A stretch of DNA of 53,507 bases from Flavobacteriales bacterium (GTDB lineage Bacteria > Bacteroidota > Bacteroidia > Flavobacteriales_F > PHOS-HE28): assembly GCA_017987115.1 (NCBI GenBank), contig JAGNUG010000013.1, positions 1 to 53,507 of the forward strand, in the 5' to 3' direction. Shown in pieces: positions 1 to 53,507 of the stretch. A model generated the notes under the pieces. It ran no database searches. It had not been told where the DNA came from and saw only the letters and a list, made by a program, of their open reading frames with translations. Numbering within the stretch: the stretch's first letter is position 1; each line of letters starts with the position of its first letter. The translations under genes and the position numbers were made by a program.

Positions 1-614
1 CAAGCACCTTGGAGGAAGGGCGTGCGGATCTGGTTGCACTCTACTACATGCTTGATCCAAAACTCATGGACCTGGGCGTTATGCCGAGCTTGGACGTAGG
101 AAAGGCGGAATACGATTCCTACATCCGCAATGGGCTCTTAGTGCAATTACGTCGCTTGAAGATCGGGAAGAACGTTGAGGAGGCACATATGCGTAATCGG
201 ATGTGGGTGAGTGCATGGGTATTCGAGAAAGGCCTCAAGGACAATGTGATCGCAAAAGTGGAACGCGATGGCGACACCTACTATGATATTCAGGATTACG
301 AAAAGTTGCGGGTCCTGTTCGGTGATCTCCTTCGTGAAGTGCAACGGATCAAGAGCCAAGGTGATTTCAAAGCTGGTAAGGCATTGGTCGAGAACTATGG
401 CGTGAAGGTGGATCCTACGCTCCATGCGCAAGTACTTAAACGTGCAGAGAAGATCAAGACCGCTCCGTATTCCGGATTCATTCAACCGGAGATGACCGCA
501 GTCGAGGATGCACAGGGCAATGTGACCGATGTAAAATTGAATTTCCCGACCGATTATGTTGGGCAGATGCTGAGGTACGCTGAAAAACACAGCTTCCTTC
601 CCGACGAGAATTGA
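1..614 (+). CDS. Dipeptidyl-peptidase III-like zinc peptidase (M49), 3' part only
   Basis: This is the C-terminal part (about 204 residues) of a gene that begins before the window; codons run in frame from base 3. The residues STLEEGRADLVALYY at the very start match the second zinc-binding motif of M49 peptidases (EEC/GRAD/E), whose first Glu is a zinc ligand. The HELLGH/HEVIGH-type motif that should precede it lies outside the window. Downstream, the helical segment around DPKLMDLG and the stretch around YSGFIQPEM fit the long Bacteroidota DPP III form, which is usually over 650 residues. M49 enzymes remove dipeptides from the N-terminus of short peptides, and some Bacteroidota members are annotated as exported or lipidated, which cannot be judged here. 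The stop at 612-614 is followed by about 215 bases without a convincing gene. Confidence 0.8.
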   Translation, partial: STLEEGRADLVALYYMLDPKLMDLGVMPSLDVGKAEYDSYIRNGLLVQLRRLKIGKNVEEAHMRNRMWVSAWVFEKGLKDNVIAKVERDGDTYYDIQDYEKLRVLFGDLLREVQRIKSQGDFKAGKALVENYGVKVDPTLHAQVLKRAEKIKTAPYSGFIQPEMTAVEDAQGNVTDVKLNFPTDYVGQMLRYAEKHSFLPDEN

Positions 615-829
615 TCACTTTTCAAGAATAATTGAAGACCTCCGAAACCTTAACCGACGGAATGCCGTTAAAAGCAATGTCCAAGTAGTTCAGAGGTCAA
701 TCTGAAGAGTCACGTCGCCCTCGATCCGTTTACGGTTCGGGGGCTTCGTGCTTTTGGATGATCCAGTCCCAAGTTACGTGGATCAGCTTTTCCAACTGAG
801 GTCTTCGGAGGAGTACAGGGCTCGGATCG

Positions 830-1315
830 TCAATGCCGACCACGATTGCACAGCACATTCGCCGCCCACGTAGCAGGCAGAAGTTCCGGTTTGGTATGGG
901 GCTCGTAGCCATAGCTACGGATATATCCTACAGCCGCAGTGTGTAGCTTATTGCTCGGGAAACGTTCATCGCTATTGATGTCCATATCGATCCCATGAAC
1001 AAGGACTTGGCCAGAATCGCTGAGGTAACGCGCCACTTCCAAGCTTCGCTCCACTTCACCCCAGAGACGCGTCCACAGGTCATTTACCTTCGGTGCTCGT
1101 TCTCTCCTGTAGATCACTTGGGCTCCATTTTGATGAAAGCGCAGTACAACAGTGGTAGCATATACCGTATGATGGGAGCGATTATGACTATCACTACCAA
1201 CATACACGGTCACACTCGGATCGGAATCCAGGACGGTGCGCACATGTTCCAAGAGGTCCACGTGTCTTCCATCCATCATTCGTTTGAAGCCATTCTTTGC
1301 CACTTGTTCGCCCAT
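830..1315 (-). CDS. YkuK/DUF458 family RNase H-like protein
   Basis: A 161-residue protein of the DUF458 (YkuK) family, predicted to have an RNase H-like fold. The N-terminal third contains VYVGSDSHN, where the Asp of GSDS sits where the first catalytic acidic residue of an RNase H fold would be. It is followed by the strand TVYATTVVLRF, then the helix around RLWGEVERSLEVA and the second acidic strand VHGIDMDIN. Length is close to B. subtilis YkuK (about 170 residues). No substrate or partner is established for the family as far as I know. The C-terminus (after WAAN) departs from the relatives I can recall, which usually end in a short ADRHA-like tail, so a small 3' frameshift is possible but not shown. 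A TATCTTTC element at 1321-1328 just upstream resembles the Bacteroidota -7 box with one mismatch. Confidence 0.75.
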   Translation of the reverse strand: MGEQVAKNGFKRMMDGRHVDLLEHVRTVLDSDPSVTVYVGSDSHNRSHHTVYATTVVLRFHQNGAQVIYRRERAPKVNDLWTRLWGEVERSLEVARYLSDSGQVLVHGIDMDINSDERFPSNKLHTAAVGYIRSYGYEPHTKPELLPATWAANVLCNRGRH

Positions 1316-1417
1316 TGCCGGAAAGATAGTCGGAATGAACGACAGGCGTGGATCATGCGATCGGCGTTTTTAATGAAATTGGGCATTCTTGGACGACCAA
1401 GACGATGCACCTTTTGT

Positions 1418-1425
1418 TACATTTG
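1418..1425 (+). promoter_or_regulatory. Bacteroidota -7 box for tRNA-Leu
   Basis: TACATTTG matches the consensus TAnnTTTG exactly and ends 27 bases before the mature tRNA-Leu 5' end. No clear TTG element is found 19-21 bases upstream, as is common for strong stable-RNA promoters with a degenerate -33 box. The downstream CAGCC resembles the CCGCC after the tRNA-Met -7 box at 49068. Confidence 0.6.
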
Positions 1426-1452
1426 CAGCCCTGAATTCAAAAGCAGAAGCAT

Positions 1453-1535
1453 ACCGAAGTGGCGGAATTGGTAGACGCGCACGTTTCAGGGGCGTGTGAG
1501 CTTAGCTCGTGCGGGTTCGAGTCCCGCCTTCGGTA
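1453..1535 (+). tRNA. tRNA-Leu (anticodon CAG)
   Basis: A full class II cloverleaf can be drawn. The acceptor stem is ACCGAAG (1453-1459) with CTTCGGT (1528-1534), and the discriminator A is at 1535. The anticodon stem CACGT/GCGTG encloses the loop TTCAGGG with CAG at positions 34-36. A long variable arm has the stem GAGC/GCTC, and the T arm is GCGGG-TTCGAGT-CCCGC. The long variable arm, discriminator A and anticodon together identify leucine. CCA is not encoded: the genome reads CAC after the discriminator, so the tail must be added by nucleotidyltransferase. Confidence 0.95.
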
Positions 1536-1646
1536 CACTATATGGAGTGGCACTAGCCGCTTCATTGATTCCTCGGTAATTCCAGGTGGATCCGGGATCG
1601 AATAACGCTGCTGAGCTTCAATATGTTGAAGGAGCACTTTGGCTGA

Positions 1647-2228
1647 ATGAAAGTTAGAAAGTTTCGTACTAGACGAATGTGGAGCAATACGCTCCTCATG
1701 CTCTGGCTTTTTCCTTTCGCTGTGCTGATCGGTGCCATAGCGGTGGCGTTGACGGACAGTTTAGTGGTACTTGTGGTGCTGGCAATAGTATCTGGCATTG
1801 GGATCACGATCGCTATGCTCAGGGATATTGGAAATCGCTCCACGTACATCGTAGGTGCGGAAAAATTGATCTTGCATGACGGTAGGAAGAAGCTTGCCGT
1901 GCCAATGGCGGACCTGGTCGATGCGAGCATGATCGATCGCATGGCTGCACGTGAATACATCCGGTCAAGATCCACCGGATCAGGTGATAAAGCACCACAG
2001 ATGAAGGCCCGCGAGCTGATCAAGGATCTAACGCGATTCTGTTCTGTCGATCTTGGCCTGACCACCTTCACATTCGGAATGGGGCGATCAATGATCGACC
2101 AGATGCCGCAATCCAAGAATGATCTTGTGCTGCTTCGATTGCGCTCCGGAAAAGACTATTTTCTATCGCCCATAGATAACGTGGAATTGGCCACCACGAT
2201 CAATCGATTGATCAGGCAGAAGCGCTGA
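1647..2228 (+). CDS. Membrane protein with a PH-like C-terminal domain
   Basis: A 193-residue protein not assigned to a named family with certainty. Two adjacent hydrophobic segments (about residues 14-34 and 37-58) form a membrane hairpin after a very basic N-terminus (KVRKFRTRR). The soluble rest has alternating strands (STYIVGAEKLILHDGRKKLAVPMADLVDASM, split here by description only) ending in LVLLRLRSGKDYFLSPID and a C-terminal helix. This order, two transmembrane helices then a small beta barrel closed by a helix, is typical of bacterial PH-domain (bPH) membrane proteins. The closing phrase about a kinetically exposed loop (YFLSPIDN followed by a helix) is especially PH-like. The gene stands alone between tRNA-Leu and the convergent M23 peptidase gene. 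Confidence 0.6.
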   Translation: MKVRKFRTRRMWSNTLLMLWLFPFAVLIGAIAVALTDSLVVLVVLAIVSGIGITIAMLRDIGNRSTYIVGAEKLILHDGRKKLAVPMADLVDASMIDRMAAREYIRSRSTGSGDKAPQMKARELIKDLTRFCSVDLGLTTFTFGMGRSMIDQMPQSKNDLVLLRLRSGKDYFLSPIDNVELATTINRLIRQKR

Positions 2229-2246
2229 ATACGTGTTGCTATGAAA

Positions 2247-3164
2247 TCAGTTACAGCGGATCTTCTGTCCCAGCTGTAGTGTTCGGGTCTTGCTGATCCC
2301 GTTCAACTTACACAACGCGTAAACGGAAGTTCCGTAGCGCCGTGAAATGCCCGAAAGCGTGTCGCCACGACGAACGATATGCACCTTATTTGCAGAGGTC
2401 GGTCGGGTGGGTCCCACGGTTGCGCCGAACAGATCTTGTGTAACGTCGAATGTCTTGGCTTTCAAGGTTCCATCGCTCAGGTCGAATACCAATGCTGGGT
2501 CGATCGGCTGATCAAGGAACCGAACCTCGAAATGTAAATGACTTCCGTAGCTGCGGCCTGTATTGCCGCCGAGCCCCAAGGTATCACCTGCCTGTAATAA
2601 TTGTCCTGTGTTTACACGGCGTTTGCTCAAATGCGCATAAACGGTCTCGAGCCCATTGTAGTGGCGTACCACCACAACATGACCAAAGCTCTTGCTGTAG
2701 CGTGATATCCGCACCATTCCGGGGAAAGCGCTCACAACGGGATCGCCGGTTACCAGATCGATGTCCACTCCGCGATGCATGCGCCCTTTGCGCGGACCGT
2801 AACCCGACGTAATGGAGCCTTTGCACGGCAATTCATGATCATGATCGTCACGGCTCAGGTAAAGGCGCATCGTATCATGCATGAATGGATGTGTGCCGGT
2901 ATTGTTGAACAAGGCATCCGTATTCCAATGGCAGTAAAGGTCATAACCCGGGATCAGGAACAACGAATCGTTCACATCCCATAAAAGCTCATTGGCTTCG
3001 TATGATTCTTCGATCGGTTTTACATCCTCAGCCTCCAATAGAAGCTCAATCGCATCATCACTTTCAGGTCCACCAATGTCCAGACTAAGCTCCTGTGCAG
3101 TTGCAATGCTTGCAAAGCAAAGCACCATAACAAGGGCCGAAAATGGCTGAAGGCGGTAACGCAT
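2247..3164 (-). CDS. Secreted M23 family metalloendopeptidase with C-terminal LysM domain
   Basis: A 305-residue cell-wall hydrolase candidate. I chose the start at 3164, not the longer frame to 3254, because it begins a good signal peptide (MRYRLQPF, hydrophobic core, ATAQ cleavage) and lies 6 bases after a perfect Bacteroidota promoter at 3171-3200. The M23 domain fills the middle: GPRKGRMHRGVDID holds the first zinc ligands (His, Asp), and GSHLHFEVR is the HxH motif with the last His ligand. Such enzymes cut peptidoglycan cross-bridges or stems, though some are catalytically dead activators; the visible ligands here are intact. A single LysM domain (HIVRRGDTLSGISRRYG to the end) should bind glycan strands. 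It is transcribed convergently with the preceding PH-like gene. Confidence 0.9.
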   Translation of the reverse strand: MRYRLQPFSALVMVLCFASIATAQELSLDIGGPESDDAIELLLEAEDVKPIEESYEANELLWDVNDSLFLIPGYDLYCHWNTDALFNNTGTHPFMHDTMRLYLSRDDHDHELPCKGSITSGYGPRKGRMHRGVDIDLVTGDPVVSAFPGMVRISRYSKSFGHVVVVRHYNGLETVYAHLSKRRVNTGQLLQAGDTLGLGGNTGRSYGSHLHFEVRFLDQPIDPALVFDLSDGTLKAKTFDVTQDLFGATVGPTRPTSANKVHIVRRGDTLSGISRRYGTSVYALCKLNGISKTRTLQLGQKIRCN

Positions 3165-3170
3165 GGGTCG

Positions 3171-3200
3171 CAAATCTACCCGCATGAACTTAGTATGCAA
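3171..3200 (-). promoter_or_regulatory. Bacteroidota-type promoter of the M23 peptidase gene
   Basis: On the minus strand TTG (3200-3198), 19 bases, then TAGATTTG (3178-3171), an exact match to TTG-N19-TAnnTTTG. The ATG follows 6 bases later, so the transcript would be leaderless or nearly so. This decides the start codon at 3164. Confidence 0.75.
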
Positions 3201-3410
3201 TCCCGGAATGGACCTAAAATGAACAAAGTATTGTTCCATTACTGGTTTTTGCAATGAAAGCTGCGATCGGCGCGGCTGAAAGAGGTTATGCGTACAGGTT
3301 AAAACGTGTTAATTTTAGTTGTGTCGATGTCCGGATATCAACTTTGCAGCGTCTATTACGTAGAAGAGGGTCGATCAGTTGCAATTGAACGTCCTAGCTT
3401 CGGAAGAAGA

Positions 3411-4346
3411 ATGACAGCCGTTGAAAATAATAGTAAAGCGTACACTTCGGCCTTGGGCGATCGCTTGGCACATGCAGTGATCATCTACCTCGTTGCCTTG
3501 TTGTTGACATTGCCGCTCTTCATCATTCTACTGCCATTTGTTCCTGAATTCTCCTTGCCTTTTGGTGAAGGCATTCGTGTTGATCACATTATTACATTCG
3601 TGTTGATCCTTATCGCCTTCGTTGTTCTGGTCCACCGGTTCCAATTCGTTGTATACGGTATCCTCATAATTGGTGCATTGGCATTGACGGTTTCCAGCGT
3701 GATCGGCAATTATACGTTCGGCACCATGTATGAGGATTATGCTGGGCTATTGCGCTCCTTGCGGGATACGGCAGCATCGGCTCCGTTAGCTTCGCAACGC
3801 CTGAAACCCTTCCATGATGCGGACAAGTTGCGGCGATTGGTTGTGCAACCGAAGGCAGTTGTACGCAAGACCGCTGTGAAAATGGCAACCGCCAATTTCG
3901 GTGAAGTGAAGGTTGGTGCCAATGAATTCACCATGGTCCAGGCCTTTTCCATATTCAAGGAGATCAACCACAATTGGAAATACGTGTCGGATGTGAAGGG
4001 TGGGGAATATTTCGCGCCGCCGGATGAAAGCTTGGAGCTTATGGCCGGTGATTGCGATGACCATGCTGTCCTGATGGCAACCTGTATCAAAGCGATCGGA
4101 GGTGAAGTACGGTTGGTGCGTACTGAGGGCCATGTGTATCCCGAAATGAAGATCGGAACCGATGTGCAATTGGAACGCGCAGCTTACCTCATCCGCAAAG
4201 AGTTGTTCACGAAGGAGGTAGGGGATGCACCACTTTATCACCACACCGATGCCGATGGCCTTCATTGGATCAATCTGGACTATACCCGTGATTATCCGGG
4301 AGGTGAGCTTATGAGCGAGCGCATCGTGGGTATTCTGGACCTGTAG
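3411..4346 (+). CDS. Membrane-anchored transglutaminase-like protein
   Basis: A 311-residue protein with three hydrophobic segments near the N-terminus (about residues 23-45, 60-75 and 78-98) and a C-terminal transglutaminase-like (papain-fold) domain. The catalytic triad is visible: Cys in AGDCDDHAVL (about 215), His in TEGHVYPEM (about 241) and Asp in HWINLDYTRDYPGG (about 290). Bacterial members are usually proteases or peptidoglycan/peptide-processing enzymes and not true cross-linkers; the substrate is unknown. An open frame extends upstream to 3306, but the ATG at 3411 follows AGAAGA and gives a plausible polar N-terminus, while a CAACTTTG box near 3340 would put the transcript start inside the longer frame. 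It is divergent from the M23 peptidase gene. Confidence 0.8.
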   Translation: MTAVENNSKAYTSALGDRLAHAVIIYLVALLLTLPLFIILLPFVPEFSLPFGEGIRVDHIITFVLILIAFVVLVHRFQFVVYGILIIGALALTVSSVIGNYTFGTMYEDYAGLLRSLRDTAASAPLASQRLKPFHDADKLRRLVVQPKAVVRKTAVKMATANFGEVKVGANEFTMVQAFSIFKEINHNWKYVSDVKGGEYFAPPDESLELMAGDCDDHAVLMATCIKAIGGEVRLVRTEGHVYPEMKIGTDVQLERAAYLIRKELFTKEVGDAPLYHHTDADGLHWINLDYTRDYPGGELMSERIVGILDL

Positions 4347-4460
4347 GGGACTTTTCGTTCCTCGTTCTCGGTCTTGATCTCGTTTTGACGGCCTATGCGA
4401 TCATTATAGTAATTGGCCAATGGACCGTGAACGGTCAGAGAGGTACATTCGCACAGATCA

Positions 4461-6209
4461 ATGAAGCGATTGGTGCATCCATCCGAACTTGCCAAGGCCA
4501 GTCATATGCGTCCTGGCGATCCGCGCATTGGCCTATTAACGGAAGTGAGCGGGCTTAAACGCTTGGAACGGTTCTATAACGGGATCGAGGACCTTAAAGA
4601 CCTCGAATTTGCCGCAGCGGTATTTCGCCATCTGGAATTGGAAATTGAAGTTGCACCTCAGGATCTGGAGAACATACCCCGAGAAGGAGGACTGATCTTT
4701 GTTGCAAACCATCCGTATGGCGCGATCGACGGATTGGCGTTGGTGAATATTCTAGGAGCGGTGCGACCCGATCTGAAGGTAATGGCCAACTTCCTGCTTC
4801 AACAATTGGAGCCATTGAAGGATCGGTTCATTGGTGTGAATCCATTCGAACAGCTCACGTCACGGAGCAGCTTCCAAGGTATGCGCCAGGCAATGGAACA
4901 CGTTTCGGAAGGTCATGCGCTTGCTGTATTCCCGGCCGGTGAAGTGAGCAGTTGGCGTACTGATCTGAAGGCTGTGGCTGATCCGCGATGGAAGCTTCCA
5001 GCAATAAAAATGGCCCAACGCTCAGGCAAACCAGTGGTGCCTGTCTGGTTCGATGGCGCCAACAGCATGCTGTTCCAAATGTTGGGAATGATCAATCCGA
5101 ACCTCAGGACATTGGCCCTTCCTAGCGAGATGATGCGGATGCGCGGTAAAACCTTGCGAATGCGGATAGGTCGTCCGATATCGTCCAATGAGATCGCCGC
5201 GTTCCGTTCAACGGATCAGCTTACGCGGTTCCTAAGGGCCAAGACCTATGCACTGGGAAGTGGACTACAAGTAAAACGTGAACTGTTCAATCCGCTTCGT
5301 TTTCCCCAAAGACCAAAGGAAGTTGAACCCAGAGTGAACAAGGATGAGTTGGTCAAAGAGATCGCCAGCATAGATGACCTGAAGATCAATACGCAAGGTG
5401 AGTTCGATCTGTATTTTTCCACCAGCCATAGGATCCCACGAGTATTGCGCGAGATCGGGCGCATGCGGGAATTGACTTTCCGCGCAGTGGGTGAAGGAAC
5501 CAATAAGGCAGTGGACCTGGATGAATTTGATCTGTATTATGACCACTTGTTCCTTTGGGATCGTGAGAAGGAGCAACTAGTAGGGGCCTATCGCATCGGA
5601 GATGGTCGACGGATCATGGCGCGTTATGGAAAGCGCGGATTCTATATGAATACGCTTTTCCGCATGGATCGACCGATGGAAAAGGTGCTGCGGAAAAGTT
5701 TCGAGCTGGGTCGGTCATTCGTTGCTTCGGAATACCAACGACAACGGCTACCGTTGTACATGCTTTGGCGTGGATTGATGCTACACGTCACCGCGAACCC
5801 GGATCAGCAGTATTTGATCGGTCCGGTTAGTATCAGTGGCAACTATAGCCGATTCTCCAGAATGCTGATCATGGAGTTCGTGAAGCGTAATCATTTTGAT
5901 GATACGCTGGCGGCATACGTGCGTCCGCGACATCGTTTCCGAGTGAAATTGGATAAAGGGGATAGTGAGGCACTGGTAGAAGCCTCCAATGCGGATCTCA
6001 AGAAGATGGATAGGATGATCGCTGATGTGGACCCCAATGAAAAGGCGATGCCGGTGTTGTTGAAGAAGTACCTCTTGCTCAATGGCCGGATCATTGGATT
6101 CAACAGAGATCCGAAATTCAACGATGCTTTGGACGGATTGCTCCTGCTCGATCTTAGTAAATTACCGGAGAATACGATCGAGGATCTACGCAACGGCATG
6201 GCCGTGTAA
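4461..6209 (+). CDS. Bifunctional O-/N-acyltransferase for amino-acid lipids (OlsF/GlsB-GlsA-like)
   Basis: A 582-residue fusion of two acyltransferase domains. The N-terminal half is PlsC-like: NHPYGAID (83-90, the His...Asp catalytic pair) and FPAGE (157-161, glycerol-phosphate-loop equivalent). The C-terminal half, from about residue 310, is the GNAT-related OlsB-type N-acyltransferase domain, with FDLYYDHLFLWD and GAYRIGDG as the recognisable core. In known pathways OlsB/GlsB adds a 3-hydroxy-fatty acid to the amino group of ornithine or glycine, and OlsA/GlsA then acylates the hydroxyl; OlsF enzymes do both. By inference this one protein makes a complete ornithine or glycine lipid of the membrane. 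Which amino acid is used cannot be told. The CoA-binding gene starts 30 bases downstream. Confidence 0.8.
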   Translation: MKRLVHPSELAKASHMRPGDPRIGLLTEVSGLKRLERFYNGIEDLKDLEFAAAVFRHLELEIEVAPQDLENIPREGGLIFVANHPYGAIDGLALVNILGAVRPDLKVMANFLLQQLEPLKDRFIGVNPFEQLTSRSSFQGMRQAMEHVSEGHALAVFPAGEVSSWRTDLKAVADPRWKLPAIKMAQRSGKPVVPVWFDGANSMLFQMLGMINPNLRTLALPSEMMRMRGKTLRMRIGRPISSNEIAAFRSTDQLTRFLRAKTYALGSGLQVKRELFNPLRFPQRPKEVEPRVNKDELVKEIASIDDLKINTQGEFDLYFSTSHRIPRVLREIGRMRELTFRAVGEGTNKAVDLDEFDLYYDHLFLWDREKEQLVGAYRIGDGRRIMARYGKRGFYMNTLFRMDRPMEKVLRKSFELGRSFVASEYQRQRLPLYMLWRGLMLHVTANPDQQYLIGPVSISGNYSRFSRMLIMEFVKRNHFDDTLAAYVRPRHRFRVKLDKGDSEALVEASNADLKKMDRMIADVDPNEKAMPVLLKKYLLLNGRIIGFNRDPKFNDALDGLLLLDLSKLPENTIEDLRNGMAV

Positions 6210-6239
6210 GGGATATTCGACGATCACGACGAACGCAAC

Positions 6240-6605
6240 ATGGAAAGTAAACGCACATTGGTACTAGGTGCTAGTTCCAAACCTGAACGCTATTCCAACA
6301 AGGCTATTCTAAGATTAGTGGAAGCGGGCCATCCTGTGGTTGCTGTGGGTCTTCGCAAAGGAGATATTGCAGGTACGCCGATAGTGCCTGCTATTCCGGA
6401 AGGCCTAGCGATCGATACGGTAACCATGTATATGAATGCCCAGAACCAGGAGTCATGGGAGCAACGTATCCTTGCGTTAGCGCCGAAGCGCATCATTTTT
6501 AACCCGGGTGCGGAGAACGAACGGTTGGCGAAACTCGCCTTAGCTCAAGGCATTGAGGTTGTTGAGGGCTGCACGTTGGTCATGCTTTCCGTCGGTACAT
6601 TCTAA
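6240..6605 (+). CDS. YccU-type CoA-binding protein
   Basis: A 121-residue single-domain CoA_binding_2 (YccU-like) protein, near full length for the family. The Rossmann-like start TLVLGASSKPERYSN binds the nucleotide. The end, RIIFNPGAENERL through GIEVVEGCTLVMLSVGTF, is the family signature, with an invariant-looking Cys in EGCTLVML. Such proteins bind CoA in a fold shared with succinyl-CoA synthetase alpha; no catalytic role is established. It lies 30 bases after the acyltransferase fusion on the same strand, so the two are probably co-transcribed, which would fit a link to acyl-group metabolism (inference). A strong terminator follows 17 bases after the stop. Confidence 0.85.
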   Translation: MESKRTLVLGASSKPERYSNKAILRLVEAGHPVVAVGLRKGDIAGTPIVPAIPEGLAIDTVTMYMNAQNQESWEQRILALAPKRIIFNPGAENERLAKLALAQGIEVVEGCTLVMLSVGTF

Positions 6606-6622
6606 CTCGGGACACCGAAAAT

Positions 6623-6657
6623 AAAAGAGGCCCGGAGCACTGCTCCGGGCCTCTTTT
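6623..6657. terminator. Bidirectional intrinsic terminator
   Basis: A near-perfect palindrome: 17-base arms (6623-6639 and 6641-6657) beginning AAAAGAGGCCCGG and ending CTCTTTT around a single central base. It sits between the convergent CoA-binding gene and the M43 protease gene, and gives a GC-rich hairpin with a U tract in either direction. Confidence 0.9.
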
Positions 6658-6674
6658 CATACGGATAGTAGGTC

Positions 6675-9431
6675 TTATTTACCCACGGTGAGTTTCTGTG
6701 TGCTGGTACCCAGTTCGTTGCTTACACGCAGGAAATACAAACCATTGGCCATACCCAGCTCAAGGCTGCTGATCTCAATACCGTTATCACCGGTCGGAGC
6801 CAATGTCTTATTGTATATCACTGCACCACGCATATCGGTTACGGTAACTTGTGTATCGTAGTTATCCATACCAAATGCCTGAACAGTGAAACGATCATTG
6901 CTCGGATTCGGGAAGACGTTCAATAAACGCGCCGCATCCAATGCCTCGATACCTACAGGTCCGCTGATGTTAATGTCGTCAATGTACAGATCACCGGAGA
7001 ATTCGCTACTGATGTAACGGAAGCGGAAGCGGATATCCTGGTTCAAAGCAGAAGGGGGTAGGTTGATCGTTTTTTGCTCCCATGTACCAGGTCCATTCAA
7101 TAGGTTTCCGTTCGTGATCAGTTCTTCCTCGTTGATATTGGAACGTACCTGCCAGTTCGCTCCACAATCGGTGGAGGACCAGACCTCCAATCGCTCGCTT
7201 ACGGTGTCGATATTGGTCGTTGTCGTGCTGTATGAGTACCAGAAGGACAATTGAGCGCTTTGGAAATATTGGAGATCGAAGCTTGGTGTTAACAGTTCAT
7301 CGTAATCTCCCAAGTTTGTTGGGTCGATGAAGTTGATCGGGTAACGATCACCGCTGTTGAGGAACGCACAGGAATTGCTATTGTGCCCACCTTCAGTGTA
7401 CTTGGTGAATTGAGTGAAGTTACCGGCATAGTTCATGGCGATGTAAGGATTCAGGTCCTCCGCAACGTTCTCGAAATCTTCACTGTAATCGCTATTCGGG
7501 GTGATCTCATTTCCACCGACAAGGATCGCATATTCATCCACTTTCGTAGTACCACCATTCGCGTTGCTCACACCCAATGAAACGGTCTTCCATCCAATGG
7601 AGCCGAAAACCACATCCGGGTTCTGTTCAGTGGAAGTAGACGGTGTACCATCTTCAAATGTCCACACCCAAGACTCAGGGAAAGCTCCAGTGGAATTGTC
7701 CATGAAGCGAACGACATCACCTGAACATGCAGTAGGGGAGAATGGGATCGTTGGGCTGCTTAGACTGTTACCTACAACAGCATAGAAATCCGCTTTCGGT
7801 GCACAGTTCCATTGGTAACCATCGGCGACCCCTGTACTTTGTAAGGTGGCATCACTCCATAGGCTGTTCCGCTGATTGGTCGTGGTCTCCGCATAGGCGC
7901 GAAGGCGAGCAACCTGTCCATCGGTGAACATGTGTGCACTAGGGCAGTATGAGTACTCCATGTAGTTCTCAACGTTCTCAACTGCCCCAACTTCACCTCT
8001 TACAACCACCTGATCAATAACGAATGTACCAGCGGCATCTTCTGCGTTCCATGCATAGAACCTGAATGTGAATGGTGTAGCAGAGTTCATATGACCAGGT
8101 ACGTTCACTGTGATCGTGCCGGATTCGCCGGTTGCGTCAGTAGTGAAGAAACCAATATTTCCGCTCGGCACGGAAATGTTCGGATCACCATTTACGTTGA
8201 GCGGAAGGTTCGTACCGAAATTATTTGTCGCGGACCGCACAGCGAACGTGCGTACCCCAGTCGTATTCCGGTCCACAGTGAAGTCGATGGAAGTCACGGA
8301 GATATAGTCCGTGACCACTGGAGTAACAGTGAACTCATAATATTTTGAGGAATTGATCGGATTCATGTTCAACACAGCAAAATCCGTTTCCCCGTCGTTG
8401 GCTCCTGTTGACCAGTTGGAATAACCGAATTTTCCAGTTACTTCGGAATTGGCAGATACACCGGTCGCGCTGAAGGAACTGAAATTAGCCCGCACGTGGA
8501 AATCAATGGAATCAAGTGCAGGGATCACAACTGAAGGATCAACGGTTCCACTGGTGGTAGTTACATCATCGAAATTGAAAATGGTATTGCGCATGGGCTG
8601 ACGATCGCAATCGGCCCATTCCGATTCAGGCCTACATGTATTCCATCCTCGTGTTATAGGCGTATCCTGCACACCATCATCACCACAATCCAATTGCATA
8701 TGGAATCCGGTGTTAGCACCGGGAACACCGTTGTTCTCACCCCAGCAGTGGTTCAGGTCAAAAAAGTGACCTACTTCATGCGTAAGCGCACGGGATGAAA
8801 ATTCCGCACCTGTACCGATCCTTCCTACATAATCATGACGGATCAAAACGCCATCTGCAAAGCTTGGCGCTGCACTGAAGTAACCTGCCGCACCACTCGC
8901 GATCCCCTTGGTAACCCAAACGTTAAGGTATTTATTGCGAGGCCACGGAGTGAACTTCGATGAAGACTCACCAAGGAATGTCTGTGGCGACTTAATGCGC
9001 TCAATTCCATTGGTGCAATTGCCATAAGGGTCAATTGTAGGTAATGTGAATTGCATACGCGGGTTACCGATCCGATCCGCAAAGGCTGGATGCACGTTCG
9101 CAGAATCAGGGTTCATCAGTTGGAAATCGCGGTTCAGAACTTCAAGTGCATCGAGGATCTGCTCGTTTGAAATGTTCTCTTCCCCATTCAAGTGAACAAT
9201 GTGAAAAACGATCGGTATCGTATAGAGCGTGTTCTCATCACGCTCAGAAGCACTGTTCTGAAGCAACTGGCGCATTTCTGCTTCTGCTTCTGCCTCAATC
9301 TGTAAGAACTCAGGGTAGGTCTCAATAAGGCGCTGCCTTTCGAGGTCCGTTCCACAAGGTAGTGGGGCCTGCTGTGCCATGGCCGAGAAGGACAAGGTAC
9401 AAGCGGTAAGTCCGAGTATTAAGTGTTTCAT
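6675..9431 (-). CDS. Secreted M43 (pappalysin-type) metalloprotease with inserted beta domain, PKD domain and T9SS sorting domain
   Basis: A 918-residue T9SS cargo protease. A signal peptide (1-19, ending AMAQ) precedes a pappalysin-type catalytic domain with the zinc motif HEVGHFFDLNH (218-228). The Met-turn NYMEYSYC (489-496) lies about 260 residues later, against roughly 50-70 in ordinary family members. The extra stretch (about 287-480, FNFDDVTTTSG to FVIDQVVVRGEV) reads as a separate beta-sandwich domain placed inside the catalytic domain. A PKD domain follows (about 545-640, WVWTFEDGTPSTS), then a jelly-roll/MAM-like domain (about 645-825, FWYSYSTTTT, YIDDINISG). A T9SS type A sorting domain ends the protein (838-918, VFPNPSNDRFTV to TQKLTVGK), predicting outer-membrane translocation and surface attachment or release. 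It is monocistronic, with a terminator just downstream. Confidence 0.92.
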   Translation of the reverse strand: MKHLILGLTACTLSFSAMAQQAPLPCGTDLERQRLIETYPEFLQIEAEAEAEMRQLLQNSASERDENTLYTIPIVFHIVHLNGEENISNEQILDALEVLNRDFQLMNPDSANVHPAFADRIGNPRMQFTLPTIDPYGNCTNGIERIKSPQTFLGESSSKFTPWPRNKYLNVWVTKGIASGAAGYFSAAPSFADGVLIRHDYVGRIGTGAEFSSRALTHEVGHFFDLNHCWGENNGVPGANTGFHMQLDCGDDGVQDTPITRGWNTCRPESEWADCDRQPMRNTIFNFDDVTTTSGTVDPSVVIPALDSIDFHVRANFSSFSATGVSANSEVTGKFGYSNWSTGANDGETDFAVLNMNPINSSKYYEFTVTPVVTDYISVTSIDFTVDRNTTGVRTFAVRSATNNFGTNLPLNVNGDPNISVPSGNIGFFTTDATGESGTITVNVPGHMNSATPFTFRFYAWNAEDAAGTFVIDQVVVRGEVGAVENVENYMEYSYCPSAHMFTDGQVARLRAYAETTTNQRNSLWSDATLQSTGVADGYQWNCAPKADFYAVVGNSLSSPTIPFSPTACSGDVVRFMDNSTGAFPESWVWTFEDGTPSTSTEQNPDVVFGSIGWKTVSLGVSNANGGTTKVDEYAILVGGNEITPNSDYSEDFENVAEDLNPYIAMNYAGNFTQFTKYTEGGHNSNSCAFLNSGDRYPINFIDPTNLGDYDELLTPSFDLQYFQSAQLSFWYSYSTTTTNIDTVSERLEVWSSTDCGANWQVRSNINEEELITNGNLLNGPGTWEQKTINLPPSALNQDIRFRFRYISSEFSGDLYIDDINISGPVGIEALDAARLLNVFPNPSNDRFTVQAFGMDNYDTQVTVTDMRGAVIYNKTLAPTGDNGIEISSLELGMANGLYFLRVSNELGTSTQKLTVGK

Positions 9432-9635
9432 GGTATTCCTCTGCGTAAAAAGGGGTTATTCAGTGTCCAATCGTGGCCTAAAGTACAAAGGGTCTTTGTT
9501 ACCATCACTATAGTGGTAGAATTGGATCCATAATCGGTTGCTTTGGACAGGTTACGGTATTTCGTGACCCCGAAACGGGCTTGGTGCATTCCCAAGAAGG
9601 ATAATGGTTTCTTTTTCAGTGAGTAATGTGATCCT

Positions 9636-10826
9636 TTATGCAGTATTTGTGTCAAGCGCATTTAGGATAACAGTACAGGCCCGTTCCACATCCATTGCCG
9701 TGATGATCAACGGTGGCGCGATCCGGAATGCAGTAGGGCAGGATAGGAACCAAAAGCCAAGAACACCATGCTGCAGACAGTCCATAACTACGCATTGAAC
9801 GAGATCTGTATCCCCTAATTCCACCGCAAGCATTAAGCCCTCACCTCGAATCTCTCGTATTGCCGGGTGAATGAGCATCTTCTTGAACAATGCGCCCATT
9901 TCCTGAGCATGCTCCGCGAGACCGTCTTCCTCAAGCACTTCCAAAGCGGTCAAGCCTGCAACACATGGCAATGGGTGCCCACCGAACGTGGTAATGTGGC
10001 CTAGAACCGGATCGTGTGTTAGCAATTGCATGTGCTCTTTTGAAGCTACAAATGCACCCATTGGAAGTCCACCACCAAGCGCTTTGCCTAGAACCAGAAT
10101 ATCCGGGACCACGTTGAAATGCTCAAATGCAAATCGTTTCCCAGTTCTACCAAAACCGGTCTGAACCTCATCGAAAATGAGCATGGTTCCGGTTTCAAGG
10201 CATTTGGCACGCAGGTCACGGACCCAGGGCGGATCTGGAACGCGCACTCCGGCGTCACCTTGGATCGGCTCAACTACTACCGCAGCCGTTGCTGAAGAGA
10301 TAAGGTCGAGGTCCGCATGGGAATTGAATGTCATGAAACGCACGTCGGGCAACAAGGGGCGGGACCGGTACTTCTTCGCTTCGTTACCTGTGATGCTCAG
10401 CGAACCATGCGTGCTTCCGTGATAGCTATGCTTGCATGCGATCAGTTCCGTTCTACCGGTAATACGTTTGGCCAGTTTCAGCGCGCCCTCGATCGCTTCC
10501 GTACCACTATTCACGAAGTAGACACTGTCAAGTCCGCTCGGTAGCAGCGAAGTAAGCCTCTCCGCGAATTTGACCTGTGGTTCCTGAATGAACTCGCCAT
10601 ATGGGATCACATGCAGATAGCGGTCACATTGCTCTTTGATGGCTTCAACAACTTTCGGATGCCGATGGCCGGTATTGTTCACGGCCAAGCCTGCGACAAG
10701 GTCCAAATAGTGTTTACCGGAACGATCGGTGAGGTAACACCCTTCGGCATGCACGATATCCAAGGCAAGCGGGTGCGGACTTGTTTGGGCAAGGTGCTCA
10801 AGGAACGATGAATGCAGATGGGGCAT
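9636..10826 (-). CDS. Class III PLP-dependent aminotransferase (ornithine/acetylornithine aminotransferase-like)
   Basis: A 396-residue fold-type I aminotransferase of class III. Visible signatures are SGTEA (about 107-111, phosphate binding), the Asp of FDEVQTGFGRTG (about 219-229, pairs with the pyridine nitrogen) and the PLP lysine in LVLGKALGGGLP (about Lys248). The length fits the ArgD/RocD/4-aminobutyrate aminotransferase group. Substrate cannot be fixed from the sequence, and no arginine-pathway genes are nearby. I start at the ATG at 10826: an in-frame TTG 9 bases upstream overlaps the TTTG of a likely promoter (GATCTTTG, 10840-10833, with TTT 19 bases further up), so the transcript would be almost leaderless. 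The 204 bases between its stop and the start of the M43 protease gene on the same strand hold no gene I can see. Confidence 0.88.
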   Translation of the reverse strand: MPHLHSSFLEHLAQTSPHPLALDIVHAEGCYLTDRSGKHYLDLVAGLAVNNTGHRHPKVVEAIKEQCDRYLHVIPYGEFIQEPQVKFAERLTSLLPSGLDSVYFVNSGTEAIEGALKLAKRITGRTELIACKHSYHGSTHGSLSITGNEAKKYRSRPLLPDVRFMTFNSHADLDLISSATAAVVVEPIQGDAGVRVPDPPWVRDLRAKCLETGTMLIFDEVQTGFGRTGKRFAFEHFNVVPDILVLGKALGGGLPMGAFVASKEHMQLLTHDPVLGHITTFGGHPLPCVAGLTALEVLEEDGLAEHAQEMGALFKKMLIHPAIREIRGEGLMLAVELGDTDLVQCVVMDCLQHGVLGFWFLSCPTAFRIAPPLIITAMDVERACTVILNALDTNTA

Positions 10827-10832
10827 GAACTG

Positions 10833-10862
10833 CAAAGATCGTTGGAATGTCCATTCCGGAAA
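10833..10862 (-). promoter_or_regulatory. Probable promoter of the class III aminotransferase gene
   Basis: On the minus strand TTT (10862-10860), 19 bases, then GATCTTTG (10840-10833). This is one mismatch in each box to TTG-N19-TAnnTTTG. The chosen ATG follows 6 bases later. Confidence 0.5.
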
Positions 10863-10909
10863 CTATTGTACACACGGTCGGTATCGCAGAGAAGGTTTCG
10901 ATCGATGGA

Positions 10910-11413
10910 TCACTTCCTGAATTTCTGATCTCCGGATCTGCTCCCCATTCGTTCCCGTAACCTCCGCAATACCTCGCGATTGAAATCCTGCTCAGCCAAA
11001 CGCAATTCAACGGTCTTTACCGATCCGATGCTCTTTTTGAATTTCTCCGCGTATTGTTTTTCAAGTTCCACCTCTCGCTGACGATTGGCCAAGTGCTTAA
11101 CGATCATTTCTGCTGCCTCGGTCTCGGTCAACTTATCCCCTGAAGTGCGCGCGTCACGTCCAAGTTCCCGGGCTTCTTTTCTTATCGCATCCTGCTTCGC
11201 ATCGTATTCATTGTAGATGGGCCAGAATTGCTGTGCTTGTTCCGTGGTCAGTTCCAATTTGGTGGTGATGTAAGCACTTTTCTGTGCTTTGAGTTCCGCC
11301 AGTTTTTCTTTTGGTAGTTGTTGGTCTTCATCCGATTCCTGTGCCAGAGCTGGAGCGAATATTGCCACGCAAAAAGCGAACAGTAAGGTCATCCGCTGTA
11401 GTGTTGTTTTCAT
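10910..11413 (-). CDS. Periplasmic Spy/CpxP-like helical protein
   Basis: A 167-residue exported protein with a signal peptide (MKTTLQRMTLLFAFCVAIFAPALAQ, cut before ES). The mature part is almost entirely charged amphipathic helix. It includes KLELTTEQAQQFWPIYNEYDAKQ, close to the LTxEQ-type motif of Spy/CpxP-like chaperone or sensor proteins, though family membership is by resemblance only. Proteins like this commonly sit third in Bacteroidota ECF sigma - anti-sigma-like - periplasmic protein sets. It starts inside the stop codon of the preceding gene (ATGA overlap at 11410-11413), so the two are translationally coupled. Confidence 0.7.
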   Translation of the reverse strand: MKTTLQRMTLLFAFCVAIFAPALAQESDEDQQLPKEKLAELKAQKSAYITTKLELTTEQAQQFWPIYNEYDAKQDAIRKEARELGRDARTSGDKLTETEAAEMIVKHLANRQREVELEKQYAEKFKKSIGSVKTVELRLAEQDFNREVLRRLRERMGSRSGDQKFRK

Positions 11414-11892
11414 AGTTCTTCGGTCAAAAAGTAGAGCGATAGGTTTTCATTCTCCAGATAGTCGATCAATACCTCGTCATCCATGGAAAGATCCACTTCG
11501 GCCATGGTGTTCTCGGAGTTCGCAAAAAGCGCGTAGAGTTCGGGGTCTTCAAGTGCTTCCACGATAAGGAACCCAGCCTCCAGTGTGATCGGTTGTTGTG
11601 CAATTATCGGTGCTTCATCGGTAGGCTGCCAGATCCACCAACCCAACAATGCCACTAGGACCATGCTTATACTTCCGATCAACGCAGGTTTGGTTAGGAT
11701 CCGCAACCAAGCGGGTACCGAGCTCTGTGCTTGTGCTGCAACAATGTGGCTTTGGACCTGATGTGGGAATTGTTCGAAGAATCCGTCAGGCACCACAAAG
11801 GAGTCCAGTTTGGGAATGCTCCGGAGTAACGGGGCATCATCAAATTCGTTATCGGGCCGATCGATCTGCATGGAATTGGGTTTAGGACACAT
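11410..11892 (-). CDS. Single-pass membrane protein, probable anti-sigma-type partner of the ECF factor
   Basis: About 160 residues. The N-terminal cytoplasmic part contains SFVVPDGFFEQFPHQVQSHI, resembling the F-x-VP-x-GYF-x-x-L/F-P motif of the small membrane proteins found directly after ECF sigma genes in Bacteroidota. One transmembrane helix follows (around IGSISMVLVALLGWWIW), and the acidic C-terminal part (EDPELYALF, MDDEVLIDYLENENLSLYFL) would be periplasmic. No zinc-binding ZAS motif is present, so an anti-sigma role is inferred from architecture and neighbours only. Start is uncertain: ATG 11892, TTG 11895 and ATG 11871 are all possible. The gene lies just beyond the terminator of the large protease gene and must have its own promoter; a TTG plus TAACGGTTG stretch just upstream is a weak candidate. 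Confidence 0.6.
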   Translation of the reverse strand: MCPKPNSMQIDRPDNEFDDAPLLRSIPKLDSFVVPDGFFEQFPHQVQSHIVAAQAQSSVPAWLRILTKPALIGSISMVLVALLGWWIWQPTDEAPIIAQQPITLEAGFLIVEALEDPELYALFANSENTMAEVDLSMDDEVLIDYLENENLSLYFLTEEL

Positions 11893-11934
11893 CAACCGTT
11901 ATTTGGTTTGATCTGGTTCAATTACAGAATGAGA

Positions 11935-11973
11935 AAAACTACAAAGCCTCCCTAAAGGAGGCTTTGTAGTTTT
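11935..11973. terminator. Strong hairpin terminator after the 1176-residue protease gene
   Basis: 17-base perfectly paired arms (11935-11951, 11957-11973) starting AAAACTACAAAGCCTCC around the loop CTAAA. Read on the minus strand it ends in a U tract and lies 37 bases after the protease stop codon at 12010. It should separate the protease transcript from the anti-sigma-like gene. Confidence 0.88.
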
Positions 11974-12009
11974 GATATGTGCGATCATGATGATCTTGGA
12001 TCTCAATGG

Positions 12010-12750
12010 TCAAGGGAGCTGTTCCACAACGGAATTCGTCGGTATTACGCCTCCGATATTGGTAAGGATGATGTCGCGGTCATTCTCCTGTCCGGTGTAG
12101 ATCACGGATCCATCCATGTTCACGTCCTCAGCGCGATAGCCAGCTATGGTATTGGTAGGTACGATTCCGCCGATCGCGGTAAGTATCTGGTCGCGATCAT
12201 TACCCGTATTGGTATAAAGGATGACGCCATCGAAGGTAACATCCCCTGCCCATAACGCTGACGCAGGGAATGCACCAGTGATCGATATTCTCGCGTTGGT
12301 GCCGAATGTAGCCAAGCCGGATTGCGTAAGATCAACACTAGCAGCTACCGCGCTAAGCGGAACGGGGTTCAAGGTCATGATGCCGAGGTGGTTCCTGTGG
12401 CGCACGACGACGTGGTAGTTCCCTGCACCAAGTCCAAAACTTACGGGTGAGGTTCCATTCAAGTCCACAATATCACCATCACGTTGGAGCAATGCGCTTT
12501 TTGACGCTGCGATCGCTGGGGTCAGGCCAGTTCTTAACTCCAGGATCACCCAGTCCACGATAGCGTTAGTTCCAGTTGCAGTTAGCACCGAGGGAGCAAT
12601 GGTCTCTCCACCTCCACCAACGAAGCTATATCCAAGTAGCGTAAATGGTTCGGTGGTAGGGATCAATGATGCAAGGCGAAGGTCATCATTCATAAGTCCG
12701 GTTGTTGCATCATATGGGCCATTCAAGAATGCCTTGGCGGCAACTTGGAT
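12010..12750 (-). repeat. Copy 1 of dispersed C-terminal module (dockerin-like end)
   Basis: Encodes residues 931-1176 of the M43 protease. It is similar in protein and visibly in DNA to 23760-24482 on the other strand. Shared landmarks in order are LNGPYD/LDGPYN, LIPTTEP, NAIVDWV/NAIIDWV, VRHRNHL, YGTNAR/FGTNAR, DVNMDG, NDRDIILTNIGGV and EQLP/EQMP. Confidence 0.85.
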
Positions 12751-15540
12751 CGCAGAAGGCGCATCGAAAAGTATACCGTATTCTTCAACCTGCCCATATT
12801 GAAGATTCGTACACGGGCCCGGAGTGGTGTTCGTGAAGTCAGTGATCACGCGCATGCGCAACAACGCGCCGGTAGTTGGTGTTGCAGGCGTCGTAAAGGA
12901 CCCACTTCGAACACCTGTACCGTTAGCTGGAGTGAAGATTGCTTCATCTGCATCCACGAAATCACCATCGTTGTTATAATCTATGTACACTCGCAACCAT
13001 TGGACGTTCGGGCTGCCAACAGTCACTGAGATGTTGTACAACGTGCTAACACTCAATGTGGTCGCATCGGAGCAGGCATAGTCGTTCATCACCGCCCCGT
13101 TGTAAACCGTGGTCTTGTTGATCGTGTTCAACTGCACATTCGTGATCCCGATTCCCGCAGCGGGTGGGGTGCTCCGTGTTACCGTACATCCCGATGTTGG
13201 CACAGCGAGTACGGTAATGTGATCGGTCTTTGTTTGCGTTGTTCCGGTTCCATTCCCATTGGAGGCGATCAATGTAACAGTGTACGTACCCGGAGCTGCA
13301 TAGGAAACAACCGGATTCTGTGCTGTGGAATTTGAAGGAGAACCACCCGGGAAACTCCATGCCCAAGAGGTAGGGCTAAGCAAGGATGCGTCCGTGAATG
13401 TCACACTGCTCCCGGCACATATCTGTGCTGAACTTTCACTGAATTCAGATAAGGGTGGACCTGTAACAACCATGGTAACTGTGTTGGACAAGGCAGGTGA
13501 TGCGATTACGCCAGCAAGGTTCGAAGCCATGGAACATTGGATCGTTTCACCGGGAAGGAGATCGCTGCTCACGTAAGTTGCACTTGTTCCCACATCAACG
13601 CCATTGCGCAACCAAGAGTAAACAGGAGAACCGCCGCCATTTACTGGTGTTGGTGTGAATGTCACTGAAGAACCATAGGTAATGGTGCTGCCAGGTGCCG
13701 CCGCTATGTTCACTGCTGCAACACTGTTGGAAATATACACGCCGTAATCTTCAACATCGCCAATGAACATAGCCGTTCCGCAAGTACGTTCGCTCGCGCT
13801 CAATGTTCCAGCTTCACCATAAATGCGCATGCGCAACAACGTATTGGTTACAGCTGTTCCGGGAATAGTGATATTGGCCATTACCGTGCCCGAAGTGCTT
13901 GCTGGTTGCGAACCCGAAGCGACGAGTTCACCGGCATCTTCAAAATCTCCGTCATTGTTGTAGTCAATGTATGCATTCATGGATTCAGCACCGCTGCCGC
14001 CGCCGCGAAGGGAAACGGAAAGTGAGTAGGTGCTACCGACTGCAACAACCGTATTCTGTGAGCAGGAAAAGTCCGTATACGCCACATTAACCGAAGTACT
14101 AGTTGCATTAGAAATGGTATTGAAGACCACGTTATTAACGGTGTTCCCACAATTACATTCGTTGTTCGATGTGGGCGTACATGCAGATGTCGGTGCCGCT
14201 GTTACAACCACGATCCCTTGTTCAGTTCGCACAAAGGTGCCCAGCCCAGTTGTGACGCTAACTGAAGCATTGTACACACCCGCGCTGTTCAAGGTGAAGG
14301 TCGGATTCTGCTGACTTGATAGGTGCGTTTCCGTGCCGTTGGTAATGGACCAGGAGAAGCTGATACCCGATAAGCCGGTACCACTAAGGAATGTGTTAGG
14401 TATGCATGAGGACTTATCGAATAGCTGTACGCTTTGACCGGTTCCACACAACAAGCCCTGAGAAGCATAAAAATCCAACGCAGGTGCTGCAGGTGGCACC
14501 AATGACATGTTACCATTTACCGCCAGGAACGAAGCACGTGGCCCGGTTATCGCCGCCTGAATACGTGTGTTCTGTCCAGCGGTGAACATATCCTGGCACG
14601 CGTCTCCAGAGTAGTCCATGTAGTTGTTCTTGAAAAGCGAGATAGCGGATCCGCCATCACACGCGTTGGTGCCACTGAAATCACAATCACTATTACTGCG
14701 GATATGGGGCGGAGTGTCGCAGACCAGATCGCCATCACTATTGCAATTTCCATTGGTTGGGCAAGAGGCTCCACCATCATCACCCTCAAAGGTGTGGTAA
14801 ACGTTGAATGCATGGCCCAACTCATGTGCCAGTGTAATACCATCTCGGTTCTTATAGGCATTCACCAACATTACTGTACCATCATTCGGTTGCCCGTGAC
14901 TACTGCTGAAAAAGGCATACCCCTGTATCCCACCACCGCCATTGTTGTTATCGATCTCGGATATCAACCAGATATTATAATACTGCGTCTGCGGCCAAAC
15001 ATCCAAAAGTTTCAACGAGGCATCGGTAATTCCCGAGACATCACTGAGTACCCCATTGGCCATATAGGTAGCATTGCCGGTCATATCGCGCCGCGTTATG
15101 CCATTGGTGCAATTTCCATTCGGGTCGCGTACGGCCAGAGCAAACTCGATATTGATATCCACACCGTTCCCATCACCTGGTGTTCCCGGAACTTTTCGAT
15201 ACCGCTCGTTGAGCCATTTGATACCATCACGAACTTGATCATCTGTGATCGCCGTGATCGCAGTACCTGTTTCCATGACGTGCACCACGACCGGTACATA
15301 CAAGGTGCCACCACCTCGTTGCGCATCCATGCTGAAGTTCAAAACTTGTTGCTCAAATGCATTTACACGTTCTTGGTACCCACGATCGGTAAGCATTAGC
15401 TCTTTATGACGCTGGTCGAAACCACAGCTTTCCACTTGAGGGTCTTGCGTTGTCTGCGCGGAAAGGCTAGGCATGGATAACATGCATATGACCAAGGTTC
15501 CGCATAAGGAGAGTTCACGGTAGGTATGGTGCTTATTCAT
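12010..15540 (-). CDS. Giant secreted M43 metalloprotease with PKD and GEVED domains and a dockerin-like C-terminal module
   Basis: A 1176-residue exported protein with a signal peptide (1-28, ending SLSAQ). The M43 catalytic domain has HELGHAFNVYH (239-249) and the Met-turn NYMDYSGDACQDMF (306-319), spaced normally. Then come a PKD-like domain (about 355-447), a first GEVED domain (about 490-603, YIDYNNDGDFEDAGE to GDVEDYGVYI), an Ig/SPRY-like beta domain (about 605-693), a PKD domain (about 698-778, WAWSFPGGSPSNSTAQNP) and a second GEVED domain (about 820-925). The C-terminal 245 residues (931-1176) match the end of the reprolysin-like protease at 21498-24482 and finish IPTNSVVEQLP. The usual T9SS type A sorting domain is absent. 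The shared module has two similar motifs, DVTFDGVILYT...NDRDQIL and DVNMDGSVIYT...NDRDIIL, like a stretched dockerin pair. Confidence 0.9.
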   Translation of the reverse strand: MNKHHTYRELSLCGTLVICMLSMPSLSAQTTQDPQVESCGFDQRHKELMLTDRGYQERVNAFEQQVLNFSMDAQRGGGTLYVPVVVHVMETGTAITAITDDQVRDGIKWLNERYRKVPGTPGDGNGVDINIEFALAVRDPNGNCTNGITRRDMTGNATYMANGVLSDVSGITDASLKLLDVWPQTQYYNIWLISEIDNNNGGGGIQGYAFFSSSHGQPNDGTVMLVNAYKNRDGITLAHELGHAFNVYHTFEGDDGGASCPTNGNCNSDGDLVCDTPPHIRSNSDCDFSGTNACDGGSAISLFKNNYMDYSGDACQDMFTAGQNTRIQAAITGPRASFLAVNGNMSLVPPAAPALDFYASQGLLCGTGQSVQLFDKSSCIPNTFLSGTGLSGISFSWSITNGTETHLSSQQNPTFTLNSAGVYNASVSVTTGLGTFVRTEQGIVVVTAAPTSACTPTSNNECNCGNTVNNVVFNTISNATSTSVNVAYTDFSCSQNTVVAVGSTYSLSVSLRGGGSGAESMNAYIDYNNDGDFEDAGELVASGSQPASTSGTVMANITIPGTAVTNTLLRMRIYGEAGTLSASERTCGTAMFIGDVEDYGVYISNSVAAVNIAAAPGSTITYGSSVTFTPTPVNGGGSPVYSWLRNGVDVGTSATYVSSDLLPGETIQCSMASNLAGVIASPALSNTVTMVVTGPPLSEFSESSAQICAGSSVTFTDASLLSPTSWAWSFPGGSPSNSTAQNPVVSYAAPGTYTVTLIASNGNGTGTTQTKTDHITVLAVPTSGCTVTRSTPPAAGIGITNVQLNTINKTTVYNGAVMNDYACSDATTLSVSTLYNISVTVGSPNVQWLRVYIDYNNDGDFVDADEAIFTPANGTGVRSGSFTTPATPTTGALLRMRVITDFTNTTPGPCTNLQYGQVEEYGILFDAPSAIQVAAKAFLNGPYDATTGLMNDDLRLASLIPTTEPFTLLGYSFVGGGGETIAPSVLTATGTNAIVDWVILELRTGLTPAIAASKSALLQRDGDIVDLNGTSPVSFGLGAGNYHVVVRHRNHLGIMTLNPVPLSAVAASVDLTQSGLATFGTNARISITGAFPASALWAGDVTFDGVILYTNTGNDRDQILTAIGGIVPTNTIAGYRAEDVNMDGSVIYTGQENDRDIILTNIGGVIPTNSVVEQLP

Positions 15541-15693
15541 CTTAGGTCAAGTAGTAAAGAATTTGAAGAGTTGTGTTTGTTCGGAACCTTTGTCCCGTAC
15601 AAGGTCCTCAAAGAAAAGTAGCAGGATCCAAGATACCTAATTGAAAAAGCGAATAGTTGCCTTTTGGGTTGAGTTGGCAAGCAGATAACTGAT

Positions 15694-16245
15694 CTATTTT
15701 TCGGTCGTGAGCCAATTTTCTATCTTTTTCACCGCAATATGGTAGCTGCTTTTTAATGCGCCAACACTGGTTCCTGTGATCGCACTGATCTCTTCATACT
15801 TCATTGCTTCGAAGTATTTCATGTTGAAAACGGCGCGTTGCTTATCCGGTAATCGCATGATCGCCATTTGCAGTTTCCGTTGGATCGCATCTCCGGAGTA
15901 ATGTTCACTGCTGTCCAAGGAGGTCGTGAGCTTTTCCAGAACGATGGCTTCACTTGTGAACAAGCCTCGCTTCATTTTGCGCAAATGGTTGAGGCTCTCG
16001 TTGTGCGCTATACGGAATAGCCAACTATAGAGTTGAGCGTCGGCCCGGAACGCATCAAGACCGTTCCATGCCTTTATGAATGTATTCTGCAACACGTCCT
16101 TGGTTTCATCATGATCGGTGATCATACGACGAATGGATGTGTACAAGCGCTGTTGATACTGACGCACCAACAAATTGAACGCATAGTGTTTCGAATCCTC
16201 TTTTCGGAATAGTGCGAGCAGTTCACCGTCTGAAAGTTCGGTCAT
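15694..16245 (-). CDS. ECF (sigma-70 family) RNA polymerase sigma factor
   Basis: A 183-residue ECF sigma factor. Region 2 spans about 20-90 (FNLLVRQYQQRLYTSIRRM, then DVLQNTFIKAWNGLDAFR and YSWLFRIAHNESLNHLRK, the -10-binding and melting helices). Region 4 spans about 125-180 (LPDKQRAVFNMKYFEAMKYEEISAITGTS, then the recognition helix GALKSSYHIAVKKIE). Region 1.1 and the long region 3 are absent, as expected for the group. It directs polymerase to a small regulon, typically for envelope stress. It starts 19 bases after the transketolase C-terminal gene on the same strand and may be co-transcribed with it. Its likely anti-sigma and Spy-like partners (11892-10910) are cut off by the 3.5-kb protease gene. 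Confidence 0.93.
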   Translation of the reverse strand: MTELSDGELLALFRKEDSKHYAFNLLVRQYQQRLYTSIRRMITDHDETKDVLQNTFIKAWNGLDAFRADAQLYSWLFRIAHNESLNHLRKMKRGLFTSEAIVLEKLTTSLDSSEHYSGDAIQRKLQMAIMRLPDKQRAVFNMKYFEAMKYEEISAITGTSVGALKSSYHIAVKKIENWLTTEK

Positions 16246-16264
16246 ACTACTCCGGTCGCAGGTT

Positions 16265-17221
16265 CTATTTTTTCCGTTGCATCACCTTCTTGGTGGCCGC
16301 CACGATATCCGGAACATCCAACCCGTATTTTTTCAGCAATTCGTTTGCTGTTCCACTCTCCCCGAAACTGTCGTTCACAGCGACGTATTCCTGCGGTGCT
16401 GGCAATTGCACGGCCAACTCTTGAGCAATGGCATCGCCCAAACCACCATACTTGTTGTGTTCCTCGCAGGTCACCACGCATCCGGTCTTCTTAACGGAAC
16501 GTAGGACGGCTACGGTATCCAAAGGTTTGATCGTGTGTACGTTGATCACTTCGGCTTTAATGCCTTGCTTGGCCAGTTCTTCTGCTGCTTGTAGCGCGCG
16601 CCACACTAAGTGACCACAAGCGAAAATACTTACATCGGAACCTTCGATCAGAATTTGCGCTTTACCGATCTCGAACGGCAGATCAGTAGGGATGAACACT
16701 GGCCATTTCGGTCTGCCGAAGCGCAGATAAACAGGTCCTTCATGTGCGCCAATGGCGATGGTGGCCTGCTTTGTTTGATTGTAGTCGCACGGTACGATCA
16801 CGGTCATGCCGGGCAGCATGCGCATCAAGCCGATATCCTCAAGGATCTGATGTGTTGCTCCGTCTTCACCAAGGGTAAGTCCTGCATGACTTGCACAGAT
16901 CTTCACATTCTTACCGGAATACGCGATGCTCTGCCGGATCTGATCATAAACGCGTCCGGTCGAGAAGTTTGCGAACGTACCGGTGAAGGGGATCTTACCT
17001 CCGATGGTAAGACCTGCGGCAATGCCCATCATATTGGCTTCAGCGATCCCGACCTGGAAAAAGCGTTCAGGGAAATCCTTCACGAAGGCATCCATTTTCA
17101 ACGAGCCGATCAGGTCTGCGCACAGTGCTACAACGTTCGGGTCCTTTGTGCCGAGTTCATGGAGTCCTGCTCCGAAACCACTACGTGTATCTTTTTGATC
17201 GAGTTGAGGGAACGCTGTCAT
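16265..17221 (-). CDS. Transketolase, C-terminal subunit (pyrimidine-binding and C-terminal domains)
   Basis: 318 residues carrying the second half of transketolase. The Pyr domain has [25 protein letters not shown] (with the catalytic Glu that activates thiamine diphosphate) and the loop [15 protein letters not shown]. The transketolase C-terminal domain runs from about 190 ([23 protein letters not shown]) to the end. Together with the N-terminal subunit encoded at 18755-19627 it would transfer two-carbon ketol units in the non-oxidative pentose phosphate pathway. Split transketolases are common in Bacteroidota and Archaea, normally as adjacent genes. Here a secreted VWA protein gene stands between them and ends only 3 bases before this ATG. 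Confidence 0.95.
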
Positions 17222-17224
17222 GAT

Positions 17225-18649
17225 CTAGAAATTAACGGTTGTTGAACGTCCGCTTTCAATGGTGACGTCCTTTGTTATGGATAGTTCGGTCCGCTGTGCC
17301 TTACCACTTCTGTACAATACCTGGTAATTGCCGGGCAACAAACGTAATTGTGATCGGATGGAAAGTGGGTCCAGATCAGCGACCCATTCCAGTTCATCGC
17401 CACGTTTCACGAAAATGGCACCCGGACCACTTGACGACGGTAAAATGTTCAATGTGCCAGGGCGTGGAATTGCGATCTCCGTGGTCTTGCTTTGTTGGAT
17501 CTTCACATCCGTGATCATTAGGCGGGGTAGGGTGAGCACTTCCAGATCGTAAATGCCGGTGCGCAGTCGTTGGCCGGTTCCTAGGAATTGGACATGGAGC
17601 GTTGACAGTTCGCCTTTGCGACGGATGATGCACGGAATTGTTTGCGCATCGGGAGGCCCGCTCCCCAAGTTGAGCTGTAAGGTCCCAAGGCCTGCATCAA
17701 CTGCAATGATGTTGTGTATGCCTGGCCGCACCTTAACATCCTCGCGTACACTGGGCGGAACGGTATGCGCAACTACACGGTAGGTATGGATCGGGTCTAT
17801 ACTCAGTGTGTCCGGAATATTCCGGTCGTTCATAGTGTGTACGAAGTGATAAAGCGGTAGGCCGGTTTTCTGATCATAGAACGTAACGGGTACATTGGTC
17901 TCAGTGGGCTGGCCATTCTCGGTCATTAAGCTTACTTGAGCAGTTGTGCTGTTCAACGCTTGCGTGACTACCACTTGCAGCACATGTTCGAAAAGTTCGG
18001 GTGTACTTGCATCATAATAGTTGCCGACGCATTGTAGGCTGTACTTATCTGCCTCGATCAGACCCACACCGATAACGAATGGTTTCAGCGTGATCCCTTT
18101 TGCTTGCAATGCCCGACTGACCGCACAAGGATCCTCATCGCACGCTTCAATGCCATCGGTAATAAGAATGATCACGTTCCTCACCTTTCGATCACTGGAA
18201 CCTGTGACAGGAAAATCGCCACCGGATTTCTCCAACGAGCGTGCTATTGGTGTAGTGCCTTGGCAACGCACGGTGTTCAATACGTTCCTTATTGCAGGAA
18301 TGGCATTCGCGCTGAAAGGAACTTCCAACCTGGTATCGTCGCAATCCTGGTTGTCTGGTACGATCGCGGTCTGATGTCCATATAAGCGCAACGCCAACTC
18401 AAGGTCCGGTTGTCCTTCCAATTCCTTCAAGCTTTTCAAAAGCAGTTCTCTCGCGGTATTGATCTTCGGTTGGTTGCCCCAGAACGCATTCATGCTATTG
18501 CTGGCATCCATTACGAACAACATGCGTGTAAGAGTAGGTTCGGGCGCTTTTTCTTGTGCAAACGCGTTTCCTCCGATACCCATAGCGAAAGCAACAGCTA
18601 TGAATTGCTTCGGTAAAAACCGCAAAGTGTACCACATTGTGTTAGTCAT
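17225..18649 (-). CDS. Exported von Willebrand factor A domain protein
   Basis: A 474-residue protein with a signal peptide (about 1-32, ending AFAQ; the second Met at 18637 is an alternative start). The VWA domain (about 40-230) has a complete metal-ion site: DASNS (48-52, DxSxS), Thr in GTTPIA (about 132) and Asp in LITDGIEACDED (about 165). Acidic/cysteine-rich insertions (DNQDCDD, EACDEDPCA) may carry a disulphide. The C-terminal half has repeated beta-rich segments, such as GTLNILPSSSG and SITKDVTIESGRSTTVNF, with no family I recognise. A periplasmic or surface binding role is likely; the ligand is unknown. It lies between the two transketolase subunit genes (105 bases after one, 3 bases before the other), so it is almost certainly in their operon. 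Confidence 0.88.
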   Translation of the reverse strand: MTNTMWYTLRFLPKQFIAVAFAMGIGGNAFAQEKAPEPTLTRMLFVMDASNSMNAFWGNQPKINTARELLLKSLKELEGQPDLELALRLYGHQTAIVPDNQDCDDTRLEVPFSANAIPAIRNVLNTVRCQGTTPIARSLEKSGGDFPVTGSSDRKVRNVIILITDGIEACDEDPCAVSRALQAKGITLKPFVIGVGLIEADKYSLQCVGNYYDASTPELFEHVLQVVVTQALNSTTAQVSLMTENGQPTETNVPVTFYDQKTGLPLYHFVHTMNDRNIPDTLSIDPIHTYRVVAHTVPPSVREDVKVRPGIHNIIAVDAGLGTLQLNLGSGPPDAQTIPCIIRRKGELSTLHVQFLGTGQRLRTGIYDLEVLTLPRLMITDVKIQQSKTTEIAIPRPGTLNILPSSSGPGAIFVKRGDELEWVADLDPLSIRSQLRLLPGNYQVLYRSGKAQRTELSITKDVTIESGRSTTVNF

Positions 18650-18754
18650 TCAACCTACAACGACAAAAGCGTGCCGAAAGTCATACCAGGTCCGGACATT
18701 GCTATGCTAGGCCAATTTTCCAATTGTCTGAATCTTCTGGTCAACTGATCAATT

Positions 18755-19627
18755 TCAGTAGTCACCAAGTGTTTCCTCCAATTGTGCCAGCGCGTCCTTC
18801 AACTGCTGGTCATTCGGTGCAATACCGTGCCATTCGTGACTATTCATCATGAAATCCACGCCTTGACCCATTTCCGTGCGCATCAGGATCATCACGGGTT
18901 TTCCTTTGCCGGTCAATTTCTTGGCTTGATCCATGTTCTTCACAACTTCGGCCATTGAATTCCCATTCATTTCAAGAACGGTCCATCCGAACGCTTCCCA
19001 TTTAGCACGCAGGTCACCAAGTGGCATCACATCATCAACATCCCCATCGATCTGGCGACCGTTGTAGTCGATGGTGCTGATCAGGTTATCGACTTTCTTT
19101 CCCGCCGCAAACATCGCCGCTTCCCAGATCTGGCCTTCTTGTAACTCGCCGTCACCATGCAGCGTGTAGATGATGCGGTCATCATTGTTCAGCTTTTTCG
19201 CTAACGCAGCACCGATAGCTACACTAAGCCCTTGACCCAGGGATCCGCTCGCAATGCGAACACCAGGAAGATTCTCGTGTGTTGTAGGGTGACCCTGCAA
19301 ACGCGTGTTGAGTTTTCGGAATGTGGAAAGCTCCTTCACAGGAAAATAGCCACTCCGAGCAAGAACACTATAGAAGACCGGGCTGATATGACCGTTGCTC
19401 AAAAAGAACAGATCCTGTCCTTTTCCATCCATATCCCAAACAGACGGGTCATGCTGCATTATATGAAAATACAATGCCGTAAGAAAGTCGGTGCAACCAA
19501 GCGAACCACCGGGATGACCGCTTTGCACACCATGAACTTGGCGCACAATGTCCCGTCGAACTTGGGAGGCCGTGCGTTCCAGTTCGGCAATGTTCAATTT
19601 GGTAACAACGGTCGGGGATGTAGGCAT
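18755..19627 (-). CDS. Transketolase, N-terminal (thiamine diphosphate-binding) subunit
   Basis: 290 residues forming the PP domain of transketolase. HGVQSGHPGGSLG holds a substrate/cofactor histidine. FLSNGHISPVFYS and IASGSLGQGLSVAIGAALA line the site. GDGELQEGQIWEA to DYNGRQIDG is the classic thiamine diphosphate motif (GDG...N) that binds the diphosphate through Mg2+. Together with the subunit at 16265-17221 it makes a full enzyme of about 608 residues. A good promoter lies just upstream, making this the first gene of a probable operon: tktN - VWA protein - tktC - ECF sigma factor. Confidence 0.95.
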   Translation of the reverse strand: MPTSPTVVTKLNIAELERTASQVRRDIVRQVHGVQSGHPGGSLGCTDFLTALYFHIMQHDPSVWDMDGKGQDLFFLSNGHISPVFYSVLARSGYFPVKELSTFRKLNTRLQGHPTTHENLPGVRIASGSLGQGLSVAIGAALAKKLNNDDRIIYTLHGDGELQEGQIWEAAMFAAGKKVDNLISTIDYNGRQIDGDVDDVMPLGDLRAKWEAFGWTVLEMNGNSMAEVVKNMDQAKKLTGKGKPVMILMRTEMGQGVDFMMNSHEWHGIAPNDQQLKDALAQLEETLGDY

Positions 19628-19652
19628 CAGTTATGGGACTTTACTAAGTGGC

Positions 19653-19682
19653 CAAAAGTAGCCAGAGCGGCATGGGCAGAAA
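19653..19682 (-). promoter_or_regulatory. Promoter of the transketolase/VWA/sigma operon
   Basis: On the minus strand TTT (19682-19680), exactly 19 bases, then TACTTTTG (19660-19653). The -7 box is perfect and -33 has one mismatch. The start codon at 19627 follows after about 25 bases. Confidence 0.65.
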
Positions 19683-20014
19683 CGGTGTGTGCAGAACTTT
19701 TCAAAAGTGATGTCCATGCGATCCAACTGAGCCGGGATCGATCATCTTATTCGATCGGGTGAAAAGGGTCTTTGATCGTGAATTAAATCCGTGCTCGTCG
19801 AAATAGTGGGTTGTCTCAGGCAACACATTTACATTCCTGCGTTGTCTATATGTCACAAGGGAGTTGATCAAAGGTTGGTACTTTTGGTTTTGGACCAACC
19901 TCAGCTAGAGCGGGAGCAGTATTGCTTCCGCTCTACTATTTTCAGTAAGCATCATTGTGTTCGTTCAGGTACCTTCGCGCCCGCATGCCCAAGGCAGGGC
20001 AACAAAACGAGACC
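19661..20014. other. Intergenic region between divergent tktN and ychF
   Basis: About 350 bases without a convincing gene. It holds the tktN -33 box at its left end, a perfect -7 box TACTTTTG at 19879-19886, two hairpins (19872-19901 and 19906-19935, listed separately) and a second -7-like TACCTTCG at 19970-19977 closer to ychF. Confidence 0.6.
19872..19935 (+). other. Two consecutive hairpins, possible short terminated RNA or attenuator
   Basis: The first hairpin is AGGTTGGT (19872-19879) with ACCAACCT (19894-19901), 8 perfect pairs around a 14-base loop that contains a TACTTTTG -7 box. The second is TAGAGCGGGAGCA (19906-19918) with TGCTTCCGCTCTA (19923-19935), 13 pairs including one G-U, followed by CTATTTTC. 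The second hairpin resembles a terminator placed just after a promoter and about 80 bases before ychF. Confidence 0.45.
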
Positions 20015-21112
20015 ATGGCATTGAAATGCGGCATTGTAGGCCTACCGAACGTAGGCAAGAGCACTTTGTTCAATTGTTTGAGCAATGCGAAAGCACAAGC
20101 AGCGAATTTTCCATTCTGCACCATAGAGCCCAATGTTGGCATTATCACGGTACCTGACCCGCGGTTGAATAAGCTAGCAGAACTCGTAAAGCCACAACGC
20201 ATTCTTCCTACAACAGTGGAGATCGTTGACATCGCCGGTCTGGTAAAAGGAGCAAGCAAGGGTGAAGGACTGGGAAATCAATTCCTGGGTAACATTCGGG
20301 AGTGCGACGCAATTCTGCACGTGCTGCGTTGTTTCGATGACCCAAACGTTGTACACGTTGATGGCAACGTCGATCCTGTTCGGGACAAAGAAGTGATCGA
20401 CATCGAATTGCAATTGAAGGATCTGGAAACCGTTGAGGCACGGATCAAGAAAGTTGAGAAAGGAGCGAGTACCGGTGATAAGGATGCCAAGCGCCGCTTC
20501 GAGTTGCTTTCACGTATCCGCGAGCATTTGCTGAAAGGTGAAAGCGCGCGCGCTGCGATCGATGCGAATACTGATATGGCGTTGCTGAATGAATTTCAAC
20601 TGCTCACGACCAAACCGGTCATGTATGTATGCAACGTTGACGAGAAGAGTGCTATCACCGGAAATGCCTATGTTGAGAAAGTGAAAGCTGCCGTAGCGCA
20701 TGAGAATGCGGAGGTCATCTTCGTCACAGCTGCCATCGAAGCAGAGATCGCATCACTGGATACAATGGAAGAGCGCGAAATGTTCCTCGCTGACATGGGA
20801 CTGAAAGAACCCGGGGTGAACAAGTTGATCCATGCCGCATATGACCTCTTGAGCTTATTGACATACTTCACTGCCGGAGTGCAGGAAGTTCGCGCTTGGA
20901 CCATCCACAAGGGAGACACCGGTCCCAAAGCGGCCGGCGTAATCCACAGTGATTTCGAGAAAGGCTATATCCGCGCCGAGGTCATGGCCTACAATGACTT
21001 CATCACATTAGGCAGCGAAGCAGCTTGCAGAGCAGCCGGTAAATTGCGGGTTGAGGGGAAGGAGTACATCGTGAAGGATGGCGATGTGATGCACTTTTTA
21101 TTCAATGTTTAG
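20015..21112 (+). CDS. ychF: YchF/OLA1 family redox-responsive ATPase
   Basis: A 365-residue Obg-superfamily P-loop protein of the usual YchF length. It begins MALKCGIVGLPNVGKSTLF, with the P-loop GLPNVGKS at 9-16. Switch and G3 are DIAGLVKGASKGEGLGNQFL. The G4 position reads CNVDE in place of NKxD, which is why YchF prefers ATP over GTP. A coiled coil (about 125-190) precedes the C-terminal TGS domain (about 285-365, YFTAGVQEVRAWTIHKGDT). YchF binds ribosomes and affects stress responses and translation initiation. An open frame extends 60 bases upstream, but the ATG at 20015 gives the conserved family N-terminus exactly. It is transcribed alone. Confidence 0.96.
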   Translation: MALKCGIVGLPNVGKSTLFNCLSNAKAQAANFPFCTIEPNVGIITVPDPRLNKLAELVKPQRILPTTVEIVDIAGLVKGASKGEGLGNQFLGNIRECDAILHVLRCFDDPNVVHVDGNVDPVRDKEVIDIELQLKDLETVEARIKKVEKGASTGDKDAKRRFELLSRIREHLLKGESARAAIDANTDMALLNEFQLLTTKPVMYVCNVDEKSAITGNAYVEKVKAAVAHENAEVIFVTAAIEAEIASLDTMEEREMFLADMGLKEPGVNKLIHAAYDLLSLLTYFTAGVQEVRAWTIHKGDTGPKAAGVIHSDFEKGYIRAEVMAYNDFITLGSEAACRAAGKLRVEGKEYIVKDGDVMHFLFNV

Positions 21113-21497
21113 GTTCGTGAAGTAAGCTGAGTTCCGAATTGAATTCCTGCTTCGATCCAAATACAATTACTATGCAGCGGAACTCTTTGAAGCGACGCCT
21201 GCGGTTTTTGCAATGAGCCCTTCGCTTATAGTGTTTTTGGACGTTCGTATGAACAATGCCCTAATCGTTCAAGCCAACCAACATTGCTTAATGATCGGTA
21301 CGATCCATAACGTTCGTGCCAGTTTGTGGTCAATTGGGCGAATTCCCCTTTACCTGAGCTGGACACTTGCTTATTTTTGGAATTAGTGCGGCAAAGACTG
21401 AACTCGTGATGGTTCAATACATTTGCCATTCCTGCACTCTCCCATAGTGCCCGTATTTCAGGTCGTTTGAATAGTACCTGTCGATCCAAAAGTTTCC
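21113..21497. other. Intergenic region between ychF and the reprolysin-like protease gene
   Basis: 385 bases with no supported gene. The only structured signal I see is the -7 box TACATTTG at 21418-21425, about 70 bases before the protease ATG. Short frames on both strands show no recognisable protein. Confidence 0.5.
21418..21425 (+). promoter_or_regulatory. Probable -7 box of the reprolysin-like protease gene
   Basis: TACATTTG matches TAnnTTTG exactly, with no clear TTG at the proper distance upstream. It would give a 5' leader of about 65-70 bases. Confidence 0.45.
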
Positions 21498-24482
21498 ATG
21501 AAGAAATTAATTCTAATAGGTCTAGGTGTCTTTCTTGTGATCGCTAGTTCATTTTCACAGGATGATCACAATGGCGGGTTGGTAGCTAAAAGGATCGAAG
21601 CGTTGACTGAGGGTGGAACACGTTTCGTTCCAGTAGACCTCTTCAAGGTTGTACCGCATACCTCAACTACCGATATGCTTTGGCAGGATGCGTGTAAAGC
21701 AGCAACCCTGGTTCAGTTGGATGGAACCAAGGCTGCCGAGCTCATTCGAAATGCAAGTCCTTTTATCAGGTTTTCGTTGACTTTCCCGACCGGAAGTTTG
21801 GAACTGGATCTTGAGCGTATCGGCATAACTACGGATGATTTTTCCTTGATAACGGCCAGTGCAGGACGTGCGGCGGAGGTTGCACCGGCTGCACATTATC
21901 GAGGTATGATAGTAGGTGATCAGAATTCAGTGGTTGCGATAAGTGTTTTCGAGGATCAGGTCATGGGTCTGATCAGTGACGGAACAGGAGAGCGGGTACT
22001 TGGGCCATTGGAAAATGTTCGATCAGGTTACCATATTTTTTATCATGAAGATGATCTGCTTGGAAGTAATAACGCGATGTGTGGCGCAACGGAAGTCACA
22101 CATTCCATTGCATCCGATCATGGAACGCATCCTGTTGAGGACGCTTCGCGGACCACGAAATGCGTTCGTTACTATTGGGAAGTTTCTTATGATATTTTTC
22201 AGAACAAGGGTAGTGTGGCGGCAGCAACTTCATACATAACCGGGTTGTTCAATCAATCCGCAACATTGTTCGCCAACGATGGTATCGATGTAACACTATC
22301 AGAAGTTTTCGTTTGGGATGTAGAAAGTCCTTATACACAAACAAGTTCCAATGGTAGGTTGAACCAATTCGGTGTTACGCGCACGAGTTTCAATGGTGAC
22401 ATGGCACACTTGATCGACCTAGGTACTTACGGAGGGGTAGCATGGTTGAATACGCTTTGTAACGGACAAACGCGATATCGCATGGCATATAGCGGTATAT
22501 ATTCAACCTATTTGTCCGTACCTACCTATAGTTGGAGCGTTGAAGTAGTTACACATGAACAAGGCCATAGCTTGGGAAGTCAGCATACACATGCCTGTGC
22601 GTGGAATGGTAACAATACGGCCATAGATGGTTGTGGCCCCACGTACGGGGCGCAGTATGCCGAAGGGAGCTGCGCAACTGGCCCTGTGCCAACCTCTACT
22701 GTTGGTGGCACGATCATGAGTTACTGTCACTTGCTAAGCGCAGGTATCAAATTCGTTAATGGCTTCGGCCCACAGCCGGCGTCCCGGATCGTGAGTGCGG
22801 TGAATGGTGCATCTTGTTTAACGGCCTGTGGCAATTCCTGCGATGCCCCCGGAAGCTTGGTAGCAACGGGAGTTTCCAGTACGGCAGCTACATTGACATG
22901 GGCAGCCATCGGCGCTACTACTTATACGTTACAATGGAAACCCACATCAAGCGGCACTTGGACAACTGTAACCGGAATATCAGGCAATACCTATCCGTTA
23001 GCAGGATTGACCCCGGTCACATCGTATGATTTTCGTGTAATGAGCGTTTGCGGCGCCACTAGTTCCGGATACTCCACAACGTATTCATTCAGTACACCCC
23101 CACCATGTCCCGACATGTTGGAACCCAACAATTCGATCGCAACAGCTGCTCCAATAGTGCTGCCATTGACCTTGAATGCATTGGTCGCAACTTCATCGGA
23201 CGTTGACTACTACACATTCATGACCATTGCTACCACCGATATTTCTATTTATTTATCCGGTCTGGTCGGTGATTATGAACTTGTTCTTCGGAATGGATCA
23301 GGCTCTCAACTGATCAGTTCCACAAATGGCGGAACGTCCCCGGAATCGATCAACTATCCTAATGCTGCTGCTGGCACTTACATCATTCAAATCTATGGGT
23401 ATGCTGGAGCATTCAGCGGAGATCAGTGCTATACACTTTATGCTAACGCGAACAGTGGCTCCTGCCCCGTACCATCCGACCTGAGCGCTGATGACATAAC
23501 GCATGACGGTGCAACATTGCAATGGGGCTCTGCCGGAGGCCAAGGTGAATATTCAGTACAATATCGTTTAGCGCCGAATGGTAACTGGACAACTGTCAGC
23601 CCTGTTGTTCAGTCGTCATATGTTATCACTGGTCTTCAATCGAGTACGACCTATAATTTTCGAATAGCGAAGATCTGTCCAGGAAGCCAACTAACATATT
23701 CGGGCATCGGTAATTTCGTTACACTGTCATTACCCTGTGAGTTAGCACCTACAGCAGTTGTTGCCTTGAAGGTTTTATTGGATGGTCCTTATAATTCCAC
23801 CACACAGCTTATGAATGACGGCTTGCGCGTGAATGGCCTGATCCCGACGACGGAACCATACACCGTGATGGGATATTCGCCCCTTGGCGCATTGACCACA
23901 ACGACGAACGTTCTGGCTACTACTGGTGCTAACGCCATTATAGATTGGGTCCTGGTTGAATTGCGCGGAATCAGTTCACCATATGCCATCGTAGAAACAC
24001 GAGCGGGATTGCTACAATCGGATGGCGATGTCGTTGCAGTTGATGGAACAAGTGCTCTGGGGTTTTGCGTTGATCCAGAAAATTACAGGGTCGCGGTTCG
24101 TCATCGTAACCATTTGGCCTGTATGACCAATACTTCATACGCGCTGAGCAGCAATGCAACCTCGATCGACCTGACCACTTCTTCGACCATTACCTACGGT
24201 ACCAATGCGCGGAAAGTAGCGGGCAACAAAATGCTCTTATGGGCAGGAAACACTGAACCGGACGAAGCGATCCTTTATACTGGCCAGAACAATGATCGTG
24301 ACCTGATCCTAGGGGCGATCGGCGGAATTACACCTACGAATTCCATATCGGGTTATTCCATAACTGATGTGAATATGGACGGCGTGGTGCTATACACCGG
24401 CCAGAACAATGACCGTGATATCATCCTGACGAATATCGGAGGAGTAGTGCCCACCGCGAGTGTGTTGGAGCAGATGCCGTAA
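21498..24482 (+). CDS. Secreted reprolysin-like (M12B-type) metalloprotease with Fn3/PPC domains and a dockerin-like C-terminal module
   Basis: A 994-residue protein with a signal peptide (1-20, ending SSFSQ). A propeptide-like region precedes the catalytic domain, which begins near residue 220 (KCVRYYWEVSYDIFQN). The zinc motif is HEQGHSLGSQH (353-363) and the Met-turn is GTIMSYC (404-410), normal for reprolysin/metzincin enzymes. Then come a fibronectin III domain (about 449-533), a PPC domain (about 538-650, DMLEPNNSIATAAPI ... DVDYYTF) and a second Fn3 domain (about 655-745). The last 240 residues (755-994) match those of the M43 protease at 12010-15540 and end TASVLEQMP. As in that protein, no T9SS type A domain is present. 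The two DG...YTGQNNDRD motifs near the end may bind calcium (inference). Confidence 0.9.
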   Translation: MKKLILIGLGVFLVIASSFSQDDHNGGLVAKRIEALTEGGTRFVPVDLFKVVPHTSTTDMLWQDACKAATLVQLDGTKAAELIRNASPFIRFSLTFPTGSLELDLERIGITTDDFSLITASAGRAAEVAPAAHYRGMIVGDQNSVVAISVFEDQVMGLISDGTGERVLGPLENVRSGYHIFYHEDDLLGSNNAMCGATEVTHSIASDHGTHPVEDASRTTKCVRYYWEVSYDIFQNKGSVAAATSYITGLFNQSATLFANDGIDVTLSEVFVWDVESPYTQTSSNGRLNQFGVTRTSFNGDMAHLIDLGTYGGVAWLNTLCNGQTRYRMAYSGIYSTYLSVPTYSWSVEVVTHEQGHSLGSQHTHACAWNGNNTAIDGCGPTYGAQYAEGSCATGPVPTSTVGGTIMSYCHLLSAGIKFVNGFGPQPASRIVSAVNGASCLTACGNSCDAPGSLVATGVSSTAATLTWAAIGATTYTLQWKPTSSGTWTTVTGISGNTYPLAGLTPVTSYDFRVMSVCGATSSGYSTTYSFSTPPPCPDMLEPNNSIATAAPIVLPLTLNALVATSSDVDYYTFMTIATTDISIYLSGLVGDYELVLRNGSGSQLISSTNGGTSPESINYPNAAAGTYIIQIYGYAGAFSGDQCYTLYANANSGSCPVPSDLSADDITHDGATLQWGSAGGQGEYSVQYRLAPNGNWTTVSPVVQSSYVITGLQSSTTYNFRIAKICPGSQLTYSGIGNFVTLSLPCELAPTAVVALKVLLDGPYNSTTQLMNDGLRVNGLIPTTEPYTVMGYSPLGALTTTTNVLATTGANAIIDWVLVELRGISSPYAIVETRAGLLQSDGDVVAVDGTSALGFCVDPENYRVAVRHRNHLACMTNTSYALSSNATSIDLTTSSTITYGTNARKVAGNKMLLWAGNTEPDEAILYTGQNNDRDLILGAIGGITPTNSISGYSITDVNMDGVVLYTGQNNDRDIILTNIGGVVPTASVLEQMP
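23760..24482 (+). repeat. Copy 2 of dispersed C-terminal module (dockerin-like end)
   Basis: Encodes residues 755-994 of the reprolysin-like protease and corresponds to 12010-12750 on the opposite strand. The last motif reads DVNMDGVVLYTGQNNDRD, against DVNMDGSVIYTGQENDRD in copy 1. Confidence 0.85.
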
Positions 24483-24847
24483 AGGCTTGAGCCCATTATC
24501 TGGCTTATTGGATATGGTCCATTTCCGCTGGGAATGAGGGCGCTGAGCCGCGTTTCTCCGGTCCACCCCAACAGATAACCCAAGTTTTCAACACCCATCA
24601 TCCACCCGGCCCTGAACCCAGAACGTGTAGTAGGGTTCGTTGCGAGGGTCAAAAACGCAATGCTATCAAGGTTTTCGTTGAGGAAGAATAGCATCGCTAT
24701 TTTGACGAAAGGAAAACCAGCGCAGCGGTTGATAACACAGCGGTTTTGGGCCGTAGTAGAAACCCTACTGCACATTCTGGGTTATACGCTAATTTCGTCC
24801 CACCAAAGGAAAAGCGTTGAGAATAGTGGGTTCCAGGGGGTATTTGA
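24483..24847. other. Intergenic region upstream of parE
   Basis: About 365 bases without a supported gene. A TAATTTCG (24790-24797, one mismatch to the -7 consensus) with CTG 19 bases upstream is the best promoter candidate for the topoisomerase operon and would give a leader of about 45 bases. No clear terminator is seen after the protease stop. Confidence 0.4.
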
Positions 24848-26761
24848 ATGAGCGAAGCGATCTATAACGAAGACAATATCCGGTCCCTCGATTGGAAAGA
24901 GCACATCCGCTTGCGACCGGGTATGTATATCGGGAAGTTGGGCGATGGCAGCAGCTTCGATGATGGGATCTACATCTTGATCAAGGAAGTGCTGGACAAT
25001 TGCATCGATGAATTCGTGATGGGCCACGGTAAGAAAGTGGACGTTATCATTGAAGGTACACGCGTCGAAGTGCGCGACTATGGGCGTGGTGTGCCATTGG
25101 GTAAAGTGGTGGATGTGGTGAGCAAGATCAACACCGGTGCCAAATACGACAGCAAAGCATTCAAGAAGAGCGTAGGCCTGAACGGCGTAGGAACCAAGGC
25201 GGTGAATGCGCTAAGTGGTTATTTCAAGATCGAAAGTGTACGCGACGGTCAGTTGAAAAAGGCCGAATTCGATCGCGGGGTGTTGCGGAAGGACGAGAAG
25301 TTGGTGAAGACGGACGAGTCCAACGGAACACGGGTGGTGTTCGAGCCGGACACGGAGATGTTCAAGAACTACCAGTTCAGAACACAACACATCGAGCGCT
25401 TGTTATGGAATTATTGTTATTTGAACACGGGCCTTGCGATCTACTTCAACGGACAGAAATACCAGAGCAAGAACGGTTTATTGGATCTGCTTGAAGTAAA
25501 AATGGATGGCGATCCACTCTATCCGATCATTCACTTGAAGGGTAATGACATCGAGGTGGCCATAACACATGCCAATCACTACGGCGAGGAGTATTACAGC
25601 TTCGTGAATGGACAGCACACTACGCAAGGTGGTACGCACCAAGGAGCATTCCGTGAAGCCGTGGCCAAAACGATCAAGGATTTCTATAAGAAGGATTGGG
25701 AAGCGGGTGATGTACGTACCGGTATCGTGGCCGCGATCAGCGTAAAGGTGATGGAGCCGGTCTTCGAAAGCCAGACAAAGACCAAGTTGGGAAGCTTGGA
25801 AGTGGAACCCGGTGGGCAGAGCATGCGCTCATTCATCGGCGATTTCATCGGCAGGGAGCTGAATAATTTCCTCCATAAGAATACGGAGGTTGCCGATGTA
25901 CTCCAACAGCGCATCCTCAACAATGAACGGGAACGGAAGGAACTGAGCGGCATTCGCAAACTGGCCAGAGATCGCGCGAAGAAGGCAAGCTTGCACAACC
26001 GCAAATTGCGCGATTGCCGCATCCACCTCAACGATCCGAAGAAGGACGACCGTAAAGAGGGGAGTACGCTCTTCATTACCGAGGGCGATAGTGCCAGTGG
26101 ATCCATCACCAAAAGCCGCGATGTGAATTTGCAGGCGGTTTTCAGTTTGAAAGGGAAGCCACTGAACTGCTACGGACTTACGAAGAAGGTGGTCTACGAG
26201 AATGAGGAGTTCAACCTGATCCAAGCTGCACTCAACATCGAGGATGGAATGGAGGGTCTTCGATACAACAAGATCGTTATCGCTACGGATGCCGATGTTG
26301 ACGGAATGCACATCAGGTTATTGCTTATGACCTTCTTCCTGCAATTCTTTCCGGACCTTGTAAAGAACGATCACCTGTACATATTACAAACGCCGCTATT
26401 CCGTGTTCGGAACAAGAAAGAGACCATTTACTGTTACAGTGATGAAGAGCGGCAACGTGCGCTGATCAAGTTGGGTAAGACCGCAGAGATCACCCGGTTC
26501 AAAGGATTAGGTGAGATCAGTCCGGATGAGTTCAAGAACTTCATTGGTGAGGATATCCGCTTGGAACCAGTGATGATCACCAAGGATGCCGTTGTGCAGG
26601 AACTCCTTGGTTTCTACATGGGCAAGAACACGCCCACGAGGCAAGAATTCATCATTGCCAATCTGGTGGTGGAGAAGGATCTTGTGGAAGAGATCGCTGA
26701 GGATCCCGTAAAGAGCATTGCACGCAAGTTGGAAGCGAACGAAGTGGAAATGGACGTATGA
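24848..26761 (+). CDS. parE: DNA topoisomerase IV subunit B
   Basis: A 637-residue GyrB/ParE-type ATPase subunit. The GHKL ATPase motifs are [10 protein letters not shown] (about 47-56), [10 protein letters not shown] (about 77-86) and [16 protein letters not shown] (about 109-124). The transducer domain has the QTKTKLG lysine loop (about 310-316). The TOPRIM domain shows [10 protein letters not shown] and [13 protein letters not shown], whose acidic residues hold the Mg2+ for DNA cleavage. The family normally begins close to this ATG. Pairing with a parC-type gene 1.1 kb downstream, and the short length lacking the GyrB insertion, support topoisomerase IV over gyrase. Its stop overlaps the next start by 4 bases (ATGA), indicating translational coupling. 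Confidence 0.93.
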
Positions 26762-27474
26762 TCTTGCGCAGTGCATACCTGTATCTTTTCATAGTTGCGC
26801 CATTCTTGGTTTCCGCGCAATCCGCAGGCAAGATCCGATTATTGGTTGATCCTGGGCACAACTTCAAGTTCGTGGTTGACAAGCAGTTCAAAATGGAACA
26901 ACGCGAAGTGGAGTTGTCCGAGGGATTGCATCATTTCTCGGTGTGGGCACCAGAACGTATGGTTGTTGATACGCCAGTATTCGTAGTGGCCGATCGTACC
27001 ACTGATCTTGTGGTAAGGCTACCGTATAGTCCGGAGTATGAGCAATACCGGAATGCCTTAAGCCGATATAATTCCGTGCGAAGGAGTCGGGTCATTTCGA
27101 CAATAGTGCTAGCTGGCGGATTGGTATGGACGGGGTTCAGCTATGGTAAATATGCCTCGGCGAAGGATCAATTGGATACGGATCGAAAGGCTTATGAAGA
27201 ACTGAGTACCCCGGGGGAAATATCCGTGCTGAAGGATAAGACCATTCCTGAGCATAATGATGATCTCGTAAAAGCAAGAACAGGACTTTACGTGAGCGCC
27301 GCTATAACTACAGTGGCAGCCGGAGCCATGGCGTATTTCAGACTCATCACGAAGCGTGGTGATAGACCCGTATTCGACGATATGGAAAAGGTGCGGTTCG
27401 AAGGATTGACCTGGGTTCCCGATGCGCATGGGAGTTTTTGGATGGCTGGTATTACGATTCCGATCAACAAATGA
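26758..27474 (+). CDS. Exported protein with two transmembrane helices, PEGA-like N-terminal region
   Basis: 238 residues with a signal peptide (1-20, ending LVSAQ). The next 75 residues ([21 protein letters not shown] to [10 protein letters not shown]) are beta-rich and look like a PEGA-type surface domain, but I am not certain. Two transmembrane helices follow (about 111-131 and 180-200) around a charged helical loop ([18 protein letters not shown]). The short C-terminal part ends in strands ([13 protein letters not shown]). I know of no function. It is coupled by ATGA overlaps to parE in front and to the lipoprotein gene behind, so it is made from the topoisomerase IV operon despite being an envelope protein. 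Confidence 0.75.
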
Positions 27475-27896
27475 AACGAGGAGCATACTGCTTTGCGATC
27501 GGTATTTGTCTATTGGCATTGACGGGCTGTGGCAAACAGAAGATCGATATTGATACACTCACCAACAATCCGTTTGATCCGGATTACGCCGGTCCACCAT
27601 TGTTTGAACTCGCGGATAGCCGCACGGTTATGTATACGGTCGATGGACAAGTGTATTATGATCTGGAAGTTGACATTCGTGTGCGTGAAGACCTTTTTCT
27701 AAGCCCGGTTCCGGACTACGAAGTATACGTGACGGCAACCGGAGTGCTCCCAGAAGTCTTCACCGGTGATCCATTGTTCAGCTACACGATAACAGATGTT
27801 GGGCTTGGTAGCGTGATATGTAGGGATCTTGCGCTGAGAAGAAGCCAAGGAGGACAAGGAGCGAGTAACAGCGTGTGTGCAACGGTGGAATTGTAA
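27471..27896 (+). CDS. Small lipoprotein in the topoisomerase IV operon
   Basis: 141 residues starting at the ATG at 27471, which overlaps the previous stop (ATGA) and begins a lipoprotein signal: [20 protein letters not shown], with lipobox LTGC. Asp is not at +2 (Gly follows), so outer-membrane sorting is possible. The mature protein begins GKQKIDIDTLTNNPFDPDY and has beta-rich segments (MYTVDGQVYYDLEVDIRV) plus one further Cys pair (VICRDL, SVCATVEL). No family is recognised. It ends 8 bases before the parC ATG. A longer in-frame start at 27438 is less likely, because it would bury the lipoprotein signal. Confidence 0.75.
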   Translation: MKRGAYCFAIGICLLALTGCGKQKIDIDTLTNNPFDPDYAGPPLFELADSRTVMYTVDGQVYYDLEVDIRVREDLFLSPVPDYEVYVTATGVLPEVFTGDPLFSYTITDVGLGSVICRDLALRRSQGGQGASNSVCATVEL

Positions 27897-27904
27897 GTGA
27901 TCAT

Positions 27905-30667
27905 ATGAGCGACGAATTGGATCAGAACGAAGAACAGGAAGAGACCGGTGGTGAGGATCAAGCGGGCAAAGGCATTCCCGGAACGGCCGGCAACGCAGCG
28001 TTCTCCGTAAGTGGTATGTACCGCACATGGTTCTTGGACTATGCGAGCTATGTGATCCTGGAACGCGCAGTGCCAGCGTTGTACGATGGGTTGAAGCCTG
28101 TGCAGCGCCGGATCCTGCATAGCATGGATGATCTGGATGATGGCCGCTACAACAAAGTGGCGAATATCATCGGACATACCATGCAGTACCATCCGCATGG
28201 TGATGCCAGTATCGGTGATGCGTTGGTGCAACTTGGCCAGAAGGACCTGTTGATCGATTGCCAAGGAAACTGGGGTAACACACTCACCGGCGATAGTGCA
28301 GCAGCACCACGTTACATCGAAGCGCGACTCAGCAAATTCGCGAAGGATGTGGTCTTCAACCCTAAAACCACCGAGTGGCAATTGAGTTATGACGGCAGGA
28401 ACAAGGAACCTGTTAACCTGCCGGTGAAGTTCCCGTTGTTGTTGGCACAAGGTGGCGAAGGGATTGCCGTTGGCTTGAGCTGCAAGGTGCTGCCTCATAA
28501 TTTCGTCGAGCTTATTGATGCCAGTATTGCTTGCTTACGGAAACGTTCGTTCGATCTGGTGCCGGATTTCCCAACAGGGGGCATGGCCGACGCGCAGAAC
28601 TACAATGAAGGGAAGCGTGGTGGTCGTATCCGTACCCGTGCCCGTATCCGGAAGGAGGATAATAAGACGCTGATCATCCACGAGATCCCGTTCGGAACGA
28701 CCACGACCAATCTGATCGAGAGTATCATCAAGGCCAATGACAAGGGCAAGATCAAGGTTCGGCACATCGAGGACAATACCGCTGAGAATGCGGAGATCCT
28801 GGTCCATTTGGCAACCGGTGTAAGTCCCGATACGACCATTGATGCGCTTTACGCATTCACTGATTGCGAGATCAGTATTGCGCCGAATGCCGTAGTGATC
28901 GAAACCGGCACAGGTCCGAATGGCGGTGATATGCCACGCTTCGTCGGTGTGAATGAACTGCTGAAGATCAGCACGGCGAATACATTGCGGCTGTTGGAGT
29001 TGGAACTGAAGATCAAGAAAGGAGAACTTCAGGAACAATGGCACTTTTCATCGTTGGAGAAGATCTTCATCGAAAAGAAAGTGTACCGTAAGATCGAGGA
29101 TGCGGAGACCTGGGAGCAGGTGATCGCATTCATTGATAAAGGGTTGAAGCCGCACATCCATGAATTGCGTCGCCCGGTCACGGAGGAGGATATTGTGCGG
29201 TTAACGGAGATCAAGATCAAGCGGATCTCCAAGTTCGATGCGTTCAAGGCCGATGAACATATCCGCAATCTGGAGGACACTTTGGCTGATGTGCAGAACA
29301 AGCTGGATCATATAGTTGACCATGCTGTTGAGCATTTCAAGGATTTGAAGAAGAAGTATGCAGCGGGACGCGAACGAAAGACCGAGATCCGCACGTTCGA
29401 TACGATCGTTGCAACTGCAGTAGCTGTTGCCAACCGAAAGCTCTACGTTGATCGTGCAGAAGGCTTTGCAGGATGGGGACTTCGGAATTTCGAGCTGGTA
29501 GGCGAGTGTTCCGATATTGATGATATCATCGTGTTCCGCGACGATGGTACGATGATGGTGACCAAGGTTGCCGATAAGAAATTCATTGGCAAGGGGATAT
29601 TGCATGTAGGCGTGTGGAAGAAGGGCGATGACCGCACGATCTATCATCTGATCTATCAGGATGGTCCGAAAGGAGCGTATTTCATGAAGCGTTTCACCGT
29701 CACTGCCATTACGCGGGACAAGGAGTACGATATGACCAACGGCGCCAAGGGCTCCAAGATCGAGTATTTCACGGTGAACCCGGACGGCGCCTCAGAGACC
29801 GTTCAGATCCTGCTACGTCCACGTCCGAATCTGCGCAAGAACAAGTTCGATATTGATTTTGCCAAACTCGGTGTGAAAGGTCGTGGGTCCAAAGGAAACT
29901 TGCTGACGCGCTATTTGGTAAGTAAGATCACGCAAAAGGAACGTGGTGGATCAACGTTGGGTGCAATCCCCATTTGGTTCGATGAAACGATACGTCGGTT
30001 GAATGATACAGGCCACGGTCGTTACCTCGGCCGATTCACCGGAGACGATCGTATCCTGGCGATACTGAGCAACGGTACCTATCAACTTTTTCCGTTCACA
30101 TTGAGCACGCACTTCCCGGATGAGGCGTTGACGATCGTGAAATGGGATCCAAAGCACGTTATAAGTGCGGTCTATTGGGAGGGTGATAAACAGCAGTACC
30201 AGGTGAAGCGGTTCTTAGTGGAGCAGAGCAAGGACCCGGTGCAGTTCATTACGGACCATGCCGATAGCAAGTTGGTGATCCATAGTCTCGTATCGCATCC
30301 ATCCATAACTGTCCGCTATGATAAACGGAGCAATGATCGACCTGAAGAGGTTGTGGATCTGGAGGACTTCATCAGCGTTAAAGGCTACAAAGCGTTAGGG
30401 AACAGACTTACCCAGTATAAGGTGAAGGAGCTCGAATTAATGGATCCGATCTTCACACCAATGACCCCTGATCTGGAGGAAAAGCAATCGATGTTGATCT
30501 CCGATGATGAGATCGGTAATCTTGATCCGCCAGAGGAAGAAGGGTTGGAAGAGTCTCCGATGAAGAAATTCCGTCGAGCAAAAGCTGCTGAAGAAGATGA
30601 ACGTTCGCCTAACGATCCACTGCTGGGAGATTCCCCGGGCAAGCAGATCAAATTAGGACTGGATTGA
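27905..30667 (+). CDS. parC: DNA topoisomerase IV subunit A
   Basis: A 920-residue GyrA/ParC-type subunit. The start at ATG 27905 gives an acidic leader (MSDELDQNEEQEETGG) before the winged-helix domain (YRTWFLDYASYVILERAVPALYDGLKPVQRRIL). The catalytic Tyr is Tyr137 in AAAPRYIEARLS, which forms the covalent 5'-phosphotyrosyl link to DNA. HPHGDASI and the QGNWGN stretch are also classic. A long coiled coil (about 410-480) leads to the C-terminal DNA gate helices. The C-terminal domain (about 500-880) has degenerate beta-pinwheel blades. The gyrase GyrA box is not seen, which supports a decatenating topoisomerase IV. A charged tail (SPMKKFRRAKAAEEDERS) ends the protein. A terminator follows. 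Confidence 0.93.
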   Translation: MSDELDQNEEQEETGGEDQAGKGIPGTAGNAAFSVSGMYRTWFLDYASYVILERAVPALYDGLKPVQRRILHSMDDLDDGRYNKVANIIGHTMQYHPHGDASIGDALVQLGQKDLLIDCQGNWGNTLTGDSAAAPRYIEARLSKFAKDVVFNPKTTEWQLSYDGRNKEPVNLPVKFPLLLAQGGEGIAVGLSCKVLPHNFVELIDASIACLRKRSFDLVPDFPTGGMADAQNYNEGKRGGRIRTRARIRKEDNKTLIIHEIPFGTTTTNLIESIIKANDKGKIKVRHIEDNTAENAEILVHLATGVSPDTTIDALYAFTDCEISIAPNAVVIETGTGPNGGDMPRFVGVNELLKISTANTLRLLELELKIKKGELQEQWHFSSLEKIFIEKKVYRKIEDAETWEQVIAFIDKGLKPHIHELRRPVTEEDIVRLTEIKIKRISKFDAFKADEHIRNLEDTLADVQNKLDHIVDHAVEHFKDLKKKYAAGRERKTEIRTFDTIVATAVAVANRKLYVDRAEGFAGWGLRNFELVGECSDIDDIIVFRDDGTMMVTKVADKKFIGKGILHVGVWKKGDDRTIYHLIYQDGPKGAYFMKRFTVTAITRDKEYDMTNGAKGSKIEYFTVNPDGASETVQILLRPRPNLRKNKFDIDFAKLGVKGRGSKGNLLTRYLVSKITQKERGGSTLGAIPIWFDETIRRLNDTGHGRYLGRFTGDDRILAILSNGTYQLFPFTLSTHFPDEALTIVKWDPKHVISAVYWEGDKQQYQVKRFLVEQSKDPVQFITDHADSKLVIHSLVSHPSITVRYDKRSNDRPEEVVDLEDFISVKGYKALGNRLTQYKVKELELMDPIFTPMTPDLEEKQSMLISDDEIGNLDPPEEEGLEESPMKKFRRAKAAEEDERSPNDPLLGDSPGKQIKLGLD

Positions 30668-30706
30668 TCAGCTAGTTGAACCTGTTCCTGCTTTAGGATC
30701 ATATAC

Positions 30707-30743
30707 AATTGAAGGCCCGGCATTCATTGCCGGGCTTTCAATT
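30707..30743. terminator. Bidirectional intrinsic terminator
   Basis: 16-base arms (30707-30722, 30728-30743) from AATTGAAGGCCCGGCA around the loop TTCAT, with one G-U pair. It ends the topoisomerase IV operon and, read the other way, the FG-GAP protein gene. Confidence 0.85.
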
Positions 30744-30794
30744 TCTCTTACGGATCCTTGTCGAACCTAAGCTCTGCTTTGCGCACCTATCTTC

Positions 30795-33566
30795 TCAATT
30801 CACCTTAACGGCTTTCAGGTAATGAATGCTGCCGTTGAGCAATACACTAATGCTATATGTGCCATTCGATCCACTGCTCAGGTCCAACGGAAGCATTGCT
30901 GAACCTTGTACCGCGATCGTATTGCTCAACACCAAACGACCAGTAGCATCGCGCACATCGATCTGGGCTTTGCCCGCACCGTGCACAGTGAGCATGGTCA
31001 GCGTATTGAATGGGTTAGGTGCCAGCGTGATCCCGGCTACCGATGAGATCTCTTCAATTCCGACGCATGGATCAACCACCACGTTGATCGAGTTGGACCC
31101 TGCACACATACCGGTCTCTTGCGCGGTAAGGATCACTGGCCAAGTGCCTTCACCCTGTGCCGATGGGTCGAAGGTTATGCTGGATCCTGCACCAGATACC
31201 GTTCCGGACCATGTACCGGATAAGGATCCCATGATCTCGAATGCCGGATGGTTCAAGCACACCACACCGACCGGAGTGATCGTGACAGGTGTAGTTGGAA
31301 GTATTTCCGGCACTACCATACCACTTGCTACGGCACAACCGTTCACATCAGTCCATGTGTACTGTAAGAGATACATTCCTTCCGCGTACAAGAAAGGATC
31401 GAATACACCGTTCGAAGTAACATCGCCGCTCCATACTCCACCAGCGGGTGTTGCATTGAACTGAACGGGTTCATCGACAGTACAGAATTGAAGGTCATCG
31501 GCATTCCAGTCCACAGCGATATCCGCAATGAATTCTACTGTGACGTCTGCAGTGTTGGAACAACCTTCAGGTGCGTGATACACATAGTTCACAACGTGTG
31601 TGCCAGCGCCGACAACTCCTGGATCCAATTGACCATTGTTCACACCGTTGCCATTCCATTCACCACCTTCCGGTGTTACACCGCTCAAGTCCACTGGTTG
31701 CCCGGCGCAATAAGGTGGGAGCGCGGCGACATCTATCTGAGGAATTGCGTCACTTACAGATATGATCAGCGTGTCAGTGGCACCACATTCTTGCGCCATT
31801 GAACCATTGCGTTGCAGCACTATGGTGTATTCTCCAGCTCCTTGTGTCGGGTCGAAGAATGCGGTATTCTCAACAGTAACGTTCACATCACCCATCCAGT
31901 TGTTATTGGGAAGGTCGATCGCGGGCAAGATCTGTTGAGCGGTATCCGTTACACAGAAAGGACCAGCGGGTAGAAGCTCGGCCGAAATGGAATTCCAAAC
32001 ACTGAAGGGGCCCACCACGGTGCCACAAACGATACCGGATGGATCTTCATAGACGCAGTTGATCACTTCGCCCGTGTAGGTCATGGGGTCAAGAATGTTG
32101 CCGGGCTCCAGTCCGTTCCACACGGTGTTCGACGGAACAGAGGTCATTAGGTAGGGACCATTTCCGCGGCATATCACTGGGCCTAGAACAGGTTCAACGA
32201 TCGGAGCAGGTACGACGTGGAGGTCAACAAGGCCAGCAACCGGACATCCCTGTACTTCACGGACCGTATAGGCGACGGCAACATCTGTTTGGAAACCGAC
32301 ATTGCTGCGATAGAATAGCCCGTTCGATACCCATGGACCGCTCCATATACCGTCTCCGGGTATTCCTTGTGGCAATTGGACGGGTGGCCCCGATTTACAG
32401 TAGGTCTCGAATGTCGGAAGCTCTATGACCGTGGTAGGCGGTTCAACGATGCTGAAATACACTTCTGCTCCGATCGAGGTGGTCATGATAATATCGTCCC
32501 TGCCATCGGCATTGACATCGGCCAGGATCAAGTTCGAACCGCGTGGTACATTCAGCAACTCCACGCTACCGGTAAATCCATTCGTTGCGGGCAAATACGT
32601 ATCCCAGTTAACGGGAAGTTGTGGGTTGGCAGGTACGTAGACCACGGAGGAACCTAGCCCACAACCAACTGATCCGAAAGCTCCTCTTCCAGCTGAGGTG
32701 AAAGGCTCAAGCTCGTGTGTATTGAATGCATCGAATTGAGGGTCCGTATTCAATATGTTCTCTGCCCATTGAACAACGGAGTTACTCGCCTCAGCAATAT
32801 CCAGATCACCATCACCGTCAACATCGATCAGCTGTGGGTTGGTGTACGGGTAGGAGAATAGTTGAAAAAGTGTGTCCAATGTCCACAACGATCCATCTCC
32901 ATTGGTGTTCAGGGCAGCCATGGTCAAACCCTCAGAATTGATCACGAACATGTCCTTTCCTTCCTCATCATCAAGGTCACCAGCAAGCAGAACGGTGGGT
33001 ACATCTCCCATGAACCATTCCGGAAGTTCGATCTTTGGTTGGAACACTCCGGAAAGATTCGGGTATATGGCTAGACGGGCCATACCATTGTTACCAAGTG
33101 TTACAATGATCTCGGGCAATTCCGTGTCATTCACATCTGCCACTTTCAAGGCACCGATGGAACTGTTGGGCAATGTACCGATGATCCCAGGCGTTTCGAA
33201 GTTTCCAGCGTTGTTATAGGAAACACGTACCGTTGAGTCGTTCTCATAATACCAGACAACGTCATGATCAAGGTCACCATCCAGGTCCGCGAAAACGGCA
33301 AATCGGCTGGGACCTCCCGAATGGATCAGTTCAGTTGTTGGAGCAAAGGAGCCAGCACCATCCGTGTTCTCGTTCCATTTGAAAAAGCCGTCCGAGTATA
33401 ACCCGGCCAGATCAAGGTCACCATCGCCATCCAGATCCATGGCTTGGAGCATCGGTGTATCCACGATGGCGTTTATAGCGGTACCTGCTGCAAATTGACC
33501 AAGGGAAAGCGAAATTGTGGAAAAGAACAACCCCGACCAGAGAACGGAACGTAGAATAATAGCCAT
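30795..33566 (-). CDS. T9SS cargo protein with FG-GAP/VCBS-like repeats
   Basis: A 923-residue surface protein. The start at ATG 33566 begins a signal peptide (MAIILRSVLWSGLFF to LSLGQ); an open frame extends upstream to 33704 but would place the signal internally. The N-terminal half has FG-GAP/VCBS-type repeats with calcium-binding DxDxDGDLD loops (MDLDGDGDLDLAGLYSDG, DLDGDLDHDVVWYY, DVDGDGDLDIAEA, DVNADGRDDIIMT), which usually fold as a beta propeller. The middle and C-terminal part repeats a roughly 85-residue immunoglobulin-like unit with paired Cys and GVW/GIW-SG motifs (for example YCAGQPVDLSGVTPEGGEW). A T9SS type A sorting domain closes it (APNPFNTLTMLTVHG to HYLKAVKVN). The role is probably adhesion or binding. 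Confidence 0.85.
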   Translation of the reverse strand: MAIILRSVLWSGLFFSTISLSLGQFAAGTAINAIVDTPMLQAMDLDGDGDLDLAGLYSDGFFKWNENTDGAGSFAPTTELIHSGGPSRFAVFADLDGDLDHDVVWYYENDSTVRVSYNNAGNFETPGIIGTLPNSSIGALKVADVNDTELPEIIVTLGNNGMARLAIYPNLSGVFQPKIELPEWFMGDVPTVLLAGDLDDEEGKDMFVINSEGLTMAALNTNGDGSLWTLDTLFQLFSYPYTNPQLIDVDGDGDLDIAEASNSVVQWAENILNTDPQFDAFNTHELEPFTSAGRGAFGSVGCGLGSSVVYVPANPQLPVNWDTYLPATNGFTGSVELLNVPRGSNLILADVNADGRDDIIMTTSIGAEVYFSIVEPPTTVIELPTFETYCKSGPPVQLPQGIPGDGIWSGPWVSNGLFYRSNVGFQTDVAVAYTVREVQGCPVAGLVDLHVVPAPIVEPVLGPVICRGNGPYLMTSVPSNTVWNGLEPGNILDPMTYTGEVINCVYEDPSGIVCGTVVGPFSVWNSISAELLPAGPFCVTDTAQQILPAIDLPNNNWMGDVNVTVENTAFFDPTQGAGEYTIVLQRNGSMAQECGATDTLIISVSDAIPQIDVAALPPYCAGQPVDLSGVTPEGGEWNGNGVNNGQLDPGVVGAGTHVVNYVYHAPEGCSNTADVTVEFIADIAVDWNADDLQFCTVDEPVQFNATPAGGVWSGDVTSNGVFDPFLYAEGMYLLQYTWTDVNGCAVASGMVVPEILPTTPVTITPVGVVCLNHPAFEIMGSLSGTWSGTVSGAGSSITFDPSAQGEGTWPVILTAQETGMCAGSNSINVVVDPCVGIEEISSVAGITLAPNPFNTLTMLTVHGAGKAQIDVRDATGRLVLSNTIAVQGSAMLPLDLSSGSNGTYSISVLLNGSIHYLKAVKVN

Positions 33567-33602
33567 GCATTCGGCTCTGCGCAATGGGCGGAAAAGCCGC
33601 CG

Positions 33603-33610
33603 CAAAGGTA
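33603..33610 (-). promoter_or_regulatory. -7 box of the FG-GAP protein gene
   Basis: On the minus strand TACCTTTG (33610-33603), an exact -7 match about 36 bases before ATG 33566. The leader holds a small GGCGG...CCGCC hairpin (33584-33600 region). No good -33 box is visible. Confidence 0.5.
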
Positions 33611-33767
33611 GGGTCTTAAGCAGAAGAAGTATAGCCGTGTTCATAACGTTTTTAGGACCATTGAATAGTACGGATCGATCGAGCCTGAAGCGGCACGACA
33701 ACAAGAATGCGTGTGTTTAGTTCAGCTTCTCCATCAAAGAGATCAGGATAGCTCCCTACCTTGCAGC

Positions 33768-36167
33768 ATGATCCTGAAAAATACCCTTGCGGCTGTCGTG
33801 ATAGGCACGCTGTTCCTGATCGATCCATGCAGCTCAGTTGCACAGTACAACATTACTGAGTTGGGTCGATATGATTACCAAGCAGCCCGAAACAGTGATC
33901 TCAGCAACCTTTGGGGCTATACGGATGAAGCAGGGAATGAATACGCCATTGTTGGGGTCAATGGGAATAACAATGATCCAGGTGGAGTCGCTGTGGTGGA
34001 CGTTACCGATCCTGCCAACCCGCAAGAACTCTTCTTTTACCCGGGCCCGGCGAGTATCTGGAGAGAGGTCAAGGTATATAACGACCATGCATACGTTACG
34101 ACTGAAGCGAACAGCGGAGGGTTGACCATTGTGGATCTCAGCCCGTTACCTCAAAGCACGGCGCTGCCAGCAACCGTTTGGCAAGCACCCGATTGGGAAA
34201 CATCACATGCGTTGTTCATCGATGAGAATGGCCGGTTATACCTTTTTGGATCCTCACGTGGTGTAGGTGGGGCAATTATGTATGACCTCACGGTCGATCC
34301 GATGGAACCAGTAGAGGTCGGTGCATTTGAACAGTGGTACGTACATGACGGATATGCGAGAGGCGATACACTGTATGCAGGTCATATCTATGATGGATTC
34401 TTCTCCATTGTAGATGTTTCGGACCCAGCAGCACCGGTATTGTTGGGCACACAGCCCACTCCGAATAATTTCACGCACAATGTTTGGTTGGATGACAGCG
34501 GTGACCATCTCTACACCACGGATGAACGTACGAATTCATATGTCGGCTCCTATGATATCAGTGATCCGACGGATATTCAGCTTGAGGATCAACTCCAGAG
34601 CGATCCGGGCTCTGGGACGATACCGCATAACACCTATTGGTTGGATCATTATCTGGTGACATCCTATTACACGTATGGCGTAGTGATCTATGATGTGACC
34701 CATCCGGAGAACATGATCGAGGTTGGTCATTATGATACGTCTCCGAATTTCCAAGGAGATGGGTTCAATGGTGATTGGGGCGTGTATCCATATTTTCCAA
34801 GCGGTAACCTGATATGTAGCGATATTGAACGCGGCCTCGTTATCCTTGGGCCAACCTATCAGCGTGGATGCTACTTGGAAGGTGCCATTACGAATGCGAA
34901 TACAAGTGCACCTGTCGCACAAGCTACGGTGATCATTGAAGGTCTGACCGTCTCGGACATTACTGGGTTCGATGGCCTCTATGCGACCGGGTATCATATG
35001 GCCGGGACCTATCAAGTAACCGTATCTGCGCCAGGGTATGTGAGCCAGACCGTGGACAATGTGGTGTTGATGAATGGTCAGATCACGGATCTGGACGTTG
35101 CGTTGGTTCCTTTGGTTTCCTTCGCGCTACAAGGCAGCGTAGTTGATGCGTTGACCAATGATCCGGTACCGAACGCACAGGTTCTGGTGTACAATGATGT
35201 ATACCAGTTTGTTGCCAATAGTGATGCAACCGGAATGTTCGAATTGCCAACCGTATTTGCGGATGACTATGATGTACTAGCAGGTGCTTGGGGATGGCAG
35301 ACCGTGTGCCCATCGACACAGTCAATTAGCTCCGGAACAGGCGTACTGACGATCCAATTGCCACCAGGATATTATGATGATTTCGCACTGGATCTGGGAT
35401 GGACCGTAGAAACCAATGGTGCTTCGGCAGGGATCTGGGAACGTGGCTTTCCGGTTGGAACCAGCACCCAAGGCAACGCGTCGAACCCCGATGTTGATGT
35501 AAGCGGCGATTGCAGCGGCCAAGCCTATGTAACCGGTAACGGCGGTGGTGGAGTAGGTGATGATGATGTGGACGATGGAAGTACGACCCTTGTATCACCT
35601 GCATTTGATGCATCCAATATGATCGAACCCCATGTTCGGTATAGTCGTTGGTTCTTTAATGGCGGCGGTAGTGGTGATCCGAATGACGAATTGCGGATCT
35701 CCTTGGATAATGGCCTTGAGGTTGTTGAAGTTGAGCTGATCACAGCACAAACAGCTGGTATGGGTTCATGGCAGTCTGCGGATATACGGATCGCTGATTT
35801 TCTAGTTCCGACCGCGAATATTGTAATGCGCGTCTTAGCTGAAGATATAGATCCAGGCCATTTGTTAGAAGGAGGCTTGGACGTCTTCGAGGTTGTGGAA
35901 CTCGGTGTTGACGGCATAGCTGATGTGTCTGACCTGGATATTTTCGTTAGACCAAATCCGAGCAATGGACAATTTGAGGTCCGTACAACTGCGTTCAATG
36001 CAACTGCGCGATTGTTGGATGCAACAGGTCGTGAAATGATTGCTCGAATGCGAACCCTGACCGGATCGTGGACGATCAACGCGGATCATCTCAATGCCGG
36101 CACCTATTTGTTGGTCATTGAAGAAATCGGTGGCGGACGCAGCGTACAGCGGGTCGTAATAAACTAA
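33768..36167 (+). CDS. T9SS cargo protein, choice-of-anchor-B (LVIVD repeat) family
   Basis: A 799-residue protein beginning at ATG 33768 with a signal peptide (MILKNTLAAVVIGTLFLIDP to SSVAQ). The N-terminal 390 residues form a choice-of-anchor-B domain, a propeller-like structure with repeating V-DVTDPANPQEL, IVDVSDPAAPVLL and VIYDVTHPENMIEV elements (LVIVD repeats). Two carboxypeptidase-regulatory-like beta domains follow (about 390-470 and 475-555, including GAITNANTSAPVAQATVIIEG). A jelly-roll-like domain (about 560-720) leads to a type A sorting domain (VRPNPSNGQFEVRTTAFNA to SVQRVVIN). TACCTTGC just before the ATG resembles a -7 box and fits a nearly leaderless transcript. No enzymatic motif is visible, so a binding or structural role on the cell surface is likely. 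Confidence 0.88.
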   Translation: MILKNTLAAVVIGTLFLIDPCSSVAQYNITELGRYDYQAARNSDLSNLWGYTDEAGNEYAIVGVNGNNNDPGGVAVVDVTDPANPQELFFYPGPASIWREVKVYNDHAYVTTEANSGGLTIVDLSPLPQSTALPATVWQAPDWETSHALFIDENGRLYLFGSSRGVGGAIMYDLTVDPMEPVEVGAFEQWYVHDGYARGDTLYAGHIYDGFFSIVDVSDPAAPVLLGTQPTPNNFTHNVWLDDSGDHLYTTDERTNSYVGSYDISDPTDIQLEDQLQSDPGSGTIPHNTYWLDHYLVTSYYTYGVVIYDVTHPENMIEVGHYDTSPNFQGDGFNGDWGVYPYFPSGNLICSDIERGLVILGPTYQRGCYLEGAITNANTSAPVAQATVIIEGLTVSDITGFDGLYATGYHMAGTYQVTVSAPGYVSQTVDNVVLMNGQITDLDVALVPLVSFALQGSVVDALTNDPVPNAQVLVYNDVYQFVANSDATGMFELPTVFADDYDVLAGAWGWQTVCPSTQSISSGTGVLTIQLPPGYYDDFALDLGWTVETNGASAGIWERGFPVGTSTQGNASNPDVDVSGDCSGQAYVTGNGGGGVGDDDVDDGSTTLVSPAFDASNMIEPHVRYSRWFFNGGGSGDPNDELRISLDNGLEVVEVELITAQTAGMGSWQSADIRIADFLVPTANIVMRVLAEDIDPGHLLEGGLDVFEVVELGVDGIADVSDLDIFVRPNPSNGQFEVRTTAFNATARLLDATGREMIARMRTLTGSWTINADHLNAGTYLLVIEEIGGGRSVQRVVIN

Positions 36168-36197
36168 TTGATCCAACGTGCGGTAGATCCCGATAGC

Positions 36198-37169
36198 TCA
36201 CCGAGGAGCATTGTCAGAGGCGCAATGCTCCTTAACTAATCTATCTACTTCAGGTATCTCGCCGAGTGCTTTGGCAAGCGTAAGGTCTTCACAGGCTTTC
36301 TCGCGGTCACCTTTTCGGATACGCAGTAACGCTCTCGTGCGCAACGCATAGGGGTTTGCAGGATAGAACCGTAGGCTGCGGTCAATGTCGTGGTTAGCCT
36401 CCTTGATCCGGTCCATGGTGTAGTAGATATACCCTCTGTTGCTCAAAGCCACAGGTTCATCCTTGTCGATATCAAGGGCTTTTTCCACCATGATCAACGC
36501 TTCAGGATAGCGTCCCAGAGCGATCAGCTCGAAGCTGCGGTTGCTCCAATGGCCCACATCCGTACTATCCTTCACACAAAGTGAGGTCAGAACGCGTAAC
36601 GCATCCTCATGCCTACCCGCAGCGTCATAAAGTCGTGCAAGGGTTCGTAATACCTCCAGATCACTGTCGTCAACCGCAGTTCCAGCCTCGAGGTCCAGAA
36701 TTGCTGGTAAAGTGCGCTTTAGTTCCGCACGCGTTTCCCCGCGTAGGATCAGAGTCCTGGTCTTCAGCTTCTTGTCGGTGGTATGGTTCAGCGCCTTGGT
36801 GGCGTGGTAATCCGCCATGGCCAGATCATTCGCTCGATACGCATATAAGGCCCGGTTGAAGTGTGCCTCAGCATTGCTGGTATCCAACCGCAGCGCTTTG
36901 TCAACATCCTTCAGGAACAGGTCCATGCGATCCAATTCGTAGTATGCCTTGGCCCTAGCTACATGGGTCTCTGCTGTGCTGGCTTTTTGAACAGCCTGTT
37001 CGTACACATCCAACGCTCGCTGAGGTTTGTCCAATGCAAGAAGTGAGTCACCTGTTGCTATGAGTTGTTTGGCATCCTGAGCGTTACCCTGAAATGCGCA
37101 ACAGAGCATCACGCAAAGCGAAACCGCTCGCACAATAGGTCGAAGAAGCAAATGGGTCGAGGCTGGCAT
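36198..37169 (-). CDS. Exported tetratricopeptide-repeat protein
   Basis: A 323-residue protein. The start at 37169 gives a signal peptide (MPASTHLLLRPIVRAVSLCV to FQGNAQ) and follows a perfect -7 box at 37179-37186 by 9 bases; the open frame to 37217 lies upstream of that promoter. The mature protein is almost entirely TPR helix pairs (for example AKAYYELDRMDLFLKDVDKALRLD, RGYIYYTMDRIKEANHDIDRSLRF), probably seven to eight repeats. Such proteins act as scaffolds in periplasmic assemblies; no partner can be named. The 3' end of the coding region holds a 10-bp perfect stem (AGGAGCATTG/CAATGCTCCT, 36204-36232) that may help termination. It ends 30 bases from the convergent choice-of-anchor-B gene. 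Confidence 0.85.
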   Translation of the reverse strand: MPASTHLLLRPIVRAVSLCVMLCCAFQGNAQDAKQLIATGDSLLALDKPQRALDVYEQAVQKASTAETHVARAKAYYELDRMDLFLKDVDKALRLDTSNAEAHFNRALYAYRANDLAMADYHATKALNHTTDKKLKTRTLILRGETRAELKRTLPAILDLEAGTAVDDSDLEVLRTLARLYDAAGRHEDALRVLTSLCVKDSTDVGHWSNRSFELIALGRYPEALIMVEKALDIDKDEPVALSNRGYIYYTMDRIKEANHDIDRSLRFYPANPYALRTRALLRIRKGDREKACEDLTLAKALGEIPEVDRLVKEHCASDNAPR

Positions 37170-37178
37170 GTACCGGTG

Positions 37179-37186
37179 CAAATGTA
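37179..37186 (-). promoter_or_regulatory. -7 box of the TPR protein gene
   Basis: On the minus strand TACATTTG (37186-37179), an exact match, 9 bases before ATG 37169. The -33 region is poor. It decides the start codon. Confidence 0.6.
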
Positions 37187-37230
37187 ACGGAGCCAGCACT
37201 TGCGGATCGCGTGCCACAGTGGAGAAGTTG

Positions 37231-38253
37231 TCACCAACGAGCCATGGGTACCGTGTCCAGTGCTGCGAAAATGCTGCTTTGATAGAGATAATGGCCGCTA
37301 ATGGCGATCATCGCCGCATTATCCGTGCAATACGCGAACGGTGGAATGAAAACGGCCCATCCTTCGCGATCGCCCATCGCTTGAAGTTGCATTCGCAATG
37401 AGCTGTTCGCACTGACACCACCGGAAATTGCAATGCGCGGAATGCCATGCGCACGGGCAGCCTTGTACAGTTTTTTCAGAACGGTGTCCACGATCGTGGC
37501 CTGCAACGATCCACAGAGATGAGGCAACTCAGCATTAATGAACCCCGGCGTCTTCTTCTCGTTGAATAGTACTTGGTCCCTGAAAGCGGTCTTGATACCG
37601 CTGAAACTCATGTTGAAACCAGCCATTTGCGGCTCTGGTAATTTGTATTTCTTGGGATCCCCTTTTACAGCGTATTTATCGATCAGCGGACCACCCGGGT
37701 AGGGCAATCCCATCACTTTTGCTCCTTTATCGAATGCTTCACCAGCGGCATCATCCACGGTGGTGCCAATGATCTCCATATCCAAAGGCCCACGTACAAG
37801 GATCAGCTGCGTGTGGCCGCCGCTCACGGTAAGGTTGATGAATGGGAACTCGGGCTTCGGACGTGGGTCATCGTCCGTTATGAAATGCGCTAGTACATGC
37901 GCTTTCAAGTGATCTACTGCGATCAACGGCATGCCAAGGCCCTGAGCAAAAGATCGCGCGAAACAGGCTCCTACCAGCAAGGACCCCATCAGTCCGGGTC
38001 CTTGCGTAAAGGCAACAGCGCTAAGTTCCTCCTTCGAAATACCTGCTTTCTTCAACGCTTGATGAACGACCGGGACGATATTCTCCTGATGCGCTCTGCT
38101 GGCCAATTCGGGAACTACGCCACCCCATTCCCGGTGAACATCTTGCCCAGCCACTACATTGCTTTTCACAACGCCATCGACCAGAACAGCTGCGGCCGTA
38201 TCATCACAGGAACTTTCAATTCCCAGAATTATGGTCGATCCGTTCACAGGCAT
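37231..38253 (-). CDS. tsaD: tRNA N6-adenosine threonylcarbamoyltransferase TsaD
   Basis: A 340-residue ASKHA-fold enzyme that transfers the threonylcarbamoyl group to A37 of ANN-decoding tRNAs (t6A). Signatures seen are ILGIESSCDDTAAAV (N-terminal phosphate loop), the metal-binding HLKAHVLAHF (about 113-122), SGGHTQLILV, the DDAAGEAFDKGAK loop and ISGGVSANSSLR (about 275-286). Length is normal. It works with TsaB, TsaE and TsaC, none of which are in this window. It is divergent from tamB, an arrangement I recall from many Bacteroidota genomes. A TACCCTTTG stretch (38291-38283 on the minus strand) is a possible -7 element with a three-base spacer. Confidence 0.97.
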   Translation of the reverse strand: MPVNGSTIILGIESSCDDTAAAVLVDGVVKSNVVAGQDVHREWGGVVPELASRAHQENIVPVVHQALKKAGISKEELSAVAFTQGPGLMGSLLVGACFARSFAQGLGMPLIAVDHLKAHVLAHFITDDDPRPKPEFPFINLTVSGGHTQLILVRGPLDMEIIGTTVDDAAGEAFDKGAKVMGLPYPGGPLIDKYAVKGDPKKYKLPEPQMAGFNMSFSGIKTAFRDQVLFNEKKTPGFINAELPHLCGSLQATIVDTVLKKLYKAARAHGIPRIAISGGVSANSSLRMQLQAMGDREGWAVFIPPFAYCTDNAAMIAISGHYLYQSSIFAALDTVPMARW

Positions 38254-38264
38254 GACATAGAGGC

Positions 38265-38272
38265 TACTTTTG
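38265..38272 (+). promoter_or_regulatory. -7 box of tamB
   Basis: TACTTTTG is an exact match, with TTC 19 bases upstream (one mismatch to TTG). It overlaps the open frame at 38270 and shows that translation must begin further downstream. Confidence 0.55.
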
Positions 38273-38341
38273 GGAGATCTTGCAAAGGGTAATGCGGTTA
38301 GGCTTAATGATTGCTATGGAAAGAGGACAAAACTAAGTGCA

Positions 38342-41300
38342 TTGGCGGAGAACAAGGCATATCACTGGCTCAAATTGATACTACGCGGCATTGGCACCGT
38401 CGTGTTATTTGTCCTTGCGCTGGTGGTCATTTTCCTGCTATTGATTTCCATTCCGGCCGTACAACGTAGTGTCGCGAAGTATGCCGGTCATTTGGCAACT
38501 GAACAATTGGGTGCCGAGGTGCGCATTGGCAGCATCTACGTTCAGCCTCTTGGTCCTATTGTACTTAGAGACGTTTATGTGGGCGATCTTAGGAACGACA
38601 CGCTATTTGCAATTGGTCTGCTCAAAGTGAAAGGTGTCGGGGTAGACGCGAAAGCACATACCATCATTTTGAACGCGTTCGAATTGGAGAATGGGCGGTT
38701 CGCCTTGGCAACTGCTGCTGACGATGAGCACAGCAACCTCACCAACCTATTTGCCCAGTTCGAGGAGGAAGATACCACGACCACATCGGCGATCTGGACG
38801 ATACGAGCGAACAGATTCGTGATAGATGGGTTGCATTTTTCTTTTCATGATGACCGTGTTCCGATGAAACCGTTCGGTATTGACTTTTCCCATGTGGATG
38901 TAACCAAAGCGAGTTTGGCCGGATACAAACTTGCCGTGATCGGGGATTCCATAACCGCACATTTGGAGCAGTTCAGTTTGCGTGAACGAAGTGGCTTCCG
39001 AGTGGACCAACTGACAGGTGTCGCCAATGTCAGTGGTACTGGGATCATAGTGGATAGTTTGGCATTACGGACACCGGTTACCTCGATCGAAGGGCGGATG
39101 CAATTCAGTTCGGAGAATTGGTCGTCATACAGCCGCTTCATTGATGAGGTAATGATGCGTGTCGACCTTAAACCGTCACGATTGGATTTTGCGGATATCA
39201 GCTTCTTCGCATCAGAATTGGAAGGCGTGCACTTACCGATCAGCGTACAGGGCAATGTTCGCGGAACGATCTCTGAGCTTAAAGGCCGCAATTTGGACAT
39301 CGCTTTCGGAGAACGATCCATCTTTCGGGGCAGTGCGGAGTTGAGTGGTCTTCCGGACATTGAGAATACGTTCATGTTGTTGGACCTTGATGAGCTTTTG
39401 ACCGATCACGGGGACCTAGCACAACTTCCTGCGCCTCCGTTCATATCCGGCGATCGTCTGAAGGTTCCTCTTGAGTTGAAGGAGCTAGGTATGATCAAAT
39501 TCCGTGGAAATTTCACGGGGTTCATTCGTTCGTTCACAGCATATGGTGTGGCCAGTACTGCGATCGGTGGTTTGCGAACGGATATTTCGTTCGAACGGGA
39601 TACGTTGAGCAAGGACTTCTCATTGTCGGGTAGAATAGCAACTGACAATATCCGGTTGGGCCCGTTGCTTCACGCGGACATTCTCGGTCCGTTGGCTGCG
39701 AACATCCGCATCAATGCGAAAGGGAAGGACCTCGCTGGAATGCGTGCTGAAGTGGAGGGTGATTTCCCGTTCTTCACGCTGAATGGAGTAAGGTTAACGG
39801 GCATTTCCGCCAAGGGGAAATTGGAACGCAATCTTTTCAATGGAGCATTGACGGTCAACGACAATGCGTTGATCCTGGATTTCGAAGGATTGGCTGATAT
39901 GCGGGGAAGATGGCCGTTGGTGGATTTCCGTGCTGAATTGGATCATGCCAACCTTACAGCGCTCGGTATTGCGCCTTTTGATGGGTATAATACCCTGCGG
40001 ATGGATGTCGATGCTCAAGGGCGATTGTCGCCTGATAGCTTGTTGGGCAAATTATCTATGCGGGACATAGCGTTCTGTCGAGGCGATCAGGAACATGAAT
40101 TGGGCGATATTGAGCTTGTCAGCAGCCGCATGGAAGGCGAGAACGTGCTGAACTTGAATGCATCGTTTGTGGATGTTGAGGTGATCGGGGATTTCCTGCC
40201 GACACGGTTGCCACGTACGATAGAGAATGTGATCTATAGCGTTTTTCCATCACTGGAGGAAAAAGTCGATTTTGCCGAAGCAGAACAGAACTTTAGGTTC
40301 ACACTGGAGACCAAGAACACTGGACCGGTATTGGATCTGGTAATGCCAGGGCTGAAGATCGATAGCGGATCAACCGCAAAAGGAGCGTTGGATAGCCGTT
40401 CATTGGACATTGAATTGGTCGCGGATCTTCCAGGCATGTCCTATGGTCATTTGCGGATCAATAATATGTATATGGTTACGGAAAAAACCATGGACGTTTT
40501 CCTCTTCAGCGTAAAGAGCGATCGCCAGATCTGGAAGGATAGTATTTGGTTCGCTGGCACATCGCTCACCGGAAAAGCCTATCAGGATGAATTGGAATTC
40601 GCCCTTGGATGGGATGATAGCAATGGCGGCACCAACGGAGACCTCTACCTGCTCGGCGACGTTGATTCACCCAATTCACTTTCCCTGGATCTTCTTCCGA
40701 GTCATCTGCAATTCGGTAGGGGAGATTGGTTGAATGTGAAACCGGCGCATGGAAGGATCGAAGGATCCACCATCCGCATCGATTCACTTACACTGCAGAA
40801 TGATGGGCAGCGGATCACCTTGGATGGTACCATCTCCAATGATCCTCGGGATGCATTGCATTTCGACCTATTGAATGTTGATCTACGGAACATCGAGCCG
40901 TTCTATGAAGGCCCTCAAATAAGTGGTCTTGTTTCAGGAGATGGTGCGGTCTACGATCTGCGCAATACACCGAAAATGATCAGCTACATGTGCTTGGATA
41001 GCCTAAAAGTGCAGAAGCATACGGTTGGAGATCTACAGTTCGCAGCGCAATGGGTGGATGCAAAAAAGGCTATTGATGTGAGTGGTATCCTCAGTCGCGG
41101 AGCGATCAAGGCATTGGATTTCAATGGGGAGGTCAGTTTGAAGGAGGGTAATGACATGGATGTGGAATTGATCATGGATCGATTCGACCTCGGCTTCATC
41201 GATCCGTATTTGCCGGAAGGAATAAGTGAAATACAAGGACTGGTTTCCGGAAGCATAGCAGTGAACGGAAAATTGATCGATCCACAGATCGAAGGTGAAC

Positions 41301-42775
41301 TTGCACTAACGAACGCAGGACTTCGTATCGATTACCTCAATACGTTGTACCGGTTTTCACATGAATTGAAGGTGCGTCCGGATATGTTCGCGTTGGATCA
41401 AGTAACCGTGCTGGATGAAGAAGGGCATAAAGCCGTGATCAACGGAACCATACAGCACAAGGGGTTGAAGGATTGGAACTTCAACGTTTCCGGTGATCTG
41501 GATTCGATGTTGGTGTTGAATACGGATCTGTCCCAGAACGAACTATTCTACGGAAAGGGATATGGTACCGGTGAATTCGAACTTAGTGCCTACGCAGGGA
41601 ACATGGAGATCACCGTTGATGCCCGGACTTCGCCTGGTACTTCGATCCATCTGCCCCTCGGCGGAAGCACCGATGTTTCGGACTTCGGCTTTGTGCAATT
41701 CGTAAGTGGAGATAGTTCAGATGTGGAGGATCGGGTAGTGGATCTTACCGGAGTAACATTGGATCTGAATGTGGAGGTAACACCGGATGCTTTGTTCGAG
41801 TTGATCTTCGACCCGACAGTGGGAGACATTCTAAGAGGTCGAGGGACAGGGAACATTGAAATGAGCGTTGACCAAGCTGGTGGTTTTGACATGAAAGGTG
41901 CAGTTCAAGTGAGTGAAGGAGATTATTTGTTCACCCTACGGAATGTAGTGAACAAACGCTTCCAGATCACACCCGGAGGCACCATTACCTGGTTCGGTGA
42001 CCCGTTGGATGCACAATTGGATCTTGAAGCCGTCTATCGTTTACGCGCACCCCTGTATGACATCATGTACGAGAAGAATGACGTTTACCGCAAACGTGTT
42101 CCGGTGGATGTTACCATGCGCTTGAAGGATCGGTTGTTGAACCCTGAGATCGGCTTCAGCGTAAGGCTTCCAACAGTTGATGAAAGCATCAGGACCCAAG
42201 TGAACAGTGTTCTGAGCACGGAGCAGGAATTGAATCGGCAGGTCTTCGCATTGATCGTAATGAACCGGTTCGTTCAACCTCCGAACTATACCGGAGCGGG
42301 TTCGCCCGGTACGGGTGACCTTGGAGCGAGCGCAACAGGTTTCGAACTTATGAGCAACCAAGTGAGCAACTGGCTCTCGCAGATCAGTAGTGATTTTGAT
42401 CTTGGCTTGAATTATCGACCTGGAGATAATGTCACACAGAAGGAACTCGAGGTCGCGTTGAGCACGCAACTCTTTAATGAACGATTGTTGTTCAGCACGA
42501 ACGTTGGCGTACAATATGGTGCAGCTCAAACAACCCAGAACTCCAACGCATTGGTAGGCGATTTTCAATTGGAATACCTACTAACAGAGGATGGTAAATT
42601 GCGGATGAAAGGCTACAGCATCAGCAACGACCGTAACTTGAACAGGGCATCGCAAGCATCCACGACGCAGGGAGTGGGTATCGGCTATCGCGAAGAATTC
42701 AACACATGGCAAGAGTTCCGCCAAAAGATCGCGAACATTTTCCGCAGCGACGCGAATGACAAGAAGTTTGATTGA
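38342..42775 (+). CDS. tamB: Translocation and assembly module protein TamB
   Basis: About 1478 residues. A short basic N-terminus and one transmembrane anchor (about 10-36, LILRGIGTVVLFVLALVVIF) lead into a very long beta-helical repeat region built of alternating strand motifs (LDLDELL, VDLKPSRLDF, RLSPDSLLGKLSMRD). The C-terminal DUF490/TamB domain runs from about 1250, with RVPVDVTMRLKDRLLNPEIGF, LPTVDESIRTQVNSVLS and ALIVMNRFV as the family signature. TamB bridges inner and outer membranes and supports outer-membrane protein insertion and/or phospholipid transport; in Bacteroidota it works with TamA/TamL-type partners. No ATG lies in frame before the anchor. TTG at 38342 is the first usual start codon after the -7 box at 38265-38272, so I use it. 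The family normally starts a few residues before the anchor, as here. Confidence 0.9.
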   Translation: MAENKAYHWLKLILRGIGTVVLFVLALVVIFLLLISIPAVQRSVAKYAGHLATEQLGAEVRIGSIYVQPLGPIVLRDVYVGDLRNDTLFAIGLLKVKGVGVDAKAHTIILNAFELENGRFALATAADDEHSNLTNLFAQFEEEDTTTTSAIWTIRANRFVIDGLHFSFHDDRVPMKPFGIDFSHVDVTKASLAGYKLAVIGDSITAHLEQFSLRERSGFRVDQLTGVANVSGTGIIVDSLALRTPVTSIEGRMQFSSENWSSYSRFIDEVMMRVDLKPSRLDFADISFFASELEGVHLPISVQGNVRGTISELKGRNLDIAFGERSIFRGSAELSGLPDIENTFMLLDLDELLTDHGDLAQLPAPPFISGDRLKVPLELKELGMIKFRGNFTGFIRSFTAYGVASTAIGGLRTDISFERDTLSKDFSLSGRIATDNIRLGPLLHADILGPLAANIRINAKGKDLAGMRAEVEGDFPFFTLNGVRLTGISAKGKLERNLFNGALTVNDNALILDFEGLADMRGRWPLVDFRAELDHANLTALGIAPFDGYNTLRMDVDAQGRLSPDSLLGKLSMRDIAFCRGDQEHELGDIELVSSRMEGENVLNLNASFVDVEVIGDFLPTRLPRTIENVIYSVFPSLEEKVDFAEAEQNFRFTLETKNTGPVLDLVMPGLKIDSGSTAKGALDSRSLDIELVADLPGMSYGHLRINNMYMVTEKTMDVFLFSVKSDRQIWKDSIWFAGTSLTGKAYQDELEFALGWDDSNGGTNGDLYLLGDVDSPNSLSLDLLPSHLQFGRGDWLNVKPAHGRIEGSTIRIDSLTLQNDGQRITLDGTISNDPRDALHFDLLNVDLRNIEPFYEGPQISGLVSGDGAVYDLRNTPKMISYMCLDSLKVQKHTVGDLQFAAQWVDAKKAIDVSGILSRGAIKALDFNGEVSLKEGNDMDVELIMDRFDLGFIDPYLPEGISEIQGLVSGSIAVNGKLIDPQIEGELALTNAGLRIDYLNTLYRFSHELKVRPDMFALDQVTVLDEEGHKAVINGTIQHKGLKDWNFNVSGDLDSMLVLNTDLSQNELFYGKGYGTGEFELSAYAGNMEITVDARTSPGTSIHLPLGGSTDVSDFGFVQFVSGDSSDVEDRVVDLTGVTLDLNVEVTPDALFELIFDPTVGDILRGRGTGNIEMSVDQAGGFDMKGAVQVSEGDYLFTLRNVVNKRFQITPGGTITWFGDPLDAQLDLEAVYRLRAPLYDIMYEKNDVYRKRVPVDVTMRLKDRLLNPEIGFSVRLPTVDESIRTQVNSVLSTEQELNRQVFALIVMNRFVQPPNYTGAGSPGTGDLGASATGFELMSNQVSNWLSQISSDFDLGLNYRPGDNVTQKELEVALSTQLFNERLLFSTNVGVQYGAAQTTQNSNALVGDFQLEYLLTEDGKLRMKGYSISNDRNLNRASQASTTQGVGIGYREEFNTWQEFRQKIANIFRSDANDKKFD

Positions 42776-42780
42776 ATTGT

Positions 42781-42829
42781 ATTGTGTACAACGCAATGGG
42801 TACTTAATACCCAATGCGTTGTACACAAT
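42781..42829. terminator. Long palindrome between tamB and ribBA, probable bidirectional terminator
   Basis: 22-base arms (42781-42802, 42808-42829) with a single internal mismatch, from ATTGTGTACAACGCA, around the loop CTTAA. It is centred between two convergent genes. It lacks the GC-core-plus-U-tract form of the other terminators in the window. Confidence 0.6.
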
Positions 42830-42844
42830 AGGAGAAACCTAAAA

Positions 42845-44059
42845 CTACTCTCCCAATTTCAACGAATGCCCCATGCGTTCTTTCTTCGCTTTGAGGTAGT
42901 TGTGGTTGTGCTCGTTGCCTGCTATTTCGATCGGAACATTCTCTGTGATCTCCAGCCCATAGCCAACAAGACCAGTGCGTTTCTTGGGGTTGTTCGTTAG
43001 CAACCGCATTCTTCGCACGCCAAGGTCGAAGAGGATCTGCGCACCAACGCCATAATCCCGCGCGTCCATATCGAAGCCGAGCATAAGGTTCGCATCCACG
43101 GTATCTGCACCTTGTTCTTGTAGTTTATAAGCTTTCAATTTATTGAGCAATCCAATGCCACGTCCTTCTTGCTGCATGTATACGATCACGCCCTTTCCGG
43201 CCTTTTCGATCATCTCCATCGCGTGCTGTAATTGTGGTCCACAATCGCAGCGGCAACTCCCGAAAATATCCCCGGTAACACATGAACTGTGAACGCGCAC
43301 GAGGATCGGTTCATCCGGGTCCCACGTACCTTTTACCAAGGCCAAATGCTCTTCGCCGGTCGTGCTCTGTTTATAAGCCACCAGATCGAAATCGCCATGC
43401 ACCGTAGGTAATTTCACGTCGATCTGGCGTTCCACCAAACGCTCAGTGCGCATGCGGTAGGCCACCAGGTCCTCGATGCTGATAAGTTTCAGGTTGAACT
43501 TTTCCGCAATGATCCGTAGCTCTGGTAAACGGGCCATGGTACCATCATCGTTCATGATCTCCACGATAAGACCAGCAGGTTCGAAACCGGCCAAACGTGC
43601 TAGATCCACTGCTGCTTCGGTATGTCCGGTGCGGCGCAATACACCGCCTTTACGTGCTTTCAGCGGAAAAATATGTCCGGGCCGTGCAAGGTCATTCGCT
43701 GTGATCTCCGGATCGATCAACGCCAACATGGTCTGGGATCTATCACTGGCGCTAATGCCAGTGGAGGTGCCACGCCCTTTCACATCAACGCTTACAGTGA
43801 AAGGGGTTTCGTGCAGCGCGGTGTTGTCATTCACCATCAGGTCCAGACCAAGCTCCTCACAACGTTCCTCGATAAGCGGCGCACAGATCAGTCCACGCCC
43901 ATGTTTGGCCATGAAGTTGATCACCTCCGGCGTAGCATTTCGGGCAGCGGTCAAGAAATCACCTTCATTCTCACGGTCCTCATCATCCACTACGATGACC
44001 ACCTTTCCTTGGCGGATATCGGCAATGGCTTCCTCAATCGTATTGAACGGCTTCTTCAT
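42845..44059 (-). CDS. ribBA: Bifunctional 3,4-dihydroxy-2-butanone 4-phosphate synthase / GTP cyclohydrolase II
   Basis: A 404-residue fusion making both riboflavin precursors. The N-terminal RibB domain has [12 protein letters not shown] (about 21-32, Mg2+/ribulose 5-phosphate site), THAHGxGLI-like [12 protein letters not shown] and [14 protein letters not shown]. The C-terminal RibA domain (from about 205) has [20 protein letters not shown], whose three Cys bind zinc, then [18 protein letters not shown] and [12 protein letters not shown]. It converts GTP to the diaminopyrimidine and Ru5P to the four-carbon unit. Other rib genes are not nearby. It has a perfect -7 box with a hairpin between promoter and ATG (44058-44087); no FMN riboswitch is seen. 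Confidence 0.97.
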
Positions 44060-44060
44060 G

Positions 44061-44087
44061 CACTATCGGCTTAATAGTGCAAAGGTA
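44061..44087 (-). promoter_or_regulatory. ribBA promoter and 5'-leader hairpin
   Basis: On the minus strand TACCTTTG (44087-44080) is an exact -7 box; TTG lies 16 bases upstream, shorter than usual. Directly downstream GCACTAT pairs with ATAGTGC over 7 bases around a 7-base loop, and the second arm runs straight into ATG 44059. The whole leader is thus one hairpin. Confidence 0.55.
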
Positions 44088-44115
44088 CGTAGGTGTGATG
44101 TAGCAACGTTGTTGG

Positions 44116-45300
44116 TCAGTGAATGGGACGCGGGTCACTTACCAAGGCATCCAACGCTTCAGCGGCGCGGTCCCAATCGAAATGGGAGCGTACGAAATCG
44201 TAGCCACGCTCTGCTACGCGTTGGCGTTCGGTGGGGTCATTCAGTAAGCGGAGAATGTGTTCAGCATAATCCTCCGGAGAGTTGCCGATCAGGATCGCGG
44301 TACCTGCTGGTGCGCCAACTGCATTGTTGGCCAAGGCCGATGTAACGCAAGGAATGCGCATCGCCATAGCTTCCAATAGCTTGTTCTGGAGGCCGGTTCC
44401 GATCTGCATGGGAGCAGCAAAGATCCGCGCGGTAGCGTATGACACACGGATATCCTTCACCCAACCGGAAACGGAGATCAACGGATCGTTCTTGGCAAGG
44501 TCGCGAACGGCTTGGCTGGGATCAACGCCGGAAATAAGCAAACTGGTCTCCGGACGCACCTTTCGCACGATCGGGAGCACCTGCTCAGCAAGAAACAGGA
44601 CACTATCAATATTCGGTGGATAATTCATGTTGCCGGTGAACAGCAGATCGAATTTCGGTTCAAGTGGCAAAGGAGCAAAATGGTCCGTGTCCACGCCGTT
44701 AGGGATCACGGCCATCTCATCACGTAAAGGGTGGTAGATGTAATCACGGTCCTGCGCACTGATGATGACACTATGATCGAACTGGTCGAACATGAGATTC
44801 TCGTAACGGATCAACCGCCGCGTTTCGGTCTGGAAAAGGGGGCGCAACAACCACGGAGCATTTTCGGTCCTGCGCTCCATTCCCTTGCTAAGTGTATCCA
44901 TGTAATCCAAGGTCTTGGGCAGCGCAAATTTTCGCCTCACGTATTCAGTGGTCCGTACGAGCTGGCACAATACGTGATCGGGTTTGAAGCGCTCAATGGC
45001 AGCATCCATCCGTTGTTGTGCACTTCGGTGATGGAAATAGGCCACTTGAAAAGGAAGTCGGGAAAAGATCGCAGCGAACAATTTCAATATGATGGACCAC
45101 CGCCTTAATCGAACCACTTCGATGTGCTTACAGAACTGCTGGAGATGATCCAGGTGTTCCGGTTCGGTGTTCGTATCGCTCAAGCAAAAAAGGAAGACCT
45201 CGTGCTTATCGGCCAAACGACGGATCAAGTGATAGGCTCTGAGCTTATCACCCTTCTCCAACGGATAGGGCACTCGGGAAAGGATCACCAACAACTTCAT
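44116..45300 (-). CDS. Glycosyltransferase family 4 protein
   Basis: 394 residues starting at ATG 45300 (MKLLVILSRVPYPLEKGDKL, the usual GT-B N-terminal strand and loop); the open frame to 45345 overlaps the upstream gene. The N-terminal Rossmann domain has EVFLFCLSDTNTEPEHLDHL and the linker FLFTGNMNYPPNIDSV. The C-terminal donor-binding domain shows SGWVKDIRVSYATARIFAAPMQIGTGLQNKLLEAMAMRIPCV, where the E-x7-E-like motif (GLQNKLLEAMA) is typical of GT4. It probably transfers a nucleotide sugar in surface polysaccharide or LPS synthesis. It begins 16 bases after the neighbouring glycosyltransferase and is co-transcribed with it. Confidence 0.9.
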   Translation of the reverse strand: MKLLVILSRVPYPLEKGDKLRAYHLIRRLADKHEVFLFCLSDTNTEPEHLDHLQQFCKHIEVVRLRRWSIILKLFAAIFSRLPFQVAYFHHRSAQQRMDAAIERFKPDHVLCQLVRTTEYVRRKFALPKTLDYMDTLSKGMERRTENAPWLLRPLFQTETRRLIRYENLMFDQFDHSVIISAQDRDYIYHPLRDEMAVIPNGVDTDHFAPLPLEPKFDLLFTGNMNYPPNIDSVLFLAEQVLPIVRKVRPETSLLISGVDPSQAVRDLAKNDPLISVSGWVKDIRVSYATARIFAAPMQIGTGLQNKLLEAMAMRIPCVTSALANNAVGAPAGTAILIGNSPEDYAEHILRLLNDPTERQRVAERGYDFVRSHFDWDRAAEALDALVSDPRPIH

Positions 45301-45316
45301 TCTCCGAAGACTGCCA

Positions 45317-46519
45317 TTACTTACCCAACCTCTTGTAGAATGCAACGAGGTCCTTAACGATCTTTTTCTCAGCGTATGCGGAACGGATCAACGCGCGGGC
45401 ATTGTGTCCCAACTCTTCCATCCTTTCGGGGTGATCGATCAATGCGATCATGTGTTCAACGAATTCCTTTGCATTGCGTGCAATAAGGATCTCTTTACCT
45501 TCGGTATAAGCAATGCCCTCCGCACCGATAGGTGTGGATATGATCGCTTTGCCCAAGGCCATTCCTTCAATGATCTTCACGCGCATACCGCCGGCACTGA
45601 ACAGCGGAACCACCATGATGTCCCTGGCCTTCATGTAATCGAACGCATCTTTCACGCGGCCTCGGCAGAGCACACCCTTGTTCTTGGTGCCCATCAGGTC
45701 TTTCGGCATCCGGTTACCAGCAAGATTGAGACGGGCTTCGGGTCGTTTTTCCAGCACTTTTGGCCAAACCGATCTCAAAAGCCATCGCACTCCCTCTTCA
45801 TTGGGCAACCAATCCATACTTCCCAAGTGGAAGAACACGGGTTTCTTTGACGCATTGTGCTGCACCCATTCGTACTCATCGGGTTCAACGCCGAACGGTA
45901 TGGAAATGATCGGTGTTCTTGTTCCGTGGGCGACGAAGTGCTCAGCATCCGCAGGGCTTATAGCTGCTACACCGTCCACGCGATCCAGAACGGACATCTC
46001 ATACTCCTGCAATTGCTTAGCGAGGAATTTGCGGTAGGGTTTCTTGAGGAAATTCTTCTCACCAATTGCGATCCGTTCCTGGATCACATGTTCCAGATTG
46101 TGGGAACGCAGAACAATTGGAGCACTGGTATACCTGCGTAGCGTCGGTATGTACGGTGTCATGAACAAGCTCTCCAACTGGATGATGTCGAACTGCTCTT
46201 CGCTCAATAGACGGATCAACCGAATATCCATGTCGGGAGAAAAGAACCGGCTGATATTGTAATTATCAGCATTGAGCAGATCATTGAATGCATCCACCAC
46301 GTTCAAGGAGGTATCCACGAAAACACCTTCGATCCTGGTGCTTTCTCGGTATTCTATCGGCAACGCATCCATGTTCAATGCATGTTTCGCTGTGGACACG
46401 CATAACACCTTAACGTGGTGCCCCGCATTGATCAACCCCCTGGCCAGATTGTGCATGGCCATGGTACCACCGTCAATGGGCGGGTAGGGGGGTTTATTGC
46501 ACAGTTGCAGAATTCGCAT
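45317..46519 (-). CDS. Glycosyltransferase family 4 protein
   Basis: 400 residues from ATG 46519 (MRILQLCNKPPYPPIDGGTM), overlapping the permease gene's last 26 bases. GT-B fold: the acceptor half has MHNLARGLINAGHHVKVLCVST and LRSHNLEHVIQERIAIGEKN; the donor half has FHLGSMDWLPNEEGVRWLL and VPLFSAGGMRVKIIEGMALGKAIISTPIGAEGI, the last with the conserved E...G pattern of GT4. It resembles the neighbouring glycosyltransferase, and the two probably add successive sugars. Tight overlap with the LptF/LptG-like permease suggests an LPS- or capsule-related transcription unit. Confidence 0.9.
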   Translation of the reverse strand: MRILQLCNKPPYPPIDGGTMAMHNLARGLINAGHHVKVLCVSTAKHALNMDALPIEYRESTRIEGVFVDTSLNVVDAFNDLLNADNYNISRFFSPDMDIRLIRLLSEEQFDIIQLESLFMTPYIPTLRRYTSAPIVLRSHNLEHVIQERIAIGEKNFLKKPYRKFLAKQLQEYEMSVLDRVDGVAAISPADAEHFVAHGTRTPIISIPFGVEPDEYEWVQHNASKKPVFFHLGSMDWLPNEEGVRWLLRSVWPKVLEKRPEARLNLAGNRMPKDLMGTKNKGVLCRGRVKDAFDYMKARDIMVVPLFSAGGMRVKIIEGMALGKAIISTPIGAEGIAYTEGKEILIARNAKEFVEHMIALIDHPERMEELGHNARALIRSAYAEKKIVKDLVAFYKRLGK

Positions 46520-47966
46520 TGGACCGCTTAAAGAAAGACAGAAAACGTTGCCATCCGCGATAATACGCATCGGCATCGAAGATGGGACTATCGGTTGCTG
46601 CTTTCCATGTTAATAAAACGCCGATCGGTAGGAGGACCAATGTACTGATCCACATGCCTGGCCAAGGCGTAATACCACCAGCAATGGCCAACTTTTCCAT
46701 GGAGAATGAAATAATGTGGAATACAAGGAAGAAAATGATCGCGAAGACGGTCGGAAGGCCCATGCCACCTTTTCTGATAATTGCACCCAGAGGCGCACCA
46801 ATGAAAAAGAATACCATACATGCAAAAGCGAGCATCAATTTACGGTGCCATTCGATGCGGAACCTGTTCACCTGTTCAGTTCTGCCCTCCCTTTCATCCA
46901 TACTGCGTTGGATGTAATTGAGATTGTTACGGACCATATTGGTCGCAACATCATACACTGCATTTCGGTTTTGGAGATCCGGTTGCTGAACCTTTTCCGT
47001 TCGCTCGCTCATCGGCTCTGATCTCGGAACGACCGGTGGCGTATTCTCGGTCCTCAACTTCTTATCACGCAAGATGTACAGACTGTTCCGCAAATGTGCT
47101 TGTTGTTCTTTACTACGCATTGCCAAAGATCCCAATAAGCTATCCTCGGCCACTTGCAGCTGGCCGATCGTAAGCATCTTGTAATGATCCTTGAACAGGT
47201 CTTCATCAGTGCGGACCATGCCCAAGCCAGTAAGGTCGAGTCGAAGCCTATCCTCTTTGAACGTGCCGCGCATCATTGCATATTTGGCATCGTCATTACC
47301 CGCTGCACCATGTTCATCATAGAAATGGCCGTCGTGAAGAGAAAGGAACAAGTAATGATCATCCGGGCTACGGCTCATCGTACCTGTCTTTGCACGCACC
47401 ACGGTCCGGTTTCCTTGGAACGCTGCTCTGTGGTCATAGATCAGCACATCATACAATGTACCGGTTTCCTTGTCCTTGTCCTGTACGCGGATACTGAAGC
47501 CATCAATTCCATTGTAAAAGATCCCGGGGCGAAGGTTAAGAGCAGGCTTTTTCCGTGTAACATCCCATAGAAGCGATTGGAATTTCAGATTGGCTATTGG
47601 CAAGAGGTTGTTGCTGAAATAGAATGAACCCAAAGAAAGCAGGCCGATGAATATGACCAATGGACTCATGATCCGGAATAGCCCTAGACCAGCGGATCGC
47701 ATTGGAACAAGTTCTGAGTTCTCTCCTAGACCACCCATGGTCATGATGCTGCTCAGTAGAATGGCCAAAGGCAATGCTAACGGAACGAAACTGGCAGTAG
47801 CATAGGTCATCAGCTCCAGCAGCACGTACCACTCGAGCCCTTTGCCCATGAGGTCATCGACATACTTCCAAAGGAATTGCATGACCAGTATGAACAGCAC
47901 GATCAGGAACGTGATCAGCAAGGGCCCTAAAAATGCCCGGATGATCATGATGTGCAACCGTTTCAT
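46494..47966 (-). CDS. LptF/LptG family permease
   Basis: 490 residues from ATG 47966 (MKRLHIMIIRAFLGPLLITF, the family's usual beginning). There are six predicted transmembrane helices in the normal 3+3 layout: around 12-34, 55-80 and 100-125, then near 395-415, 425-445 and 455-475. Between them lies a long periplasmic beta-jellyroll (about 130-390). LptF and LptG form the channel of the ABC exporter that pulls LPS out of the inner membrane and pass it to LptC. Bacteroidota often have a single longer YjgP/YjgQ protein like this one, with an unusually long charged region (PPVVPRSEPMSERTEKVQQ). The -7-like box GACCTTTG lies at 47992-47985. Confidence 0.9.
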   Translation of the reverse strand: MKRLHIMIIRAFLGPLLITFLIVLFILVMQFLWKYVDDLMGKGLEWYVLLELMTYATASFVPLALPLAILLSSIMTMGGLGENSELVPMRSAGLGLFRIMSPLVIFIGLLSLGSFYFSNNLLPIANLKFQSLLWDVTRKKPALNLRPGIFYNGIDGFSIRVQDKDKETGTLYDVLIYDHRAAFQGNRTVVRAKTGTMSRSPDDHYLFLSLHDGHFYDEHGAAGNDDAKYAMMRGTFKEDRLRLDLTGLGMVRTDEDLFKDHYKMLTIGQLQVAEDSLLGSLAMRSKEQQAHLRNSLYILRDKKLRTENTPPVVPRSEPMSERTEKVQQPDLQNRNAVYDVATNMVRNNLNYIQRSMDEREGRTEQVNRFRIEWHRKLMLAFACMVFFFIGAPLGAIIRKGGMGLPTVFAIIFFLVFHIISFSMEKLAIAGGITPWPGMWISTLVLLPIGVLLTWKAATDSPIFDADAYYRGWQRFLSFFKRSNANSATVQ

Positions 47967-47984
47967 TCCGGAATAGTTCGGATA

Positions 47985-47992
47985 CAAAGGTC
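47985..47992 (-). promoter_or_regulatory. Possible -7 box of the permease/glycosyltransferase unit
   Basis: On the minus strand GACCTTTG, one mismatch to TAnnTTTG, 18 bases before ATG 47966. It lies between the START-like gene stop and the permease start. Confidence 0.4.
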
Positions 47993-48024
47993 GGGAGTAA
48001 AAGAGAACGAAGTAATGAGCGCTA

Positions 48025-48939
48025 TCACGCTCCAAGAACACGGATGAGCGAGCCGATCTGCGTATTCCACAGATTACGCACGGATTCCACTTCGCGCGGC
48101 CATGCATGATCCGTTACGATCAACGCCACATCATTGGTCATATCGTCTATGCGGATACGGAACTCGAAGAATGAATCCGGATCATCAACATCATCGTTAC
48201 GGTGGAAACGGATCACTTCGCCGAGTTTACGCCCGATCAGCGTTGTAGCCTCTTCCTCACCATCTTCCCATTTGAATATGTACAGGTCTTCCTGTACATC
48301 AACATCCACACAATACCATTCCGCAAATCCACTGGGAGTGGATATCAGGTCGTAGAGTACTGCAGGAGCGCTGCGGAGATTGAATTCGATCTGGACCCGC
48401 TGTTTCAACGGTTTCTTTGGTTCTTTTGGAGAAACACCGGCGCTGGATTTTGTCGTTGGCTTGGCCGGAGGAGCTTTTTTCGTTTCCGTAGGTTTTGCGA
48501 TCGGAGCCGTAGCTTTCTTCGTCACTGGTTTTGCAACGGCTTTGGGTTTCGCGATCGTCTTCTTCACCACTGGCTTTGCTGGTTTTACGGTCTTCTTTTT
48601 GGAGATGCTCGGCTTTTCAGGAGCGGCTTTCTTCGCAACTTTGATCTGTGCTGCCTTAGCTGCCTTTTTCTTTACGACAATAGCTTTAGCACGAGAAACA
48701 GGCTTCCCCGCGCTTTTCTTGGCTACAGGCTTCTTACCCACAACCTTCTTGGCTGTGACCTTTTTCGCTTTGCTCGCGCTCTTTTTTGCCGCAGTGAGCC
48801 CAGTTTTCGATGAAACTGCTTTTTTTATGGTGACAGCTTTTTTCTTCGGTGACGCGGGCTTTCCCTTTTTCTTAACCGTTGAATTCTTTTTAGGCGAGAT
48901 CGGTTTGCCTTTTTTGGTAACGGTCTTCTTCTTGGCCAT
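48025..48939 (-). CDS. START-like (START_2) domain protein with a long histone-H1-like N-terminal tail
   Basis: 304 residues from ATG 48939 (MAKKKTVTKKGKPISPKK). Residues 1-180 are almost only Lys, Ala, Pro, Val, Thr and Ser, with repeated KKA, AKK, KPV and PAKP words and only three acidic residues, like a histone H1 C-terminal tail. Residues 182-304 form a compact START/AHSA1-like domain (VQIEFNLRSAPAVLYDLIS, GFAEWYCVDVDVQ, YIFKWEDGEEEATTLI, FFEFRIRI, WNTQIGSLIRVLGA) of the kind that in other Bacteroidota stands alone at about 125-130 residues. The tail probably binds DNA or RNA; no ligand for the START domain is known. It has its own strong promoter at 48972-49001. Confidence 0.85.
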   Translation of the reverse strand: MAKKKTVTKKGKPISPKKNSTVKKKGKPASPKKKAVTIKKAVSSKTGLTAAKKSASKAKKVTAKKVVGKKPVAKKSAGKPVSRAKAIVVKKKAAKAAQIKVAKKAAPEKPSISKKKTVKPAKPVVKKTIAKPKAVAKPVTKKATAPIAKPTETKKAPPAKPTTKSSAGVSPKEPKKPLKQRVQIEFNLRSAPAVLYDLISTPSGFAEWYCVDVDVQEDLYIFKWEDGEEEATTLIGRKLGEVIRFHRNDDVDDPDSFFEFRIRIDDMTNDVALIVTDHAWPREVESVRNLWNTQIGSLIRVLGA

Positions 48940-48971
48940 GGTGGTAATATTCACGTACACTGCGTTGCGGC

Positions 48972-49001
48972 TAAAGGTAGAGAAATCCGGTGCCGATGCA
49001 A
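48972..49001 (-). promoter_or_regulatory. Promoter of the H1-tail/START gene
   Basis: On the minus strand TTG (49001-48999), 19 bases, then TACCTTTA (48979-48972). The -33 box and spacing are perfect and -7 has one mismatch. ATG 48939 follows after about 32 bases. Confidence 0.65.
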
Positions 49002-49067
49002 GTCGAAGGGATCTTTGTTCATTTCCGTGACCAATGCAGGTTTCGTGGAACCTACGACATCAATATT

Positions 49068-49075
49068 TATATTTG
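49068..49075 (+). promoter_or_regulatory. -7 box for tRNA-Met
   Basis: TATATTTG is an exact match 31 bases before the tRNA 5' end. TGG lies 19 bases upstream (one mismatch to TTG). Confidence 0.65.
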
Positions 49076-49106
49076 CCGCCCCTTGGATAGTAGCTAAGGG
49101 AGTTAT

Positions 49107-49180
49107 GGCGCGGTAGCTCAGCTGGTTAGAGCGCAGGATTCATAATCCTGAGGTCGGGAGTTCAAGTCTCCCCCGCGCTA
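49107..49180 (+). tRNA. tRNA-Met (anticodon CAU)
   Basis: A class I cloverleaf. The acceptor stem GGCGCGG (49107-49113) pairs with CCGCGCT (49173-49179, including one G-U), with discriminator A at 49180. The anticodon stem CAGGA/TCCTG holds loop TTCATAA, giving CAT. The T arm is GGGAG-TTCAAGT-CTCCC. The paired first position (no C-A mismatch) argues against initiator tRNA. Elongator Met is the best call, but a tRNA-Ile with lysidine-modified CAU cannot be excluded by eye. CCA is not encoded. Confidence 0.9.
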
Positions 49181-49192
49181 CTGGAATGTTGA

Positions 49193-49223
49193 GAAAGGCC
49201 TCGGTATTGTACCGGGGCCTTTC
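49193..49223 (+). terminator. Terminator hairpin after tRNA-Met
   Basis: 14-base arms GAAAGGCCTCGGTA and TACCGGGGCCTTTC around TTG, with one G-U pair, 12 bases after the tRNA. Confidence 0.8.
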
Positions 49224-49254
49224 GTGTAATTTGGTGCTTTACGGAAATATCGGA

Positions 49255-49668
49255 ATGTGGAGGTTCATACTGATCCTGATCCTATTCAGCTGTGGCGAAA
49301 GGCCAGCAGTGCTTGATCATAGCGCAATCCGCGTAGCTATGGATGAGCAACAAAGGGCGTGGAATGCTGGAGACATAGAAGCATTCATGAACAGTTATTC
49401 GGATACGATATGTTTTATCAGCTCCAAAGGAACCACATGCGGAAGGGATGGTGTCACAGCAAATTATAAGCGTTCTTATCCGGACAAAGCATCCATGGGG
49501 GAGTTGAACTTCGGTCTGAATGAGATCGTTCCGATAGGTAAGGAGCATGCTTGGGTGACCGGGACATGGGCTTTGGCACGTACGGCGGATACGTTAAGTG
49601 GCGGTTTCTCGTTGCTTTGGTCCAATGAGCGACAAGGTTGGCGGATCGTGCGTGATCATACGTATTGA
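49255..49668 (+). CDS. Lipoprotein with a SnoaL/DUF4440-like domain
   Basis: 137 residues from ATG 49255 (MWRFILILILFSCGERP), giving a short lipoprotein signal with lipobox LFSC. The mature part is a single NTF2-like fold of the SnoaL/DUF4440 kind: MDEQQRAWNAGDIEAFMNSYSDTICFISS, then GRDGVTANYKRSYPDKASMGELNF and the closing strands GFSLLWSNERQGWRIVRDHTY. Such domains act as small enzymes or dimeric binding pockets; no function can be fixed. The longer frame back to 49186 overlaps the tRNA terminator and is rejected. Confidence 0.8.
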   Translation: MWRFILILILFSCGERPAVLDHSAIRVAMDEQQRAWNAGDIEAFMNSYSDTICFISSKGTTCGRDGVTANYKRSYPDKASMGELNFGLNEIVPIGKEHAWVTGTWALARTADTLSGGFSLLWSNERQGWRIVRDHTY

Positions 49669-49704
49669 ACCGTAGAGAATATCTTCGGCACATACCTAGG
49701 AATT

Positions 49705-50331
49705 TTGACAATCTCCATCACCCTGATCATCATCATCGTTACCGCAGCGGTATCGATCACTGCGTTCAGCAATAGGGAACTCTATACCTATTTGTTGTTC
49801 GAGCCTTTCGTGATCAATGCCCGAAATGAGTATCATCGCTTCATTTCACATGCATTCATACATGCCAACTGGACGCATCTTGCAGTGAATATGTTCGTTC
49901 TCTGGATGTTCGGCACCAGTGTGGAAATGTTGTATCCCATGATCACCGATGGTAGTTGGGTACTACCTTTTCTGGGGCTTTATTTTGGCGGTGTATTGTT
50001 CGCTTCCATCCCATCATACAAGAAGCACGTAACGAACCCTTCTTATAGAGCAGTAGGAGCAAGCGGCGCGGTAAGTGCCGTATTGTTCGCTCAGATCCTG
50101 ATGTTACCGACCCGGTCCGTGGAAATGCTCTTTATTCCAGTACCAATGCCAGCGTGGGTATTCGGTGGCCTGTATTTGGCCTATTCGTGGTATATGGACA
50201 AGCACAGTGCGGATAATGTCGCGCACGATGCCCACTTCTATGGAGCTGTATTTGGCCTCGTATACACCGCGTTGTTGGAGCCTCAATTGATACTAAGCAT
50301 TGGTAGTTTTCAATATTCACTTGGTCTATGA
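49705..50331 (+). CDS. Rhomboid family intramembrane serine protease
   Basis: About 208 residues with six transmembrane helices. The catalytic Ser lies in GASGAVSAV (about 117-125) and the His in AHDAHFYGAVFGL (about 180) in the last helix. The loop before helix 2 has the HAFIHANWTHLAVNMFVLWMFG motif, with the usual His and Asn of the oxyanion region. Rhomboids cleave helices within the membrane; substrates are unknown. The start is unsure: TTG at 49705 lies inside a GAATTTTG -7-like box and no ATG exists in the first 70 codons, so a CTG or other non-ATG start nearby is possible. Its stop overlaps the gmhB ATG (ATGA). Confidence 0.85.
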   Translation: MTISITLIIIIVTAAVSITAFSNRELYTYLLFEPFVINARNEYHRFISHAFIHANWTHLAVNMFVLWMFGTSVEMLYPMITDGSWVLPFLGLYFGGVLFASIPSYKKHVTNPSYRAVGASGAVSAVLFAQILMLPTRSVEMLFIPVPMPAWVFGGLYLAYSWYMDKHSADNVAHDAHFYGAVFGLVYTALLEPQLILSIGSFQYSLGL

Positions 50332-50822
50332 AGCGCAGAGCACTTTTCTTGGATCGCGATGGCGTGATCAACAAGGAGCGCGGGATCCATACCTGGAAAG
50401 TGGAGGATACTATACTATTGCCGGATGTGGCGCAAGCATTGCGCAAGGCACAGGATGCAGGCTACGCCTTGGTCGTAATTACCAACCAGAGCGGCATTGG
50501 ACTTGATTTGTACGGTCATGAGGATGTTGCCAAAGTACACGCATACCTTGAAGCCGAACTTGCAGCAGCCGGTGTTCACTTGACCGATATTCTTTATTGT
50601 CCGCATCACCCACAACAAGGAAGATGTCTCTGTCGCAAGCCGGGATCTTTGTTGATCGAACGTGCTATCGCCAAGCATGACCTTGAGTTGGAAGGGTCTG
50701 CGATGGTCGGAGATAAGGAGCGCGACGTGCAAGCAGCCGAAACTGCGGGAGTTCGTGGTATCCTTGTACCTGCGAACGGCGAGTTGCTACCCATTGTATT
50801 GAATGTAGTTCCAAGAGGATGA
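50328..50822 (+). CDS. gmhB: D-glycero-D-manno-heptose 1,7-bisphosphate 7-phosphatase (HAD-IIIA)
   Basis: A 164-residue HAD-IIIA phosphatase. Motif I LFLDRDGVIN (7-16) has the catalytic Asp pair, motif II is VITNQSGIG, and motif IV is MVGDKERDVQAA. Between them YCPHHPQQGRCLCRKPG supplies the Cys/His zinc site that separates GmhB from histidinol-phosphate phosphatases with other loops. It removes the 7-phosphate in making ADP-heptose for the LPS core. Length is a little short of the E. coli enzyme. It is translationally coupled to the rhomboid gene in front and the aminotransferase gene behind by ATGA overlaps. A histidinol-phosphatase role is a less likely alternative. Confidence 0.85.
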   Translation: MKRRALFLDRDGVINKERGIHTWKVEDTILLPDVAQALRKAQDAGYALVVITNQSGIGLDLYGHEDVAKVHAYLEAELAAAGVHLTDILYCPHHPQQGRCLCRKPGSLLIERAIAKHDLELEGSAMVGDKERDVQAAETAGVRGILVPANGELLPIVLNVVPRG

Positions 50823-51664
50823 AAGATCTAGTGAACGTGAATGGTAAAGTAATGCCCGGAAATGAACCGGTGATCACGTTACGGAACCGTGCATTCCGTT
50901 TTGGAGATGGACTGTTCGAGAGCATGAGGATCGTTAAGGGTCGCTTGTGTTTCGCGGATTCTCATTGGGCGCGCTTAGTAACGGGTGCAGGTCTCTTGAG
51001 GATCGGTGTTCCTGTTGGTCTGGACATTCGTTCCTTCGAACAATATGCTTTGGAGTTGGCAGAGCAGTGCGGTCTTCACGGAGGGCGATGCCGGTTCACA
51101 CTATATCGTGGTGGTGATGGGAATTACCGGCCAACGTCGAATACCGGTGGTTTCACCTTCGAGGTAACAGCGTTGGAGGATCAGCATCACACGTTGAATG
51201 AACAGGGGTTGATGGTGGATATTTGGCCAGAGACCCGTAAACCCATCAATGATCTATCGGTTCATAAGACGCTGAATTGCCAACTTTATATTATGGCTTC
51301 ATTGTGGTGTACGGATCGTGGTCTGGATGATTGTATGCTACAGAACGAGCGTGGGAATATTATTGAAAGCAGTAGCGGGAACATTTTCATTGTAAGCAAT
51401 GGCGTGCTGTACACACCGTCATTGGCCGATGGTTGTATCGGTGGTGTGATGCGTGCACAAGTGATCAACTTGGCCTTATCCCACGGAATAAAGGTCTATG
51501 AATGTTCGTTGAATCCACAGAATTTACTGGCTGCGGATGAGTTGTTCTTTACGAATGCGGTTTCCGGGATCCGTTGGGTTGCAACATACCGGACAAAGCG
51601 ATACACGCATAGGCTGGCAGGCACTTTATTGGAACATTTGATCAAGAAGACACTTGATCAGTAA
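50819..51664 (+). CDS. Class IV PLP-dependent enzyme (aminotransferase or 4-amino-4-deoxychorismate lyase)
   Basis: A 281-residue fold-type IV protein. The start NVNGKVMPGNEPVITLRNRAFRFGDGLFESMRI is typical. The PLP lysine is in DLSVHKTLNCQLYIMAS (about Lys155), and EIIESSSGNIFIV-like NIIESSSGNIFIV and the GCIGGVMRAQVINLA loop bind the cofactor phosphate. The same fold serves branched-chain aminotransferase, D-amino acid aminotransferase and PabC (aminodeoxychorismate lyase). The short length and EEAF-like pocket residues do not settle which; PabC-like is my first guess. It is the third gene of the coupled rhomboid - gmhB - PLP set. Confidence 0.8.
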   Translation: MKDLVNVNGKVMPGNEPVITLRNRAFRFGDGLFESMRIVKGRLCFADSHWARLVTGAGLLRIGVPVGLDIRSFEQYALELAEQCGLHGGRCRFTLYRGGDGNYRPTSNTGGFTFEVTALEDQHHTLNEQGLMVDIWPETRKPINDLSVHKTLNCQLYIMASLWCTDRGLDDCMLQNERGNIIESSSGNIFIVSNGVLYTPSLADGCIGGVMRAQVINLALSHGIKVYECSLNPQNLLAADELFFTNAVSGIRWVATYRTKRYTHRLAGTLLEHLIKKTLDQ

Positions 51665-51669
51665 CCCGG

Positions 51670-52257
51670 TCAGTTCAGCGCAGGGTCTTCTGGGAAGTTG
51701 GCCAGTGGAGCAAATTCCGGTCCCATGTCGCGCAATGTTTCCGCCCAAATGTCTTTACTTCCAGTATGCATGATCCGCTTTTTATTGACATTGGCCACCA
51801 ACCAAGCTCTTTCGTTCAATTCCTTATCCAGCTGACCTTCGGTCCATCCGGAATACCCAACAAAAAAGCGCACATGCTTTGCTAGTTTCGGATCGGTGCT
51901 GAGGATGGATCTCAACTGTTCGAAATCTCCACCCATGTGCACACCATCCACCACTTCAGTGCTACCATCGAGGTGCGGACCAAGTGTATGCAAGTAATAT
52001 AGATTGCTACTTTGCACAGGTCCACCGATGCTCACTTTCGACCCGACCGGAGGCATTTTGTCCATCAGTTGATCGACGGCCATATCCATATGCCGGTTCA
52101 ACACGAATCCAAAGGACCCTTCATCATTGTGCTCACAAAGAAGTACTACGGTCCGTCGAAAATAGGGGTCGGGTAAAAAGGGTTCGCTGACCAATAACCT
52201 TCCTCGTGCTGGGTTGAGTTTGTTCTCTGGTCGAAGATCAAGAAAGTTATTGCTCAT
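51670..52257 (-). CDS. YqgE/AlgH family protein
   Basis: 195 residues from ATG 52257 (MSNNFLDLRPENKLNPARGRLLVSEPFL). The motifs PDPYFRRTVVLLCEHNDEGSFGFVLNR, SIGGPVQSSNLYYLHTL and FFVGYSGWTEGQLDKELNERAWLV are the YqgE/AlgH signature. The protein is cytoplasmic and small, with no proven activity; AlgH was first described as an alginate regulator in Pseudomonas, though this is not a transcription factor fold. The open frame continues 123 bases further up but lacks family similarity there. It is convergent with the PLP gene (5 bases apart) and divergent from pdxH. Confidence 0.9.
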   Translation of the reverse strand: MSNNFLDLRPENKLNPARGRLLVSEPFLPDPYFRRTVVLLCEHNDEGSFGFVLNRHMDMAVDQLMDKMPPVGSKVSIGGPVQSSNLYYLHTLGPHLDGSTEVVDGVHMGGDFEQLRSILSTDPKLAKHVRFFVGYSGWTEGQLDKELNERAWLVANVNKKRIMHTGSKDIWAETLRDMGPEFAPLANFPEDPALN

Positions 52258-52379
52258 ATTGATGCTACAAGGTACGGTCTTGGTTTGGAAATAGTGCTGA
52301 AATGTTGCTTGTAGGTCAGGCTCGTTAATGGAGTTATTCCGGAATGATCTGATGTGATTACAGGAATGCACGAACAGCA

Positions 52380-52411
52380 TTGGTGAAATGTCTGATGGAC
52401 GAATACCTTAG
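52380..52411 (+). promoter_or_regulatory. Possible pdxH promoter
   Basis: TTG (52380-52382), 21 bases, TACCTTAG (52404-52411). The -33 box is exact, the spacer long and -7 has one mismatch. It lies 24 bases before the pdxH ATG. Confidence 0.4.
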
Positions 52412-52435
52412 CAGCCACGAAATTCGAAAAAAAGA

Positions 52436-53068
52436 ATGACCCAGGACAACAAGCGAACCGATTTTAGCAAGGATAAATTGCTCGAGGATGCGGCCGGCAT
52501 TGACCCTATTGCATTGTTCGATCGTTGGTACGCTGCGGCCAATTCGGAGAATGTTCTGGAACCGAATGCAATGTCATTGGCAACGGCTGGCTCAGTAACG
52601 ATCAGCTGTCGCATTGTTTATCTGCAGAAGTTCGATAAGCACGGGTTCGTCTTCTACACGAACCAGAATAGTCGGAAGGCAATGGATCTGGAACGCGACC
52701 CGCGCGCAGCATTAACGTTCTTCTGGCCGGAATTGGAGCGACAGGTTCGCATTGAAGGGAAAGCGGAACATGTCACGGCCGAGGAGAGCGATGCGTATTT
52801 TGCTACGCGTCCGCGCGCAAGTCGTATCGGTGCATGGGCCAGTGATCAAAGCAGAGCAGCTGGGACCAGAGAAGAAATGGATGACCGGTATAAGCGGTGG
52901 GTTGAACGATTCGGAGACCAGGACGTTCCGCGTCCATTGCATTGGGGTGGGATCCGAGTAAAACCAGTTAGGATCGAGTTCTGGCAAGGTCGTGCAGATC
53001 GAATGCATGACAGGATCGTCTTCGAACTTGCTGGAGAAGAGTGGATACGTTTGCGTTTACAACCTTAG
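52436..53068 (+). CDS. pdxH: Pyridoxamine/pyridoxine 5'-phosphate oxidase
   Basis: A 210-residue FMN enzyme that oxidises PNP and PMP to PLP. It has the family core AMSLATAG, SCRIVYLQKFDKHGFVFYTNQNSRKAMDL (FMN-binding strands), FFWPELERQVRIEG and YFATRPRASRIGAWASDQS (substrate phosphate arginines). The C-terminal arm FWQGRADRMHDRIVF carries the conserved Arg-x-His pair (RMHDR) that binds the substrate. Length matches the bacterial family (about 210-215). The product PLP is needed by the class III and class IV enzymes in this window. It ends 24 bases before a bidirectional terminator. Confidence 0.96.
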   Translation: MTQDNKRTDFSKDKLLEDAAGIDPIALFDRWYAAANSENVLEPNAMSLATAGSVTISCRIVYLQKFDKHGFVFYTNQNSRKAMDLERDPRAALTFFWPELERQVRIEGKAEHVTAEESDAYFATRPRASRIGAWASDQSRAAGTREEMDDRYKRWVERFGDQDVPRPLHWGGIRVKPVRIEFWQGRADRMHDRIVFELAGEEWIRLRLQP

Positions 53069-53092
53069 GTGGATCGAATGTCCATAATGCAG

Positions 53093-53118
53093 AAGACCCC
53101 TCGTTGCTGAGGGGTCTT
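53093..53118. terminator. Bidirectional terminator between pdxH and the H1-like gene
   Basis: 10-base perfect arms AAGACCCCTC (53093-53102) and GAGGGGTCTT (53109-53118) around GTTGCT, with T-rich flanks. It is placed between two convergent genes. Confidence 0.85.
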
Positions 53119-53139
53119 TGCTTCTGTAACGAATAGGAA

Positions 53140-53507
53140 TTACTTCTTCTTCGCGGCGGTTTTCTTTGCGGCTTTCTTAGGTGCCGCTTTTTTTGGCGCC
53201 GCTTTTTTCGCGATCGGCTTTTTTGCAGCAGCGCGTTTAACAACTTTCTTCGCGGTCTTCTTCGCAGCTTTTTTCGGCGCAACCTTCTTAGCAGTTGGCT
53301 TTTTTGCAGCAGCGCGTTTAACCACTTTCTTCGCGGTCTTCTTCGCAGCTTTTTTCGGAGCAACCTTCTTAGCAGTTGGCTTCTTTGCAGCAGCGCGTTT
53401 AACCCCTTTCTTCACGGTCTTCTTCGCAGCTTTTTTCGGAGCTACCTTCTTAGCAGTTGGCTTCTTTGCAGTAGCGCGTTTAACTACTTTCTTCACGGTC
53501 TTCTTCG
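53140..53507 (-). CDS. Histone H1-like lysine-rich protein, 5' end outside the window
   Basis: The C-terminal 122 residues of a protein that begins beyond the window edge. It is nearly pure Lys, Ala, Pro, Val and Thr, with a 27-residue repeat (AAKKPTAKKVAPKKAAKKTAKKVVKRA and variants) and no acidic residue. This matches bacterial H1-like (Hc1/HU-tail-like) DNA-binding proteins of Bacteroidota and Chlamydiae. In the DNA the repeat is exactly 81 bases. The true N-terminal domain, which could be an HU-like fold, cannot be seen. The frame reads through the window end (53494-53496 is GTG within KKTVKK), so the GTG is not a start. Confidence 0.8.
   Translation of the reverse strand, partial: KKTVKKVVKRATAKKPTAKKVAPKKAAKKTVKKGVKRAAAKKPTAKKVAPKKAAKKTAKKVVKRAAAKKPTAKKVAPKKAAKKTAKKVVKRAAAKKPIAKKAAPKKAAPKKAAKKTAAKKK
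53216..53507 (-). repeat. 81-bp tandem repeat in the H1-like gene
   Basis: The marker CGCGGTCTTC/CACGGTCTTC recurs at 53251, 53332, 53413 and 53494, spaced 81 bases each time. At least three and a half copies lie in the window. Copies differ by a few bases, mostly at third positions or Ala/Thr/Val/Gly swaps. Confidence 0.9.

Follow-up and report, generated by a model that had tools for sequence, protein, structure and literature searches.

A lysine-rich, histone H1-like tail recurrently joined to the START_2 domain in Bacteroidia

Long histone H1-like tails have been described on several bacterial proteins with otherwise different jobs. In AlgP of Pseudomonas aeruginosa, the C-terminal 154 aa are KPAA-rich; the protein binds DNA and is found at polyphosphate granules (PMC9239181), whose spacing requires the tail (PMC9239181, PMC3574117), and KPAA peptides bind DNA in vitro (PMC9239181, PMC3574117). 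PhaF of Pseudomonas putida is believed to anchor PHA granules on the chromosome, its tail binding the DNA (PMC9239181, PMC3574117). The lysine-repeat C-terminus of actinobacterial topoisomerase I is reported to confer high processivity (PMC7398561).

In the literature that we searched, we found no account of START_2 function and no mention of a lysine-tailed START_2. Lipids are common ligands of START folds. The histone H1-like HC2 (PF07382), a stand-alone protein, is lysine/alanine/proline-rich, acid-poor and disordered.

Here, we analyse a START_2 gene within a 53,507-nucleotide stretch of a Flavobacteriales genome (the window), and establish the gene, the fusion of its product to a tail and the spread of that fusion, together with its predicted fold and disorder and selection on the charge of the tail. 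The tail is of the same type as that of AlgP, i.e. long, KPAA-rich and H1-like (PMC9239181), and the fusion resembles PhaF in pairing a domain that has another job with a disordered H1-like segment (PMC3574117, PMC9239181). However, the AlgP and PhaF tails are C-terminal, being attached in AlgP to a predicted helical N-terminus, with no START domain described, and in PhaF to a phasin-helix partner for PHA granules. Actinobacterial topoisomerase I also resembles the fusion in that a lysine-rich tail has been added to a cellular protein, although there it is C-terminal and on an enzyme already binding DNA (PMC7398561). Plant HD-Zip III/IV factors, in which a DNA-binding part is joined to a START domain, offer a functional parallel only (PMC3645734); they are eukaryotic and use a sequence-specific homeodomain, and have no demonstrated common origin with the fusion.

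The START_2 gene and its polycationic tail

The gene is a frame of 304 codons (304 aa) running from an ATG at position 48,939 of the reverse strand to a stop ending at 48,025 (Table 1), in agreement with the preliminary description, which had also reported a 180-residue Lys/Ala/Pro tail almost without acidic residues. The tail has 178 residues, including 59 lysines, three glutamates and no aspartate (33% K, 17% A, 11% P), for a net charge of +57. When each codon position was shuffled within the tail (2000 shuffles), lysines averaged 20.7 (maximum 32) and acidic residues 20.5 (minimum 12). Tandem Repeats Finder reported no tandem array. An AlphaFold2 model of the 304-aa protein, built from 81 aligned sequences, predicts coil throughout the tail and no helix, with pLDDT of about 48–63 to residue 170.

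Table 1. Features of the START_2 locus, and a further H1-like gene elsewhere in the genome
Feature	Position	Strand	Basis
LptF/LptG-family permease gene, downstream, co-directional	46494..47966	-	PF03739, E 1.1e-73
START_2 fusion gene, stop included	48025..48939	-	ORF call; found again in 33/34 genus relatives
START_2 domain (PF19569), residues 179-304	48028..48405	-	Pfam, PDB 2lio, fold prediction
N-terminal Lys/Ala/Pro tail, residues 1-178	48406..48939	-	composition, structure prediction
Bacteroidota-type promoter TTG-N19-TACCTTTA	48972..49001	-	sequence match; equivalents in most genus members
tRNA-Met gene	49107-49181		
Stand-alone H1-like protein	around C119:6550-6700 in L199 (G000:C119:5000-8000)	-	

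The remainder of the protein is an acidic START_2 domain (net charge -12) that spans positions 4–126 of the 126-position Pfam model and scores 104.5 bits (E 4.5e-30) against a cut-off of 23.6. It is the only Pfam domain in the protein; a phasin domain was not found, and neither AHSA1 (PF08327) nor HC2 matched at E 0.1. The model places this segment in a helix-grip fold with pLDDT of about 97. Its nearest solved relative is PDB 2lio, the Bacteroides fragilis protein BfR322 (E 9.7e-15), which is also the top Foldseek match of the predicted domain, followed by START/AHSA1-type structures (Z 13.5–16.3). 2lio comprises the same domain over its whole length, with the same fold, but it lacks a tail, as do the named relatives from Bacteroidota outside the genus.

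The promoter consists of TTG at 49,001–48,999, a 19-base spacer and TACCTTTA at 48,979–48,972, with the ATG 32 bases further on. A generic sigma-70 scan detected no promoter, which is expected for Bacteroidota. In most genus members a similar CTTG...TA-NN-TT[T/G] element precedes the ATG by 15–40 bases, and the relatives' proteins begin with similar MAKKK-type starts. It had been proposed that this promoter fixes the start codon; the element is present as described and supports the start codon, but by itself it only limits how far upstream the start can lie. The stronger argument is conservation upstream of the gene in relatives, and with the MAKKK-type starts that they share the N-terminus is well supported. 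In some genus loci (e.g. L018, L025, L026, L063 and L069), the -7 element begins 15 bases before the ATG, and this spacing suggests that their mRNAs may be leaderless or nearly so.

Distribution and evolution of tailed and bare forms

The START_2 gene is present in 33 of 34 genus relatives, in one copy each, and all 33 are tailed, with tails of 124–291 aa where complete; the remaining relative, represented by a 76% complete genome, gave no START_2 match. Across the class, START_2 was found in 322 of 395 genomes, single-copy in most, and many of these frames have 250–530 codons. All 34 of the lengthened-frame loci that were examined (L147–L180) encode Lys-rich extensions, of 57–377 aa; counted together with the other tailed loci, the extension occurs in 13 further families, or 14 including that of the window. 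The bare protein of about 125 aa, which had been anticipated as the stand-alone form in other Bacteroidota, is indeed found in 75 named Bacteroidota loci outside the genus, including those of Flavobacteriaceae, Crocinitomicaceae and Sphingobacteriaceae. The gene looks like an ancestral single-copy START_2 gene to which a tail was added, and not a new paralogue. A tree of 104 START_2 domains needs seven changes of tail state, of which well-supported branches force at least two, and a single tailed clade is not rejected by the AU test (p 0.444); repeated origin of the tail is likely on this phylogeny.

The tail changes much more rapidly than the domain. Among genus members the START_2 domains share anything from less than 50 to more than 90% identity, whereas between-species tail identity is 0.45–0.51 over most of this range, against 0.42–0.45 for shuffled tails, and reaches 0.57 in the closest pairs. 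In those pairs the dN/dS of the tail is roughly 0.3–0.4, on an uncertain tail alignment, and is no sign of strong constraint. Some tails hold conserved parts ahead of the domain. The one most clearly conserved in position is a PIQAVMMGVEP...LKRAL-type motif kept just before START_2 in a subclade of the genus (L018, L023, L025–L029, L054, L055, L062, L063, L069 and L070). In family f20 (L147–L152, L041), most tails hold a conserved KGGRKPKKKDGDDDEPEI...LIEQLI-like block before START_2, in which an AT-hook-like basic patch is followed by an acidic stretch.

The composition of the tail is better preserved than its sequence. In the genus, whose loci are GC-rich with a mean GC of 0.62, K+R amounts to 0.28 (sd 0.03); the other tailed families are AT-rich (locus GC 0.38) and have 0.32 (sd 0.04). 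Median tail lengths are 205 and 208, respectively, and the composition is thus maintained under opposing base pressures. One-base codon differences were counted in well-aligned stretches of 23 disjoint close pairs, and comprise K/R 7, K/T 5, K/N 6, A/T 11 and A/V 9, with no K/E or A/E. Lysine is one transition away from glutamate, as it is from arginine, yet K/E is absent; although zero K/E against seven K/R is a small sample, it points to selection that excludes acidic residues from the tail.

These findings bear on whether the tail is simply a low-complexity expansion that is tolerated but does nothing. The wide variation in its length and sequence, and its fast evolution relative to the domain, would fit such an account, but the tail persists genus-wide and in 13 other families, across widely differing GC contents and with acidic residues excluded, and we regard absence of function as very improbable. 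An expansion specific to the strain, which the preliminary description had named as the finding that would count against the fusion, is ruled out by the 33 tailed genus relatives and the 13 other families, in which the charge is kept under selection. The same evidence bears out the claim that the tail is truly encoded, and the tailed START_2 architecture is real, conserved and recurrent.

H1-like character and candidate partners of the tail

Several features support the earlier comparison of the tail with histone H1. Compared with composition-matched shuffles, the tails have about ten times as many KKAxxKK words (46 against 4.4) and about twice as many of the KPAA type (194 against 87). AT-hook-like words (GRKP, RGRK) number 15 against 1.3, an excess confined to the other families, and S/TPKK minor-groove motifs are not enriched over shuffles. 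The tail is like HC2 in composition and motif style, and although the window's own tail has no match, the tails of a few genus relatives reach the HC2 gathering score of 40 bits, with 44.7–50.9 bits in relative G012 and, at the cut-off, 38.5–41.4 in G022; these matches rest largely on composition. Similar tails on nucleic-acid proteins of the same genome (see below) add to this likeness.

From these features we infer that the tail binds nucleic acid, and that it changes where the START domain acts and not what it does. We consider it probable, though well short of secure, that the tail is an electrostatic nucleic-acid tether added to an old START_2 protein, with nucleoid DNA a more likely target than RNA. 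An ordinary single-copy Bacteroidota START_2 protein would thus have gained a long, intrinsically disordered N-terminal polycation whose binding to nucleic acid would be electrostatic and independent of sequence, and the acidic START domain would thereby work at, or be stored on, the nucleoid. On the best reading, such a tether would work much as the PhaF and AlgP tails do. DNA is favoured because the motif style of the tail is H1-like, but the choice is undecided: RNA, polyphosphate and acidic membranes are equally plausible targets of a disordered lysine-rich segment, and the gene that follows encodes an LPS-export permease. A regulated version is conceivable as a speculation, in which the acidic START domain would compete with nucleic acid for the tail and a ligand would shift the balance. 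Nearly all genomes of the class have START_2, as a single-copy gene, and a tail that recurs in many families with its charge kept indicates where the protein is wanted.

The precedent of AlgP, with its KPAA-rich DNA-binding C-terminus at polyphosphate granules (PMC9239181), raises the prospect that the tail is instead an organiser of polyphosphate granules, or of granules of another anionic kind, and links them to the nucleoid. Polyphosphate kinase (PP_kinase, PF02503) is matched in 27 of 33 genus genomes, including the window's own, but the near-complete genomes G002, G017 and G028 are tailed and have no match, although another kinase family could substitute; we give this role little credence. 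PHA synthase (PF07167) was found in none of the 33 genus genomes, and a tether to PHA granules of the PhaF type is rejected for the genus. With no PHA synthase, and some tail carriers having no polyphosphate kinase match, the known granule roles fit poorly.

The neighbourhood of the gene could hint at a different partner. In the window, as in many relatives, the START_2 gene lies directly upstream of a co-directional LptF/LptG-family permease gene; with the in-frame ATG at 47,966 as its start, the permease gene begins 58 bases past the START_2 stop, and its longest ORF reaches 48,107 and overlaps the START_2 gene. As START folds frequently bind lipids, the domain could be a lipid carrier serving the LptF/LptG permease, with the tail bound to an anionic membrane or LPS precursor. 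However, LptF/LptG neighbours occur alike beside tailed (at least 29 of 74) and bare (at least 30 of 95) loci, tailed proteins of other families adjoin a PAP2-type gene or neither, and the H1-like Lys/Pro/Ala tails have no hydrophobic or amphipathic anchors, with no helix predicted; a membrane role is in our view very unlikely. In other lineages the neighbours are PAP2-type or form an aminotransferase IV – YqgE – HU – Fmt – RecQ set, and in the window aminotransferase IV and YqgE (AlgH) lie a few kilobases upstream of the START_2 gene. The conserved neighbourhood was set aside as a clue to function; LptF/LptG, PAP2 and aminotransferase IV follow lineage and not the tail.

Other lysine-rich proteins of the genome

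The lysine-rich proteins of the genome were sought with two DNA patterns only, neither of which hits the START_2 tail, and the resulting list is incomplete. In topoisomerase I of the same genome, C-terminal repeats are followed by KKAPAKKKVSPKKKAAKK in a Lys/Ala-rich tail. This tail, at about 1–530 of locus L198 (G000:C44), resembles the actinobacterial one (PMC7398561). The 30S ribosomal protein THX (TIGR04560, 35.1 bits against 26) also has a Lys/Ala-rich tail. Since topoisomerase I and THX carry such tails, the carriers identified are mostly nucleic-acid proteins. With a topoisomerase, a ribosomal protein and a START domain all bearing them, H1-like tails may be a portable module in bacteria. 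The genome also encodes a small H1-like protein that stands alone (about 78 aa; Table 1) and consists almost only of KKAAPKKAAKK.

THX of the same genus bearing the same kind of Lys/Ala tail is one reason for considering RNA or the ribosome as the target, in which case the START domain would be held near nascent chains or mRNA, and the relation of its fold to the co-chaperone Aha1 would fit a function near protein folding; the fold matches include Aha1-type proteins (2m89, Z 16.2). AHSA1 scores in relatives are below the gathering cut-off (15.0 and 15.3 against 22.1 bits), with none reported for the window protein, no RNA-specific motif is seen in the tail, and disordered lysine tails do not discriminate by sequence. 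An RNA target is thus unlikely, but deserves some weight beside the favoured tether to nucleoid DNA.

The gene at G000:C92:2730–3062 on the reverse strand (L208) encodes a SET-domain protein (PF00856, 75 bits) whose own C-terminus is Lys-rich. Among the identified tail carriers, a SET-domain protein with a mixed Lys/Glu tail is an exception to the predominance of nucleic-acid proteins. It would be conceivable, at long odds, that Bacteroidia have repeatedly made an old START protein into a nucleoid protein that is chromatin-like and senses a ligand, the tail binding the chromosome, the acidic START domain competing with DNA for the tail and a bound lipid or metabolite setting the balance, and that SET proteins may methylate the tails. 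Methylation of lysine tails by SET proteins, if true, would be a bacterial counterpart of histone-tail modification. Within the genus, 31 of 34 genomes encode SET domains; over the class as a whole, the occurrence of SET-domain proteins does not follow that of the tail.

Other members of the genus have complete THX proteins of 69–90 aa with H1-like tails. In the window, a Lys/Ala repeat at 53,140–53,496 of the reverse strand looks like the C-terminal part of THX with such a tail, and the other end of the gene is apparently at the end of contig C186 (L197, G000:C186), where there is an 80-base match. From these matching ends, the assembly probably broke inside an 81-base THX repeat.
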